A stretch of DNA of 64,000 nt from Rhizoclosmatium globosum (Eukaryota > Chytridiomycota > Chytridiomycetes > Chytridiales > Chytriomycetaceae): contig MCGO01000072.1 in assembly GCA_002104985.1 (NCBI GenBank), positions 148,204 through 212,203 of the forward strand, given 5' to 3'. The notes below the pieces were generated by a model. The model was given only the letters and a program-made list of their open reading frames with translations, searched no databases and had not been told where the DNA came from. Shown in pieces: positions 1 to 64,000 of this stretch; positions within the stretch are counted from its first letter, which is position 1, and the number at the start of each line of letters is the position of its first letter. Both the position numbers and the translations under genes were made by a program.

Positions 1-2
1 AC

Positions 3-614
3 CAACCCTTCGCAAAAGAACAAGAACTCGACAATGCCAGAGCCCAGTTCAGTAAATCCATGACAGCCCTTATCGCCGCCACAAAGACGCACGTCTCCCG
101 CGGAAATGCAGCTGAAAAGGTGGACGCCGCTGTAGCAACCATGACCGAAACCCTCTCAAGAACCGCACAACTCGTGAAAGCAAAATGCGCCGACGAAGGA
201 GCCGACGAAATCCTGTACGAAAAGATCCAACAACTCAAAGACCTTGTCGAAACCAACACAGTCCCCATCGTAGAAGGAATCCAGGCCTTACTATCAACAA
301 TGCGCGGGCCCTCTGGAAGCCCGGCGTTCCTGAAAGACATGAACAGTAAAGTCTCGGCCATCAGTGTGATTGTAAAGTCGATTCTGAAGGCATCTCAAGT
401 TGTGTTCTCGCAAATGAGTGATGAAGATGAATTCAAGGTCGAGTGTGAGGCGGTCTTGAATTCGATGGCGAATACACGAAAGAGGCTGGAGGGTAAGATG
501 GGAGAGTTGAGTAAAGATGTGGAGAACGCGGATATTAAGCAGGCGATTGGAGCGAGTGCATATGAAGTTGCTAAACTTGTCAAAAAGTTTGTTGCGTTGT
601 TGGATGAAGTGTAG
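3..614 (+). CDS. C-terminal part of a Spa2/GIT-like helical scaffold protein (5' end outside window)
   Basis: The frame is open from base 3 to the TAG at 612-614, so the true start lies upstream; the first in-window Met (60) is probably internal. The 204 visible residues are helical and mildly acidic, with heptad-like Leu/Val spacing and no membrane segment or signal. The pattern (a stretch near VPIVEGIQALLSTMR, then KVSAISVIVKSILKASQ, then RKRLEGK and a final AYEVAKLVKKFVALLDE) resembles the C-terminal four-helix region of Spa2/Sph1 and GIT proteins. Those are polarity scaffolds at growth sites or focal complexes. The family name is inferred from pattern alone; another helical bundle such as a vinculin-like domain is possible. 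That this is the end of a larger coding gene is well supported. Confidence 0.55.
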   Translation, partial: QPFAKEQELDNARAQFSKSMTALIAATKTHVSRGNAAEKVDAAVATMTETLSRTAQLVKAKCADEGADEILYEKIQQLKDLVETNTVPIVEGIQALLSTMRGPSGSPAFLKDMNSKVSAISVIVKSILKASQVVFSQMSDEDEFKVECEAVLNSMANTRKRLEGKMGELSKDVENADIKQAIGASAYEVAKLVKKFVALLDEV

Positions 615-867
615 ATTTTTTAAGTATGTCTTTTGATTCTTTAGTTTCTTTGTTTGTTTGTTTCATAGTGCAGGACACCCCCCACCTTTCTCCAATACAT
701 TTCATTTTATCCAGTACATCTATTTAGTCTAATTTGATGAAGGAGAATAAGAAGGTCACGAGTGGATGCAAGTGGCTCTTTCTTTCGATCAGTCGCGCCA
801 AAATTTTCGCACGGCATCGAAAAAAGAACGCACGAAAACTTCCAACGAACCAACCAAAACAGCCAAA

Positions 868-1529
868 ATGGGAATCTCGTAAGTCTCCCACGCCCTCTTT
901 GGCCTCTGTCTGGGCTGTAGCATAGATAGCACAGGCTGCATAGGAAGGAGTATGAAGGAGGAAGGGGGAATAGGGAATAGGGAAGAGGATGGAGGGAGGA
1001 ATCAACTAAAGTACCTAAATGGGAGCCATATTGGATTCAAACTATCAACCCATCCTCTCTTTGTCTGTCTCCTTATTCCATCAATGTCAAACTGCCTCCC
1101 TCACGCACAGTCGTGGGTGCTTTGCGCGCCACTCACTCAATTCCCCACCCTCCTTCCCTCCTTCTTTCCACTCTCCCACTAAAAACAACCCCAACCAAAA
1201 ACCAGAATGAAAGAAGGAATCAGACGCAACCCTCCAATCTATCTCCTCTTCACAGCCGTTGGATTCGGTGTCGGTCTTGCTGGTTACTTTGGGTGGCAGT
1301 TGAGTATTTTTTGAATTTCATTTCCGAAAGCCACCCATGTATCTAATTATTATTTCTTTTGTTTTCGTTTATTAGCGCTATTCGCACGGACCCTCACTTG
1401 CTCCTCGTTAACAAGAAGACGAACCCACACCCATGGTTGAGTGTTGACCAGGGAACCAACATCAAGCTTTACTCCATCAACCAAAAGTTTGACAAGAATG
1501 TCAAGAAGGGGTACCATGATGACCTTTAA
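868..1529 (+). CDS. NDUFA4/MLRQ-like respiratory chain subunit
   Basis: Three exons (868-878, 1206-1298, 1376-1529) join in frame to give 85 residues. Introns are GTAAGT...CCAG and GTTGAG...TTAG. The product has a short basic N-terminus (MGISMKEGIRRNP), one membrane helix rich in Gly (YLLFTAVGFGVGLAGYFGW) and a C-terminal part with TNPHPW and IKLYSINQKFD. This layout is that of NDUFA4 (MLRQ), a small single-span inner mitochondrial membrane protein first assigned to complex I and now to cytochrome c oxidase (established). In NDUFA4 the matching positions read NNPEPW and KFYSVN. The length agrees with the family (about 80-85). The 11-base first exon is the least certain part; translation from the Met at 1207 would lose only four residues. 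Confidence 0.75.
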
Positions 1530-2728
1530 AAGAATTGTCTCGTGGCAATTCTCTTCTTCAGTTTTGTAGTGTAACACAACCTCTTTTTTTTCTGATTGGA
1601 GAGGAAGGAAACCTATCCTTTTCATCTTTCTCTTCGGCTCTCGTCGAATAAAATACAACACCGTAATAGCTTGTGAATGTTTTTTGATTTGATGTTGATC
1701 GTGCTATTTGATGATCGAGATAACCCCTTAATAGTGAACGAGTGGCGTAACTGAAGGAAGAGCACATAAAGAAGAATATGAATTCTCCTTCAGGTTCCCC
1801 TTCAAATTACATCCAGTTGTATTGGGTGTCATTTACAGTCCTCCTTAACCATGGTCGAACACCTGTCTGCGTTATTCTAAGATTCTTTTGAATCTGGAGA
1901 AGCAAAAGGATCTAACAACGTGACCGTTCAGTTTCAATAAATGTAACTTGGTGATCGACTGCGGCGCTTTAATAATGTTCACAGCGTTGTCGCTGATCTC
2001 TGTATCTTTTGAACCTTCCGTATAATCTCTCTATTAATTGGCCTTACAAATACTTTTCATGTTGTTTGTCAGCAGTCACCATGAGGGACCCCATCTCTTC
2101 ATATCGATGCATGCAATCACCGAAACCGCAAAATATCAGCATTCCGAATTATGAAACAGTGAGCCGTGGCGCTAGAACGAAATTCGCCTAATGCGGAAAA
2201 TAAACTCAGGTTCGAAATCCAATATGAAGTACTGAAAGGGGGCTGAAGGGCATGCTTGTTATGCGTGCTTTTCGGAAATTTTCGGAATATTTTTAGAAAA
2301 AAATTTCATTGAGCTGTCTCCCTGTCAAAAATCGCTTTCTGCACTGTGTTCTAAAAAAGATCAACCACAAAAACGAGTAATATCTGTTAACATGGTTGAA
2401 GGTGAGAATGTGCTTTCACCTCGGCCAACTGCAATACCTTCCTACACTCGGATTCTATGGGGGGAAATCTTCTGGAAGTTTCAGATGAACGTTGAGCAAG
2501 TTCGACATCAACACTGGCGCCTCAACATCACCGTGAAACGAAGGGGAGCAGAAGTTGAAACCGGCCTTTTGCCTCAAACATACAGCAAATGCATTCAGCA
2601 GTTCACATTTGTCAGGCGATGCAGTTTCAGTTGGACCCCTCTTCACCCCCTATCCCCGTTCCAAAAATGGCCTGCATATTTCTTCCCCCTCCCCTCTTCG
2701 CCAAAAATATCATCCTGAAACTAACATC
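1530..2728. other. Intergenic region upstream of the H+-ATPase gene
   Basis: About 1.2 kb without a convincing gene. It should hold the 3' UTR of the NDUFA4-like gene and the promoter and leader of the proton pump. A C/T-rich stretch with CCCC and TTCC runs lies just before the pump start (about 2635-2705). Several short open frames are present, but none shows coding character or splice-linked extension. Confidence 0.5.
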
Positions 2729-5642
2729 ATGACTGAAGCTAAACACGAGGAGCTCAACTCCAACGGCAAGAAGCCATTGAAGATGGAGGAAGCCGTGCAC
2801 GTTGAAGTCGCCGATGATATTCCACCCGAGTTGGAGGCGCTCTTGCACGCCGAGCCATGTGTGGGTCTCTCTGACACTGAGGTTGCCGAGCGTACTGCCC
2901 AGTTTGGTTTGAACGAGATTCCAGAGACCAAGACCAACCCTCTCCTCAAGTTCTTGTCGTACTTCTTGGGTCCTATCTCGTACCTCTTGGAAATCGCCTG
3001 TATTCTGTCTGGTGTGTTCGAGGACTGGATTGACTTTGGAATCTTGCTTGCTGTGTTGATCATCAACGCTTGTATTGGTTTCTTTGAGGAGGCTCGTGCT
3101 GAGTCTGCCTTGGACGCTCTCAAGAACACTCTTGCCTTGAAGTCTCGTTGCTGGAGAAACGGAAAGCTTGTGGAGGTTGACTCCAACACTCTTGTTCCAG
3201 GAGATATTATTGCGCTTCGTCTTGGTGATATTATTCCAGCTGATTGTCGTCTTTTGGGTGTCGGTGTCCAGGGTGAAATCTCCGAGGGTACTCTCCAGAT
3301 TGACCAGTCTGCTCTTACCGGTGAATCCCTCCCTGTCCAGAAGGGTAAGGGTGCTACTGCCTACTCTTCCGCTATTGTCAAGCAAGGTCAGATGTTGGCT
3401 GTCGTTACCAAGACTGGTATCAACACTTTCATCGGTCGTGCTGCCAACTTGATCTCCATCACCACTGAGGAGGGTCACTTCCAAAAGATTATCAACTCCA
3501 TCGGTAACTTCTTGGTCATTATCACTTGTGTGAGTTTGCTCCGGAATTAGTGATCGTGATTACGTTGTATACTAATCGAATCCAATTTATTAGGGTATGG
3601 CTGTCGTTCTCTTCTTCGTTCGTACCTGGGCTGTCCCAGAAGACAAGGATGCTTCCACTGGTGACCGTGTTAAGGCTGCCCTCTTGGAAGTCTTGGTTTT
3701 GACCATCGCTGCTATTCCAGTCGGTCTCCCAACCATCATGTCCGTTACCATGGCTGTCGGAGCTTCCCAGCTCGCCAAGAAGGAGGTTATCGTCAAGCGT
3801 TTGACTGCCATCGAAGAGCTCGCTTCCGTCTCGATTCTCTGCTCTGACAAAACCGGTACTTTGACCCTCAACCAGCTTTCCTTCGACAAGCCATACCTCT
3901 CCAACAAAGGTAACACCACCGACGACTTCCACGGAACCGGAGTCCCATACACCGAGCAAGACCTCCTTTTGGCCTCTTTCTTCGCCTCTGAACCAGGAGC
4001 CCAAGACGCTATTGAATCTGCCATCCGTAAGGCCGCCCAGACCCGTGTCACCATCCTCAAGGAGCGTGAAAACCAGGACCACCACATCCCAGGCTACAAG
4101 GTCAACAACTTCATTCCATTCAACCCAACCTCCAAGTACACCGAAGCCACCGTCACCGACCTCTCCACCGGCAAGAAGTTCCGCACCATCAAGGGAGCCC
4201 CACAAGTCATTGTCCGCATGGTCGGAGGACACGATGAAGCCACCGCCGCCGTCAACGACTTTGCCCGCCGCGGTCTTCGTGCCCTCGGTGTCGCTCGCAC
4301 CGTCGACGACGCCATGACCAAATTCGAAATGATTGGAATGATCTCCTTGCTCGACCCACCCCGTCCAGACTCTGCCCACACCATCGAGGAATGCCACAAG
4401 CTCGGTATCTCTGTCAAGATGATCACTGGAGACCAACAGATTATCGGAAAGGAAGTTGCGCACCGTCTTGGTATGCACCGTACGATTTTGGATGCTTCCA
4501 AGTTGATGGATACTACGATTGATGAGGATGCTTTGATTGATCGATGCGTCAAGTGTGATGGTTTCGCTCAGGTTATTCCGGAACACAAGTACAAGGTTGT
4601 TGAGTTGCTCCAGAAGCGTGGTTACCTTGTTGGTATGACTGGTGACGGTGTGAACGATGCTCCAGCTTTGAAGAAGGCCAACGTCGGTATTGCCGTCGAG
4701 GGTTGTACTGATGCCGCCCGTTCTGCCGCTGATATCGTTTTGCTCGCTGCCGGTCTTTCTACTATTGTTGATGGAGTCAAGACTTCCCGTGCTATTTTCC
4801 AGAGAATGAGATCTTACGCCTTGTACCGTATCGCTTCTACCATTCACTTCTTGTTGTTCTTCTTCATCTCCATCTGTGCCTACGGTTTCTCTCTTCCACC
4901 AAGATTGATTATTTTGATTGCCGTGTTGAACGATGCTGCTACCCTCGTTATCTCTGTCGACAATGCCCAGATTTCCCAGCGTCCAGACAAGTGGAGACTC
5001 GGTCAGCTCATTACTCTCTCCTTCATTCTCGGTTTCTTGTTGATGATTATTTCTTGGGCCCACTTCTTTGTTGCTCACTACGGTGTCGGTTACACTCAGC
5101 ACTCTTACGACAAGTACCCTAACGAGGAGAACGCCGGTGTCCTCCAAACCATCATGTACCTCCAGATTTCATCTTGCCCACACTTTGTTATCTTCTCTAC
5201 TCGTCTCCCAGGTTACTTCTACGAAAACATGCCATCTTGGACTTTCATTATCGCTGTCGCTGGTACCCAAGTCTTTGCCATGTTCATGTCCATCTTTGGT
5301 ATCCGTGCTCTTGATGCTACTGCCATTGGATGGGGATGGGGTGTTGGAGTTCTTGCTGTTTCCACCGTCATGTTCATGTTGCTCGACATTGTCAAGGTCC
5401 AGATTATCCGCAAGTGGTCCTTCGATCTTACTGTCAAGTTGTACCCAACCAAGGCCAGAAAGGCTGAGTTGCAGACCCGTCTTGCCAAGCGTGCTCTCAA
5501 GGCTCGTGTTGATGCCAACATTATCAAGGCCCGTAAGGTTTACTACATGACCATGGCTGTTGTTGCCTGGAGAAAGGCTCTTTCTCAGAGCAAGAAGGCT
5601 GTCAAGGGAGCTGCTGGTTCCACTGCCGTTGGAATCAACTAA
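2729..5642 (+). CDS. PMA1: Plasma membrane H+-transporting P-type ATPase (P3A, Pma1 type)
   Basis: Two exons (2729-3529, 3594-5642), with an intron bearing GTGAGT, a TACTAAT branch site and TTAG, give 949 residues. The enzyme hydrolyses ATP to export protons and sets the plasma membrane potential (established). Visible motifs are the actuator TGES (about 197-200), the phosphorylated Asp in SDKTGT (D352), MITGD and TGDGVNDAP (about 617). There are hydrophobic segments for ten helices. Length fits fungal Pma1 (about 920-1000). The N-terminus is short and charged. The C-terminal tail after the last helix is basic (KARKAELQTRLAKRALKAR) and lacks an obvious Ser-Thr regulatory end like that of yeast. 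The coding sequence prefers C-ending codons (GTC, ACC, AAG), as expected for a highly expressed gene. The start at 2729 was chosen because earlier in-frame Met codons lie in a non-conserved, low-quality leader. Confidence 0.97.
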
Positions 5643-5769
5643 GTTACATGAGTTAACTTCACTTTTAGTCTATACTGTTTTACACTTTTGATTCATTGAT
5701 CAGGCTTCTAATAAATCGTAATTTGATCATACACGCTTTTGTTCTCATAAATTAAAACCAATAAAATCG

Positions 5770-7386
5770 ATGTTCTTGACAGCAACACCCAAAAAGCAGG
5801 CCACGTTCGCCGGCACCACCTTCTCGTCGACCCTCACTTTCCACCAGCAAAAGAGACCGAAAAGCGGGTCGTTTCTGTGGGGATTTGCGCAGGTTCTCGG
5901 AACATTCTCGTTTGAGCAATCGCAAATTGGCTTTGACGTGGCCGAACTTGGGCGCATTCGGGGCAAGGGCGTCGTTGTTGGCGCGGGTTTCGGTGGAATT
6001 GCCCTGGAAAAAGAGTTGGAACGAGAACGAAATGGTTTGGTTTTGTTTGGGTTTTGTTCGATTGGTTTGAGTTGGGTTTAACTGTTGTTAACTGGGCTTA
6101 ACTAGCATTCGCTCTACTTAGTACGGCTCCTTCTATCCTGTTTTATGACTTGAACTTGAAGGAGGGCGAGGAACGGAAGGGTTGAGTGGCCTTGTCTCTC
6201 TGCATCAACCACTGACAGCATACACAAACAGTTTCCTATGAAATCGAATTACCTTCAAATTTACCTCCTTCTTTCCGCGGGAAAATATTCAAAGTACAAT
6301 ATAAGCTTGTCATTTGCATACAACCAGTGGGTGTTGCGAAGCCGCTGATATTTCAACTTCCATTACGGATATACGCGAGCATTGGAGGTATCTTCATATT
6401 CTACGAATAATTTAATATTAATCGAGGATACTCAAGATATTCTGTCGCAACGGGTGTTTAACGTTTCATCGCCTGTTATCATCACAGATGATATTGGAAT
6501 CGTTGGGGAAGTCGTGAAACCAAAACTTGTCAATGGAATCGACATGGAAAGCTTGATGAGACGTGAGTCTTGCCATGGAATTTGGTCGAGTAATAACAGA
6601 ACCGCTATCCCAGCACTCGTTGCCGAATCGGAGGAGGAAGAAATGACACTCGCACAAAAACTCACTCGACACTGTCAAAAATCTGGGAAAATATCGGTTG
6701 ATATCTGTAAAGGCTCTGACCTGGTCGCACACTTTACTTTGGTCCGTGGCGCGTTTCGGGTTGGAGATACTGTGTTGGGTTTGCTAGACTTCTCAAAGTG
6801 CACTGTCGCATGCTTTCAGGTAATCACCGTCACTTTTGCGACGGCATGCTCACATAAACATACACCACAACAGCTTTCAGCTTTCTTGGAACAAACCGAA
6901 ACAGTCGATGAGAACCATGTACCTAGCAACAGCGCCTCAACGAAAGGCGTGCGTACCGTATTAGCACAGCATCACTGCTGTGTAATCAACACATCCCGCA
7001 TGGATATTTCCCTCAAAATACCTTCAACCGCAACACCCGATTTCAAGACATCCGTTGGTAACTGTCCCCTCTCATCACTCCTCCCAAAAACATTAAAACC
7101 CCTTTCCACAGCATCTGTATCATACAACCTCCGTCTCGAATTCATCACATCCCGAGGCCCGAATCCGAAACTTCTTGAACCCGTTGCAGCGATTCTGGAT
7201 CCCACTGTGGCGGATATGGAAAACGCGCATGATCATCACGCTCAGAACTTTACGGCGTTGAAGTTGGTGGATAGAGTGGATGTGGAGGCGTTTGAATGTG
7301 TTTTGGGGATTAAAGTGTATCCGAGGGGAGATGATGTTTGGGGTGGAAATGGGAAGCAGTTTGAGGTTGGTGTGAATAAAGTGTGA
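5770..7386 (+). CDS. RGP1: Rgp1-like subunit of the Ric1-Rgp1 exchange factor for Rab6/Ypt6
   Basis: Five exons (5770-6044, 6122-6180, 6232-6387, 6437-6819, 6874-7386) join to 461 residues. Rgp1 pairs with Ric1 on the Golgi to activate the Rab6/Ypt6 GTPase in retrograde traffic (established). Recognisable Rgp1 blocks in order are TAPSILFYDLNL, LPPSFRGKIFKVQYKL, then CKGSDLVAHF, GAFRVGDTVLG, TVACFQLSAFLEQTE and LRLEFITSR near the C-terminus. These follow the arrestin-like fold order of the family. Exon ends 6044 and 6387/6437 are the least certain; the 49-bp intron at 6388-6436 is short but keeps the frame. The 54-bp intron at 6820-6873 is a multiple of three, so reading through it would also stay open; it is removed because the spliced form matches the family. 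Confidence 0.85.
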
Positions 7387-8015
7387 ATTTGATTGAGGCT
7401 ATTTCAGCGGTCTCGTCCGTTCTTTTCCAGGTTTACCCTGAAAGTTCATCTAGGATTAGCATAACGACTCCCTCGAAATTGACAATCATTAATCAATGAA
7501 AGGTCAACATAAACAGATGCATATCAAAATTCAAAGTCGATACGCGGGTATATGTCTCTGTCTTATGGTTGGAATATTGTTTATAGCGTCACTCCTGGAA
7601 GCTGAAGCCTTAGCACTTTCGTCATCGGATATGTTTCCGTTTTCTTTTGAAACTGCAGTAGGAGCTTTATCATTGGCATTAGCAGGGGTCCGATTCAATG
7701 CTGCGACAATGTCTGCCATTATCAATAGCAATTGCACCACAAATGCCGAATTAGAATCTTTAAATACTTAAGATCTTGAAATCTTTCATAATGTTGTAGC
7801 CAGCTAAATTATCACGCAAACATCAATTAGACTGTTGACTGGAATAGCCGCAGAGAACCATCGTTAAGGTTTTTCCCAACCTGCAATGAGAAATTGATTT
7901 GAGAAGAGTGAAATTCTTATTCTTAATATAACTTGATAAATGAACTGGAAATTATCGCTGAAAAAGAATATGATATTACATTTAATTAGTGGTACAAACA
8001 TAAACAAGAATTAAC
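7387..8015. other. Intergenic region between convergent genes
   Basis: About 630 bp between the ends of RGP1 (+) and the Zn2Cys6 regulator (minus). A 91-codon open frame at 7496-7771 (+) encodes one hydrophobic stretch (ICLCLMVGILFIASLL). It has no recognisable family and no supporting splice or promoter signal. It could be a small membrane protein, but chance is as likely. Confidence 0.4.
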
Positions 8016-10128
8016 TTAGGAGTTCAACTTCCAAAACAACCGCCAGCTTTCCTCACTTCTTCCCTTGAATCGTAAGCCACCAGACACCTCCAATCCAAGA
8101 AGCCCTAAAATGACATACGGTTCAGTTGTCCTTGTTTCCAAAATATCTTCATCAACACCACCAATGGATATTATCCGCATACCCAATTCAAGCTCCTTCA
8201 TCCCATCTAAACAAGAATTTCTTCCATCTTTGTGTACTTGATCAATCTCAGTCAACATTGCTTTCATACATTCCAAAATAGGCGTGAAATATCCTCCTCC
8301 CGCAGGCCCTTCTTCGAGTTCATTCACAGACTGAGCCATATCATGTAATCGTGTCCGAAGTCCGGAAAAGTCGTGAATCTGTATGCTCGTAAACTGCCAC
8401 CATGCTAAATCCATTTTACAAAGAACAAACCAAATGACAACGAAGCATTCAAAGTACCATTCGATGGAATAGTTGACGGGTGTAAGTTCGAGGTTCCATT
8501 GGCGAAGTGTTTTGGAAAATTTACTCAGCGTGGATACTGTAAGTGCTGAATTCAAGCAGTTACTGATTGCGGCGGATATTGTTTCGCGGTCAGCTGGGAG
8601 GAGAAGAAGTGGATGGTGTGATTGGAGGTGGGATAGAAACATAATGGGTCGATATATGAGTGATTTTGCAGTCTGGATTGCCATGTTCATTGATACAACT
8701 CGTTCGTCTCCCGCGGCGGCAATTTTGTTGATGAATAGGGTTTCATCGCTTTCGCAGATTACGTCTGGTGATTGCAATTCCAAGCGTACTTCGTTTGGAA
8801 CAGCAGATTGAATGGATTGGAGACTCCCTTCGAAATATCGTACAGAGGAATCTGAGAGCAAAGCGTTAACGCTTGTTGGTGGTATCATGAGCCGTCTCTT
8901 GATTTTAACAACGAGCTCTAACGCTCTACATTCTGATTGTCGTGTTGGCATTGGAGCAAATATTGGATGAGGATCATAGACTTGCGCTGGTGGTTTAATT
9001 TTATCGCAGGAAATGTCGTTACACTCAATAAAGCTTTCGTCGTTGCAAAGGGCTTGATGCATATAAAAGATGGAATACCAAATCCAGAAGCCTCTGCGAC
9101 GGTCTTCCTTTTGGCGTTCAGTGAGATTTAAGTGAAAAAGCCACGGAGAATCGTCTGGATCAATGTGAAGTTTAAGCTGGCGAACCATTGAAAGTCCAGC
9201 GTTCAAGAACTGCATGCCAATGACAGGTTGACCATGAGCTAAACCGAGAGTATTAAACATTTATCACTGAATAGGTGAAGAAAATGCTTACTGTATGCAA
9301 AGTGGGCAACATGAGTTGAAGCGTGGAAGTCTTCAATGGATGGTTGAAACCCAATCTTCAGAAATGCTTTCCGGGCTCGTTTGTAATACATCAAAGCTTC
9401 TTCTTGCAGGAGATAGACACGAGCAAATACGGCGCATTTTATCAACCTTATAAACGGCAGATAACGCATTTTTAGTCAATACATAACCTCATCACAATTC
9501 ACCCCACCTATACACTGGCGGAATAGAGAAAAAGTTGATCAGGAACATTTCTGCATCGTGACTGAATGTCATGGGCGTTGGCAGTGTATAGTCTTTTGTA
9601 AGGAAGCGATGGCATAGGTTCCAATCCTTTAGGGAAGGCATCAGATCTGGATCTTGTAGTTCCCAATTCGCTGTTTCATGCTCGAGAAGAGAGGCATCGA
9701 AAGCGTTGAGAGAAAGTTGGAGGGTTAGAGACTGCGTCCAGTAATTACAAGATCCCGAAGCCCCAAGTGGAAAGTTTACTACTGATTCAGTCATCGTGTC
9801 ATCAATCGTTATACTTGTTCGACTGGAGAACGGTGGCGAAAGGTATGTGTCTGGTTGGGGATGGGAGCCAGCCACACTATGACACTGGGTTTTGTTAATA
9901 AGCAACTTATTTCCCCATACGATTGGCTCTGGTCTATAATAAATGTCTTATTAGCCTTTGTGACAACATCCGGACTACTTACGTTGGTTGAAACAGGTTG
10001 TCAGGGTTTGTGAGGTATATACACGGCACTCCCTTCGCCTTGCAGCTGATGCATCCATCTCTGTCTTTACTGCAACCCTTTTTGTGCTTCCGGCAGTCTT
10101 CGCATGACTTGATCTTGGTGGTGGACAT
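8016..10128 (-). CDS. Zn(II)2Cys6 fungal-type transcription factor
   Basis: Four exons on minus (10128-9983, 9933-9508, 9446-9292, 9238-8016) give 649 residues with every phase matching. The N-terminus holds the binuclear zinc cluster CEDCRKHKKGC...CISCKAKGVPC, with spacing CX2CX6CX6CX2CX6C, which binds DNA through two zinc ions (established). The middle and C-terminal region fits the fungal-specific transcription factor domain: HGQPVIGMQFLNAGLSMVRQ followed by LKLHIDP and RRGFWIWYSIF. Intron 2 contains a TGACTAA branch site. The cluster sits at the very N-terminus, as is usual, with no long coiled-coil linker visible. The target pathway cannot be read from the sequence; neighbours give no clue. 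It is a nuclear regulator by inference. Confidence 0.85.
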
Positions 10129-10672
10129 GAAGGTCTTGATTCGACCTTAAATGGAGATTCTGGCTGAGACCAAATAGCCTCTCAAAAAGGATACTTCTAC
10201 ATTTTCTCTTGTTAATACATTTCGTTTTGGAAAGTAACTTGAATTGGACCTCTTGCTAAGCCACTATCATTGTGAAAAAATAAACTAACGCATACTTTAG
10301 AGTATACTTACATTTGACTCGCGGTCCAATATCCCTCAATATTTATCCACCACACTGCTATTCCACCACACACTTCCAGACAGCGTTTCGACTTTGTAAA
10401 ATTAAGGACAAAAACTGATGCTTATTTCAAACAAAAGGCGATAAAAGAGTGAGAGAGAAGAAAGATAAAAGAGAGAATAAAACTATAACAAAAAAAACAA
10501 ACAAAAAACAAAAGAACGGGTGTGCTTGAAAACAAAAAACAAAAATATCACTACGACCAACTACTAAACAAAAAAAGACTACACTCCACCCTCGACGAAA
10601 ACACCAACAACCAGAACCTAAACAAAACACCACAACCAAAGGTATCCCCCACACTTCCCTCCTTCCCTCTTT
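10129..10672. other. Intergenic: promoter of the Zn2Cys6 gene and 3' region of casein kinase 1
   Basis: About 540 bp. It contains an A-rich tract (about 10480-10560, with AAACAAAC runs) that is the 3' flank of the minus-strand kinase gene. No further gene is seen. Confidence 0.5.
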
Positions 10673-12665
10673 TTACTGTTCCTCCTGCGCTTGACGCTCC
10701 CGAGCCTCTTGCTACACAGAAAAAGTCAGCTCAAAAACCGTACACACACAAAAGAAACACAAAACTTTTACCTGATACTTGACAACAGTCCAATCAAACA
10801 CATAATCATAATGGAACCCTTCCCTCACAAACAAGTCCCTGAAAATCTTTCTCAAGTAGCTGTAATCCGGTTTATCGTCGAACCGCAGGGACCGCGTGTA
10901 ATTCAGGTACACGACAAATTCGTTCGGGAAGCCGCGGCATAGGTGGTCTGCTGGGGTTGTCATTTTCTTTTCCATGATTCGGTCGTATTTTTGTTTTTTG
11001 GTGGCTGCTTTGAGGCCTTGCCAGGGGAGGGAGCCGCGGCAAAAGTACATTAGGACGTAGCCGAGGGATTCTAGGTCGTCTCGTCTTGATTGTTCTTTTT
11101 TTGGTTTTTGGAGGGAAAGGTGCAGGTGTTTAGTCCGAATATAGAAAAGGAAGACAAGACTCACCAACTCCCAAGTGTGTGTTGATGGACACATATCGCG
11201 CTGTTCCAGTCAAGTTCTTGTTCTCTTTGTATGGGATATGCAGGTGTGTCTTTGGGTCTCTGTACTTTTTGGCGAGTCCAAAGTCAATGACATTGACTTG
11301 GTTCCCTCGTTTCCCGAGCCCCATCAGAAAGTTGTCTGGTTTGATGTCACGGTGGATAAAATTTTTTGAGTGGATGTATTCGATTCGAGAGAGCTGTGCG
11401 GGAGGTGGAAGGGTTAATAAAGAGGGTTTTGAGTGATAAGGAGAGGAATGGATATGGACTTGAAGGTGTTGTTTATCATCTTCGATAGTAAGGTCTCGCT
11501 TGTAGAGGGTATTGGTGTTGCAGCAAAGTTCAATACAGCAATTGAGGGGTGGAAAGCTGCCCACGTGTCCGATTCTAGATTGACAGCAATTGACGAAGAT
11601 CCAGATATTTGACCCCACTACTTTGTCACAAGATCACACGACACTTAATTTTTGTGGAATAATGCCGGGTAACATGCAGATCGGCATGAGAAAATCGCTG
11701 CGCACTTGGCCAACATATCCACCTCTAGTCTGCATCATCCAGCATTTTGAAGCATAGATTGCGTCATTCTCTGATAGACTTTGGAGGTTCCATGTAATAT
11801 CCTGGTTTCTAGACTCCCGCTGATGACACTCAAGTTAACGCAAGTATTACCAGTTGATCGGCGAGCAACAGGACAGTTTTGAGAGAGAATTTACGTCCAC
11901 AGAAGTTGAATAAGTCTTCGAGAGACGGGCCGAGCAAGTCGACCACCATGCAATTGTATCCAGCTTCCACGCCAAAGTATCGGACGAATGGGATTCCAAC
12001 TAGATTTGATAGTCAGTAACCTTGTTTTACAGGATAGATGCTCATGAATAGGATAGAATAACGGTTTGGAAGTGTCTCCACACGAAAACCCGGCCAAGAG
12101 CATTTGTCCCCCTTCCCAGGCAATAACCCCTTCACTAAATCCAGACTAATATTCCCCGACAGTTTCCGAGAGTGCAACCCATTCGTCCCAGTTCATTTTC
12201 GCAGCAAGGAAGCCACCCAAATGAGCGCACACCAAATCGCCCTCCAAAGACTAACCACCACCGGCGAGCGACTTGTAAACACGTGCTTCGTACTCCAATT
12301 GCGGATGTTTTGCGCGGACCGATTCGAGTTTGACTGCGACTTCTTCGCCATTGATTGTGTTGGTTCCTGTTTGTGTTCTGGGTTAGCCGCCTGTTCCTAG
12401 GCCCTTCTTCCTAGGCCCTTCTTCCCTAGGACACAAGAGAGAGTGTCCTAGCAAGAAAGCAAGTCCTAGGCTCCTAGGCTCCTCTCCTAGTAAAAAACCA
12501 CCACCACCAAAAACACAAACCTAGGAAAATATCGCCAAACGACCCACTTCCGATTTTGCGGCCCAGTCTGTACTTTCCGCCAATCCCAAGTTCGGTCAGT
12601 GGATGTGGTTGGTTTGCTGCAGGAAGTCCGGGGGCGGCGGACGCGGAGCCGGGGGGGCCTTGCAT
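10673..12665 (-). CDS. HRR25: Casein kinase 1 (delta/epsilon, Hrr25/Hhp type)
   Basis: Six exons on minus (12665-12521, 12366-12256, 11999-11851, 11393-11165, 11094-10772, 10711-10673) give 331 residues with all phases consistent. It is a Ser/Thr kinase. Visible are the glycine loop [18 protein letters not shown] with the ATP-site Lys, HRDIKPDN, the DFG of [14 protein letters not shown], the CK1 signature SINTHLG in place of APE, and [13 protein letters not shown]. The C-terminus stops soon after YDYVFDW, with a short Gln/Glu/Arg tail ([12 protein letters not shown]), so the long regulatory tail of Hrr25 or CK1 delta is missing in this model. A downstream extra exon cannot be excluded because CAGTAAAA at the stop could act as a splice donor. 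Intron 1 is packed with CCTAGG motifs (see the repeat entry). Confidence 0.93.
12396..12525. repeat. CCTAGG motif cluster in intron 1 of casein kinase 1
   Basis: Perfect CCTAGG hexamers lie at about 12396, 12410, 12425, 12465, 12473 and 12520, with partial CCTAG at 12447 and 12486. Two are in a 14-bp tandem (CCTAGGCCCTTCTT twice) and two in an 8-bp tandem (CCTAGGCT twice). The last copy overlaps the splice donor of the first exon (CCTAG/GT on minus). The hexamer is palindromic, so both strands carry it. Confidence 0.8.
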
Positions 12666-12782
12666 TTCTTTTTTGGCGTTTTGGTTGGTTGGCTTTTGGA
12701 GAAAGAGAGTGAAAGAAGAGAACAGTCACAGTAGTGAAAAAATAGAATTAAAAAACAAATAAAAGAATTGTTTATTAGAAGG

Positions 12783-14904
12783 TTAAGCGTACTTGCTTAG
12801 GGCTGAGGACAGGATGCGTCGCTCCTCAATGCGTACAGTCAGCGCCCATCGCTTTGGAGTGTACTCCTTCGCGTCCTTTACGAAAAACGTTAGCTTCTTT
12901 CAAAGAGTAAATCAACTAGAAACTTACAGTAAGCGCTTGCAACTCAGATGCCTCAGCATCTCCGTCTGTTCCTTCATACCTTGCAAGTCTCTGAACTGCT
13001 GCTGAATTCAACAAAGCAGTAATTTGCTGAATAATAGGCTTCTCAGTCGCTTTTACAGGTGCTGCTGATTTACCGCCCTTCTTGGTCGCTGTTGCAGTCC
13101 AGGATACCAATCCAGTCTCGCAAATGTGGCGAATGTACTTCTTGACAGACTCCTCATCCTTTGTGAATGTCTGGAACGCTTTGGCGTCAAGAAGAAGGAG
13201 GTGGAGGAACGCAATCAAGTGTTTGGAGGCTGTGCCGTCGTTTGTGAAATGGAACACATCGTTTTCCTTGATGAGAGAACGCGCAGACTTGTCTTTGGAA
13301 TCTTGATTGTTTTCATCATCATCGGAATCTTCAGAGTCGGACCAATCGATTTCATTGTCTCCGTCTTCTTGATCAGAGTCATCGTCATCGTCTTTCGGGC
13401 GAACGATAAAGTCCACAACCTTGCGTCCAACTTCTTTCCAGAAGAGACACCGTTCAGTCAATGTCTTTTCGCCAATCTGTTCACCAACGGTTTCGAGAAG
13501 GTAGTCCAAATCGACTTGAACGTTATTGTTTGGGTTGTCGATTTCAGCGAATCCGTACAAGTTGAGAAGCTTTGCGTTCGTGTGGTCACCGTAAATGTTG
13601 AAGATTTCGGCGTTTGGTTTCACAGGACGCACGACAGTGATTTCGAGGGAGTCTTCTTGTTCCTCTTCCTCTTGGTCGTTTCTGGATCGCTGATGCTGCT
13701 GTGGACCGTTGGCAGATTTCTTGGCAGCACCCTTCTTTTTCCCACTCTCCACAAGTTCAGGGATAGGTTCCTCCAACTTGTACAGCCAATCATCCCCACC
13801 TTCTTCCTCCTCCTCGTCCTCATCCTCCCACTCCTCCCCTTCCACCTCCTCATCCTGCACCTCCAAAAACAACTTGATCAAATCATCCTTGTACAAACAA
13901 GCCCCAATCCTCGACGCATCCACACCCATCTCACCCATCATCCGTTTCAAATCCTTCACACTCAACCCCTTCAACTCCTCCGCCGTAACCTTCCCCTCAT
14001 CCTCCCCATGCTCATGTCCATCCCCACCACAACACCCACCCTCATGATCATGCTCATGCCCCTCCCCTCCCTCCCCATCCTCATCCTCCTCATCCTCCTC
14101 CAAACAATCACACCCCCCTTCAACAGCCCCACAATAAACACAAACATCCCCATCCCCCTCAATATGCACACTCTCCTTCCCACTCCGATGATTAAACAGA
14201 TCCGCAAGCGGGACAAGCGCGTCCCCGTGAAACGCATCGACCCCAAACGCTCTCGACGTCACGATCGACGTGCACTCCCTGAACTCCTTGTACCAGTCCT
14301 CCGGGCTGCGGGGCGGGAAGAGGAGCGGGTGGGCGGTGAGGAAGGGGTGGACGAGGGTTGTGAAGTCGGAGTGGAGGGAGTCTGTGTATTCTTTGAAGGG
14401 TGTGTCTGTTGGGGTGAGGAGGGAGAGGGAGTCGGAGTCCCAGAAGAGGGGGGTTGGTGCGTGGTGGGGGAGGGTTGAGATGTAGCCGGACCAAGGGGTT
14501 GGGTTGTTGCGGGTGAGTTGGGTGCGTTCGAAGAGGAGGGCGATGGTTAGTGCTAGGGTTCCGGTGAAGCATTCTTCTTCTGTTGTGGTTTTAGAAGGTA
14601 GATATTGGTTTTTAGAAACGTGTTTTTAGGTTTAGATGATAGGGAGGGGTGTACCAATTAGATCACTGATTCCACTGTTCTTTGCACTTAAACAAGCCAC
14701 TTTTGGGATTGTAGCAATAACTGTATCTTGTTTAAGGGGAATCTTGTTTGCAGTTACGTGGAATTCGTTTGAAGGGGAGCAGTGGATCGTCATTAAACTC
14801 GAGTTGAAGGAGACTTTCTGTTCCTTGAACCAGCGAAGGAGAACATCTTTTTGTGACGAAGTCGATGTGCTTGGCTTCTTTGGTGCTGCTTTCTTTGGGC
14901 CCAT
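12783..14904 (-). CDS. SET-domain protein lysine methyltransferase (Rkm/SETD6-like) with large acidic insertion
   Basis: Three exons on minus (14904-14655, 14579-12928, 12875-12783) give 664 residues. The family methylates lysines on ribosomal and other proteins with S-adenosylmethionine (established). Residues 1-83 hold the start of the SET fold (DTVIATIPK). Then come GYISTLP, VTSRAFGVDA and PLADLFNHR (FNH about 212-214), matching the catalytic NH motif. FNIYGDHTNAKLLNLYGF (about 411-428) is the late SET motif, followed by a Rubisco-LSMT substrate-binding-like C-terminus. Between FNH and IYG lie about 195 residues where relatives have a few tens. They comprise a Cys/His cluster (CVYC, CDC, HEHDHEGGCC), acidic runs and a SAP-like helix pair (LSVKDLKRMMGEMGVD, KDDLIKLF). 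A second acidic run (about 480-510) lies in the C-terminal part. The start shares a 199-bp divergent promoter with the Ctr-like gene. Confidence 0.85.
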
Positions 14905-15103
14905 TGTTGAATTGGGACTTTGTTTGACGTTGAATTCAAAAAGAAAAAAAGAAAGAAGAATGTAGAACTAATAACTGCAGAAGAAATAGATTATTATTCT
15001 CTGTATATACATTCGTTCTTCTTCCATTTGTTAATTTGTCTATTAAAAGTAAACCAAGCAATTGATGTCTCCCTTCCACCTCTTTCTTTCACCAAATTCG
15101 AAC

Positions 15104-16557
15104 ATGTTTTGGATCCTCATTATTGTTGGACTGAGTGCATCGGTTGTGGTGTCGCAGCCAGCTGATTCGTGCATCTTTGATCCAGTTGAGTAGTCTTGTT
15201 CTTGAAGGTATCCTTGTACTCACACTCACTCATTCAGACCCGTCCTCACTGTGTCTCCTTCACTCTTCCATCGAAACAAGTTGAATTAATGCTACAGGAT
15301 GTCTGCACATCACAGCCTTCTCTTCCAGGTATCCATTCGCTCCACCCTACCACAACCTCCACCTCTTTCAACACTGACTAAGCATAATACCCAACAATAC
15401 ATCCAATAATACTTAATTATACCAGAATGCACCCTAAACCGCCTCTGTTCCGCATCTCCAACCTCCTCGCGCCTTTGCACATCCCAATTCCACCTGCTTC
15501 GCTCCTCCTGCCTCTCCCTTCCCTCCGAACGCGGCTGTCGAACAATTTCCCTTCTCTGTCGCCCCGCATCCCTCGTATCCCAATGCACCCTCGAATTCAA
15601 GATTCCCGCATTATCCTCCCTCACAGATTCCATCTCTGCTGCGTGTAACGTAAAGTGGGATAAACAATTGTGTGGGCGGATAGATGATAGGGACCCGTTA
15701 GTGCAGTTACATACGCTTTGTTTGGATTCGGTGAGGAAGTCGGCGCCTGCTTGTGCGTCTACGGTTTCGCTTTGTGGTGTTGATGTGACGGCGTCAACGA
15801 AATTGGTTGGGTTGCCGTGTGTCGTGGAATCGAAGGGGATTACACCGTTTTTGCATTCTACGTTCAGTGGGGATCATGTCTTGTTTGAGTGGGGGACTGT
15901 GGAAAGTTTCTTTGATTATGGGGTTGTTGTCGCGGCTGCGGTTTTTATTGGATTGCTTTATGAGTTGGTGATTGCGTTGAGGAGGGGGTGGGAGGAAAAG
16001 TGGGTTGAGGAGTTGCGCGCAGAGGTTGTTTTGCCAGGTGAGTTTTCTTCAGGAGCTATTGAGTGAGAGGAGCAAGTGGAGCGTTATATTAGCAAGTGAT
16101 GGAACGATGAAGAGGGTGGAAACGATAGGAGATATTCCAGGCCCTGTAATAGCTGGCGAGAAAGTCACAGCCGACTCAAATGGAACTACACATTAAATAA
16201 GGGGCTATAAATAGACTCTCATTAAATGCTTATATTTAAACAGATTCCATCCAAGATGCACCCGCTCTTGACACACAAGAAACACCAGCGACAGATGCAG
16301 AAGCAGCCCCACTTTTACAAGGATCCACCACTCAACCATCCCTATTCCAACGCATGCGAACACAAATTCGAAACAGAGTATACGTCTCATACGTGATAGT
16401 CACTCGTCAAGTCCGAGTCCGAGGACTCCGATCACTCCTGAAAGCTTTGGAAGGAATAGCATTGGTAGCAGTCGTACTGCTTGTCGCCACGTTCAATAGC
16501 GTGCTATGTTTGGCGGTTGTTGCTGGGTTGGCTGCTGGTGCCTTTTTGTTTATTTGA
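15104..16557 (+). CDS. Ctr-family (copper transporter-like) membrane protein with Cys-rich ectodomain
   Basis: Four exons (15104-15184, 15238-15328, 15426-16037, 16244-16557) give 365 residues. The N-terminus is a signal peptide (MFWILIIVGLSASVVVSQ). A roughly 175-residue lumenal part follows with about 16 Cys. Then come FLHSTFSGDHVLFEW and a first membrane helix DYGVVVAAAVFIGLLYELV, as in the Ctr start (LFEW...LYE). A cytosolic loop with acidic and basic residues leads to two final helices joined by ATFNSVLCLAVVAGLAAGAF. The last helix keeps the GxxxG (GLAAG) of Ctr TM3. The TM2 position that carries the MxxxM copper filter in Ctr1 reads VVLLVA here, so both Met are gone. Copper uptake is therefore not assured; a regulatory or assembly role is an alternative. 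It is divergent with the SET gene. Confidence 0.75.
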
Positions 16558-17411
16558 TGATTGTGAGTTACCCTGATGAATATAGCAACATGCATGTTGC
16601 ACCATATTGTGCAATTCTGATGTCCACAGTTCTATGAACAGTTTTCGTTCAATGGAACACTGAGTGTCGGTCATAATCAACATTTTCAGAAACACAACAG
16701 ACACAGCTCGGAACCAGGACCACGGCAATCCCCAATTGTGTTGTCGGTTTCGTTGAGACGAAAGAATGTCTATGAGAGGAAATAACAAATGGTCACTGGC
16801 ACTTTGAGCATTGTAGAGAACGAAAAGGAAGCTACTCAACGCATCATACCATGCACTTTGAGAAAGAAGAGTCAATCTGTAATATTTGATCTATCTGATC
16901 GCATTTATCCACAGAAAGCGGGTGTGGGCACCTTTACGCGTCGCCATTGGTTGTTTTCCTTCCGAATCCCACTTCAAGTTCACTTCAAGCCGCACAAGGT
17001 CAAGACTTTAAAAAGTCCTCAAGGTCAAGAGCAAAGGAACACAGTAATAGAGAGTTGGCTTGTGTACATTCTTGGTGGTTTGGCGAAATAACACAATTTA
17101 ATCAAACCTTTCTTTGCCAGCACGCAGTGAGTAAGCCCACGGTTGACCTTTGTATTTCACAAATTCAAAAGACTTTCTTCCTTTCATATTTAAGCCGTTC
17201 TAGCTTGTACCTCTCCTCTACTTCTACTGCACGTTATGACAGTGTTTCCCCATCAAATCCATCAAATCCAGTTTGGTGCGTGCTTCACCCAGTGTCTAAA
17301 TCTCCAAGACCAAGAAAGAAAATTTTGGAAGAAAAGAGGCACGCACCTTCCATCCGAATTACAAAACGGAGATTTGGCCGGTTGGGGAAAAGAAGACTCG
17401 AAAGACAAACC
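16558..17411. other. Intergenic region upstream of the first phosphatase gene
   Basis: About 850 bp. No gene is recognised. A cluster of AAGGTCAAG-like direct repeats (about 16996-17030, GGTCAAGAC and GGTCAAGAG) and TTGACC at about 17142 might be regulatory. This is weak and given only as seen. Confidence 0.4.
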
Positions 17412-19841
17412 ATGATTTTGGGTAACTTGATCCTTGCTACGTCCGCCATGGCTGCGGCCAGAGTATCCACCTACTTTGATGCTTTGGTGATTGGAGACTG
17501 GGGAAGTGAGTATTACCTACTTGTTTGGGATCGTGATGGATTGATTAGTAGTGGGACTTGAGACTGATATCGTTCAATAAGACCCACAGGCTGCCTGGAC
17601 TGCCAACGTCTCTGCTGTTGCTTCTCAGATGAACACCTGGGCTGGAAAGAAGGGATCTGCTGTGAGTATTCATTTGAACTTTGACAAGTGTATTTGTGAT
17701 TATGCTCACAACTAACCAATCGCACCTTTGCATTCCAGGCCATTATCAATGTTGGAGACAACTTCTACGCCGGTGATGCCAACGGAAAGTACTCTAGCGA
17801 AGCTGTCAACTCGGCCACCGACTCAAAGTGGGTTGACATCTGGTCCAACGTCTACAACGGCGACAACATAAAGAACCTTCCTTGGTGGGGTGTTCTTGGA
17901 AACCACGATTGGTACTTGAAGAACTCATTCACGTACGAGTTGAACCACATTGACCCACACTGGGTTATCCCAGACTTGTTCTACACCAAGCGTGTCCAGG
18001 TTGATGCTGGAATCTACGCGACCTTCATCTTTATTGAGACCGACTTGATGCAATACGGTTACGGAGGTTCAACCAAGGCTGCTGCCAAGGGAATGCAGCC
18101 ATCTTTCGCTGCTCAAGGATGGACCAACGGAACCAACACTGTTGAGAAGCAGTTGGCTTGGATCGAGAACGCTGTCCAGGCTGCCAACAACGATGCTTAC
18201 ATCTTCATCATGGGTCACCACCCAATCTACACTTGTTACAAAAAGCCTTCTGACTGGAACAACGACCCAGCTGTTTTGTCTTCCCTCAAGTCTTTGCTCA
18301 CCATTGTCAACAAGTGGAACGTTTCTGCTTACTTCAACGGTCACCAGCACTGTGAGTCTTGGCACACATTTTATACGAATTCACGCTTAACTTAACTATT
18401 TGCATTCTTAGCTCTTGCTGGTTACGTCACCAACAACGGAAACACTTTGCAAATCCAGTCCGGATCTGGAGGTCAATTGGACGGTACCTGCACTGACACC
18501 TTCCCTGACACCAAGACCTACACTGTCGGTGGAGAGTACCTTACCCCAGGATTCGCCCACTTGTTTGTCAACAGCTCTATTGCCTCCGTTGATTTGATTG
18601 ACTTGAAGGGTTCCGTTATCGCCTCCTACTCTGTTGCCCCACGTGTCCCAGTCACTGGAGTTTCCGCTGATGCCACTTACTTGACTGCCGCCACTGACCC
18701 AGCTGTCCACTTCATCAAAGCTGCTGTTCCAGCTGAGGCTGGTTTGGACTTGCTCGTTATTGGAGACTGGGGTAACTACGCCAACATCAAGGACCAAAAG
18801 AAGGTTGCCGATGTCATGGACAAGTGGGCTGCTGCCTACGGATCCTCTGCCGTCCTCGCCCTTGGTGACAACTTCTACGCCACTGCTAACACTTCCTACA
18901 ACTACGAGGGAGTTAAGGAGGCTAACGACAAGAAGTTCGTTGACTTATGGTCCGCCGTCTACTCTGGAAAGGCTCTTTCTCAGCTTCCATGGTGGATGAT
19001 TCTTGGAAACCACGATTGGTACTTGAACAACTCCCAGATCTACCAGATGCAATACAACCACCCCAACTGGCAGATTCCAGACTTCTTCTACACCAAGCGC
19101 GTCCAAATCGACTCTGGAGTCTTTGCCTCCTTCATCTTTATCGAGACTGATTTGCTCAACTACGGTTGGAACTCTACCAAGAACGACCTTGGCCGTAACT
19201 TCAAGCTCCAAGGTTGGGACGCTACCACTGCCAAGAAGCAGCTCGCCTGGTTGGACTCTGCTCTTGCTGCCGCCAACAACGACCAATATGTCTTCGTCAT
19301 TGGACACCACACTGGATTCGCCTGTGGTAGTGATGTTTCTGGCTCCGTTAACATGGCTGATGTCACTGCCCTCGTCAACAAGTGGAACGCGACTGCCTAC
19401 GTCAACGGTCACCACCACACCTTCGCTTACTACTACACCAACAAGGGTAACACCCTCCAGGTTCAGACCGGAAACGGTGGTAACACCGACAGTGGATTGT
19501 GTGTCCCATCTTCCTCTGCCCCAGGACAAGAGCTTACCAACACTTACGGTTTCGCTCACTTGCGTATTACTGCTACCGCTGCTGCGTTCGATTTTGTCAC
19601 TGAGAACAACGAGGTTGCGTTCACTGCCTCTATTGGACAGAGAAAGCCTGCTAACGCTGTTGCCGACACAACCAACTTGCCACCAGCTGGAGACGTTTCC
19701 ATCCACTTTGTTGACCCTCTCAAGGCTACTGTATCTGCCACTGGAGGCTACGTTGCTCCACCAGCTTCAGCTTTGTACTCTGCCGCTGACAAGGTTGCTG
19801 CTTCCCTGGTTATTTCTGCCATTATTGCGTTGATGCTTTAA
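17412..19841 (+). CDS. Secreted, probably GPI-anchored tandem double-domain purple acid phosphatase (copy 1)
   Basis: Four exons (17412-17505, 17582-17661, 17739-18351, 18412-19841) give 738 residues. A signal peptide (MILGNLILATSAMAAA) leads two metallophosphoesterase domains (about 20-360 and 375-690). Each keeps all five metal-binding blocks of tartrate-resistant (purple) acid phosphatases. Domain 1 has GDWG (28-31), GDNFYAG, GNHDWY, GHHP and GHQH; domain 2 has GDWG (about 380), GDNFYAT, GNHDWY, GHHT and GHHH. These bind a dinuclear Fe/metal centre that cleaves phosphomonoesters (established). The C-terminus ends in a Ser/Ala-rich stretch and a hydrophobic tail (AASLVISAIIALML), typical of GPI anchoring. 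N-glycosylation sites are present. A paralogue with identical exon layout follows on the same strand. The role is probably external phosphate scavenging. Confidence 0.92.
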
Positions 19842-20345
19842 ATTTTGGTGTTGATACGTTGATTAGTTAGTTGTTCGTAATAAATAGAGATTGCATATAT
19901 TACAGCCTTTGTTTCGATTCGATTTATTTACAAGTAAATTGTGGTGTGTGTGAAAAGAGGCATATGCGCCATTAGGGTTTGATGACAATTACAAATGGCA
20001 GAGACTGCTGGAATCTCAATGACAGTTGAAATTATTATGTCGCTTGTAAGAAGTTTAGTCTATGGAATCATCTACCTGTCAAGACTTTGCCGGAGAGCAT
20101 TGAAGAATGTCAAGCAATCTGTCATTCACCGCCAAGTTTGACAGGTTGACAGTGAATGCTATGGAAAACAATTTGAAGGGATATCAAATTTATGGTATAT
20201 GAACTTCCTTGCTCACAAATCATTAAATTTTCGCCTTTTGGTAAGCCCTGATTAATATCCAAATTGGCACGCGCCGACCTTTTGCACCTTTCATGGAGAT
20301 GGTCCTGATAAAGTCGAAGCAACAGAAAACTGTCTGCCAAACACG
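19842..20345. other. Intergenic region between the two phosphatase genes
   Basis: About 500 bp. It holds the 3' flank of copy 1 (AATAAATAG at about 19880, a likely poly(A) signal) and the promoter of copy 2. A TTTGACAGGTTGACAG element lies at about 20137. No gene is seen. Confidence 0.5.
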
Positions 20346-22813
20346 ATGATCCTCGCGAACGTTTTGCTCCTCGCAGCTTCCGTCTTTGCTGCCGACGCTA
20401 GAATCTCAACATACTTTGATGCATTGATTATCGGAGATTGGGGAAGTGAGTACATGATACATTCATTTGCTTACCTCATCTCAAACCACTACTTCTACCA
20501 GACCCAGAGGCTGCCTTCCAGAAGGACATTGCTCAAGTTGCAGCGCAAATGAATACCTGGGCTGGATTGAAAGGATCTTCTGTAAGTGTTCAATCAGCCA
20601 CATTCTCATAGGTCACCTTCATCCCGTGGACCCGTTCCCTCCCATGAGCGTTTTTAATAACCCACGATCCTCCCACTTTAGGCGATTCTTAACCTCGGCG
20701 ACAACTTCTACGCTGGTGATGTTGGATCCAAGTACCCTTACCACGGAGTGAACTCAACGACCGACTCAAAGTTCGTCGATCTCTGGTCCAACGTTTACAA
20801 CGGTGATAACATCAAGAACCTTCCTTGGTGGACCATCTTGGGAAACCACGATTGGTACACCAAGAACTCGTACAGCTCTGAGCTCAACTTCAAGGACACT
20901 CACTGGGTCCAGCCAGACTTCTTCTACACCAAGCGTGTCCAGGTTGATGCTGGAGTATACGCTTCTTTCATCTTTATCGAGACGGACCTGTTTGTGTACG
21001 GATATGGAGGTCATACCAAGCCTGAGGCAAAGGGAATGGGACCTTCGTTCGTTCAACAGGGATGGGTTCCAGAAAAGAAGACTGCCGAGAAGCAGTTGGC
21101 CTGGATTGAGAACGCTATCCAGGCTGCCAACAATGATGCCTACATTTTCGTTTTGGGACACCACCCAGTCTTTACCTGTGCTTCCATCCCAGTTGACAAG
21201 GACAACGACCCAACTGTTCTTGGTTCTATTAAGGCTTTGAAGGCGATGGTTGACAAGTGGCAGGTATCCGCTTACTTCAACGGCCACCAGCACAGTTGAG
21301 TTCTTATCGCTCTGTAAATTGTCTGATAACACCAAAAAATTCCATAACAGCTCTTGCTTCATACATCACCAACAACGGAAAGACCCTCCAAGTTCAATCT
21401 GGTTCCGGAGGAAAGCTCGACGATATTTGTGCCAACTCAGGTTCCCGTAAGGCTGGAACTCCACCACCAGGTTCTTTCTCTTTCGGAAACGAGTTCCCAG
21501 TCACTGGTTTCGCTCACTTGTTTGTCAACAACACTATCGCAACTGTTGACTTGGTTGCTGGAAACGGAACTGTCTTGCAGACTGTCTCTGTGAAACCAAG
21601 AACCCCTGTTACTGGAATCAAAGCGGATTCTACCTTCTTGCCACCAGCTGACGACCCATCTGTCCACTTTGTTAAGCCTGCTGCTCCAGCCCAAGCCGGT
21701 TTGGATCTTCTTGTTATTGGTGACTGGGGTAACTATGCCAACTTGAAGGACCAAAAGAAGGTTGCCGATGTTATGGACATTTGGGCTAAGGAACAAGGTT
21801 CCACTGCCGTCTTGTCCCTTGGTGACAACTTCTACCAGACAAAGGGTACTCCATACGACTACGAGGGTGTTGCCGAACCCAACGACAAAAAGTTTGTCGA
21901 CTTGTGGTCTGCTGTTTACTCTGGAAAGTCTCTTGCTAAGCTGCCATGGTGGATGGTTCTCGGAAACCACGATTGGTACTTGAACAAGTCCCAGATCTAC
22001 CAGATGCAATACAACCACCCCAACTGGCAGATTCCAGACTTCTTCTACACCAAGCGCGTCCAAATCGATGCCGGAGTCTACGCGTCGTTCATCTTTGTCG
22101 AGACTGACTTATTGAACTACGGTTGGAACTCTACTAAGCAAGATCTTGGCCGTAACTTCAAGCTGCAGGGATGGGACGCTAACACTGCCAAGAAACAACT
22201 CGCTTGGTTGGACAACGCCTTGTCTCAAGCCAACAACGACCAATACGTTTTCGTCGTTGGACATCACACCGGGTTTGCTTGTGCTTGGGACGTTGACAAC
22301 TCTGTGAGCATGAAGGATGTTACCGCCCTTGTAAACAAATGGAACGCGACTGCTTACATTAATGGACACCACCACACCTTTGCTTACTACTACACCAACA
22401 AGGGTAACACCCTCCAAGTTCAGACTGGTAACGGTGGTAACATTGATAACGGATTGTGTGTTCCTTCCTCTGTTGCTCCTGGCCAAGAGCTTACCAACAC
22501 TTTTGGTTTCGCTCACTTGCGTATTACTGCTGCCGCTGCTGCTTTTGACTTTGTCACTGCCAACAACGAAGTCGCCTTCACTGCTTCCATTGGTCAAAGA
22601 AAACCAGCCAAGGCTGTTGCTGACACTACCAACTTGCCACCAGCTGGAGACGTTTCCATCCACTTTGTTGACCCCCTCAAGGCTACCACATCTGCACCTG
22701 TACCAGCTGCTACTGGAGGCTCCGTTGCTCCACCGGCTTCAGCTTTATACTCTGCGGCTGACAGGGTTGCTACCACCCTGCTCATTTCTGCCATCATTGC
22801 GTTGATGCTTTAA
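20346..22813 (+). CDS. Secreted, probably GPI-anchored tandem double-domain purple acid phosphatase (copy 2)
   Basis: Four exons (20346-20445, 20502-20581, 20682-21294, 21351-22813) give 751 residues. Exons 2 and 3 have exactly the lengths of those in copy 1 (80 and 613), so the pair arose by tandem duplication of an already fused gene. Both domains keep GDWG, GDNFY, GNHDWY, GHH and GHQH/GHHH. It has a signal peptide (MILANVLLLAASVFAADA) and the same type of hydrophobic GPI-like tail. The linker before the tail has a few extra Pro/Ala. Domain 1 carries a Cys near the fourth block (FTCASIP), as in copy 1 (YTCYKKP). Regulation is not visible, but the two genes have separate promoters and could respond differently. 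Confidence 0.92.
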
Positions 22814-22919
22814 TTTTTCCTTTCGTAATGAAAGTTTTTGATATAGTTTAGTAAAGTGGATAGAATTACACCAGGATAGATTCTTGTTGCAACAAAAACA
22901 AGGACACAAACAGACAGCA

Positions 22920-23518
22920 ATGCCCAAAGCCGCCACCGCAACTCCGACAAAGCGGCGCACCACTCGCGCCACCAAACCTTCCGCTGAACGTGGAAAACTT
23001 TTCGCACGCAACTTTGGCGCTGGCGACGGAGCTTCGACTGTGACGGAAGGCGACGCCGCAGACCTTGTTGCGTACGTTGCGGCGCTTGAAAAGCTTCTCA
23101 AAGTGGGCGGAAACGAAGACGAAGACGCGGCTGATGTCAAGAAAGCACTTGCAAAGAAGTTGTCCTCGTTGATGGTGAGTTTGTGTTCAGTCTCTGTTTG
23201 TCCGAAAATAGGGTCCGTTAATTAAATCATATTATGCGTTCTTTTACTCGACAGAAATGGACCAATGCATGTGTAACTGCGTCTGCCAGACTGTCCTATG
23301 TTCATCCAATGAGCACTGCGTCGTTTACAGAAATCTTTGGTGAAGAGAAAAAGCAATCACTCGAACCAGGCGATTTGGACGATAAACTAGGTTCATGGGT
23401 CCGTGGTAGCGCTCGCTATGACGATTTGTACTTTCAAGGTCCTGTCAAGCTTGTTTTTGATTCTGTGGCGGAACAATTGAAAATCACAGGAAAGTACGGA
23501 AAGACTTTGAAAAAGTGA
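22920..23518 (+). CDS. Small protein of unknown function with basic N-terminus
   Basis: Two exons (22920-23174, 23255-23518) join at GTGAGT...GACAG to give 172 residues. I do not recognise a family. The first 25 residues are basic and Thr/Ala/Pro-rich (ATPTKRRTTRATKPSAER), suggesting nucleic-acid binding or a nuclear/nucleolar signal. The middle is a predicted helix (VAYVAALEKLLKVG) followed by an acidic turn. The C-terminal half has SWVRGSARYDDLYF and ends in Lys. No membrane segment or signal peptide is seen. Its 3' end converges on the end of ECM29, 91 bp away. Coding status is supported by the in-frame intron and base usage like its neighbours. Confidence 0.7.
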
Positions 23519-23609
23519 AGCGACACCAGAGTACTGAAATCGACAATTTATCATTTTACCAAGAAAATTAACAATTTACAATAAAAGGCGGTAGCGTTTT
23601 TTAATGTTC

Positions 23610-26600
23610 TCAATCCAAATTCATGCCAGAGAGTTGCTTTCGAACTTCCTTCAAAGGTTCAGCGATGCTCGAAATCAACTCCTTATTGACGGCTTCGTCA
23701 ATGACTGTGATAAAAGCAGTTCTGGACTTGTCGCTCAGTAGTTTTGTATCTGCAACGATAAAGATGAGCGTCATAATGAATAGTTGTGAATACCTTTGAT
23801 TCGTGAGGCAACTTGTTTCACAGTTTTTAGCGATTGTTCACGGACAGCAGTGTACTAAAGATTTGCAGTGAGATGAGCAATGATAATTTGCCCAAAAGAA
23901 CAACAAACCTTTCCATCTGTCATCGTTGCACCAAGCCCTGCGATAACTGCCAACAACGTTTCTTCCTTGATGCTTCCTTCAATTCCAGTTTCGCATTTAG
24001 CGAAAACTTTCTCAATTGATTCCAAAATGGCAATGCGGGTATTCCAGACGTTTCCGTCAAGTCCCTTTATCAGCTGTGTCAGCACTTGGTCCGCCCATTT
24101 TGCTAACCCAAACGTAAGTTGATTGACTCTTTATGGCTAGAATCATACCTTGTGATGCTTGTGCAACAGGGAAACAAAGTCCAAGCGCTTTATACGCGTT
24201 GGCCCTAATCGCCAAATTCATTGGCTTCTTTCGAATATCGTCGTCATCCATGTCATCGTCGTCATCTCCATCTGCAGTGGCCATCTCAACCAAGTAGTCT
24301 TCCAGTTCTTCAAACTTGTCGAGCTTGAGGGTATCAATATACTTTCCAAGATACTCTAAAGCAACACGCTTGTATGGCTTGTTGTTCTTTTTCGCTTCAC
24401 GAACGACAACCTATTTTGCTCTTAGCTTTCTCCAACAAGGAAACAAAAGTCATACCTTTGAGATATTTTCCAACTCAGATGCGTGTGTTTCAAAGTAAGC
24501 CTTGCCTTCAATCGATACAGTCACTAACGCTTCCAGGACAGATTCTTTTCCTTCCCAAGTTCTACCTCCAAGAGCCTCAATCAGCATTGGAAGGATGGTA
24601 TCCATTCGATCAACGATACTTCCTCCAATCGCCTTTGCAATATCACCTAAGGTCAGTCCAACCTGTTTCTTCACATTCCAAGACGGAGTCGTCCCCAACA
24701 AAGAGGTACAAAGCGACATGAGTTCTCCCAAATACAATTTAACAGCCCCTGACGCACCAGCCGTATTCTCATCCCACACCTCCGTCCACGTCTTTTTGAT
24801 TCCTTCGTTAGCGTCACGTCGACCCAAGAAAGCAAGTGGAAGGATATCGGAGCCAAGGTTTCCAAAGGCATCACTTGAGAAACGTGAGATTTCGAGGAAG
24901 GTGATTCCAGGAACTGTACGCATATCTTCGTCCTCTGTTTCAGTATACATTGTGCGGAGATGTGCGATCAGTCGTTGGAGGGCGGGGACTGTGCATAGTT
25001 TTGCAATGTGTCCGATTGCTGTTGCAAACGACTTTCGAACAGCTGGAGAGCGGTCTGAAATGGCACCACTCAAAGCTTTGAGAGTGCTATCTGCGTGGGG
25101 ACGGAGTTCTGTTGGGACTCGCATGGCGAGAGTTACCACAAAACGAGCGGATCCGGCTTTGGTTGGAAGACCGACTCCTTTTCTGATAATGTTGAACACT
25201 TTAGGCATAAGGGTTTCCATAACGGATGCATCCAAGTTTTCGACACAGGAATCAATAGCTTCCATCATAGGTGATGATTTAGCAGCGGATAAACGCGAAC
25301 TGTCTAGTTGCTCTTGGGTAATGTTGTAACTATCCGTGTGGAACGTCAGGTAGCCTGAAAGATGATCAGCAGACAGAATTCAATTCCAAATAGACTTACT
25401 CAAAACTTGAGGTTCAAGACTACTCAAACTCTCCAAAAGAGTCGAAACCAAATCAGTCATGTGTGGTTTCAACAAGATGCCACCCTTCTTTGTAATCTTC
25501 AAAACTGTCGCAAGAGAGAACTTGGCAACATCCTCTGCCTTGGATCCCAAACCCTTTGTCAAGAAGAAGGGCATAACAATGTCCATAATTTCTTGTCCCT
25601 CCTTCACAGACACAACTGTTGGATCACAGTATCTAACCGTCACATTCGTCAAAGTCTTACAAGCCGTAAACGCTGCAACTCTCACAGACTCCTTAATATC
25701 ATCCAAAGCCCTAAAACACATGGCCCAAGTCTCTTGCAAATACGGCTTGATCTGCGCCAACTGTCTTCCATGCATGATATCACTCAACGCCAAACAACTC
25801 GACTCACGCGTCCTCCACTGTCGGTCCCCAAGTCCCTTCAAGAGGTCCTTGATGATCAAGTCAAAGTTCTCATCAACTGCTTTCTTTGGATCCTTGACAA
25901 GACTGCGCCAAATAGATTTCATGCTTTCGGCGACTTTGGCGTTTGGGTCGAATTGGAATCTGTATAGCTTTGGAACGATTTGGCTGAGGTATGGTGCAAG
26001 CTCACGTTCAGCGAGGGCAGCGATGGATCCGAAACCCATTGAAGCTCCACGCCGGGAATTCCAGATGGCGTTGTGAGACGCGAGGGACATGAACTTGTAG
26101 ACGAGGTCGGGCTGGTTCAAGTCACTGGCCAGAGACAAAATGGATTGGTACGTTGTCAAGTTGGCGCCATCTGGTGTTTGACCCAATGATCCCTCCTGGA
26201 ACAAGGTTGTGTCTGCAGTGACGCTCTGTGCGGCAATCTTTTTGCCTTCAGTGAAAGTCGAGACAAGTGATTCAACAAGCGACGATTTGATGGACGCATC
26301 TCCCAACTCGTACACAAGTCCAATTCCCTTCGAAGCAACTTCCTGTGTAAACTCATCACGGTCTGAAATAAGGTTTGAAAACGCTTGATGCATTTTTGGA
26401 AGGTTGTTCTAAAGCAGGTATCAGAAGAGATGTGCGAAACTCGTACAAAACAAACCTTAATTTGCTCAATGTTACCACAAAACTTAACGAGCGACAAAAG
26501 CCAAACACAAACAGCCTTCTTTGCAACTGGTACACCACCTGGTCTAATCTCGTGGAAACACCGCTCCAACAGCCCTTCCATTACCTTCGGATCTGGTGTT

Positions 26601-29600
26601 GCAACTGCTTTTCCAAGAGGAGGGAACACCACATCGGCAATATCGAGGTATTCTTCCATGTTGGTTGCTTTGAATCCACCCGCTAATGCACAGAGCGCGT
26701 CTCCAACTGTAAAGTTGACTTCGACGTGCTTGCTCAAAATGGATGGTAGAGTGTAGAAAAAGTCGAGGACTTGAGTGGTCACTTCTGGTGTTCCCAATGC
26801 GATTTGTCCTAATGCTGAAATGGCAGCCTCTTGAAGCTAAATTGAACAAAACTTAATAACCATAATTAAAGCATTGTAAAACTGTACCTTTGTGTCCTTC
26901 GTCGACTTGCCCAATTCAATCAGCTTCTTCAATAAAGCCACACGAGTCCACTTTTCGGGCGAAGCAGGCACCAAGACAGCTGGTTTCGGAGCTCCATCTA
27001 CCTCCATAGGAGTCACAGCCGTGTGTTCTCCAACCAACAGAGGCAACTCCCCATAACGAGCAATCTCCGCCAACGAGACACAAGCTCCTTGAACATGCAA
27101 CGAAGACGTAGAGTCCAGCTCTTCGGCCACAATAGCGACAATCTTATTTGCAGCAGTGAGGTCCAAGTAATTCGTCCAGGTTTCACTGTATCGATATCTC
27201 AACCGACCCAGCAAGAACCCAAGCGCCAAAACAGCTCCATTCCTTGCTTCAAATGTAGTCTACATACAAAAAATCAACAACATAGACCCACAATGTAAAA
27301 AAAACAAAAAAACACACCTGTTTCGAAGTATCCCTCGCCGTCTTCTCCAACTCCTCCACCAACTTCCTAAACCCATCCACATTCCCACCAACCTCACTTG
27401 TCCCAATAATTCCCAACACCCGCGCCATACAATGCCTCGTCTCCGTCTTAAGACTCCCCAAAAACGTCTTGACCCAATCAACCTTGTCCCGATAACTCTC
27501 GGCAAGACTGCTCGGACACAAACTAATCAACTCAACAAGACACGAACTCGCCGTGCTCTGAAGTACAGCGTCAGGCTCATTACTACGCAGCCCACGTTCA
27601 ACCAGGTCAAGGAACTGCGATACTCCGCCACCACCCTTACTCTCAACAGAGTCAACGTCCATTGAACTAGACGGCGTCCAAACGCGTTTCAAATATTGTT
27701 TCACGCGAGTTCGGGTTTCCAAGTCCCGAATCGAGCTTCCACCACCACTGCCACCGCCACCACCAAGCCCATCATCATCAGATCCAGTGCTTCCACGTGT
27801 GAACCACCCGTCGTCCACTTTTTTGGTAGGGTCTGCATAGGCGACAAGGGCTTTCCAGAGGAACTCGAGGGCGTGGGAGTATGCTTCGGATGTGAGTCCG
27901 CCAACGTATTTGACGCCTGGGCGGCGTGCTGTTAAGCGGGGTTTGCGTTCCATGGTGCTGATAGTGTCGGCGAGGTCTTTGAGGGAGGGGAGGGTTGCGA
28001 GGAAGGTGGATGTTTCGGATGGTGTTGCGGTTGGAGAGATTGGAGGTGGGAATGCGAGACCGCGGGTTGATTCCTCACGGACGGAGAGGTGTGGATCTGC
28101 TGATGCGATGAGGTTGAGTGTGCGGGCGAGTGGGCTGGAGAATGGAAAGAGGGCGTTGGCGTATTTAACAGAGATGTGGCGGGCTTGATGTTCTGGCTGT
28201 TTGCAGGATTTTAAACATTCTGAATAAATGTTGGTGGTGTACCTTTTCAATGTTGTCGAGAAGAATTTGCTCCACTTCGGAGCGAGATTCAGGGAACTCA
28301 GTACAGATATTTTTGTAAGCTTCAATCATTGTTGAGAGTGCTTCCTGAACTGACACGCGAACGTTTCTAGTTTCTGAAGAAACAGCCTTGAAGAATGCCT
28401 TGAGGATGCTAAGGTCCTTGACAAAGATTTCAGGGGCTGTGGTAACACGTTAAAATTACTTCACAATCAAATGAGAACAAACCTCGCTTCGACAACAACC
28501 CAACAGCTTCATAAGCAAATCCACGTAGCCCCTCCGAATCCTTATTCTCTCCTTCCTGCCCAACGCCGCTTTCATCAATAAGTTTCAAGAGCCCCGAAAG
28601 CAAGATTGGCGCAACAGGTTTAATTTTAGCAGGTTCGCCCATTCGAGCAATCCACTGAATAAAAGCAATTCCAGCGTTTCTGAGTTTTGAAGTCGTCGAT
28701 TCACCTACAAGATTACCCCCAAAAATTAAACTACAATAATAGAAAAACAGAAAAAAGAAGTAGGTTACCATAAAGAGCATCAAACGAAACCTGGAGCATA
28801 GCAGGAAACTCATTCGCCGCCTTCACACTTCGACTCAACACGTTCAACACCTTTTGTTTCACCAAATTGCTTGCTGCGCTTCTCTTGTCGTTGTCGTCGT
28901 TGGATCCGCCGGTTCCTTGGTATAACTGGTACATGAGTGTGACGAGTTCAGGGTCTTCTAAAGAGGGTTTCGTCATTCTTTTGAGCGCGTCTTCGGCGGC
29001 ACTGGATACTTCGTGGGATGGATCTATGGTCGCGGTTGTGTAGAGGGTGTAGCGGAGAGACGCATATAGATTTTGCGGGACCCTAATGAGTGAGAGGGGT
29101 TAGTTTTGTCATTCAGTATTGTTTCATCACACTGTGAGTTCGCTCGGTCCTCGCCTTTCGTGGCTCATTCTTTGTCACTTCATACACTCGCGTGTTCCTT
29201 CGAATGCAACTTTTGCGCGTTCTTTCAATTTCATAGCTCAATCCTCGCCCAATTGATTCTCTTATGAAGATACATACATTTGCTCCAACTGGAGAAATTT
29301 GAGCAAACCAGCTTTTGTAGATTTCAGGACAGTAGAATTCGTTGTCCACTTCGCCTTCCCTTCCTGTGTGACAAACAGAACAGCCGAACGAGATAGAGAA
29401 GGAGGCACAAATACTTCAGCAGAGGCAGCGGAAGGAGGCGTAGAATAAAGCATCAAATCCGCCCATTTTGTCAACAAGAATTCGAAATCTTTCTGGTGCT
29501 GTGGCTGTTCAAAACCAAACGGGTCAAGCGGATAGAGAGACTTTACAGACGGATTCATTGAGCGAACTGGTTCATATGCAGCCAGGACAGGAGTGACCAA

Positions 29601-30098
29601 GTTGAATATGAGTTGCTGATGTTTCGGGATTCTCTGCGCAATATTCTTTACGAGTGGGAACGTAATCCTCATCAAATCGATATTGTCGTTGGAAGCACCA
29701 TTATTACTTGCCACCTTTTCCACTGCCATTTCCACAAACATCAGAGCCAAAGAAAGCGTCAAGTTGTGGTTTGACTCGTGCACCAAAGCAACCAAGTCCA
29801 AAAGCGGCAGTGAATTCTTTTGAATCGCACGTGATCGCTTTGAAATGTGAGTCACGATTTCGACAACTTTCTTTGGCGTTGACGCAAAGGCCGAGTTCAG
29901 TTTGCGCAAAAGCGGACACAGAAACTGCGAAAGTGTTTGCGAAAAGGCCGCGTCGGTCGAGGCAAGGGCGATTTTGAGCTCAACCGATTCGAGAAGGGCT
30001 TTGTTTGTTCAGGTTAATCAACGTGGAACTAGGTGCCAACAAAGAACTAGGACGGGGGCCGTACCGAGCTCGCTGGCGGCGGTCACTGCGTTCGCCAT
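23610..30098 (-). CDS. ECM29: Proteasome-associated HEAT-repeat protein Ecm29
   Basis: Fourteen exons on minus, from 30098 to 23610, join to 1893 residues with all phases matching. Boundaries: 30098-30065, 29998-29278, 29082-28769, 28704-28483, 28436-28243, 28196-27318, 27259-26888, 26836-26456, 26408-25400, 25354-24456, 24410-24149, 24102-23909, 23854-23794, 23749-23610. Ecm29 binds the 26S proteasome, links core and regulatory particles and acts in quality control (established). Family blocks are VELKIALAST near the start, VVEIVTHISKR, the HEAT stretch SLASHNAIWNSRRGASMGF, SQIVPKLYRFQFDPN and ESSCLALSDIMHGR. The length agrees with the family (about 1840-1900). An unusual Gly/Ser/Asp-rich insert (DDDGLGGGGGSGGGSS) lies in exon 6, and an Asp-rich insert (GDDDDDMDDDD) near residue 1720. 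The start codon follows a short first exon typical of a cytosolic protein. Confidence 0.95.
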
Positions 30099-30574
30099 TC
30101 ACTCTCTTTTTTGTACAATAAATAAATAAATGTACGCGTCCTTATCATACAAAACTAAACAATTAAATTACTCATTCTTTATTCATGTAATTCACTTTAT
30201 TCTCATAGAAAACATCCATACATATTGGCAACAGCCATTCGACGTAAAAAGAGTGACTCAAATAAAACAGTCAAATCTCACCACGCCTACTTCTATTTCT
30301 GCATTTGCAGTGCCTCCAGCACTTGTTCAATCACAGCTTGTGTGTCAAATTAGAATAACTCGAATGGAATGGAATCACAAACAAGTTTGTAACTGACATC
30401 TGCCTCTGTCTTCCCTCCTTTGCAACGCCGACCAAATCTTCAAACCAAAACCAAGTTCCATCACGCTCAAACAAAGCTCAAAAATGTGCTCCAGTCTCTT
30501 CAGTTGCGGATTGCTTTTTGTTCTATTCTCATAATTAGAATCCAACGCATTCGGGGGCAAATAAATTATCAATC
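30099..30574. other. Intergenic region upstream of ECM29
   Basis: About 480 bp, AT-rich, holding the ECM29 promoter (ECM29 reads away, on minus). A minus-strand open frame (30375-30680) runs from here into the repeat; its part outside the repeat (LEHIFELCLSVMELGF) has no recognised relative. Confidence 0.4.
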
Positions 30575-31135
30575 CATGTAAGAAATTTGATGGGAACAGC
30601 GGTACATGCGGTTTCTTTTCAATTTCAATTGCTACATGACGTTTTAAGTTCAAAAGCAAAAAAGAATGTGCTCGCACCAAGGCACAGGGTTATGACCAAG
30701 GGAACAGCCCTGTGCCCAACCACATCCACCTGGTAGCGTCCGAGGGAGACGCCGTGATGGCTAGCGGGGTGCGAGTTTGTCAACGTCCAGGCCTTTTCAG
30801 TGGGGGAATATGGGTGGTTTCGAACTCGTGGCCATGATCGTTCGATCAACCCCGATTTCAACGCCATCCCATATACACCGTCAGCCCTTCTGTTTATATT
30901 GAAATCGGCTGGGCTCCATCGTTGCTTTTCTCTCAGAAATAGTGGTGGGTGTGATGGAGATTTGCAGTCTCTGAAACTGAATAAAAGGACGTGTGTATCT
31001 GTATGATTTAAAACAGTCTCTATCTATACACCAATTTGAGTGGCGTTTGCGCAAACTTAGCTGCGTACCCAACTTTATCTATCAACCTGACTAAATACGT
31101 ATATTCAAACCCAGAATGTTGGTATCTCCATTCAC
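30575..31135. repeat. Dispersed repeat, copy A (about 560 bp)
   Basis: Closely similar to the two copies at 32967-34075. Shared landmarks in order are GAAATTTGAT, CATGACGTTT, GTGCTCGCACC, a 9-bp hairpin GGCACAGGG...CCCTGTGCC, GCTAGCGGGGTG, GGTGGTTTCGAACTCGTGG, GATCGTTCGATC, AACAGTCTCTATCTATACA and AACCTGACTAAAT. A 68-codon frame on + and a longer frame on minus are open in all copies. No transposase is encoded. On minus, GAGTTCGAAACC looks like a tRNA B box, so a SINE-like origin is possible but no A box is seen. Confidence 0.85.
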
Positions 31136-31225
31136 TTGTAAATAAATGCTGGAACAGGAAAAGTGCTGAAAGTGTAGCAACATATGGAAGGAAAATGTAT
31201 TGAAGTTGGAATAATAATCACTTCA

Positions 31226-32285
31226 TCAAGGAAAAAACAAGGCTGCAACCTGTCCAGACGCACAAAACTCAATTTCCGAATAGTTGCCAGCAAAATATGC
31301 TTGCTCCATTATTCCTGCAAACATGGTCAATATACTTGGTTGAATTATGAGTTACCAGAGATAAAAAGTACCTGGGAGCTGTTGACGATTGACAACGAGC
31401 CATCTCGGATTCATTCCATTTTGAAGCTCAATTGACGAAGTTTTCACTTTTTGAAACGTTGCATATACAATTTGAGCGCCTGGAAATGACATTTCAAATT
31501 CTGTTTGAGACATATTTCCTAACTCAAACGCGTCTACTGTATCATGAGAAAAGACGTTGTATCACAAATAAATTTCTTACATTCTAAGTCTGATGGCTTC
31601 GTTATGGTAAACCTGACAGGCAGTTTCGGTTTCAAAGATGTCACGCATTGAATGCGTTCAACGTCAGTGTATATTCTTTTAACTGGTTCATCGGCAGCAA
31701 GAGCAGTAGCTGGAAGAGATTGAGGTTCAGGTAGCTCCAAAGGAATATTGAGTTGAAAAGAGACAGAAGACGTTTCTGATCCAGCCAATGATTCTGTCGC
31801 TTCGGAATCAACTGCAAACTCATCAACATGCTCGGCCTCTTCAATTCTGTACTTAGGAAATATAGTTGTGGATTGAAATGGACCTGAAAGAAAGGATATT
31901 AGGGGAACCGCATTGAGATATATCCTGTACCGCCGAAATAGTTCACTGGGAGTTTTTTCCAGCCTCCACTTCCTATGAACTGAAAAGTTAGCCTGAAATT
32001 CGTGCATGGTTCTGGATTGTACGAACCTTCGAATAAACATTGAATCTTTACATCCAACACCTTTGAGTTACTGCAAATCCGCAAAGCATTGAAGGTCTCC
32101 TCCAACTTCATTCCTTTGATTGGCTGAATTACAACAGATCGAGACTTAGTGTTTGGCTCCATTGTTTGTAGCGTTACTGTCCCGGCAGGTTCAACAATGA
32201 TGCTTTTGATGTCCGCATTGGATAAGGTTGATGCTGAATATCTACTTTCACACAGGAGCGAAACTCGGATTACTTCTATCATCAT
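31226..32285 (-). CDS. Orphan protein inside the repeat island
   Basis: Four exons on minus (32285-31931, 31883-31581, 31536-31372, 31314-31226) join to 303 residues with consistent phases. Introns are short and canonical (for example GTACAG...TTTCAG, 47 bp). I recognise no family. No signal peptide or membrane segment is visible. The first 120 residues alternate hydrophobic and polar residues in a beta-like pattern (VIRVSLLCESRYS, CTNFRLTFQFIG). A Glu/Ser/Pro-rich middle follows (EATESLAGSETSS, ELPEPQSLP), then a second beta-rich part (KLPVRFTITKPSD, GAQIVYATFQK). This suggests a beta-sandwich such as a C2- or arrestin-like fold, which is only an inference. It is flanked by dispersed repeats on both sides, a setting typical of lineage-specific genes. 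Confidence 0.65.
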
Positions 32286-32966
32286 CTAAAGTAAAACTCA
32301 GTCAAACAATAAAACGGTTCACAATATCGAAGGACTAAAGCGCCAAAAGATTTATTGGGAGTGGCTCACAAACGGTTTCCAGAAATCTGAGGTGACTTCG
32401 AACGCGTTTCAGGATACGCCAACGTCTAAGGCATGAGGCTGCGATCAATCATATCCATAGATCAAGAGCCATGAGATTTGAGATGAACTCACCATGTTGC
32501 CAACCAATTTTTGACAATTTTTGGTAACCAAGAAAACAAATCAAATTAAAAGACAATATAGTACAAATTTATCTTTAGGTCTTGAGAAGAAAATCGAATT
32601 CTTATTTGATTTCATTAAGTAAAATATGGAATCTATCTTCAATTTAACAAAGGAGACAACCTCTTTAGGAAGAATGTATTTCATCACTAGTTAACAGTCA
32701 CAAGCAATAAAGCTGGAAACGTCGGCTGTATTATAAGTGAAGTATCTTTACAGCGCCATGACATCTTAAAGATCACTCTCAATTTCCGTCCACTGCTTTA
32801 TATGTTTAAGAACACCGAATTTTTTTATACACTGTCAGCGTATTATTTAAAAGTAAAACTCTCAAAAAAGATGAGATTAGAAGGATGGATTGACACCTCT
32901 TCTCGTTTATTAAGGATCCCAATTGCTAAAAATATTGATTTTGACTTTGGTGGTTTCATCTGAAGC
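32286..32966. other. Gene-poor AT-rich stretch between the orphan gene and repeat copy B
   Basis: About 680 bp, AT-rich with long A/T runs (32520-32660, 32810-32870). It holds the promoter of the minus-strand orphan gene. Nothing else is recognised. Confidence 0.5.
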
Positions 32967-33566
32967 TATCGCCATTCCCATACTTGGACACTTAAATAAA
33001 CAGCGGAACATAGTCGAAATTTGATAGAAACACCGGTACATATTGCTTCTTTTTAATTTCAATTGCGTACATGACGTTTCAAGTTCAAAAGCGAAAAAAA
33101 GAATGTGCTCGCACCTAGGCACAGGGTTATGACCATGGGAACAGCCCTGTGCCCAACCACATCCACCTGATAGCGTCCGAGGGAGACACCGTGATGGCTA
33201 GCGGGGTGCAAGATTGTCAACGTCCAGGCCTTTTCTGTGGGGGAATATGGGTGGTTTCGAACTCGTGGCCATGATCGTTCGATCAACCCCGATTTCAACG
33301 CCATTCCATATACACCGTCAGCCCTTCTGTTTATATTGAAATCAGCTGGGCTCCATCGTTGGGTTTCTCTCAGAAATGGTGGTGGGTGTGATGGAGATTT
33401 GCAGTCTCTGAAACCGAACAAAAGGACGCGTGTATTCACATGATTTAAAACAGTCTCTATCTATACAGCATTTTGACAGGCATTTACGCAAACTTAGCTG
33501 CGTACCCAACTCTTTCAACCTGACTAAATTACATTATGTTTTACATATTCAATCCCAGAAAGTTGT
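32967..33566. repeat. Dispersed repeat, copy B (600-bp unit, tandem with copy C)
   Basis: Begins with TATCGCCATTCCCATA and ends where the same sequence restarts at 33567, so B and C form a direct tandem with a 600-bp period. It has the same ordered landmarks as copy A, including the hairpin GGCACAGGG/CCCTGTGCC and GATCGTTCGATC. It differs from C mostly by single substitutions (for example CACCTGATAG versus CACCTGGTAG). Confidence 0.9.
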
Positions 33567-34075
33567 TATCGCCATTCCCATATGTTGGGCACTTAAATAA
33601 ACAGCGGAACATAGTCGAAATTTGATGGAAACAGTGGTACATACGGCTTCTTTTTAATTTCAATTGCGTACATGACGTTTCAAGTTCAAAAGCGAAAAAA
33701 AGAATGTGCTCGCACCTAGGCACAGGGTTATGACCATGGGAACAGCCCTGTGCCCAACCACATCCACCTGGTAGCGTTCGAGAGAGACACCGTGATGGCT
33801 AGCGGGGTGCGAGATTGTCAACGTCCAGGCCTTTTCTGTGGGGGAATATGGGTGGTTTCGAACTCGTGGCCATGATCGTTCGATCAACCCCGATTTCAAC
33901 GCCATCCCATATACACCGTCAGCCCTTCTGTTTATATTGAAATCGGCTGGGCTCCATCGTTGGGTTTTTCTCAGAAATGGTTGTTGGTGTGATGGAGATT
34001 TGCAGTCTCTGAAACCAAACAAAAGGACATGTACAATCTCTGAAAGACGCGTATGATTGAAAACAATTTCAACCA
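33567..34075. repeat. Dispersed repeat, copy C (truncated second tandem unit)
   Basis: Second tandem unit. Homology to copy B fades after AACAAAAGGACATG at about 34028, then a short GCGTATGATTGAAAACA match; the last roughly 100 bp of the unit are missing. The hairpin and the open 68-codon frame are kept. Confidence 0.85.
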
Positions 34076-34441
34076 TCGGAGGACTTACGCGTAGATCAAC
34101 TTGATTTATCAAGAAAGTAATATAATTGACTCCCCGAAAAGTACGAGATTAAGTTTCGAAAGAAAAAAGGGGAAGAAATGAACAGATATAGGTATAGTTG
34201 TATTGTTTCATTTTCTTGATTACTGACTGAAGCGGTTCCTTTTTCTCAAATTGCATCGGTGGAGAGCATATTCTCATGTCTTCGAACTTCCATGAGTTGA
34301 TGAGACTAGAAACAGCCAAGCGGAAACTTCAAAACTTTCATGCTGATTGTTCGGATGTTCTTGTTTCAATCAAGATTGATGGTTTTACAAGTCAGAGGTA
34401 ATTCAGAAGTGCTGATCTTCAGATCCTATTTGTTTTTACTC
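34076..34441. other. Region between the repeat island and the CSC1 gene
   Basis: About 365 bp containing the 3' flank of the minus-strand channel gene. A short + frame reads IASVESIFSCLRTSMS (about 34243-34290), faintly like the end of a hAT transposase, but it stops at once. An overlapping frame (ETAKRKLQNFHADCSD) ends at TAA about 34401. Neither is called as a gene. Confidence 0.35.
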
Positions 34442-37400
34442 TTACTTTTGCTCAATGTTATCAAAAGATTTCGCAACACTTTCCTTCGACTTCCACTTTG
34501 AAACCGTACTTCCCCTTGCCCGAATCGGTTCAACAACCTCTACAGGCATATCCAATTTCTCCCCCGACCCCATAACCTCGTCCTTCATCCCAACAACAAC
34601 CATCCCCTTCGCCATACTCCCCCTCCGTGTCGCTTTCTTTTTTAGCCTATCCAACTTCGGGTTCGTCAATGAATCCAAACTACAACTCACACCAACACCC
34701 ATCGGACTCACAACAGCCGTCAACGCGTCTTGACTCTCACCCCCGAAACCCCCGACGTCATTCGCACTGGTAGTGGGTAACTCAGGTGCAGAAGACGTCT
34801 GCAACACCGTCGCAACAACCGACTCAGGGATTTCAAGCTCGGGTTCGGAGACGTATCGTGGGAGAAGCTGCCACCAGCCTGCAACAGCAAGCGGTAACCA
34901 CGGCCTTGCAAGCGGTTTTGAAAACACGGGATTGAGGTATGATACAGGGTATCGTTCGAGAAGAGACTCTTCTGGAGTCAAGACAACGTGTGGTTCAAGG
35001 ACAACGTCGTCAATGTCTTGGCTTTGCGATTCGTTTGGATCTTGCGATACGTGAATGTGTGTGTTGCAGATCATTGGTGAATGTGGGATTTTGATTTCGT
35101 CGATTACTACGATTGCGTCGTGTTGTTGTGGGGGCGATCTTGCAAGCGTTCCGTTTGGAGTTCGGGGGGATGAAGGAGAATTTCGGGCTTGGTTCCTGCT
35201 TTTCGGGAGTAAATGATGCAGTGAGAACTCTTGGCCTGGCTCAAATCCTTTTGTCACGAACGCAGTGTCATTGACTGGCTCTTGCTTCTTTGGAGGAGGG
35301 AGTTGATCAAGAGGTACGAGACGCGTTCGTTGCTGAAACGTGGCTTTGCAGTGATTGTGAAAGATGACTGTGATTGGAATAAGTGCAAGTGGGACGAACG
35401 AGCAGATGGGTGCTAGTTTGGTTCAAGTTAGACCCTGATGAGATATATACGAATAGAAACCTCTCTTCAGTGCAAACATTCCCGCCATCGTAATTTGAAA
35501 GATAATCAATCCAGCAATGATTCGAGTGAAGGCCATGGACCAGTGTCGACCATACGCTTCCCATTCCTTCACATACACAAACAGAAGTTGATGGCGATAT
35601 ACAATGTATCCAAAACCAAAGTAAACCGTTGCGGGAATCAGAATCAATGGAGCTATTTTTCGCGTTTAGAATACTTTAACTCAAGCAAGAACCCACCAAC
35701 AATCGAATACAACAGCCCAATGATGAAAATCAAGATATGGATTGGATACAAAATCCCGAAATTCAAATACGACGTCGACAGATTCATTTCATGCATCTAT
35801 ATCCTGAGTCAGATATTAAACAACTGACAGATCCATACTTGTCTCGGCGTCAAATTCGAATACTTGCAAAACGCGTTCCAAATCAGAATAGCAGGTCTTA
35901 ACAACTCCAGCGCAAAAAATACACAAGTGATCGTAATATAGTTGATGAAGAAAGTTGCTCCATTCGGTAACGTGTTTGCCAATACTTGAATGATGCTCGC
36001 TGGGTTCTCCATAAACGTTCCAATCATATTCAAGACTGCTGTTGAGAGAGTAAACACGAGGAGGACGTTGAAGAGGAGGAAGAAAAAGTAGTGGTCTAAT
36101 GTTCTGGTTTCGATTTTGGAACGGGCTTCGAGACCTTGTAAACCAATCAGGACTGCATCGAAGATTTTTGTTACGAAGATACAGAATGATAAGTCACAAA
36201 AAGCTTACATTCGAAGATGTACGGAATAACGACGTTAAAGATGTTGACGACGAGTGGAGGTCCAATCGTCTTCAGGAACACATACAGGTGCTCGTTTTCA
36301 GCGATTTTGCTGATGAGAGGCCTAAAAGACGGGACTTTGGCAAGTTCTTCAATATTTGTCATTGTCGCTGTCAACCCAGCTGGAACGACCCAAAAAAATG
36401 TAAATGAAACGCAAATAATGTTGACGATGTATGATTGGATTTGACGACGAACAGGGTGAAGAGAAATTGTGGACCAGATAACGTCTTGTGGAGCTGGAGC
36501 AAGTGAAATGTGCATTTTGTACCGGTTGAAAGATGAGAAGAGGAGAACTTGGCATGCGATCTGGTCAAAGAGCTTTAGTTACTAATATATGTAATAAGGC
36601 ATGACGTTGGGCACCTGTGCAGCACGCTGAGTCTTGAATGTAACAAAAGCCGACCCATTTTCTTCGACCGTGTCTTCCTTCTCCTTCATAACATTCCATT
36701 CCAACGCCTTCACTCTCTCCATCCGAACCATTGCCGTCAATTTGTTCAAATGACTCGTGTAAAAGTCAATCGCATCATTAGACGCACCCGACCTCTTCGA
36801 ATGAGCCTTCTCAAGAGGACTTGCACGACGTCTTTGGTACCACGACACTTTGGGACGAAGTTTTTGCACGGTCTCTTCATCCAGTTGCGTCACAGTCGAC
36901 GTCATCGCCATCGACGAATCCCCATCCCCACCAGACGGTAAAAACCGCGTCGACGTTTTGAGGATACTTTGCTTTGTATGCCACCACACTGAATCAACAG
37001 TCACTTTCTCGTTCTTGGAGTAATGGATGTGTTTTTTGGCGTAATCAATGTTCTGGGCCCATAGGAGAAACGACTTTTCCAGACCATTGAGAGCTTTCGT
37101 GCGTTCAGCAATGAGTTTCCCGACAACGACGGTTGCATTCTTTTTCTGGTGTTTCCCACCAATGCCAGTTCCGGCGATTCCAGCTGAAACAAGTGTTCGA
37201 TCGAGGATTGCGATTTCAACTTCGCCGATTCCGAGGGACGAGAACCATTGAGTTAATTTCGGGCCGCTTCGTAGTTTTTTGGGAATATTTTGGACGAGGA
37301 CAGTGCGGAGTTGGAGGGCTTCGTTTGCGCGCCATGCGGGACGGGATCCACTTCCGTGGGAGTTGTCTTCGCGGAGGTATGTACTGCTTAATTTTGCGAA

Positions 37401-38573
37401 TTCCTTGAAGCCGCTGAAGAGAGTGTAGTATGTGAATGCTGTGACTGTTTTATTGCGGTGTTAGATTGATATTCTCGCCAGTTGTCTCACATACCCAAAC
37501 AGCAAAAGACGGCATGCGCGACGAGAACATTTGAGCCATTTGGGATATTCGAAATTGAAAACTGGTACAATCCCAATTGAGAAAACTGAGTTTGATTCCT
37601 GAGCAGTTCAGCAGATTGACTTGGATTGACTGAGAAGTAGTTGATTCCAGTCAAGATAGGCGTCACAACGAGCATAAAACAGAGAAACTGAATAAACGAC
37701 ATTCGAAGAAATCGAAGGAACCTGATGGAGTAAAAGTAAGTTGGAGCATGGAGTTTCACTACACCTCAAACTCACATTGTTGCATCCAGCCCAACCTTCT
37801 CGACAATATACGATTCTGGAGTCATAACAGCCGTCTTGACCCACCCAAACCATCCATCGGGAACATCCGGAGCCTCCTTCCTATCCCTTCAAGTCAGCAT
37901 ATTCCCCTCTCAACCACCAAACCAAACCAAACCAACCTGCAAGCCTCGACACGCGTGTAAAACAGTTTAAAGAATACTTTGTGGTGGCGCAGAACTTCGT
38001 AAACAAAGATGCAAACGAGACACACGAGAAACGAAACAAACGCCAGGACAACTGTTCCTTGCACTGTTGGGTCAGCAACATAAAAGGGGCCCGTTGAGTT
38101 TGCTGTTTGGGTGGGAGAAAGTGTGCTTGATAGTGAAGACGTTATCGTGCTAATACTAATAGTTGCAGTGGGAATGGTGGAGGACATTTGAGACAGGTCT
38201 TCGGCGTTTGCAACGAAATGAATGTAAATCTTTGTGTTGGATTCCTGAAGATTGTCGTCCCCTTCAATAGGATGATTTAAGAGTGAAGTGGATGCTGCTG
38301 AAGTGGATGCTGAACGAACCGTGTTTTGACAGAGATTGATAATCGCTTGGCCCTAGTTTAAACACCGTTATCATTAAAACAGTGATATATGCCTCATGCG
38401 GGATATAAATAGACTAATTAAATCGTTACCAATGACTTGGATTTACTAAGATCGGTTCCAGTGCACACTGAAGGGGACAAGAAACAGTTCAAGGCCTCAG
38501 ATTCAACCAACCGGCAAACATGGGATCCGGTTGAATCCACAGTCGCTTGGTTCACATTAATTTGTGCGATCAT
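34442..38573 (-). CDS. CSC1/OSCA/TMEM63-type osmosensitive cation channel
   Basis: Minus-strand exons 38352-37937, 37880-37776, 37721-37495, 37444-36615, 36560-36209, 36152-35839, 35796-35697, 35652-35461 and 35412-34442 join in frame. An upstream in-frame exon (38573-38430) extends the protein to 1216 residues; starting at the Met at 38187 gives 1113. The family forms mechanically or osmotically gated cation channels (established). Visible are the first helix after FYVADPTVQGTVVLAF, the cytosolic RRM-like part with AFVTFKTQRAAQ, the core APAPQDVIWSTI, GLQGLEARSKIETRTLDHY, NLTPRQ, NFGILYPIHILIFII and APLILIPATVYFGFGYIVY. The C-terminal 300 residues are a non-conserved Ser/Pro-rich cytosolic tail. 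The N-terminal extension is lumenal, Ser/Thr-rich and has four Cys; its start is uncertain because a stop lies just before that Met. Confidence 0.88.
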
Positions 38574-39740
38574 TCAAAGGAATGGTCAGGCTTAAGAGTC
38601 CGTTGATAGACTGAGGGTTCCTACCAGTTGAGTTGTAAGGCACCACACAGTGCATACCGGCAACGAATTCAACAAAGCATTTGATATTCTTGTTAAATTT
38701 GAGTTCATCTTGTTCGTGGACTGTTGGAATCGGTCTTATGACGCTCTGCGCTTGATTCGATGTGGCAACGATTTAGTGTTGGCATGAAAGTTGGTATTCT
38801 TCATGGCCAATGCGATTAGTAACAATTTGAATATTACTTCGAATAATTTTGGACAACGAGACAGCGCATCTCTGAGCTTGCTTGAGCTTTAACATTTTTA
38901 AATCAACTCTTCTTCCTTTTCATGTAACCAAAGAGAATACAGGGCGTCTTATCATCGATTAAAAGCATGTGCATTTGTGTTGAATGGACTAGATTTACTA
39001 TTTCTCTATTCGGTATACTAGCTGAAATCAGTACAGACTTACCGTTTATTGACGTCGTCAACAAACCCAAGAAGGCCCCGATTACTGTTCCAACTTTATC
39101 TCTCTATATATCTTAAATAATTCAAGCACAAATATCCACGTGTCTCAAGTCTGATGCAGTAAATTTTCGGGGGGAAGGAACAGGAGATAAAAAACAAGTG
39201 GGTCCTTTGTGAACTTTTGAGATTCAGATGATGATCTCACGATGTGTAGTCGTTCTAGTTAGCGACACGAGCGAGGTTTCTCATATTGTGTCATTGTGAG
39301 GGTTTTGTTGAATCAGCTTGTTTGAGGGTGGCTGTTTGGGTCCTTCCAGCGCCACCGCTGCTATCAATCATGGAAATCAACTTTTTTAAATAAATATTTG
39401 AGAATTTCAAGCAATTTGTTTTCATTTAAGCCGGAAAAGAGAACCAAATGGGAAGGGATGACCAAAGCACAATTTTGGGTGCTCTAAAAACGTTTACGGT
39501 CTTCCTGGAAGCTGCCACTCGTTTTAATATGAATCAATATTTTATCAGAATATATTTAAAATTGGGAGGCATTAATTGGTGGCGTTTAGCGCTCACCTGA
39601 TGTTATCTGTGATGGTCACATTGTCACAAATCCACGCGACCACAATTCTTCCAGAGAAGTGATTTCACCAAGCAAGGATACGCGCCACCGAAAATGGTAT
39701 ATAACGCAGCATGTAACTCCTGTCTCCTCAATCCAAAACA
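38574..39740. other. Intergenic region between divergent genes
   Basis: About 1.15 kb. It contains the upstream regions of the channel gene (minus) and the secreted-protein gene (+). A minus-strand stretch (about 38720-38610) encodes MNSNLTRISNALLNSLP and could be an extra first exon of the channel, but no phase-compatible junction was found. The rest is AT-rich with no gene. Confidence 0.45.
39698..39704 (+). promoter_or_regulatory. TATA-like box of the secreted HELxE protein gene
   Basis: TATATAA lies 37 bp before the ATG at 39741, in a region otherwise free of such boxes. The distance allows a very short leader. Inferred from sequence only. Confidence 0.45.
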
Positions 39741-40648
39741 ATGCTCTTCTCTCTTGTCCTTACCGCCGCTGCCTTTGTATCTGCCGCTCCAACCGCCGAG
39801 ACTCTTCCACACAGTGTCTCTTGGCACTTGAAGGATGGTGTCAAGAAGCATGAAGCTCTCAATCTCGCTGCTGCCTCTGCTCACTTGACCAACTACGGTG
39901 GTCCAGTCATTCCAAAGGGTGCGTGCATTCACGAAACTGTAGCATCTTTCTTATACTTACTTCATCAAATATTCCAGTGGAAGTCCACCCAATTTACTAC
40001 GGTGCTGCCCAATACCAGTCCCAAACCAACGCCTTCTACGCTGGAGTCGTAAAGTCTGCATGGTACGACATTTTCGCCCAATACAACGTCCAACGCGGTT
40101 CCGCCGTCGCTGGAATCTCTGTCTCTGCCGCCAAAACCTCTTTGGATGACGTCAAGGACATCCAACCTTTCCTCATCAACTTGATCAAGGCCGGAACCAT
40201 CAAGCCAACTGCCAACACATACTACCCAATCCACTTTGCCCCAGGAATCAGTATCACTCAAGGTGGAAGTGCTTCTTGCGCCGTATTCTGTGCTTACCAC
40301 GGAACAATTGATATTTCCTCGTTGAACGTTGGTACCAAGTACCTCTTCTACGGAGTTATTCCAGACCAAGGTGGATCTTGTGCCGGAGGCTGTGGAAGCA
40401 ACCCATCCACAGTCAACAACATGTTCTCTGTCGCGTCGCACGAGCTTGCTGAAGCCGTTACCGACGCTGCTGTCGGTGTTGCTACTGTGATTGGATTACC
40501 ACTTGCATGGTACGACAAGACCAACGGTGAGATTGGAGACATCTGTAACGCTCAGCAGGGAACTACTGTTGGTGCTGACGGAGTTACCTACGTTGTCCAA
40601 AAGACCTGGTCTAATGCTGACAACGCGTGTGTTTCTAAACGTCCATGA
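39741..40648 (+). CDS. Secreted HELxEAVTD-motif protein (putative metallopeptidase-like)
   Basis: Two exons (39741-39918, 39978-40648) give 282 residues. The signal peptide MLFSLVLTAAAFVSAAPTAE is clear. The mature part has the block ASHELAEAVTD followed later by WYDKTNGEIGDIC and a C-terminal VQKTWSNADNACV. Secreted proteins of fungi and actinobacteria share the SHELxEAxTDP...WYD...GEIGD..C pattern; the HELxE resembles a zinc-site helix, but catalysis has not been established as far as I know. EXORDIUM-like plant proteins have a related layout. Cys in SCAVFCAYHG, SCAGGCGS, DICN and NACV suggest disulfides. A TATA-like box sits just upstream. It probably acts outside the cell. Confidence 0.75.
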
Positions 40649-41258
40649 AGCGAAAGAAGTTTGATTGTTTGATTGTTTCATCGTTTACCGTTTACTGTTT
40701 GTCTTGTAGCTTTTAGAATAAACATTTGTAAAGAAAAAAACAACCAGAGATGGGGGAGAGACTGGCATGGGCGAGGGAGCGAGCGACCAAGCCCGTCATC
40801 ACTTAACGTGTTTTTGAATAGGTTTAGAGAGGGAAAAAGAAGGAAAGATGTAACGCGTTTTATATTAATACCTGACTGTTCACAGTTATTGCTTACGTTT
40901 CCTGTTTTATTTTCTCGTTTACAGTTTACGGATTACTGCTTACCGGTTACTGTTTACGTTTAGTGTTCATCCTTACCGTTGTATTATACGTTAACGGGTC
41001 AAGTTTATTAGAAATGATTACAAAATAAAGTCACGGTTCTCGTTACAATCTTCATTTCAAAAGAAGCCAGTAAGGGTTTTTACGACCAAACGCATAATAT
41101 TTCTCGTATATATTTCGGCAGGTCAGCTAGCCCTACCACCGTATGAAAAGTATTATCAGTCTTTATTCTACTGCTCCAGCTCCATTTCCATGTTCTCCTT
41201 CCACCCATCCTCCTTCCACTTGTTTGTACTCTTTCTTCCTACTGGCTTTGTAGTCTAT
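40649..41258. other. Intergenic region with GTTTAC/TTACTG-rich tract
   Basis: About 610 bp. Near-repeats of GTTTAC, TTACCG and TTACTG occur at 40680-40705 and again at 40890-40985 (for example CGTTTACAGTTTACGG and CCGGTTACTGTTTACG). They look like a degenerate short tandem repeat. No gene is seen. Confidence 0.5.
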
Positions 41259-42275
41259 TCACAAGTTCGTCTCGACTCTTGCTTCAAGAGCTCTTTTCGC
41301 CTTTTCTCCCATATCCTTCAGTTTCTTTCGACATTCTCCTTCGTCAGTAATCCAACGACTTCCAAACGCCTTCTTCTCGTTGCTGTATGGAATTGTGTGC
41401 GTTCCTCGCGAAATGATTTCTGTTTCAGCTGTGGAACACCAATCGTCGACTGTTCCCCCAGGATTTTGATTCCGGATTGTATCTATGAACTCGACAAGCT
41501 TTTTAAACTTCTTCCACCAACCCTCGTAATTCTTGTTGATCAGCTCGTCGACTCCTGGTTCGTGATCCTTCTTGAGAATTAATCCGTCGCTTGCACGAGA
41601 TCCATTCCTCCAGGCAGCTTTGTACAAAGACTCAAGTGACGAGAGATTTGGATTCACGTCGGCGCCAGACCAAAGCCGCCAAACATCGGAGCAATTCAAT
41701 TTTGAAATTTCTGGTAATCTCAAAACCAAAAATTTGGTGAGTTTTGGATTTCGTTGACCATCGTTGAAGAATGGATTGACTGTCACTTCATAGCCGGGAA
41801 ATCCAGTCACTGTAGGCACAGCAGGTTCTTGAATGCATTGATTGACCACAGGTGTGAGCAATTGATTCGCTAAACCGACGTCTGATCTCGTATCAGGCAA
41901 CAGAGGCGGTGTGGATACGGACAGCAGTTGCTGAGTGTCACGGAGGGGGGTCAGGCTGAATGTTGTGTCTTTTCCAGTGGCTGATGGTGCAGATGTGGAC
42001 AGCTGAAGATGTCCCTGTACTTCAGAAAGCTTACGTCGAAGCTCTCGCACCTCTGATTCCAACTCGCGTTCCCGTTTTGATGGACCAGGTGAAGCAAGCC
42101 GATTTTGTACAAGAGTTTCAAGCATATTTAGTCTTGAATCCATATTTAAAGCAAAACGAGTTTGTGCGTGTATTACAGAGATTACGGTGGGGTGGGCGGT
42201 GCAAAGCGCATCTCCAAACATAGTTTGAGGTTCTGCAATGACTGTTGTGTCACTATTGGCCGGGTTCTTGGACAC
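41259..42275 (-). CDS. Coiled-coil protein with GCR1_C-like DNA-binding region
   Basis: A single open frame of 338 residues from 42275 to 41259. Residues about 45-90 form a coiled coil (LNMLETLVQNRLAS, then EVRELRRKLSEVQGHL). The C-terminal part contains DVWRLWSGADVNPNLSSLES, YKAAWRNGSR and GWWKKFKKLVEFIDTI. This fits loosely the GCR1_C pattern (LWrEW...PS...L...WR...RR..I) found in yeast glycolytic activator Gcr1 and in proteins of Crypton-type elements (established for that family; assignment here is inference). The true start may lie further upstream: the frame stays open through VPFTQTSLEDM, and a separate frame at 42365-42589 reads like its missing N-terminus. Confidence 0.55.
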   Translation of the reverse strand: MSKNPANSDTTVIAEPQTMFGDALCTAHPTVISVIHAQTRFALNMDSRLNMLETLVQNRLASPGPSKRERELESEVRELRRKLSEVQGHLQLSTSAPSATGKDTTFSLTPLRDTQQLLSVSTPPLLPDTRSDVGLANQLLTPVVNQCIQEPAVPTVTGFPGYEVTVNPFFNDGQRNPKLTKFLVLRLPEISKLNCSDVWRLWSGADVNPNLSSLESLYKAAWRNGSRASDGLILKKDHEPGVDELINKNYEGWWKKFKKLVEFIDTIRNQNPGGTVDDWCSTAETEIISRGTHTIPYSNEKKAFGSRWITDEGECRKKLKDMGEKAKRALEARVETNL

Positions 42276-42364
42276 ATGTCTTCCAGTGAAGTTTGGGTGA
42301 ATGGCACCTGTACCTTGAATGATATTAGATCAAATATGTTGCCCCAAATGAATTAAAATTAGTA

Positions 42365-42589
42365 CTATTCAATTTGCATGGTAATTCGAGCGCGCCAGTG
42401 TGGATTTGAAGTACGGTGGAACCATCTGTCAAACCATGTTAAACCAGTGAAGCCCCGCATCTCTCCATAATTGAAGACCAACACACATATACGTATATGC
42501 GGAATAGCTTTACGCGGTAGTTTGGGTTGATCTTCAGTTTCAGCCTCGTTTGATGATGCCAGTTTTGACAGGGGGTTGCTCGACATCAT
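42365..42589 (-). CDS. Short conserved-looking frame, possible 5' exon of the GCR1_C-like gene
   Basis: A 74-codon frame on minus ends RGFTGLTWFDRWFHRTSNPH, WRARITMQIE, then TAG. It lies 90 bp upstream of the GCR1_C-like frame and its end would run naturally into VPFTQTSLEDM there. The only donor (GAATA/GTACTA) followed by either acceptor (ATTCAAG/G or GTACAG/G) creates TAG, so the two cannot be joined canonically. Either this is a separate small gene or the locus is broken by a splice-site mutation. Confidence 0.35.
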   Translation of the reverse strand: MMSSNPLSKLASSNEAETEDQPKLPRKAIPHIRICVLVFNYGEMRGFTGLTWFDRWFHRTSNPHWRARITMQIE

Positions 42590-43542
42590 GGCGAAACTGG
42601 GCGGGCTTTCTTTATGCGCGCAGATTTATAAACGGCGTCGGTGATGCGATATGAGCTGGTGTCACCTGTGATGGGGAATATAGCCAGTTAGTTAATCAAC
42701 GGCGGCTCAGTACGCTCGCTCACAGCAGAGTCCAGAGCAGGTACTAAGTTCACAGAGCCTTTGAGAGTATAAATTCGCGGGCTGGTATTTTGTCCGATTT
42801 GCTGCACCAATCATTGGCTGGCTAATGACCCCACCCGACCACCACCAGAACAAAATACGTGGTATTCGCCAGCATTTTTCAGAATCTTCCCTTCCAAAGC
42901 ATTTTCCTACATATTAAGTTAAATCATATTGGAAAATAAACAAAGTTCAATCGTAATTGTCCTACATTCTGATTCTTGTTGAAGTTGAGTAAGCACTGCA
43001 AGCGACAATATTCATGAACCCTGATAAACTACTGGACCACTGAAAAGGCTATTGAAAGGATGTTTACGCCATTTAGGTGATGATTTGTCAAGAGACAGTG
43101 AGCTTCATAGTCTACCACAGCCAGCCCCTAATCAATCTCCGCATCAGCATTATAGAAGAGGCGCCAACAATAGTATCCAATTTATTCCATCAAAATACCG
43201 GAGCATTCTGCCAGTCACTGGTATTAATTCAGTGCTGTGTTCATTGCCGCCACTTCAGTGAAACTTGATCTGCTTGAATACAAGAACTGGATATGTACAT
43301 CTTGTTATAGATTATCTTTACTGATATATTTACTAAGCAGAATCGTCATAGTGAGTCACTCTCGCTACACTCCTTGTTAAGTTGATTTGTCGTTTGATTT
43401 CGAATGGATGCGCAATCTGCACGGGAATTTGTTTGAGGCTTTTTGACATTGCTTTTTCTTCTTCGTCAAAACTTCTTTCCGTTCCGGGACCGCTTCTCTT
43501 GTTTCAAACTTGTTTCATTGGCTGGAGGGACCCGATAACAAC
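42590..43542. other. Intergenic region with palindromic CCAAT pair
   Basis: About 950 bp between a minus-strand and a plus-strand gene. CCAATCATTGG at 42807-42817 is an inverted CCAAT pair about 220 bp upstream of the minus-strand start, next to TATAAA at about 42768. It could bind the CCAAT (Hap) complex from either side. No gene is recognised in the remainder. Confidence 0.4.
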
Positions 43543-45308
43543 ATGGACAACAACGATAACAACAGCATTGAACGACATGTTGCAATTATCGGAGCTGGAT
43601 TGGCTGGGTTAGTCACGGCGAGGCACTTTCTCGCAGAAGGATGGAACGTGACAGTGTTTGAGGCGCAGAGGTCACTTGGAGGAGTGTGGGAACGGGCGTA
43701 TCCTTTTGCGGCTCTTCAAACGTATGTTTTTTTGTTGGAATGCTGTTAAATACTATGGGAAGGCTAATGTTTCTAAGGACAGTCCTTCGTCAACTTACCA
43801 CTTTGGCGACTTTCCGTTCCCGTTCGCCGTGTCTCGATTTGCGACGAAACAGCAGCTTTTGGACTACTTTTCAGCATATGCAGCACACTTTGGAGTGCTA
43901 GAACATTTACAGTTTGGGTCTCGGGTTGTTCGGATCCGACGGAGGGATGATGGACGGAAGGGGTGGAACTTGGATATTCAGAAAGATGGTTTTGTGAAGG
44001 AACAAGTATTTGATTTCGTTGTTAGTTGTCAGGGATTATATTCGGGGAAGGCAAGGGTGAGTGTTTTGGAGTTCAGTCCTCAGGAGATATAACTGACTAT
44101 CCACGATATCAGATTCCTGATTTACCAGGAAGAGAAACATTCGGAGGTCCTATTCTCCATTCTTCTGAATTGATTGGGTCTGATGTCCTTCAACAACCAA
44201 ATGTCGCAATTCTTGGATCAACCAAAACCGCTATCGACTGCATAACAAACAGACTCGCAAATGTGAATGAACCAACACCGGACCTTCAAACGCACATGAT
44301 TTTCCGGAAAGCGACTTGGTTTTATCCAAACACGATTGCCTGGTTCTTTGACGTGGGAATCTTAAACAACCATCGATTCACGTATTCTTCAGTCAACTGG
44401 CTCCGACTCATCAGAAACTTTTTCAATATACCCTCTGCTGCTTCGTCTGAATCCAAAGTTGGTTCAACACCGTCTCAACTTGAAAAATCACCATTACTAC
44501 CCACCAACAAAACCGACTCTCAGCAACAACAACAGCAAGACACACTCCAAAACATCCCTCCCCATGGTTCCTCTGGGCCATGGGCTACAAACCAACAGAC
44601 TCTATCCTCCCAACGTACTGCATCCAATCCCGCTGCGGCTCCTACGGCACCCAACCCCCACGCTTCTTCAACTACTTCCGCTCCGGCCTCGTAAAAACCC
44701 ACGGCCCAAACCTCACAATCTCCCACCTCTCCCCACGAACCATCCACCTCTCCAACACCACCACCATCGAAAACGTAGACGCACTCGTCCTCGCAACCGG
44801 ATACCACCAAACCATGGTCCTCCCCGAAGGCTCCGAATCACTCATCGAGAACGGCGGCGTGTTCTTGTACAGAAACGTTGTGCATCCGAGTGTTCCGGAC
44901 TTTGCGTTTGTGGGGACGGCGAGCAGTCTTACGTGTATCACGACGAGTATGAGTGTGCATTGGTTGATGGCGCTGTTACGTGGGGATATTGATGCGCCGA
45001 CGGAGAGTGTGCAGTGGGCGGAGATTCAGAGGAAGAGGGAGATGGCCAAGAATGTGTGTGGGGATTTACCGTATGGCGCGGGAGGTGTGGATGCGTTTCC
45101 GTATTTGGATTCGTTGTGTGAGGAGCTTGGGGTTTGTCCTGTACGTAAAGTGAAGAAGGCTGGGTGGTGGGCGCTTGGTGGATGGAATCCTCTTGTGTGG
45201 ATTTGGGAGGCTGTTGGGGAGTATGTGCCTGCGGATTACCGGTTTGATGAGATTGAGCGGGAGATTCGGGATTCAGCCGACAAGAGGAGACGAAGAGTTG
45301 TTGTATAG
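43543..45308 (+). CDS. Flavin-containing monooxygenase-like enzyme
   Basis: Four exons (43543-43721, 43783-44056, 44113-44461, 44524-45308) give 528 residues. An N-terminal FAD site IIGAGLAGLVTARHF is followed by VFEAQRSLGGVWERA. Then come STYHFGDFPFP, SCQGLYSGK, a second nucleotide-binding segment VAILGSTKTAIDC (GxSxxA-like, read here as GSTKTA) and DALVLATGYHQ near the end. FMOs use NADPH and O2 to oxygenate soft nucleophiles or ketones (established); the substrate is unknown. The apparent frame change near 44460-44523 is explained by a 62-bp intron (GTTCAA...CTCTCAG). Exon 2 starts at 43783, giving LQTPSSTYHF, the only acceptor that keeps the frame. Its 3' end converges on the VOC gene. 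Confidence 0.8.
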
Positions 45309-45389
45309 ACTTAAACATGGAATAACAGGGTGACGTTTATTGCACCAATTTTACGAGCCGAAATAAAGCATATCTACGGTAAGACATCT

Positions 45390-46111
45390 TTACTCAGTCG
45401 CAAACAACTTGCTTGGATCCTTAAAAGTCTTGAATTCCAAGGCATTCCTGTGAACCCAAACTCCAATCAATAACCCGCCACCCCCCAAAATACCAAACAA
45501 AAAACAAACTCACCCTGAAGGATCCAAAAAGAACATTGTACTCTGCTCGCCCGGCTGACCAACAAATCGCGTTGTTGGAGCAATCTCAAACTTGAAACCA
45601 TCCTGTTTCTTCAAGTGCTCGGCCCATTCGTGGAACGTCTGCCATTCAAGCACGACTCCGAAATGAGGAATTGGGACGTTGTGTCTGTCGACTTGGGACT
45701 TTGAGACAACTGAAGCGGCAGTCTTTGTTGGAGAGAGTTAGGTGCCTGGCATCATAGTTAAAGGGGACGAAGAAGGTGGTAGTTACTGGATCATTCATTT
45801 GGTGGCAGCTGAAGACAAGTGGGTTAGCCAAAGTATCTGCAAAGTATCACAGCACAAACAAACTCACACAATCTGATGTCCAAACAAGTCAAAGTCAATC
45901 CACTTTCCCTGCAGCTCCTACACACTTCCTTTAGTAGTCTACACCACACAAGTCTAGCAAGAGATCACTCAACTCGTCCTTGTCTGCATCCAAGAACCTT
46001 TCCATAGAATGTTCTTGATACCTCCAAGTCTCGCACTGGAAAGGCAAGGTGGAACGGCGTCAACATTGGCTTGGAAGTCACTGAAGAAAATGCTCGTTTG
46101 AACAAGGACAT
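45390..46111 (-). CDS. VOC-family (glyoxalase/dioxygenase fold) metalloenzyme
   Basis: Five exons on minus (46111-45974, 45917-45868, 45808-45787, 45722-45514, 45447-45390) give 158 residues with matching phases. The pattern is that of small glyoxalase/bleomycin-resistance fold proteins: [18 protein letters not shown] with the first metal His, [23 protein letters not shown] with a second His, and FFLDPSGNALEFK with the metal Glu. The family binds a divalent metal with His and Glu side chains and includes extradiol dioxygenases and isomerases (established); the reaction here is unknown. The N-terminus [15 protein letters not shown] is basic and Ser-rich and could be a mitochondrial targeting signal. 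The 22-bp third exon is unusually short but needed to keep family residues. Confidence 0.75.
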
Positions 46112-46546
46112 TTGTTGTGGCGTTTACTTTCTTTCTGCGTTTTAAAATGAGTGAGGGGAAAGTGATTCACACCCGGAACAGACCCGGATAACAACTCCGT
46201 GTTTTCCGTCCTACTATTCCCATCAATAAAATAAATTAATTAAACAATAAAACTTAACAACGTGTGTTATATTGGTCGTAATCAGAAACCACAAAAAAAA
46301 GTGAGAGGAGGAAAGAAAGGAAACACAACACAAAACCACCAAATCCAAAACAAACAAAACAAAACAAAACCCAAAACCCCCTTGGAACAAACTCCATCCA
46401 AAACCAACCTTCAAAACAAATGTCACAAAAAACAAACCATGAAACCCCTCTCCATAGCGAAAAGAAACACACGCACACACAAGTCCATCGAAAAAACTAT
46501 AATACATCACACTAATCTACACACACTACACTTATTCACGACAATT
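46112..46546. other. Intergenic, A/C-rich low-complexity tract
   Basis: About 435 bp. The segment 46290-46450 is A/C-rich (CAAAACAAAA runs) and forms the 3' flank of the minus-strand nuclease gene. No gene is seen. Confidence 0.5.
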
Positions 46547-49500
46547 TCACTTTCTCGGCAAACTGCCGTTATTCATGCCATATCCTCTCGGCAAACTCCC
46601 GGACCCTTGTTGACTCATCAATCCCAACGACAGTGCGCTCTGCTGTTGCTGTTGCTGTTGTTGCTGTCCACTACCCTGGAACATCCCTTGCTGCTGCTGT
46701 TGCTGTTGTTGCTGTTGATGTTGCATCAACAATTGCATCTGGACTTGACTCATCCCAGGTGCACTCCCCACAACCAAAGGCCGAATCACAGGCGCGCTAC
46801 TAGCAACCTGTTGTTGCTGTTGTTGTTGTTGCTGCTGCTGTTGCTGTTGCCCGCGTCGTCCGCCACGAGACCGTTGACTCCCGCTTCCACCGTTATTCCG
46901 AGAGTCTGTTGCGCTTGTTCCAAGAATGTTTCCGTTTGTGGAGACGGGGGTGTTGAGGCCGGGTCCTGTGCCGACGGGTACGGTTTTCCATTTGAGCCAG
47001 GCGCAGAGGGGGAGGTGGTCGGAGGGAACGTGTGGGGTTGGGAAGGATGTGATTTTGGCGAGGTAGCCTTGGGGAGGTGGGGGTTGGTGGTGGTGGTATG
47101 GTCTAGGGCCTGGTGGTTTTCCAGATGTGGGTTGAGAGGATGATGTTTGTGGCTCTTCTTCATCTTCTTCTGGTAACACGGGCTCTGGTAATGTCTGGTC
47201 CGTTTCAGGGGTTGGCGTCGTTGCGGCGGTGGCGGTAGCAGGGTAATAAGTCTGATCAAAGTCACCCAACACATCTCGAATACTCAACGTCCCACTTGTA
47301 TACAAGATATGATCAATGCTCCCTTCAAACTCCGGCGTCTTGTTTGTAAACGGAAGATCCTTTCTATCATACGCGCTAGCAAGTTTCGTCCCATGTCTCA
47401 ACAGCGGAAGCAACGTCTGCTGCTGCGGTGGTCCCGCCACCCCATTCATACTACTCTGATTCGTAATAACAACACCCCCCTTCAAAAGCCCTTCAAATCC
47501 AGGCTGCTGCGCCAACGCACTCGCAAGCACAGTCACACCCGTCTGTGGGTTCCGCACAGTAAGCGCTTTCGTAAACCGTCCAAAGTCTTTCCCCATAAAC
47601 AAAGCCCCGGGCGCAACTTTCCCGCGGACAAGGTAATCCACGACAGCTTCTCCACTCCTGCTATTCAAGTCCGCGGCAATCGCAGTGGGGACGTCTCGAT
47701 GCGGCGCGCGTTCAAGCCATTCCATCAAAATCGCAGCTTGCAAGAGCTTTGTATCCGCACATGCGGGATCCCAATGCAAATGCGTATTCACAATCCTGCA
47801 CCTCAAACTCCTCGCCTGTCTGTTCTGGAACACACACACCAAGGCAATGTTTGGGTACGGGTGTAAACGCTGGTACAAGTCTGATGCGGGGTCTTGTGGG
47901 ATTTGGTCGTTGTAGGCGAACGCTTGGACAGCCATGAGGGAGAAGCGAGCTTCGAGAAAGAAGATGGCGCATCCGTCTGCGGCGTGTTCGCGCTTCTTTT
48001 GCTGGAAGTGGCCGTCGTATCCGATTTTTTGGAGGGCGGGGAGGAATATTTCTTTGAAGTCGGAGGGTGGGAGTTCCTGGTAGGTTGTGGATGGTAAATA
48101 AAATGCTTGTGGGGAAGAGACACAAACCAACCTGCAAACAAATAAAATCCGGACTATAAAATGCAATCTCATCCAAAATCATCTTCTTGCGATGATCCCA
48201 ATCCAAGATATCCGCATGAGACTCGCTGTAACGTGAGTCCGTGCAATACATTGGAGCGAGAACGTTATATGACATGATCATAAAGTGTCTGTTGTCTGGC
48301 TTCTCAGTTCCACCCTTTTTCCACACGCGATGCGGGATTTCCATGGTTCCTGGCACACCAAGGAACGGCATTCTTGGGACTTTCAGAATCGGACATCCCT
48401 GATTTTGAATATTTTAGCCTCTCGAAATACTATTTAGAGATTCTCTCGCTAATTCCCAGCATATTTCGTGCGTATGAGAAAGTTCCGTCTCCACCTCATT
48501 TGTCAGACTCCTCACTCAAACGCCACCAAGTCCCTCTCACTACCCTCCCCTAAACCATGCGAAACAATAGTATTTTCTCTATCTTCTCCTTCCCTCGCTC
48601 TCGCTCTTTCCTTCGCTCTTTCCCTCCCTCAAAACTCTCACAACCAAAAAAAAACAAACAGTACTCACATCTTCAGCAACCTCCGACCTGGCAACGCCCG
48701 CACTATTCAAAACCATACCCCCAACAACCCGTCCAGGAGGCAACAACATCCCCTGCCCCCCACCTTGCCCATGCCCACTCTTCAACTGCTGCTGATGCAA
48801 AAACGAAACATCATTCAACCGGCTCTGAGAACTAGCGCCTCTCAAACCGTGTCCATGGTGTGCACCACCTCCTTGGAACGAGGACGCACCGAGGAAGGAC
48901 GTGTCTCTGTTTTCGAAGGAGGAGGAGAGCGGGATTGTGGAGGTGGTGGTGGAGGGTGTGGTTGAGAAGAGGCCGTTTGGGCGCATGGCGTTTCCTGACC
49001 CGATGTATGAGTTTATGAGGGGGGATGTTCCTGGTTGGTATGATGAGGATGTGGGAGGTGTTGTTGTTGTGTGGATGGGGATTCCCATTGATGTTGTGGT
49101 TGTGGTTGTTGACGATGGTGGGTTGGGGGATGTACCAAAGTAGGAGGTTGAGGTGGATGGGGATGTGCCATAGCGTTGGAATGTTTGGGATGTGAGGTGA
49201 GAGGGTGGGGGCAAGGAAGAGGAAGGTGGGAGGTTTAGGTCTGGGATTTGGGTTGTGGTTGTGTTGCTTGAGACTATACGAATTGATTTGAAGGTTGAAG
49301 TGGGCGTTTGTTCAGATGAGGAGGAAGGCGCTGATATCTTTTTCGCGAATGTTGTAGTTGGTTGTTGTTGGTGGTTGTGGGGAGTGGAGGAGGATGATCC
49401 GAATAAAGATGATTGCTGGAGGAGACTAGAGCGTGATTGCGATTGAAGAGGAGGAAATGATTGTTTGAACGAGGAGGAAAGTGGGGTGGTTGGATCCAAG

Positions 49501-50210
49501 TCCAAATCATTCATGTCGAAAGTAAGGTCATCCGCATCAAATTTACTGATTGAATTTGGAGGTTGTTTCTGGGCGGAGGAAGAAGGTGGTGGATGAAATG
49601 TCTGTTTGTAAGAGTTTGATGTAGATTGAAAGAGGAAGTTTGCTGATGAGAAGGAAGAAGTTGAGAGCCTGTTCTTTGTTGCTACAGCTACTGCTTATTT
49701 TAATAATGCATTATTAATTGAGTACTAGTCAAGTCACCTCCAAAGTCGTCTTCCTCCGATGAAAGAGTTGGTGAGTCTGAGCCCACAACCCAATCAACCA
49801 TCTTTTCGAGGTCGTCGTCATCGTCTGAAGATTGGGTGAGCGAAGCAGCTGGATGCGCAAAGAGAGCGTATTGGTACTGGATTGGGAGAAGGTGGTTGGT
49901 GTTAGGTGGTGTGTTACTAGTTGATAGAGAAGGTGGGTGGGTGGGGGTTGCGTGTCCCTAGGTCTGTACTAGCTACTAGCAACCACCTAGGAACCGCCTA
50001 GGAACACCCTAGAAACCACCCACCACACCAACAAACAACAAACAACAAACACACCTGGTCCCACGTTGTCTGGGGCAGCGACTGTGATATCTTAACTGGC
50101 TGAAGTCCAATCGACTTGCCCTCCTTCGCCTCCTTCGCCTTGGCGTTCGTTTCGTTGTTCAACGTCGAGAGCATTTGTTGTTGGGGGCCCGTCGACGATG
50201 ATGAAGCCAT
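46547..50210 (-). CDS. CCR4/Angel-type endonuclease-exonuclease-phosphatase protein with Gln-rich ends
   Basis: Five exons on minus (50210-50055, 49876-49738, 49693-48669, 48398-48132, 48076-46547) give 1038 residues. The first 440 residues are Ser/Thr/Pro-rich and low in complexity. The catalytic part begins near HFMIMSYNVLAPMY (active-site Asn). It continues with DFICLQELPP (Glu), DGCAIFF, NTHLHWDP (His), ADLNSR (Asp/Asn) and VPSDHLPL (final Asp-His), the full EEP catalytic set of CCR4 deadenylases (established). It probably shortens poly(A) or related RNA. Unlike yeast Ccr4 there is no leucine-rich repeat for Caf1 binding, so it may be closer to the Angel/Ngl branch. After the domain comes a Gln-rich tail with three polyQ tracts (up to 14 Gln) and SRGGRRG. 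Confidence 0.85.
49957..50012. repeat. CCTAGG motif cluster in intron 1 of the CCR4-like gene
   Basis: CCTAGG at about 49957, 49986 and 49997 plus CCTAGA at 50008, with CTAG also in ACTAGCTACTAG between them. All lie inside the first intron, as in the casein kinase 1 gene. The elements are spaced about 11 bp apart in the second half. Confidence 0.7.
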
Positions 50211-50605
50211 CGACTTTTGGGGCCGATTTTTAAATAGTAGAATTGGTTGTTGATTTGTTTGATTTGGTCCGTGAGTTGTGCCACCCTCTCTCTATTGTTC
50301 CTTATTTTGTCTGTTATTTATTGTCTAGTTGTGCCCACCCACTTTCTCTCATTAAATTCAAATAATTATCCCTCATTGCTTTAGATCTCTCCTTGGTCTT
50401 AGATCTAAGCAGTCTGGCCTGCTTAGCTCAGTCAATATATACTAGCTTGTTTGACAAGAATTTATTCTTTATATCCGCCATATTCGTTCAATATTGGATT
50501 CCTTTCGTTTAAATAATTTGATCTGCACACTCGATAATATATGATTTATTTAAATGTTAAAAGGTATAAAAGAATAAATTGAAATGTCTTCAAGACTAGA
50601 ATCGC
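50211..50605. other. Intergenic region upstream of the CCR4-like gene
   Basis: About 395 bp, T-rich near the start codon (TTGTTTGATTTGG). It holds the promoter of the nuclease gene and the 3' end of the next minus-strand gene. No gene is recognised. Confidence 0.5.
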
Positions 50606-52455
50606 TCAGCGACGAAGACTTGCAACAAAACGCGACCCTTCTTCCGTTTCAGTATCAACAATTTTGATCTCTGCAACAGACCCATTTGCCACAATGCTTC
50701 CCAAGTAGCCTCCTGGTGATTTCACATTCTCATAATACTGTCGTTTTCCACGCTTTGTTAACAAAACACCCCACCGCTGTTTCTGCAAATGCAAAGGATT
50801 AATTCTGAAATTCGATTCAACAACTGTAACATGCTCAGGCTTCAATCGAGCGTAGTCTTCAGTTGAGAGGATGTGTTTCTCCCATTCAAACGTATCTGCG
50901 AAGTAGACACTGCCACAACAAGTACTTTCGTCGTCGTCGTCGTCGTCGCGTTCTTGAAGGCTTGATGATCCCATTCTCATATGTTGCAAGGAATCAGTGA
51001 TTCCATCCAAGGCTTCATCAGTAGAAGTCAAGCCAACAGATGGTTTAGTCAGATTCTTTGCGTCATCCTCAAGAATAGTAGACTCATTTGGACTCATACT
51101 AGTTGTTTCATGCTTTGTACTTTTCGTATCCTTGCCGGCTTTCGACTTCACGTTTCCCATTTCAAGTTGGATACCACCACTTAGGAGAGAATCATTGGCC
51201 TCGCTTTTGATACGGGGAGTCGCCTTTGATTTACGTGGTTTCGGCCCAGCTTGAACACCGCCTGCATCCGGCGCAACCTTTAATGAAACTTTACGGTTAG
51301 ATGGTTTGGACTTTTTCAATTCCTCTGGCTCCGGTGGATTTTCTACAGATATGGAGGGGTTGTCTGTCAAAGACTCCACAGTGCCAGTCAACAAGTTCGA
51401 ATCGGAATCGAATGCAGGTTTCGCCTCAGTCTTAAACGATTCCGTCGGACGGCTGGTAATTTTTTCGGAGCCACCATTTAGAGAGACTCTTGCGTGAGGA
51501 CGTCCTTTGCCTTTCTTCTTGGAAATAGGAGAAGGAGATGGAGAGTTGGTGTCTGAGGTGGAATTATTTTCCAATAGATTCAAGGACTCCAAGTTCAACG
51601 TTTCCGTGGTGACGGGTGTTTTTCCCTTGTGGTCCGCCGTGACAGGGGATGGGGATTCAGCGTGTAGTGTGTAACCACTGCTTCCACTTCCAAAGAAACT
51701 GCTGTTGCTTGATCCCATAGAATTAACAGAGTTGCGGGAGCTACTAGACCCAGTTGAATAAGAATCTTCACTATCACTGCCCCGCTTCTGTTTCTTGTTG
51801 CCAGGAGGATACTGTCCTCCAAATCCAAACGTCATTCCACCGAGAAGGTCATGATACAATCCACAGATGCATACTTTCGCGCGCTTTTTATCCGGAATGA
51901 AAACAGTGGGACTCGTCTTCGTTCCTTTCTTCCAATAAGCCGGGCGCCAACAGTTATGACACAGAGACAGCATTCGCACGACAGTCAAGACCAAAGTCTT
52001 GTACATTTCCTTGGAAATAATGTTTTCAAAGACGTTGTTGGCTTCGTGGGTTGGAATGGAAGAAGCCACTTGCAACAGGAGTGTTGTAATCGTCACGATG
52101 TTCTCGGGAGAATAGGCTGTAATGGTTTACGGTTCAAAAGGGTGATCATAATCAAATTCAAATACTTACCATCTACCATCTGCCTCAAGGGTCCATAGTT
52201 GATGGCAGGAGGGAGGGAACTGCCAGATGGAGGCAACATGTTCTTGTACTCTAAGCCTTGGATCAATTGAATGCGCGCCATCATGAGGAAGTAAGTTTGG
52301 TCCATCATTTGTTTCTTGAGAATGTTTTTGGGGAATGAACTTTGTGGAGACACAGATGTTTTTGATAGTGGGGGAGATTCAGAAAAACAATCGTTTCCGA
52401 TAATTAAAAACCATTGTTCCCAGCCCCCAAGTGTCTCGGTTGTCGCACTTGTCAA
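50606..52455 (-). CDS. Orphan nuclear-type protein with conserved N- and C-terminal blocks
   Basis: Two exons on minus (52455-52170, 52116-50606) give 598 residues. I do not recognise a family. Residues about 45-190 are helical with a possible metal-binding set (LCHNCWRPAYWKK, then CICGLYHDLLGGM). Residues 200-460 are Ser/Lys/Pro-rich and disordered, with KKKGKGRPHARV and KPRKSKATPR, AT-hook-like basic stretches that suggest DNA or chromatin contact (inference). The C-terminal block (EDYARLKPEHVTVVESNF, then RWGVLLTKRGKRQYYENV) is well structured. A diverged copy of that block lies 330 bp upstream on the other strand. A DDDDDDE run is present near 495. No membrane segment is visible. Confidence 0.7.
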
Positions 52456-52679
52456 AGAAGATAAATATGTTTAACCAATCATAACGATTTAACATGCAAT
52501 TGTAACCGTTAATTAGTACGATATTGAACTTAGATATATTCACAAATCTGCCGTGCTGTAATTGATTTTCTTAGTTTTGTGGATTGATTCTTAATGAATA
52601 TAGTTCCTGGAAGGTACTATTCGACACAGTAATTATTGATAGCAATCATTGTTTATGCCAAGACTTGGGTTCGACTTCC

Positions 52680-53039
52680 ACAATCAAAAACAACTGTTTT
52701 CCATCTAAAAACTAAAAAACAATGGTTTCTAGCCTCCGAGTGTCTAGCCTTTTCGCACTCATCCAATTACGAAATACATAAATAGTGAGACTTTCGCTCA
52801 TCAAAGCAACCATGCAACCAAACATTTTTGTGATCACTGACCTTTCGGAGGTTGACTACTACATTGTAAACAGAAAGCTGTCGACCAAGCACAAGAGCAG
52901 CCCTCTGTCTAAGCAACCGGCGCGCTGGGGCGTTTTAGTTGAGCAGAAAGGAAAACGTTCCAAGCTGTTTGATAATATCCATTATCCTGTACAGTATATA
53001 CGCAAGGCTCAAGAAAGTTGCTGTTTTTTCAATGGTTGA
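52680..53039. pseudogene. Scrambled partial copy of the orphan 598-residue gene
   Basis: On minus, about 52772-52700, ATGAGTGCGAAAAGGC and the following bases match the start of the orphan gene (about 52455-52390), with TTAGACACTCGG versus CGAGACACTTGG, then diverge. On plus, 52785-53039 is open for 84 codons; its middle reads RWGVLVEQKGKRSKLFDNI. The gene's C-terminal block reads RWGVLLTKRGKRQYYENV. So both ends of the gene recur next to it, the C-terminal one inverted. The plus frame may be expressed, but its ends are not conserved. Confidence 0.6.
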
Positions 53040-53229
53040 TTTGTGGGACGCTCTTCCATAAACAGACTGTTATTTTTCTGTTAAATGAGTGCGAATAAAT
53101 CGTCTTTCATATGATCCTCTCAGAACAGCTTAATTTTAATTGAGATTTTTTTAGTTTATGTTCAAACAGAACTGATACTTTTCATGAGAAGTCACAATAG
53201 GATTGTAAATCTCTTCAAAATACAGCAAC

Positions 53230-54935
53230 ATGAATGGTCGTCCATCTACTGCAACCACTCAAACCACCCAAACCAAAGCAAGCGTAAGTAGTACTATGCA
53301 AGAGGTTCTTCAGTATCGTCCGCGTCTATTTATTCTCATGGCTGGGTTTATTTGTACATGTGCCGTCACCGTCGGTGTTCTTGCATGGTAATATTCCATC
53401 ATATTTTTACAAACATCAAGCAAAACACGATTAAACCTTTACAAATATCGAAAGGCAACTCACTATGGCAGCTGGAAAGTCCAACGTTGTTACCATGATT
53501 GAAGAGGTTGAGTTTCTGATCTCCAATCAAATTTCTTCTTTTCTCGTTACGTCCGCGCAATCTCTAGCAAATATTACGAATATCCAAGCCCAAATGTTTA
53601 CTGTTAAGTTGAATTTCCGGTTTATTTGTTTGAATAACGTTGCTTGTGCAGTCAAACGAATGGAGTTTTTCAACCCCTGAACAAACACAAGCAACTTTTG
53701 CAGCCATGTTTTCTGAGCTGAAAGGAATGACGCAGTTTACTACAAGCATGTATGTTATGACGTATCCCGAAGGACTTCAGCTTGGATACAGTTGCAACAG
53801 GGATAGCAAGGGAAAGACCACATATTACTGGGTATGCACTTTCTCTAACGCATTAAATCCCTATGTTGATCTAAAACCTGATTAATAGTGGAACCAAACC
53901 GGCTTCACACTTTCCACATACCTCTGCGACAATGCCGGACATCCTCTTGAACCGCCCCTTAAATCCAACACTGACAAGGGCGACGGAACCGCTTCCAACG
54001 CCGGAAACAACAACACCCTCTCAAACGGCGTCAACGGCTACCAAGGTGCAAACTTGAATTACTCCACAGCGCAATTTGCGTTTACAAACACATACCTCTA
54101 CGACTCTGTCGCCTATAAGTCCAGCTACGCCTTCGCCATAAACTCTGTCACGGGCGAGAAGGCGACTTTCGGGAACGACTGGACACTTGGATTTGTGTCC
54201 ACGCAAATAAACGAGATTCTGAAAGTATTCAAGTATCCTGTGTTTGCGGCTGCTGTGGAGTGTGGAACCGGGTATGTGCTTGGAACCTCGAGTACTGCGC
54301 AGTTGTTTAACGACACTGTTATTTATTCGGTGCGAGAGGTGGATGATCCATTTTTTAAGGATTTCACACGGCTTTTGGATGGGAGCTTTACTGGGGTTAA
54401 CGTTACTGTGCAGTTGGGAAGTGTTTCCAGTGTTGCAGAGGGTCAAGACAGATGGTTTTTGGATCGTAATATCGCTGGATCAAGATGGAAGCTTGGAATT
54501 AATGCGCATTTGTTTGCAGGGCGGAAGATCTTGCTTTTGGTGTATATGAATATTGAATCTGTTGAATCGCAAATGGATCGATTGTCCACAAAGACTGGGT
54601 ATATGATGCTGGGAATTATTGCTGCATTTGTGGCTTTGACAGTGCTATTTTCAATCGTGATTAGTAGACAGTTGCAGGTTGTGGTTCGACGTATTCAGTT
54701 ATTGAAAGATCTTAAAGTTAGTGAAATGGCTGAAGACGTGGATGGACATGCTTATTCCGTTGTATTCGAGCTGGCTGAGCTTCAGAAAGCGTTCAATAGC
54801 ATGACGGCAGTATTTACGGAATTTTTGAAGAAAAATGCTGCCATGACAAGAAAGGTTGTTATGCATTCGGAGGGAGTAGCACAAGAAGTCAAACCAAGCT
54901 CGAAGAAGATTGTTAAATCTACCGATACTGAATAA
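53230..54935 (+). CDS. Cache-sensor receptor-like membrane protein, array copy 1 (intact)
   Basis: Four exons (53230-53387, 53455-53602, 53652-53831, 53889-54935) give 510 residues. A short Ser/Thr-rich cytosolic N-terminus leads to helix 1 (LFILMAGFICTCAVTVGVLA, about 33-52). About 340 extracellular residues follow, with WSFSTPEQT, FTTSMYVMTYPEG, FGNDWTLGF and FAAAVECGTGYVLGTSS. The last two resemble the end of a double-Cache (PDC-type) ligand domain (inference). Helix 2 (YMMLGIIAAFVALTVLFSI) is followed by a HAMP-like segment (SRQLQVVVRRIQLLKDLKV) and a coiled coil (ELAELQKAFNSMTAVFTEFL). Proteins with this order usually continue into a cyclase or kinase; here the chain ends about 40 residues later. 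It could be a decoy, co-receptor or adaptor. It is the best-preserved member of a six-copy tandem array. Confidence 0.8.
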
Positions 54936-55068
54936 AGAGAGATTCTAGGACTTCAAAGAAGTAGGTCTGGATCCAAAGTTGACTTATCCATCGAAAATCT
55001 GCAAAGGCTTCCAAAATAATTTTGTTACACTGACAATTTCAAAACGGAAATCGCACTTGAACGAGAAT

Positions 55069-56878
55069 ATGGGGCCACGACGTCCATCTGCCGCGCCTTC
55101 GACCGCGTCTTCAACGATGACTGAAGTTTTGAAATACAGACCGAAGCTCTTCATGATTATGGCTATCTTTATTTGTGTCTGCGCTGTCACTGTTGGAGTT
55201 TTGGGATGGTAAGCCTTTAAAATGGCCGCTCTCCTGGCACCTAACAAGGCTAACTTGCAATCCAGGCAACTGACTATGACAGCAGGAAAGCAAAACGTTG
55301 GATCTCTTATTGAAGAGATTGAGTTTTTGGTCTCGACGCAAGTTTCGGCCTTCATCACAAACTCGGCACAGACTCTCGGTCAAATCACTGCTATACAGGA
55401 TAGTATGTTTACGGTAATGTTTTATTATTGTGATGCCTTCGATTTAAGTAGCGGTTGAAGAATGATGAGTGGAGTTTCTCAACCCCACAACGCGCTCAAA
55501 AGCCACATTTCGGGCTATGTTGTATGAGCTGAAGGGACTTAAGCAATTTACAACCAGTATGTACATGACTACTTATCCCGAAGGACTTCTCTTTGGATAC
55601 TACTATAAGGGCCTTTCAAATGGAACTATGCAACTGCGATGGGTACGTCCAAAATTCTAAGGTGATCACTGAATAGTCAAAAATCAGTGGAATCAAACAG
55701 GATTTTCGTTTTACACGTATCTTTGCGACGAGATCACCGGTGTTCCTTTTGGTTCACCCATTCAAGTTAGTTATGACCCTGGCAATGGTACACTGGCAAA
55801 TCCTGGTAACAACAATACACTCGCCACAGCAGTTGGTGGAATACAAGGTGCTAATTTGGAGTACGCCATTGGTCCAACCAAAGGGTTTTCACACATTTAC
55901 GTTTTTGAAGAAGGAGTCATGTACAAATCAAGCTACACATTTTCTATCAACAAAGTAACTGGTGAAACTGTTGTGTTTGGAAACGACTGGACCCTCGATT
56001 TTCTCTCAAAACAAATTAGAGATATTCTTACAGTTGTTTCATTTCCCATTTTCGCAGCTGTGATTGAATGCGAAACGGGACACGTTTTAGGCACATCGAG
56101 TCTACAGCCTTTGATGCTTAATCAAACTATGTTGAGCATTCAGGATATTAATGATCCTTTGTTTCGTGATTTCGCCAACTTCGCGAATTCAACTTTTTCT
56201 TATGGGCCCATTAATTCTTTACCGTCACAGTTGACGAACGTGGCTGTGTACGTGAACACATATTTTCCGTGAGTAGTTTTTGATGAAGGTGAACCATTTA
56301 TGCTTTAACATAGAGGGGCAGACGCATGGTTTGTAGACAGAAAGATTGGAAATACGCAATGGAAACTTGGAATCAACACCGAATTTCTACTGGGGAACAA
56401 CCTACTCTTTGTTGTTTACATGAATGTTGATGCAGTTGAAGAACAACTCAATCGCCTAGGCGCCCAAACAGGATATATGATGATCGGAATCATAGGATCA
56501 TTTGTGCTGATTGGAGTTCTTTTCTCCATCTTCATTTCTCGACAACTGCATATTGTTGTTGAGCAAATCAAACTTCTAAAGGATTTGAAGTTCCGAGACG
56601 TGCTTGGAACAGACGCGAAAGTGAAACAACGGTCATTTATTTACGAGCTTGCAGAACTTCAAAAGTGTTTTCACAGTATGGTGTTGGTCTTTTCGGAACT
56701 TCTTAAGAAGAATTCCATGATAACGGGTAACACTCGACCCAGTGAACGAATGTCTGGACATGGAGTAGCGAGGCCAGCGTCAATCGTGGCCTCTCCATTA
56801 AATGATTCGTCAGAAGGCAAAAAGACCGATGAAACTTCAGTTCGCGCTGCTGGTGCTGGAATTAGAACAGCAACTTAA
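55069..56878 (+). CDS. Cache-sensor receptor-like membrane protein, array copy 2 (intact only with a shifted splice)
   Basis: Using splice sites aligned with copy 1 (55413/55463), the frame breaks in a CGCTCAAAAGCC stretch and stops soon after. A perfect donor 11 bases earlier (ATA/GTATGT, exon end 55402) with acceptor GATGAG/TGG (exon start 55470) restores one frame. Exons 55069-55208, 55266-55402, 55470-55642, 55688-56268 and 56314-56878 then give 531 residues. The cost is loss of the conserved WSFSTP motif. It has an additional intron (56269-56313) absent from copy 1. Helices, Cache-like FGNDWTLDF, HAMP-like SRQLHIVVEQIKLLKDLKF and ELAELQKCFHSM are all present. The tail after the coiled coil is Ser/Thr/Gly-rich. 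Whether it is functional depends on which splice is used. Confidence 0.6.
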
Positions 56879-56991
56879 GTTTAAACTTTATAACAATTTT
56901 AATGCCGTTTTGTAGTATGTATTACCATTTAAAATCTCTATACCATAATTTTTTTTAAAGTATTAAATAATGAATGGAAATCTCTTAAAAA

Positions 56992-58827
56992 ATGGGTTTG
57001 GCACGTCGATCTTCTTTGGTCGGTTCTCAAACGTCTAGTACGATGTCGCAAGTTTTAAAATACAAGCCGCGTCTTTTTGCTCTAATGGCGGGGTTTATTT
57101 GCACTTGCGCTGTGACAGTTGGTGTACTTGGATGGTAAGTTCCGACGATCCGACTTAAACGTCGTATTAATTTGTGAAACAACGCAAGGCAACTCACAAT
57201 GTCAGCGGGAAAGCAAAACGTTGGAGCTTTGATTGAAGAGATTGAATTTCTTGTCTCCAATCAAGTTTCCAACTATATCCTACAATCCGCCGAAACTCTT
57301 CTGCTCATAAATGCAAAGCAGGCTGAGCTGTTTAGAGTAAATATTAGTGTGCTTCATTAGCTATTTGCCTAATCTTATCTAGACCAACAAATGGAGTTTC
57401 TCGACGCCAGAACGTGCTAAGTTGACGTTTGAAAGTCAACTAGTCGAGCTTAAAGGAGCTAGTCAATTTACAACTAGTATGTATGTAAATACTTATCCTG
57501 CTGGATACCAGGTTGGGTACAATTACGGACTTGACACAAACGGGAATCCTCAACTTCAATGGGTATATGTAACGCCATTATTCTTCATTATTTAATATTT
57601 TTTTGTAGTGGAATCAATCTGGAATGACAGCATACACATACCTTTGTGACTCCAATAGTACACCAATAGGATCACCGATTTCGGTTGACTTCAGTGCAGG
57701 AAATGGAACACTGGAAAACGCAGGCAATAATAACACATTGGCAAATGCAGTAGGTGGAATTACTGGAGTGAATCTTGAATATGCTCTCGGTGAAGACCAG
57801 GGTTTTACAAGCACCTACGTTTTTTCTGGTTCTGCTTTCAAAACTGCCTACTATTTCGTGACAAATCAAGTGACTGGTGAGCAAACTACGTTCGGAAATG
57901 ACTGGACATTGGACTTCATTTCAAATCAAATTCGGACAATCCTTAGTATCGTTTCGTTTCCAATCTTTGCTGCTGTGATTGAGTGTGACACAGGAACCGT
58001 GATTGGAACTTCAAGTCTGATTCCAACCGTACAAAATGATACTATTTTGAAAATTAACGAGATCAATGATCCGTTTTTTCAAGACTTTTCACAGTTTGTC
58101 AACACCACGAATCGATATGGACTGTTAATAACTTGCCTCCCCCTCCAGCTCTACATAATTGCTCTCATCTATATTGGAGAACACTTTCCCAGGGACGGCA
58201 AACTGGTTCGTCGAAAGGAAGATTGGCACAGCGAATTGGAAGTTGGGAATGAACGCTTACGTCTTAAATGGGAAGCAGCTGCTTTCATTGTTTACATGAA
58301 CATTGATTCTGTTGAGCAGCAGCTTAACAAATTGAGCGCTAAACAGGATATATGATGATTGGAATCATAGGCTCTTTCGTTGTCGTTGGAATACTGTTCG
58401 CAATTCTAATTTCACGGCAACTCTATGTTGTTGTCAAAACAAATCCAGCTGTTGAAAGATCTCAAATTTCGCGAAGTCCTAGGTGGATCAGCAGAGATTA
58501 AAAACCGCTCATTCATTTATGAGCTTGCAGAATTGCAAAAATGCTTCCACAGCATGGTTTTAGTCTTTTCTGACCTTCTAAAGAAAAATTCAACAACCAT
58601 CGACCCTCAACCACAGATGGAGGCCCCCACAAGGCTCTCCTACTCCAAACAATGCTTCTGGTAACAAGTTATTTGCTTCAAAAAAGCCATCAACAAAAAC
58701 TAGCGAAACTGCGAACTTTCAAACTCCATTACGTGGAATTCCCTCTGTTGCAAACAATGAAACTGACGAAATTCGTGTCGGGCGTCCAACGGTAGTAAAT
58801 GAAGATCAACAAAAAAAGAATTCTTAA
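56992..58827 (+). pseudogene. Cache-sensor receptor-like gene, array copy 3 (frameshifted)
   Basis: Exons 1-3 (56992-57134, 57189 to about 57336, about 57384-57560) and the first 500 bp of exon 4 are clean and match copy 1 in layout. After TTNRYG (about 58127) at least five single-base gains or losses follow (near 58127, 58200, 58285, 58345, 58436 and in the CCCCC run near 58625), several in homopolymers. Between them the protein sense is clear (NWFVERKIGTANWKLGMN, ELAELQKCFHSM). The original stop was probably the TAA at 58825-58827. Without its frameshifts it would be a full receptor-like protein; as it stands it cannot make the second helix in frame. Confidence 0.7.
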
Positions 58828-58968
58828 GCATAATCCGAAAAATTGAAAGTTTCTTCTTGTCCGTATTATTTTTTATTCCGTTCATTAATTCATCAGGCCC
58901 TAATCCTTTTCTTAACCTATATATTATCTACATTTTTCCTTTCCTCTTTTCTTTCTGCAGTAAAAATT

Positions 58969-60627
58969 ATGAAAGCAAAGATTTACCTCAACGACCATCA
59001 CTGCTTGCACTCTTCCGACCGCGTCTGTTCGTTCTCACCGCCGCGTTTATATGCGCGTGTGCTGTCACTGTTGGGCTTTGGGATGGTAATCAAGGCTTCA
59101 GTTGTTATCCTTCTTGACTCTAAAATTACTCACAGGCAATTAACAATGGTCGCAGGGAAGCAAAAACGTCAGTTCTCTTATTCAAGAGATCGAATTCCTA
59201 GTTTCAAATCAGGTCTCTGAGTTTTTGATTAACTCGTCTCAAACCCTGTCAAGAATTACAAATGTACAAGCTGAAATGTTTAGGGTAATTCTTATAAAAA
59301 TGCTTTTAATAACTCTCCCTCATAAAACCCCTTTAATTTAGACAAACAAGTGGAGTTTTTCTACACCAGATAGAACAAGGCAGACATTTAACATGATGCT
59401 GACGGAACTTAAGAGTTCCAAACAATATACAACGTCTATGTATATAATGACTTATCCAGAAGGTCTTATGTTCGGCTATAATTATAATGTCGATTTAAAT
59501 GGAAACTTGAAATTACAATGGGTAAAACTGGCAAGATCTTGGCTGATTTAATAATTCTATTTCTAGTGGAACCAATCTGAAATGACGCTATATACATTTG
59601 AATGTGATCCCACAGGAACTCCAACGAGATTATTGGTGTCCAATACAGATGCTGGCAATGGAACAATTGCAAACCCCGGAAACAATAATACGCTTGGGAA
59701 CACTGTTGGGGGAAGCGTAGGAGTCGACTTGAACTACACCAAGATTCATTCGGATTCACTGATGTTTATGTGTGGGCAAACTCAAATATTTTCAAAAGTA
59801 GCTACTACTTTGTAACAAACCAAGTAACTGGCGAGAAGGTAACGTTCGGAAATGACTGGACACTTTCTTTCCTTTCGAACAAGATTCGGCAAATAATTAG
59901 CATCGTTTCCTTCCCAATCTTTGCGGCGGTGATTGAATGTAACACTGGTTATATTCTTGGAACATCAAGTTTTGCACCTCTTTTGCTTGATGATCAGCTT
60001 TTAACTCTCCCGCAAGTGAATGACGTGTATCTTCAAGATTTCTATGCAGTTGTTTCCTCTAAATTTGGCCCAGTGCAAAACTTGTCCCAGAGCCTGAACA
60101 ATGCTGCTCAATTTATACATGTGAATTTCCCAGGAACAGAAAACTGGTTTGTAGATCGGAAAATGGGAACTTCGAACTGGAAGGTTGGAGTTAATAGTTG
60201 TACCATTACCGGCAAACAGTTACTCTTTGTCATTTATATGAATGTGGATTCCGTTGAAGAACAGCTGAATAAGCTCAGTGTCATTACTGGCGATATCATG
60301 GCTGGAATCATAACAGTCTTTGTTTTGATTGGAATTGGTTTTGCTTTGGTAATTTCACGCCAATTACTCGCAGTAGTTACTCAAATCAAACTTGCACAAG
60401 ATCTTAAACTTGATGATATGTTAAACGAAGAACACGAACGGTATTCGTTTATTTTCGAGCTTGCAGAGTTACAGAAAGCATTCAATGGCATGATGTTTGT
60501 TTTCAAAGACTTTTTGAAAAGAAACCATCAAATGACTCGCCGAGTTGGTCCCGGTAACAGCGAAGCTGTGAAACCAAGTGATAACATAAATTTCGGCTCA
60601 AAGCCCACTAATAATTCCAGTAATTGA
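58969..60627 (+). pseudogene. Cache-sensor receptor-like gene, array copy 4 (frameshifted, 5' end eroded)
   Basis: The first exon has lost its in-frame Met and one base near its end (GGGCTTTGGGATGG versus GGAGTTTTGGGATGG). Exon 2 has an extra A in GGGAAGCAAAAACG. Another indel lies near 59750 in the Cache-like domain. The second half (59770-60627, 285 codons) is open and contains SSYYFVTNQVTGEKV, FGNDWTLSFLS, the second helix, the HAMP-like segment and the ELAELQKAF coiled coil. It closes at TGA. The surviving half could be translated, but without its N-terminal helix. Confidence 0.7.
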
Positions 60628-60779
60628 TTTTGTTTTGCCTTTTCTTTTTTTCTCAATAGAATTCATGTTGTTCATTGGAGTTTTCAAAAATGAAGGACGC
60701 GACTTGCGCAATTTATTTCGACAATACTAAACTGACAGTCCGAAGCAAGTTAACGTAAATCTCAGAGAAAGAGAATAAA

Positions 60780-60981
60780 ATGACGCCAAGACGTCCGTCG
60801 GCCACACCAACCCTAATCCATGATAAAGGGTAACACTCGACCAAGTGAACGAACGTCTGGACGCGTCGCAGTGAGACCTACGTCTGTCATGGCAACCCCA
60901 ATCAATGATTCGTCTGAGGGTAAAAAGACAGATGAAAGTTCAGCGCTTGCTGCTGGTGCTGACATTAGACCAGCAACCTAA
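60780..60981 (+). pseudogene. Cache-sensor receptor-like gene, array copy 5 (collapsed to both ends)
   Basis: A start like that of the other copies (ATGACGCCAAGACGTCCGTC, reading MTPRRPSATPT) is joined directly to the last part of a gene like copies 2 and 6. That part reads NTRPSERTSG, PINDSSEGKKTDES and ADIRPAT, then TAA at 60979. Everything between, about 1.6 kb of helices, sensor and HAMP-like region, is missing. The two pieces are not in the same frame. It is a clear internal-deletion relic. Confidence 0.75.
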
Positions 60982-61450
60982 AACCTTTGTACATTTTGTC
61001 ATCATGGTGCGCATTTATTTTTGCAGTATATATGTTACACATATAATTTTTAATCTCTTACAAAAACGGTTATAACTATCATTTGTTTACAAATGTCCGT
61101 ACAATATACATTTGTGTAAAGCTTTAATTGTAAGACTATCAATATTTCATTAAAATGCTTTGTACAACATTTAAATGAAGGTAAATTATTAACTTTTACA
61201 TATTAAACTGGAGGATAATCTCTTTCTATCGGCAACCTGGCATTTATAAATATAAAATGCAGCAGATAATTGGCATTTGTGATTGAATAAGTATTTTTGG
61301 AATGGATAGCAGTTACTCAGAACCTATTCTTTGGTGACAATGACTCCTAATGGAGAAAAATCGGAAGTACAGATTTGCAAATCCATTAGAATGGTTTCTT
61401 TGTTTCCTGGAACTTCTTTCTTGGCTGTAAATCGCAGAGAAAGAGAATAC
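60982..61450. other. AT-rich spacer between array copies 5 and 6
   Basis: About 470 bp, strongly AT-rich, with no gene. It holds the 3' flank of copy 5 and the promoter and leader of copy 6. Confidence 0.5.
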
Positions 61451-63260
61451 TATGAGCCGTCGACGTCCGTCAGCCACGCCTTCAACCACGTCTTCGACGA
61501 TGACTGAAGTCTTGAAGTACAGGCCCAAGCTATTTATGATTATGGCTGCCTTTATTTGTGTTTGCGCCGTCACAGTTGGAGTTTTGGGATGGTATATTCG
61601 CGTTTAAATTCATTCTTCAACAACTTAACAAGTTACGCTTAATGTAGGCAACTGACAATGGCTGCCGGAAAAGAAAACGTGGCTTCACTCATTGAAGAAA
61701 TTGAGTTCTTAGTTTCAACTCAGGTTTCCGTATTCATCAGCAATTCGGCACAGACACTTGGCCATATTACTTCCATCCAGGATAGCATGTTTACGGTAAG
61801 AACTTTAAGAAAAATATTTTTCCTTATTTAGTATTTAGACTGATGTATGGAGTTTTGCAACTCCAGAGCGTACTCAAGCCACTTTCAGGGCTATGTTGTA
61901 CGAGCTGAAGGGACTAAAGCAATTTACAACCAGTATGTATATGTCGACTTACCCTGAAGGACTTCAGTTTGGATACAATTATAAGATTGCCTCAAATGGA
62001 AGTGAGCAGCTCCAATGGGTAAATTTAACACAAACCAAACAATACATTTATTTAAATTATTTATTTTTAGTGGAATCAAACTGGGCTGACATTCTACACT
62101 TACCTTTGCGACGAGAAAACAGGAGTTCCATACGGCTCGCCGATTCGAGTTAACTACGATCCGGGCAATGGAACGCTGGAAAATCCTGGTAACAACAACA
62201 CACTTGCCACTGCAGTTGGTGGAACACAAGGGGCGGACTTAGAGTATGCCATTGGTCCAACATCCGGGTTTTCGAACATCTACGCATTTGACGGAGCCAT
62301 GTTTAAATCAAGCTACACTTTTTCTATCAACAATGGGACTGGCGAAAAGGTGGTTTTTGGGAACGACTGGACCCTCGAGTTTCTCTCGAAACAAATCAGA
62401 GATATCTTAAAGTTGTTTCGTTTCCTATTTTCGCTGCTGTGATTGAATGCGAAACGGGACACGTCTTGGAACGTCAAGTCTTCAGCCTTTAATTGTGAAC
62501 CAAACCATTCTAAGTATTCAGTATATTAACGACCCTCTGTTCCATGATTTTGCCGACTTTGCGAATTCAACGTTTTCATATGGGCCGATCGATTCTTTGC
62601 CGTCACAGTTGACGAACATGGCTGTGTATGAAGACACCTACTTTCCGTGAGTTTAACGTCTTTTCAATCAATAGGTGATTCAAATTCTTTACATAGAGGG
62701 GAATCCATCTGGTTTGTGGATAGAAAGATTGGAAATACGCAGTGGAAATTATCATCAATGCACAGTACCTTCTTGGCAACAATCTTCTTTTTGTTGTGTA
62801 CATGAACGTTGATGCGGTTGAAGAACAGCTAAATCGCTTAGGTGCCCAAACTGGATACATGATGATAGGAATTATTGGATCCTTTGTGTTGATTGGTATT
62901 CTCTTCTCAATCTTTGTATCACGACAACTGCATATTGTCGTTGAACAAATCAAGCTTCTTAAAGATTTGAAATTCCGTGATGTGCTTGGAACAGATGCTG
63001 GAGTGAAGAATCGGTCCTTCATTTACGAGCTTGCAGAACTTCAGAAGTGTTTCCACAGCATGGTTGTGGTCTTTTCTGATCTTCTCAAAAAGAATGCCAT
63101 GATTACGGGAACTACGCGAGCTAGTGAGCGTACCTCCGGACACGCTGGAGTCAGACCTGCGTCAGTCGTAACTGCACCAGCATCCGATTTTCTGGAGGGT
63201 AAAAAAACAGATGAAGCCCCAATTCGTCCAGCTGGCGCTGGAATTAGAACAGCCCTTTGA
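61451..63260 (+). pseudogene. Cache-sensor receptor-like gene, array copy 6 (frameshifted)
   Basis: Closest to copy 2: it begins MSRRRPSATPSTTSSTM and shares an intron near 62648-62696. Exons 1-3 are clean and the third exon starts ACTGATGTATGGAG in frame, so the WSF motif is kept. In the large exon one base is missing near 62412 (ATCTTAAAGTTG), one near 62470 (TCTTGGAACG), and further bases near 62750 (TGGAAATTATCATC). The last 172 codons (62742-63260) are open and carry helix 2, SRQLHIVVEQIKLLKDLKF, ELAELQKCFHSM and the Ser/Ala-rich tail. As read, it cannot yield the full protein. Confidence 0.65.
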
Positions 63261-63611
63261 GTCACCCTTTCATCAAATGCAAAAAGTCATTTCAACAAAT
63301 TGCTTTCGCATTATTATTACATTAACTTCAAAATTGCTTACACAGTATTGTCACATTTACTTTTCAAGTTGTTTTTCTCATCTTCTTATATATACTTTTT
63401 GTTGTGTTATTTTTTGGTTAGGTTTTTTCATCAATGAAATCATTTCTTCCTTCTTTTCAGATTTTTGGCTTTTTTCATAACTTCCTTATTACCGTGAGTC
63501 TGAGGGGAAGTCCATTTCGACGAGAAATGTGAATAAGCAGTGATGAATAATCTTCGAAATTCAAACCTTTTTTACTTCGTTTCAGACGAATGAAAATCTC
63601 TCCAACGAAAG
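63261..63611. other. Intergenic region upstream of the DUF599 gene
   Basis: About 350 bp, T-rich (63360-63480). It contains the 3' flank of array copy 6 and the promoter of the last gene. Nothing else is seen. Confidence 0.5.
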
Positions 63612-64000
63612 ATGGACAGCTACACAGCTACGAACATCGCCGTTGGAATCTGCTGCGCTGTCATTTTAATAGTTTACCATCTCTGGTTGGCGTCTGTCGT
63701 GCGAACGAACCCACAAAAAACTGTGTTTGGTGTCACATCGCATGGAAGAAAAGCATGGGTTGCTGTTATGATGCGGGACAAGAAAGACATTTGCGCTGTT
63801 CAAAGTTTGAGGAATCTAATCATGGTTTCGTCTATTCTCGCGTCGACGGCGGTGGTGCTCATGTTCGGGTTCATCAACTTTCTGTCAACAATTCTACCAA
63901 CGCTTCTGAAAAGAACATCAAATGCTTTTGGATTTGTTGTAGATGAAGTCTTTGGTGCGAAAGTATGCAGATTAATTTTGGTTGCTGGATTCCTAGAAAC
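63612..64000 (+). CDS. DUF599-family membrane protein (3' end outside window)
   Basis: An open frame from the Met at 63612 to the window edge (129 residues, no stop). The start MDSYTATNIAVGICCAVILI is a first membrane helix ending in YHLWL. It is followed by VFGVTSHGRKAWVAVMM, KDICAVQSLRNLIM and a second helix SSILASTAVVLMFGF. This sequence order (YHxW, then R.AWV..M, then AVQ.LRN..M..S.LAS.A) is that of DUF599, a multi-span membrane family of unknown function known from bacteria and plants. Function is not known. It is the first gene after the receptor array; no link is evident. Confidence 0.75.
   Translation, partial: MDSYTATNIAVGICCAVILIVYHLWLASVVRTNPQKTVFGVTSHGRKAWVAVMMRDKKDICAVQSLRNLIMVSSILASTAVVLMFGFINFLSTILPTLLKRTSNAFGFVVDEVFGAKVCRLILVAGFLE

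Follow-up and report, generated by a model that had tools for sequence, protein, structure and literature searches.

The window analysed here, a 64,000-nucleotide stretch of the Rhizoclosmatium globosum genome, contains a tandem array of related genes that occupies 53230..63260, the first ATG lying at 53230 and the last stop ending at 63260, as in the original prediction. The array is therefore where it was expected; the number of genes is not the predicted six, since the array consists of five genes and one deletion relic, the sixth item being a 202-bp remnant beside the five. The features are as follows, with parts of copy 1 given in residues where indicated.

53230..54935, + strand: copy 1, 510 aa, intact; the only intact copy on the window contig
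53388-53454, 53603-53651 and 53832-53888, + strand: introns of copy 1
Residues of copy 1: TM1 about 29-56, sensor 57-398, TM2 399-425, HAMP-like segment 426-478, tail 479-510
54597..54836, + strand: residues 399-478 of copy 1, covering TM2 and the HAMP-like segment and containing the ELAELQKAFNSM motif
55069..56878, + strand: copy 2, one frameshift near 55498-55500
56992..58827, + strand: copy 3, disrupted on the window contig by four frameshifts and a stop
58969..60627, + strand: copy 4, three frameshifts on the window contig; start codon picked by eye
60780..60981, + strand: deletion relic, not a gene
61452..63260, + strand: copy 5, three frameshifts on the window contig; its nearest relative in the array is copy 2

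The relic fuses copy-5-like first codons to a copy-2-like 3' end, and its tail shares 96.4% identity with the end of the C397 copy 2, against 80% with the window's own copy 2.

Gene structure, protein layout and integrity of the array

Each gene encodes a first membrane helix (TM1), an outer domain of about 340 residues, a second membrane helix (TM2), a HAMP-like segment and a short variable tail that runs into the stop codon, and the predicted order of helix, outer domain, helix and HAMP-like helix with ELAELQK.F before the stop was recovered in all five copies. In the array family, two TM helices flank an outer domain whose length accords with the roughly 250-350 residues of a double Cache sensor. 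A hydropathy scan found both helices in all 16 proteins scanned; five of them show a third, weaker peak. The protein deposited for copy 1 (P0026) lacks the TM1 segment. The six sequons of copy 1 all lie within the outer part, and its HAMP-like segment follows directly behind TM2. The second helix of this segment shows a 3.5-residue repeat that only 12 of 10,000 shuffles reach, while neither the first helix (2258 of 10,000) nor the whole stretch behind TM2 (924 of 10,000) is significant by the same measure. The ELAELQK.F motif had been taken to close a separate coiled coil; it sits instead inside the second HAMP-like helix.

The proteins end soon after this motif. An early stop had been predicted within about 40-60 residues, and the early stop itself held, although the range did not (43, 65, 90, 44 and 65 residues in the five array genes). 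Across the family, 36 of 40 models from 20 fetched stretches carry a motif of the ELAELQxxFxxM type followed by a stop after 18-200 residues; of the other four, one runs into a Cupin_8/JmjC open reading frame, two are cut by the end of the stretch and one is a spurious low-scoring model. The predicted lack of an output domain was borne out, as no cyclase or kinase was seen behind the family sensor in the 40 models. Hidden downstream exons were rejected, since intact open frames and the tight spacing behind copies 1-3 (113-141 bp to the next gene) leave no room for them. Two long relatives, P0008 and P0020, were rejected as output-bearing forms, their extra parts being N-terminal and weakly Glyco_hydro_26-like or unmatched. 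Sister families of the same plan appear to end at the same point too.

Spliced alignment placed frameshifts in four of the five window copies (one in copy 2, four and a stop in copy 3, and three each in copies 4 and 5). On contig C363 (304856-314892), however, all five genes are intact, the 561-aa database protein P0002 being the intact counterpart of copy 3, and 10 of the 11 frameshifts occur on the window contig alone, mostly as one-base indels; for these reasons, most of them look like assembly errors. The exception, in copy 2, is a 2-bp insertion common to the window and C178 and absent from C363 and C397. Copy 4 is free of frameshifts on C363 and C178, and copy 5 on C178, C363 and C397. 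Base alignment revealed three more private one-base indels at the ends of copies 3 and 4. Some frameshifts are also present in models on other contigs, and the size of the array varies from contig to contig.

Family distribution, conservation and domain identity

The array belongs to a large family. Six-frame genome searches with single-sequence queries gave 76 exon-level matches on 27 contigs of R. globosum, and a profile search gave 32 database proteins at E<=1e-3 among about 8,000 candidates scored, numbers beyond what chance similarity would give. In protein searches scoring about 8,000 candidates each, the family was seen only in Chytridiales, where near full-length relatives occur in other genera.

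Conservation was assessed on 32 sequences after frameshifted, partial and stop-bearing models were dropped, with eight further allelic or near-identical rows removed for the column-identity test. Identity is highest in TM1 (0.608), the HAMP-like segment (0.567) and TM2 (0.540), the membrane values being inflated by a small hydrophobic alphabet, and lowest in the tail (0.146); equally long sensor stretches reached the levels of TM1, TM2 and the HAMP-like segment in 0 of 315, 0 of 316 and 0 of 290 cases, respectively. Between contigs, pN/pS is 0.02 in TM2, 0.06 in HAMP, 0.08 in TM1, 0.17 in the sensor and 0.20 in the tail, from pairs that share sequences and are thus not independent, with the HAMP value lowered partly by more synonymous differences (pS 0.19 versus 0.10 in the sensor). 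In four C363/C397 pairs, the sensor differs from TM2 plus HAMP (Fisher p 0.0017), and copies 2 and 5 show a dN/dS of 0.08. Purifying selection thus acts on the family. The pattern is the reverse of that reported for nitrate-sensor kinases, in which the protein as a whole is better conserved than its TM helices (PMC8199190).

The names Cache and HAMP had been assigned by resemblance. Pfam recognises neither in the array family itself, whereas a sister family lends both names support. No Cache or HAMP model appeared among 25 of 29 Pfam families listed for 33 scanned members at E<=10, where an unlisted family could concern at most one member at E above about 0.4; the best-scoring models, DUF5344 (0.0013) among them, were unrelated ones. 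A genome search with PF00672 was empty at E<=0.001, CHASE was absent from the genome at E<=0.1, the PDB sequence search returned no relative, and NCBIfam models matched the family weakly or not at all. In the sister family, which shares the same plan, weak dCache_1 and HAMP matches fall in the right places, the HAMP score (14.2-14.5 of 25 bits) being under the cut-off. The two families align by hhalign with a probability of 97.9 and an E of 3.1e-13 over columns 263-486, spanning the membrane-proximal sensor, TM2 and HAMP, with the sister alignment consisting of only three rows, two of them with X at frameshifts. The NCBIfam sensor-kinase models CztS and CpxA match the sister-family open reading frame L059 across TM2 and HAMP, the alignments ending at positions 238 of 457 and 246 of 463 of the profiles, and a further relative, L061, gives the only curated Cache match above cut-off (MCP-like_PDC_1, 30.7 versus 27 bits). 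Cache models were built from prokaryotic sequences with an output domain, eukaryotic ones being discarded (PMC4822843), and proteins of the array type therefore lie outside their training range.

Searches for an output enzyme

The searches turned up no protein in which the family sensor, its TM pair or its HAMP is linked to a cyclase or kinase; a genome search for the sensor in fused form had been proposed in the original prediction. Genome searches with the sensor, the HAMP piece and the TM1 piece pointed to no place tied to either enzyme, and no domain of the MCP, kinase, GGDEF or cyclase type was found in array-type or sister-type proteins. The HAMP profile matched none of 30 fetched cyclase-match loci, which were read by open reading frame with minus-strand loci poorly resolved. 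The contigs read for the searches with family pieces do not include C270 and C282, matched only by the sister-family HAMP piece. The comparison of distances covered 63 of 76 family places and 33 places for other Cache loci, together with 29 of the 52 places for cyclases, 20 of the 21 for HATPases and 34 of the 121 for kinases (picked by eye, mainly on shared contigs), the kinase search having scored 121 out of 941 candidates. Within this set, every cyclase match is at least 59 kb away, and no HATPase match lies on the contigs of either family. The papers listed in literature searches gave no account of an output-less Cache-HAMP design, and the eLife chytrid atlas (PMC8887899) yielded no passage on receptors or cyclases.

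Proposed signalling in trans and competing explanations

The reading favoured here, with barely better than even confidence, is that the array encodes complete rather than truncated proteins, namely dimeric two-pass sensor subunits that signal in trans to a separate effector. They would belong to a large, chytrid-restricted set whose outer domain is double-Cache-like, whose cytoplasmic part forms a HAMP-like four-helix unit and whose members probably lie in the plasma membrane. A ligand bound outside would move TM1 relative to TM2 in the dimer, the HAMP-like bundle would then switch state, and a separate membrane or membrane-attached effector may read this switch through the conserved TM/HAMP part. 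One shared effector could thereby serve many sensors that differ in their outer domains, and the output would probably reside in a separate, hypothetical protein.

Known systems resemble this arrangement in part. Fungal group VI (Sln1-type) osmosensing histidine kinases also have two TM helices and an outer loop of about 300 residues identified as Cache (PMC4822843, PMC6944256), but they are kinases. In the array proteins no kinase follows, and, for the places compared, the contigs of both families are free of HATPase matches. The sister-family TM2-HAMP matches and the MCP-like PDC of L061 point to a likeness with bacterial dCache-HAMP chemoreceptors and sensor kinases of the MCP, CztS and CpxA type, although none of these models scores in the array family and MCP, kinase, GGDEF and cyclase domains were not found. 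A precedent in R. globosum is RGC1/2, sensory proteins of zoospores that function only as heterodimers with NeoR (PMC7655827) and depend on a second subunit (PMC7655827, PMC12264004), as the array proteins would with their hypothetical partner; in contrast, cyclase domains and rhodopsin sensors are present in both rhodopsin guanylyl cyclase subunits, and the cyclase-match loci show no HAMP-profile match. LapD and GcbC hand a Cache/HAMP signal between two membrane proteins (PMC6050961), but are bacterial, with GGDEF or EAL in both partners and contact through those domains.

Among the alternatives, two are about equally improbable. The proteins could resemble the natriuretic clearance receptor NPR-C, acting through G-protein coupling or ligand clearance via a short cytoplasmic part: NPR-C lacks the catalytic cyclase domain of its family, has a 37-residue tail and activates Gi (PMC3268021), and many family tails are of comparable length. 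However, the tail is the least conserved part, making a specific tail-borne G-protein motif unlikely, and pure clearance leaves the conserved TM and HAMP parts unexplained. NPR-C is also an animal protein with one TM helix, known full-length relatives and a functional tail motif, none of which was found for the array. Alternatively, the proteins could be auxiliary subunits whose conserved membrane helices bind an ion channel, in the manner of Cache-bearing alpha2-delta. Metazoan Cache domains are mostly confined to alpha2-delta (PMC4822843), and TM1 is the most conserved segment here. Against this, the 25 listed families (of 29) for the 33 members scanned include no VWA domain, and the heptad-bearing HAMP helix suggests signal relay. 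Alpha2-delta proteins are not known to contain a HAMP.

Slightly less probable still is a different outer fold on a plain coiled coil, as in surface or adhesion proteins, a view consistent with the lack of Pfam matches above cut-off and of PDB relatives, the unrelated best Pfam scores and a weak Flo11 match of a sister-family open reading frame (0.048; PDB 0.34). It is opposed by the profile match to the sister family with its well-placed dCache_1 and HAMP matches, by the NCBIfam sensor-kinase matches across TM2-HAMP and by the above-cut-off match of L061.

The original prediction proposed decoy receptors or partners that dimerise with a full-length receptor cyclase; in the form of decoy or dominant-negative receptors that pair with full-length receptor cyclases or kinases of the same sensor or HAMP and damp them, this model now appears distinctly improbable. 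The conserved HAMP-like segment could in principle pair, and an inactive Cache diguanylate cyclase is dominant-negative in Pseudomonas fluorescens (PMC6050961). Nevertheless, the lack of any full-length counterpart in the searches counts against this model, as do the 30 fetched cyclase loci without a HAMP-profile match and, among the places compared, the cyclase distance of at least 59 kb and the HATPase result, and dozens of decoys without a visible receptor would be an odd economy. Dimerisation in trans survives from that proposal, with a hypothetical partner; the receptor-cyclase partner was not found. Decay from former receptor kinases or cyclases, which the frameshifts, the relic and the variable array size might suggest, is largely refuted by the frameshift-free C363 counterparts of all five genes, the window-private frameshifts, the low pN/pS and dN/dS values and the near full-length relatives in other genera.

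For the favoured sensor subunits, a role in zoospore chemotaxis is conceivable. Zoospores of R. globosum JEL800 swim towards N-acetylglucosamine, and the mechanisms of chemotaxis in aquatic chytrids are described by the authors as poorly understood (PMC12115818). It may be, quite tentatively, that zoospores sense chemicals through dozens of output-less Cache-HAMP subunits, tandem-diversified, interchangeable and plugged into one or a few effectors, apart from GPCRs and one-piece receptor enzymes. Judged by its predicted parts, the array plan resembles that of bacterial chemoreceptors but ends right behind the signal-passing part. The family represents a concrete candidate receptor set in R. 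globosum, and an identified partner would reveal how a eukaryote reads a HAMP signal in trans.

The receptor array and its variation among contigs

The genome searched comprised 56.9 Mb in 420 contigs. A manual model of copy 1, which has three short GT-AG introns, served as the template for spliced alignment of the other copies. Six genes had been proposed in tandem; the alignment yielded five near full-length genes, each encoding a first transmembrane helix (TM1), an outer sensor, a second helix (TM2), a HAMP-like segment and a tail, together with one relic.

Features of the array (window positions; ends of all five copies checked)
Copy 1, 53230-54935
Copy 2, 55069-56878, one frameshift
Copy 3, 56992-58827, four frameshifts and one stop
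Copy 4, 58969-60627, three frameshifts
Relic, 60780-60981, between copies 4 and 5, a deletion relic with copy-5-like first codons fused to a copy-2-like tail
Copy 5, 61452-63260, three frameshifts

Base-by-base alignment showed the array to be nearly identical among contigs over most of its length, and contig C363 carries the same five genes with no frameshifts. Ten of the 11 frameshifts were found on the window's contig (C391) alone, mostly as one-base indels, and most of the shifts are read as assembly errors. A cluster of private indels, mostly of one base, lies at window 58118-59740, where the assembly was probably not well polished. The two-base insertion in copy 2 is common to C391 and contig C178, and this frameshift is possibly a true allele; copies 2 and 3 of C178 also carry other frameshifts, particular to that contig. 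Within the stretch fetched, contig C397 holds only three genes, the equivalents of copies 1, 2 and 5, and the relic matches the end of its copy 2 at 96.4%; array size therefore differs among contigs, probably through unequal exchange. The deposited copy-1 protein (P0026, window 53230-54935) is without the TM1 segment, and annotation pipelines would therefore see a one-TM protein. Elsewhere in the window, two long tandem ORFs appear by eye to be secreted metallophosphatase-like (18396-22813), and others P-type proton ATPase-like (2537-5642).

Chain ends and domain identity

The predicted absence of an output domain was borne out by the short spacing between stop and next start, which is 133, 113 and 141 bp for copies 1, 2 and 3, and by the position of the stops; copy 4 is separated by 152 bp from the relic and by 824 bp from copy 5. 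An ELAELQxxFxxM-type motif occurs in 36 of 40 models (20 genomic stretches), all ending 18-200 residues beyond it and 30 within 68 residues. The 200-residue tail belongs to the model at C1:780k, for which the deposited protein (P0003, 544 aa) ends differently; this tail matched no Pfam family, the Pfam scans as a whole covering 4, 10 and 33 proteins plus two tails. Among the motif-less models, the one on contig C46 (locus L022 from 4742; C46:608.7 kb) continues for 422 residues into a Cupin_8/JmjC ORF, and is regarded as a run-on into the neighbouring gene because in a related gene from an array on contig C8 the stop comes 23 residues on; of the other three, two are truncated at the end of a stretch and one is a spurious model with a low score. 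No precomputed Pfam domain was found on any database relative among those listed, and the long relatives P0008 and P0020 were rejected as output-bearing, their extra parts being N-terminal.

The Cache and HAMP names found no direct Pfam match in the family to which the array genes belong (the window family; 4, 10 and 33 proteins, with 25 of 29 families listed for the 33), nor did the PDB hold a sequence relative, and they stand by way of a sister family (loci L059, L062 and L063; contigs C224, C382 and C13). This family was first seen as a weak match of the window-family HAMP piece (E 0.0045); in the reverse search its own HAMP piece matched dozens of window-family places (best E 2e-5). Profile comparison linked the two families from the half of the sensor nearest the membrane through TM2 and HAMP (97.9% probability, E 3.1e-13); the sister alignment consists of three rows, of which two contain X where the frame shifts. 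ORF L059 matched dCache_1 (0.0012) and HAMP (0.044), both under curated cut-offs, and aligned with the sensor-kinase models CztS and CpxA over TM2-HAMP, to about the middle of the models. A further relative, L061, exceeded the MCP-like PDC cut-off, and the second HAMP-like helix, not the first, has a strong 3.5-residue repeat. Because of this bridge, the L061 match and the repeat, the parts may be called Cache-like and HAMP-like, names for which the support is good but indirect; UniProt names member P0027 Cache domain-containing.

Search for a full-length partner

Exon-by-exon searches of the genome gave 52 cyclase (PF00211) and 21 HATPase matches, and at least 121 protein kinase matches at E<=1e-20 (121 of 941 candidates scored). 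A full-length cyclase or kinase with the same sensor or HAMP segment, as the original prediction envisaged, was not found by genome piece searches or in 30 fetched cyclase-match loci; these searches were six-frame and single-sequence, on a possibly incomplete assembly, and a distant partner could escape them. In those loci, which were taken with 1.5-kb flanks and in several cases belong to a single gene, the window-family HAMP profile had no match and the sensor profile only non-significant ones (E 0.03 or worse). All 98 matches of the TM1 piece fell on contigs already known for the window family, and the 65 of its HAMP piece brought in no further contigs but C224 and C382. Ten more contigs came from the 72 matches of the sister HAMP piece, eight of them read or with a dCache_1 match, the remaining two being C270 and C282. 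Among the places compared, the nearest cyclase match lay 163 kb from the window family and 59 kb from other Cache loci, and no HATPase match shared a contig with either. Genome searches with Pfam HAMP (E<=0.001) and CHASE (E<=0.1) gave no matches. Clusters of guanylate-cyclase-domain matches at C124:34000-40000 and 152000-166000 are possible candidate effectors.

Conservation and proposed signalling

Mean column identity, from 24 sequences with allelic rows dropped, was 0.608 in TM1, 0.540 in TM2 and 0.567 in the HAMP-like segment, levels reached by no equal-length sensor stretch; the connector was unremarkable (56 of 330 stretches as conserved) and the tail lowest (0.146). Between contigs, pN/pS was 0.02 in TM2, 0.06 in HAMP, 0.08 in TM1, 0.17 in the sensor and 0.20 in the tail; both measures are to be read with the hydrophobic alphabet, non-independent pairs and the higher number of synonymous differences at the 3' end in mind. 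The high conservation of the TM helices contrasts with nitrate-sensor kinases, where they fall below whole-protein conservation (PMC8199190). A mere ligand sink is disfavoured, since it would not need conserved TM and HAMP segments, and relay to a common partner is favoured.

Given the established design, integrity and conservation, we lean slightly towards a dimeric sensor with output in trans, in which the conserved TM/HAMP part would relay the signal to a common separate partner; dimer, partner, ligand and zoospore use are what we infer. Heterodimer signalling has a precedent in R. globosum, according to two reports (PMC7655827, PMC12264004).

Within the word-based sensitivity of the protein search, family members occur in Rhizoclosmatium, Siphonaria, Podochytrium, Obelidium and Physocladia, with a distant Irineochytrium protein, all Chytridiales. 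Searches of the open-licence PMC literature listed no paper on such a design, nor one combining Chytridiomycota, HAMP and Cache. The sister family and the Cache-type loci L060, L061, L064 and L065 apparently also end shortly past a HAMP-like helix, judging from ORFs and rough models, some frameshifted, that are less certain than the array ends; some of L059-L065 occur in pairs. Given these apparent ends, a missing output domain may be a habit of the Cache proteins of this genome.
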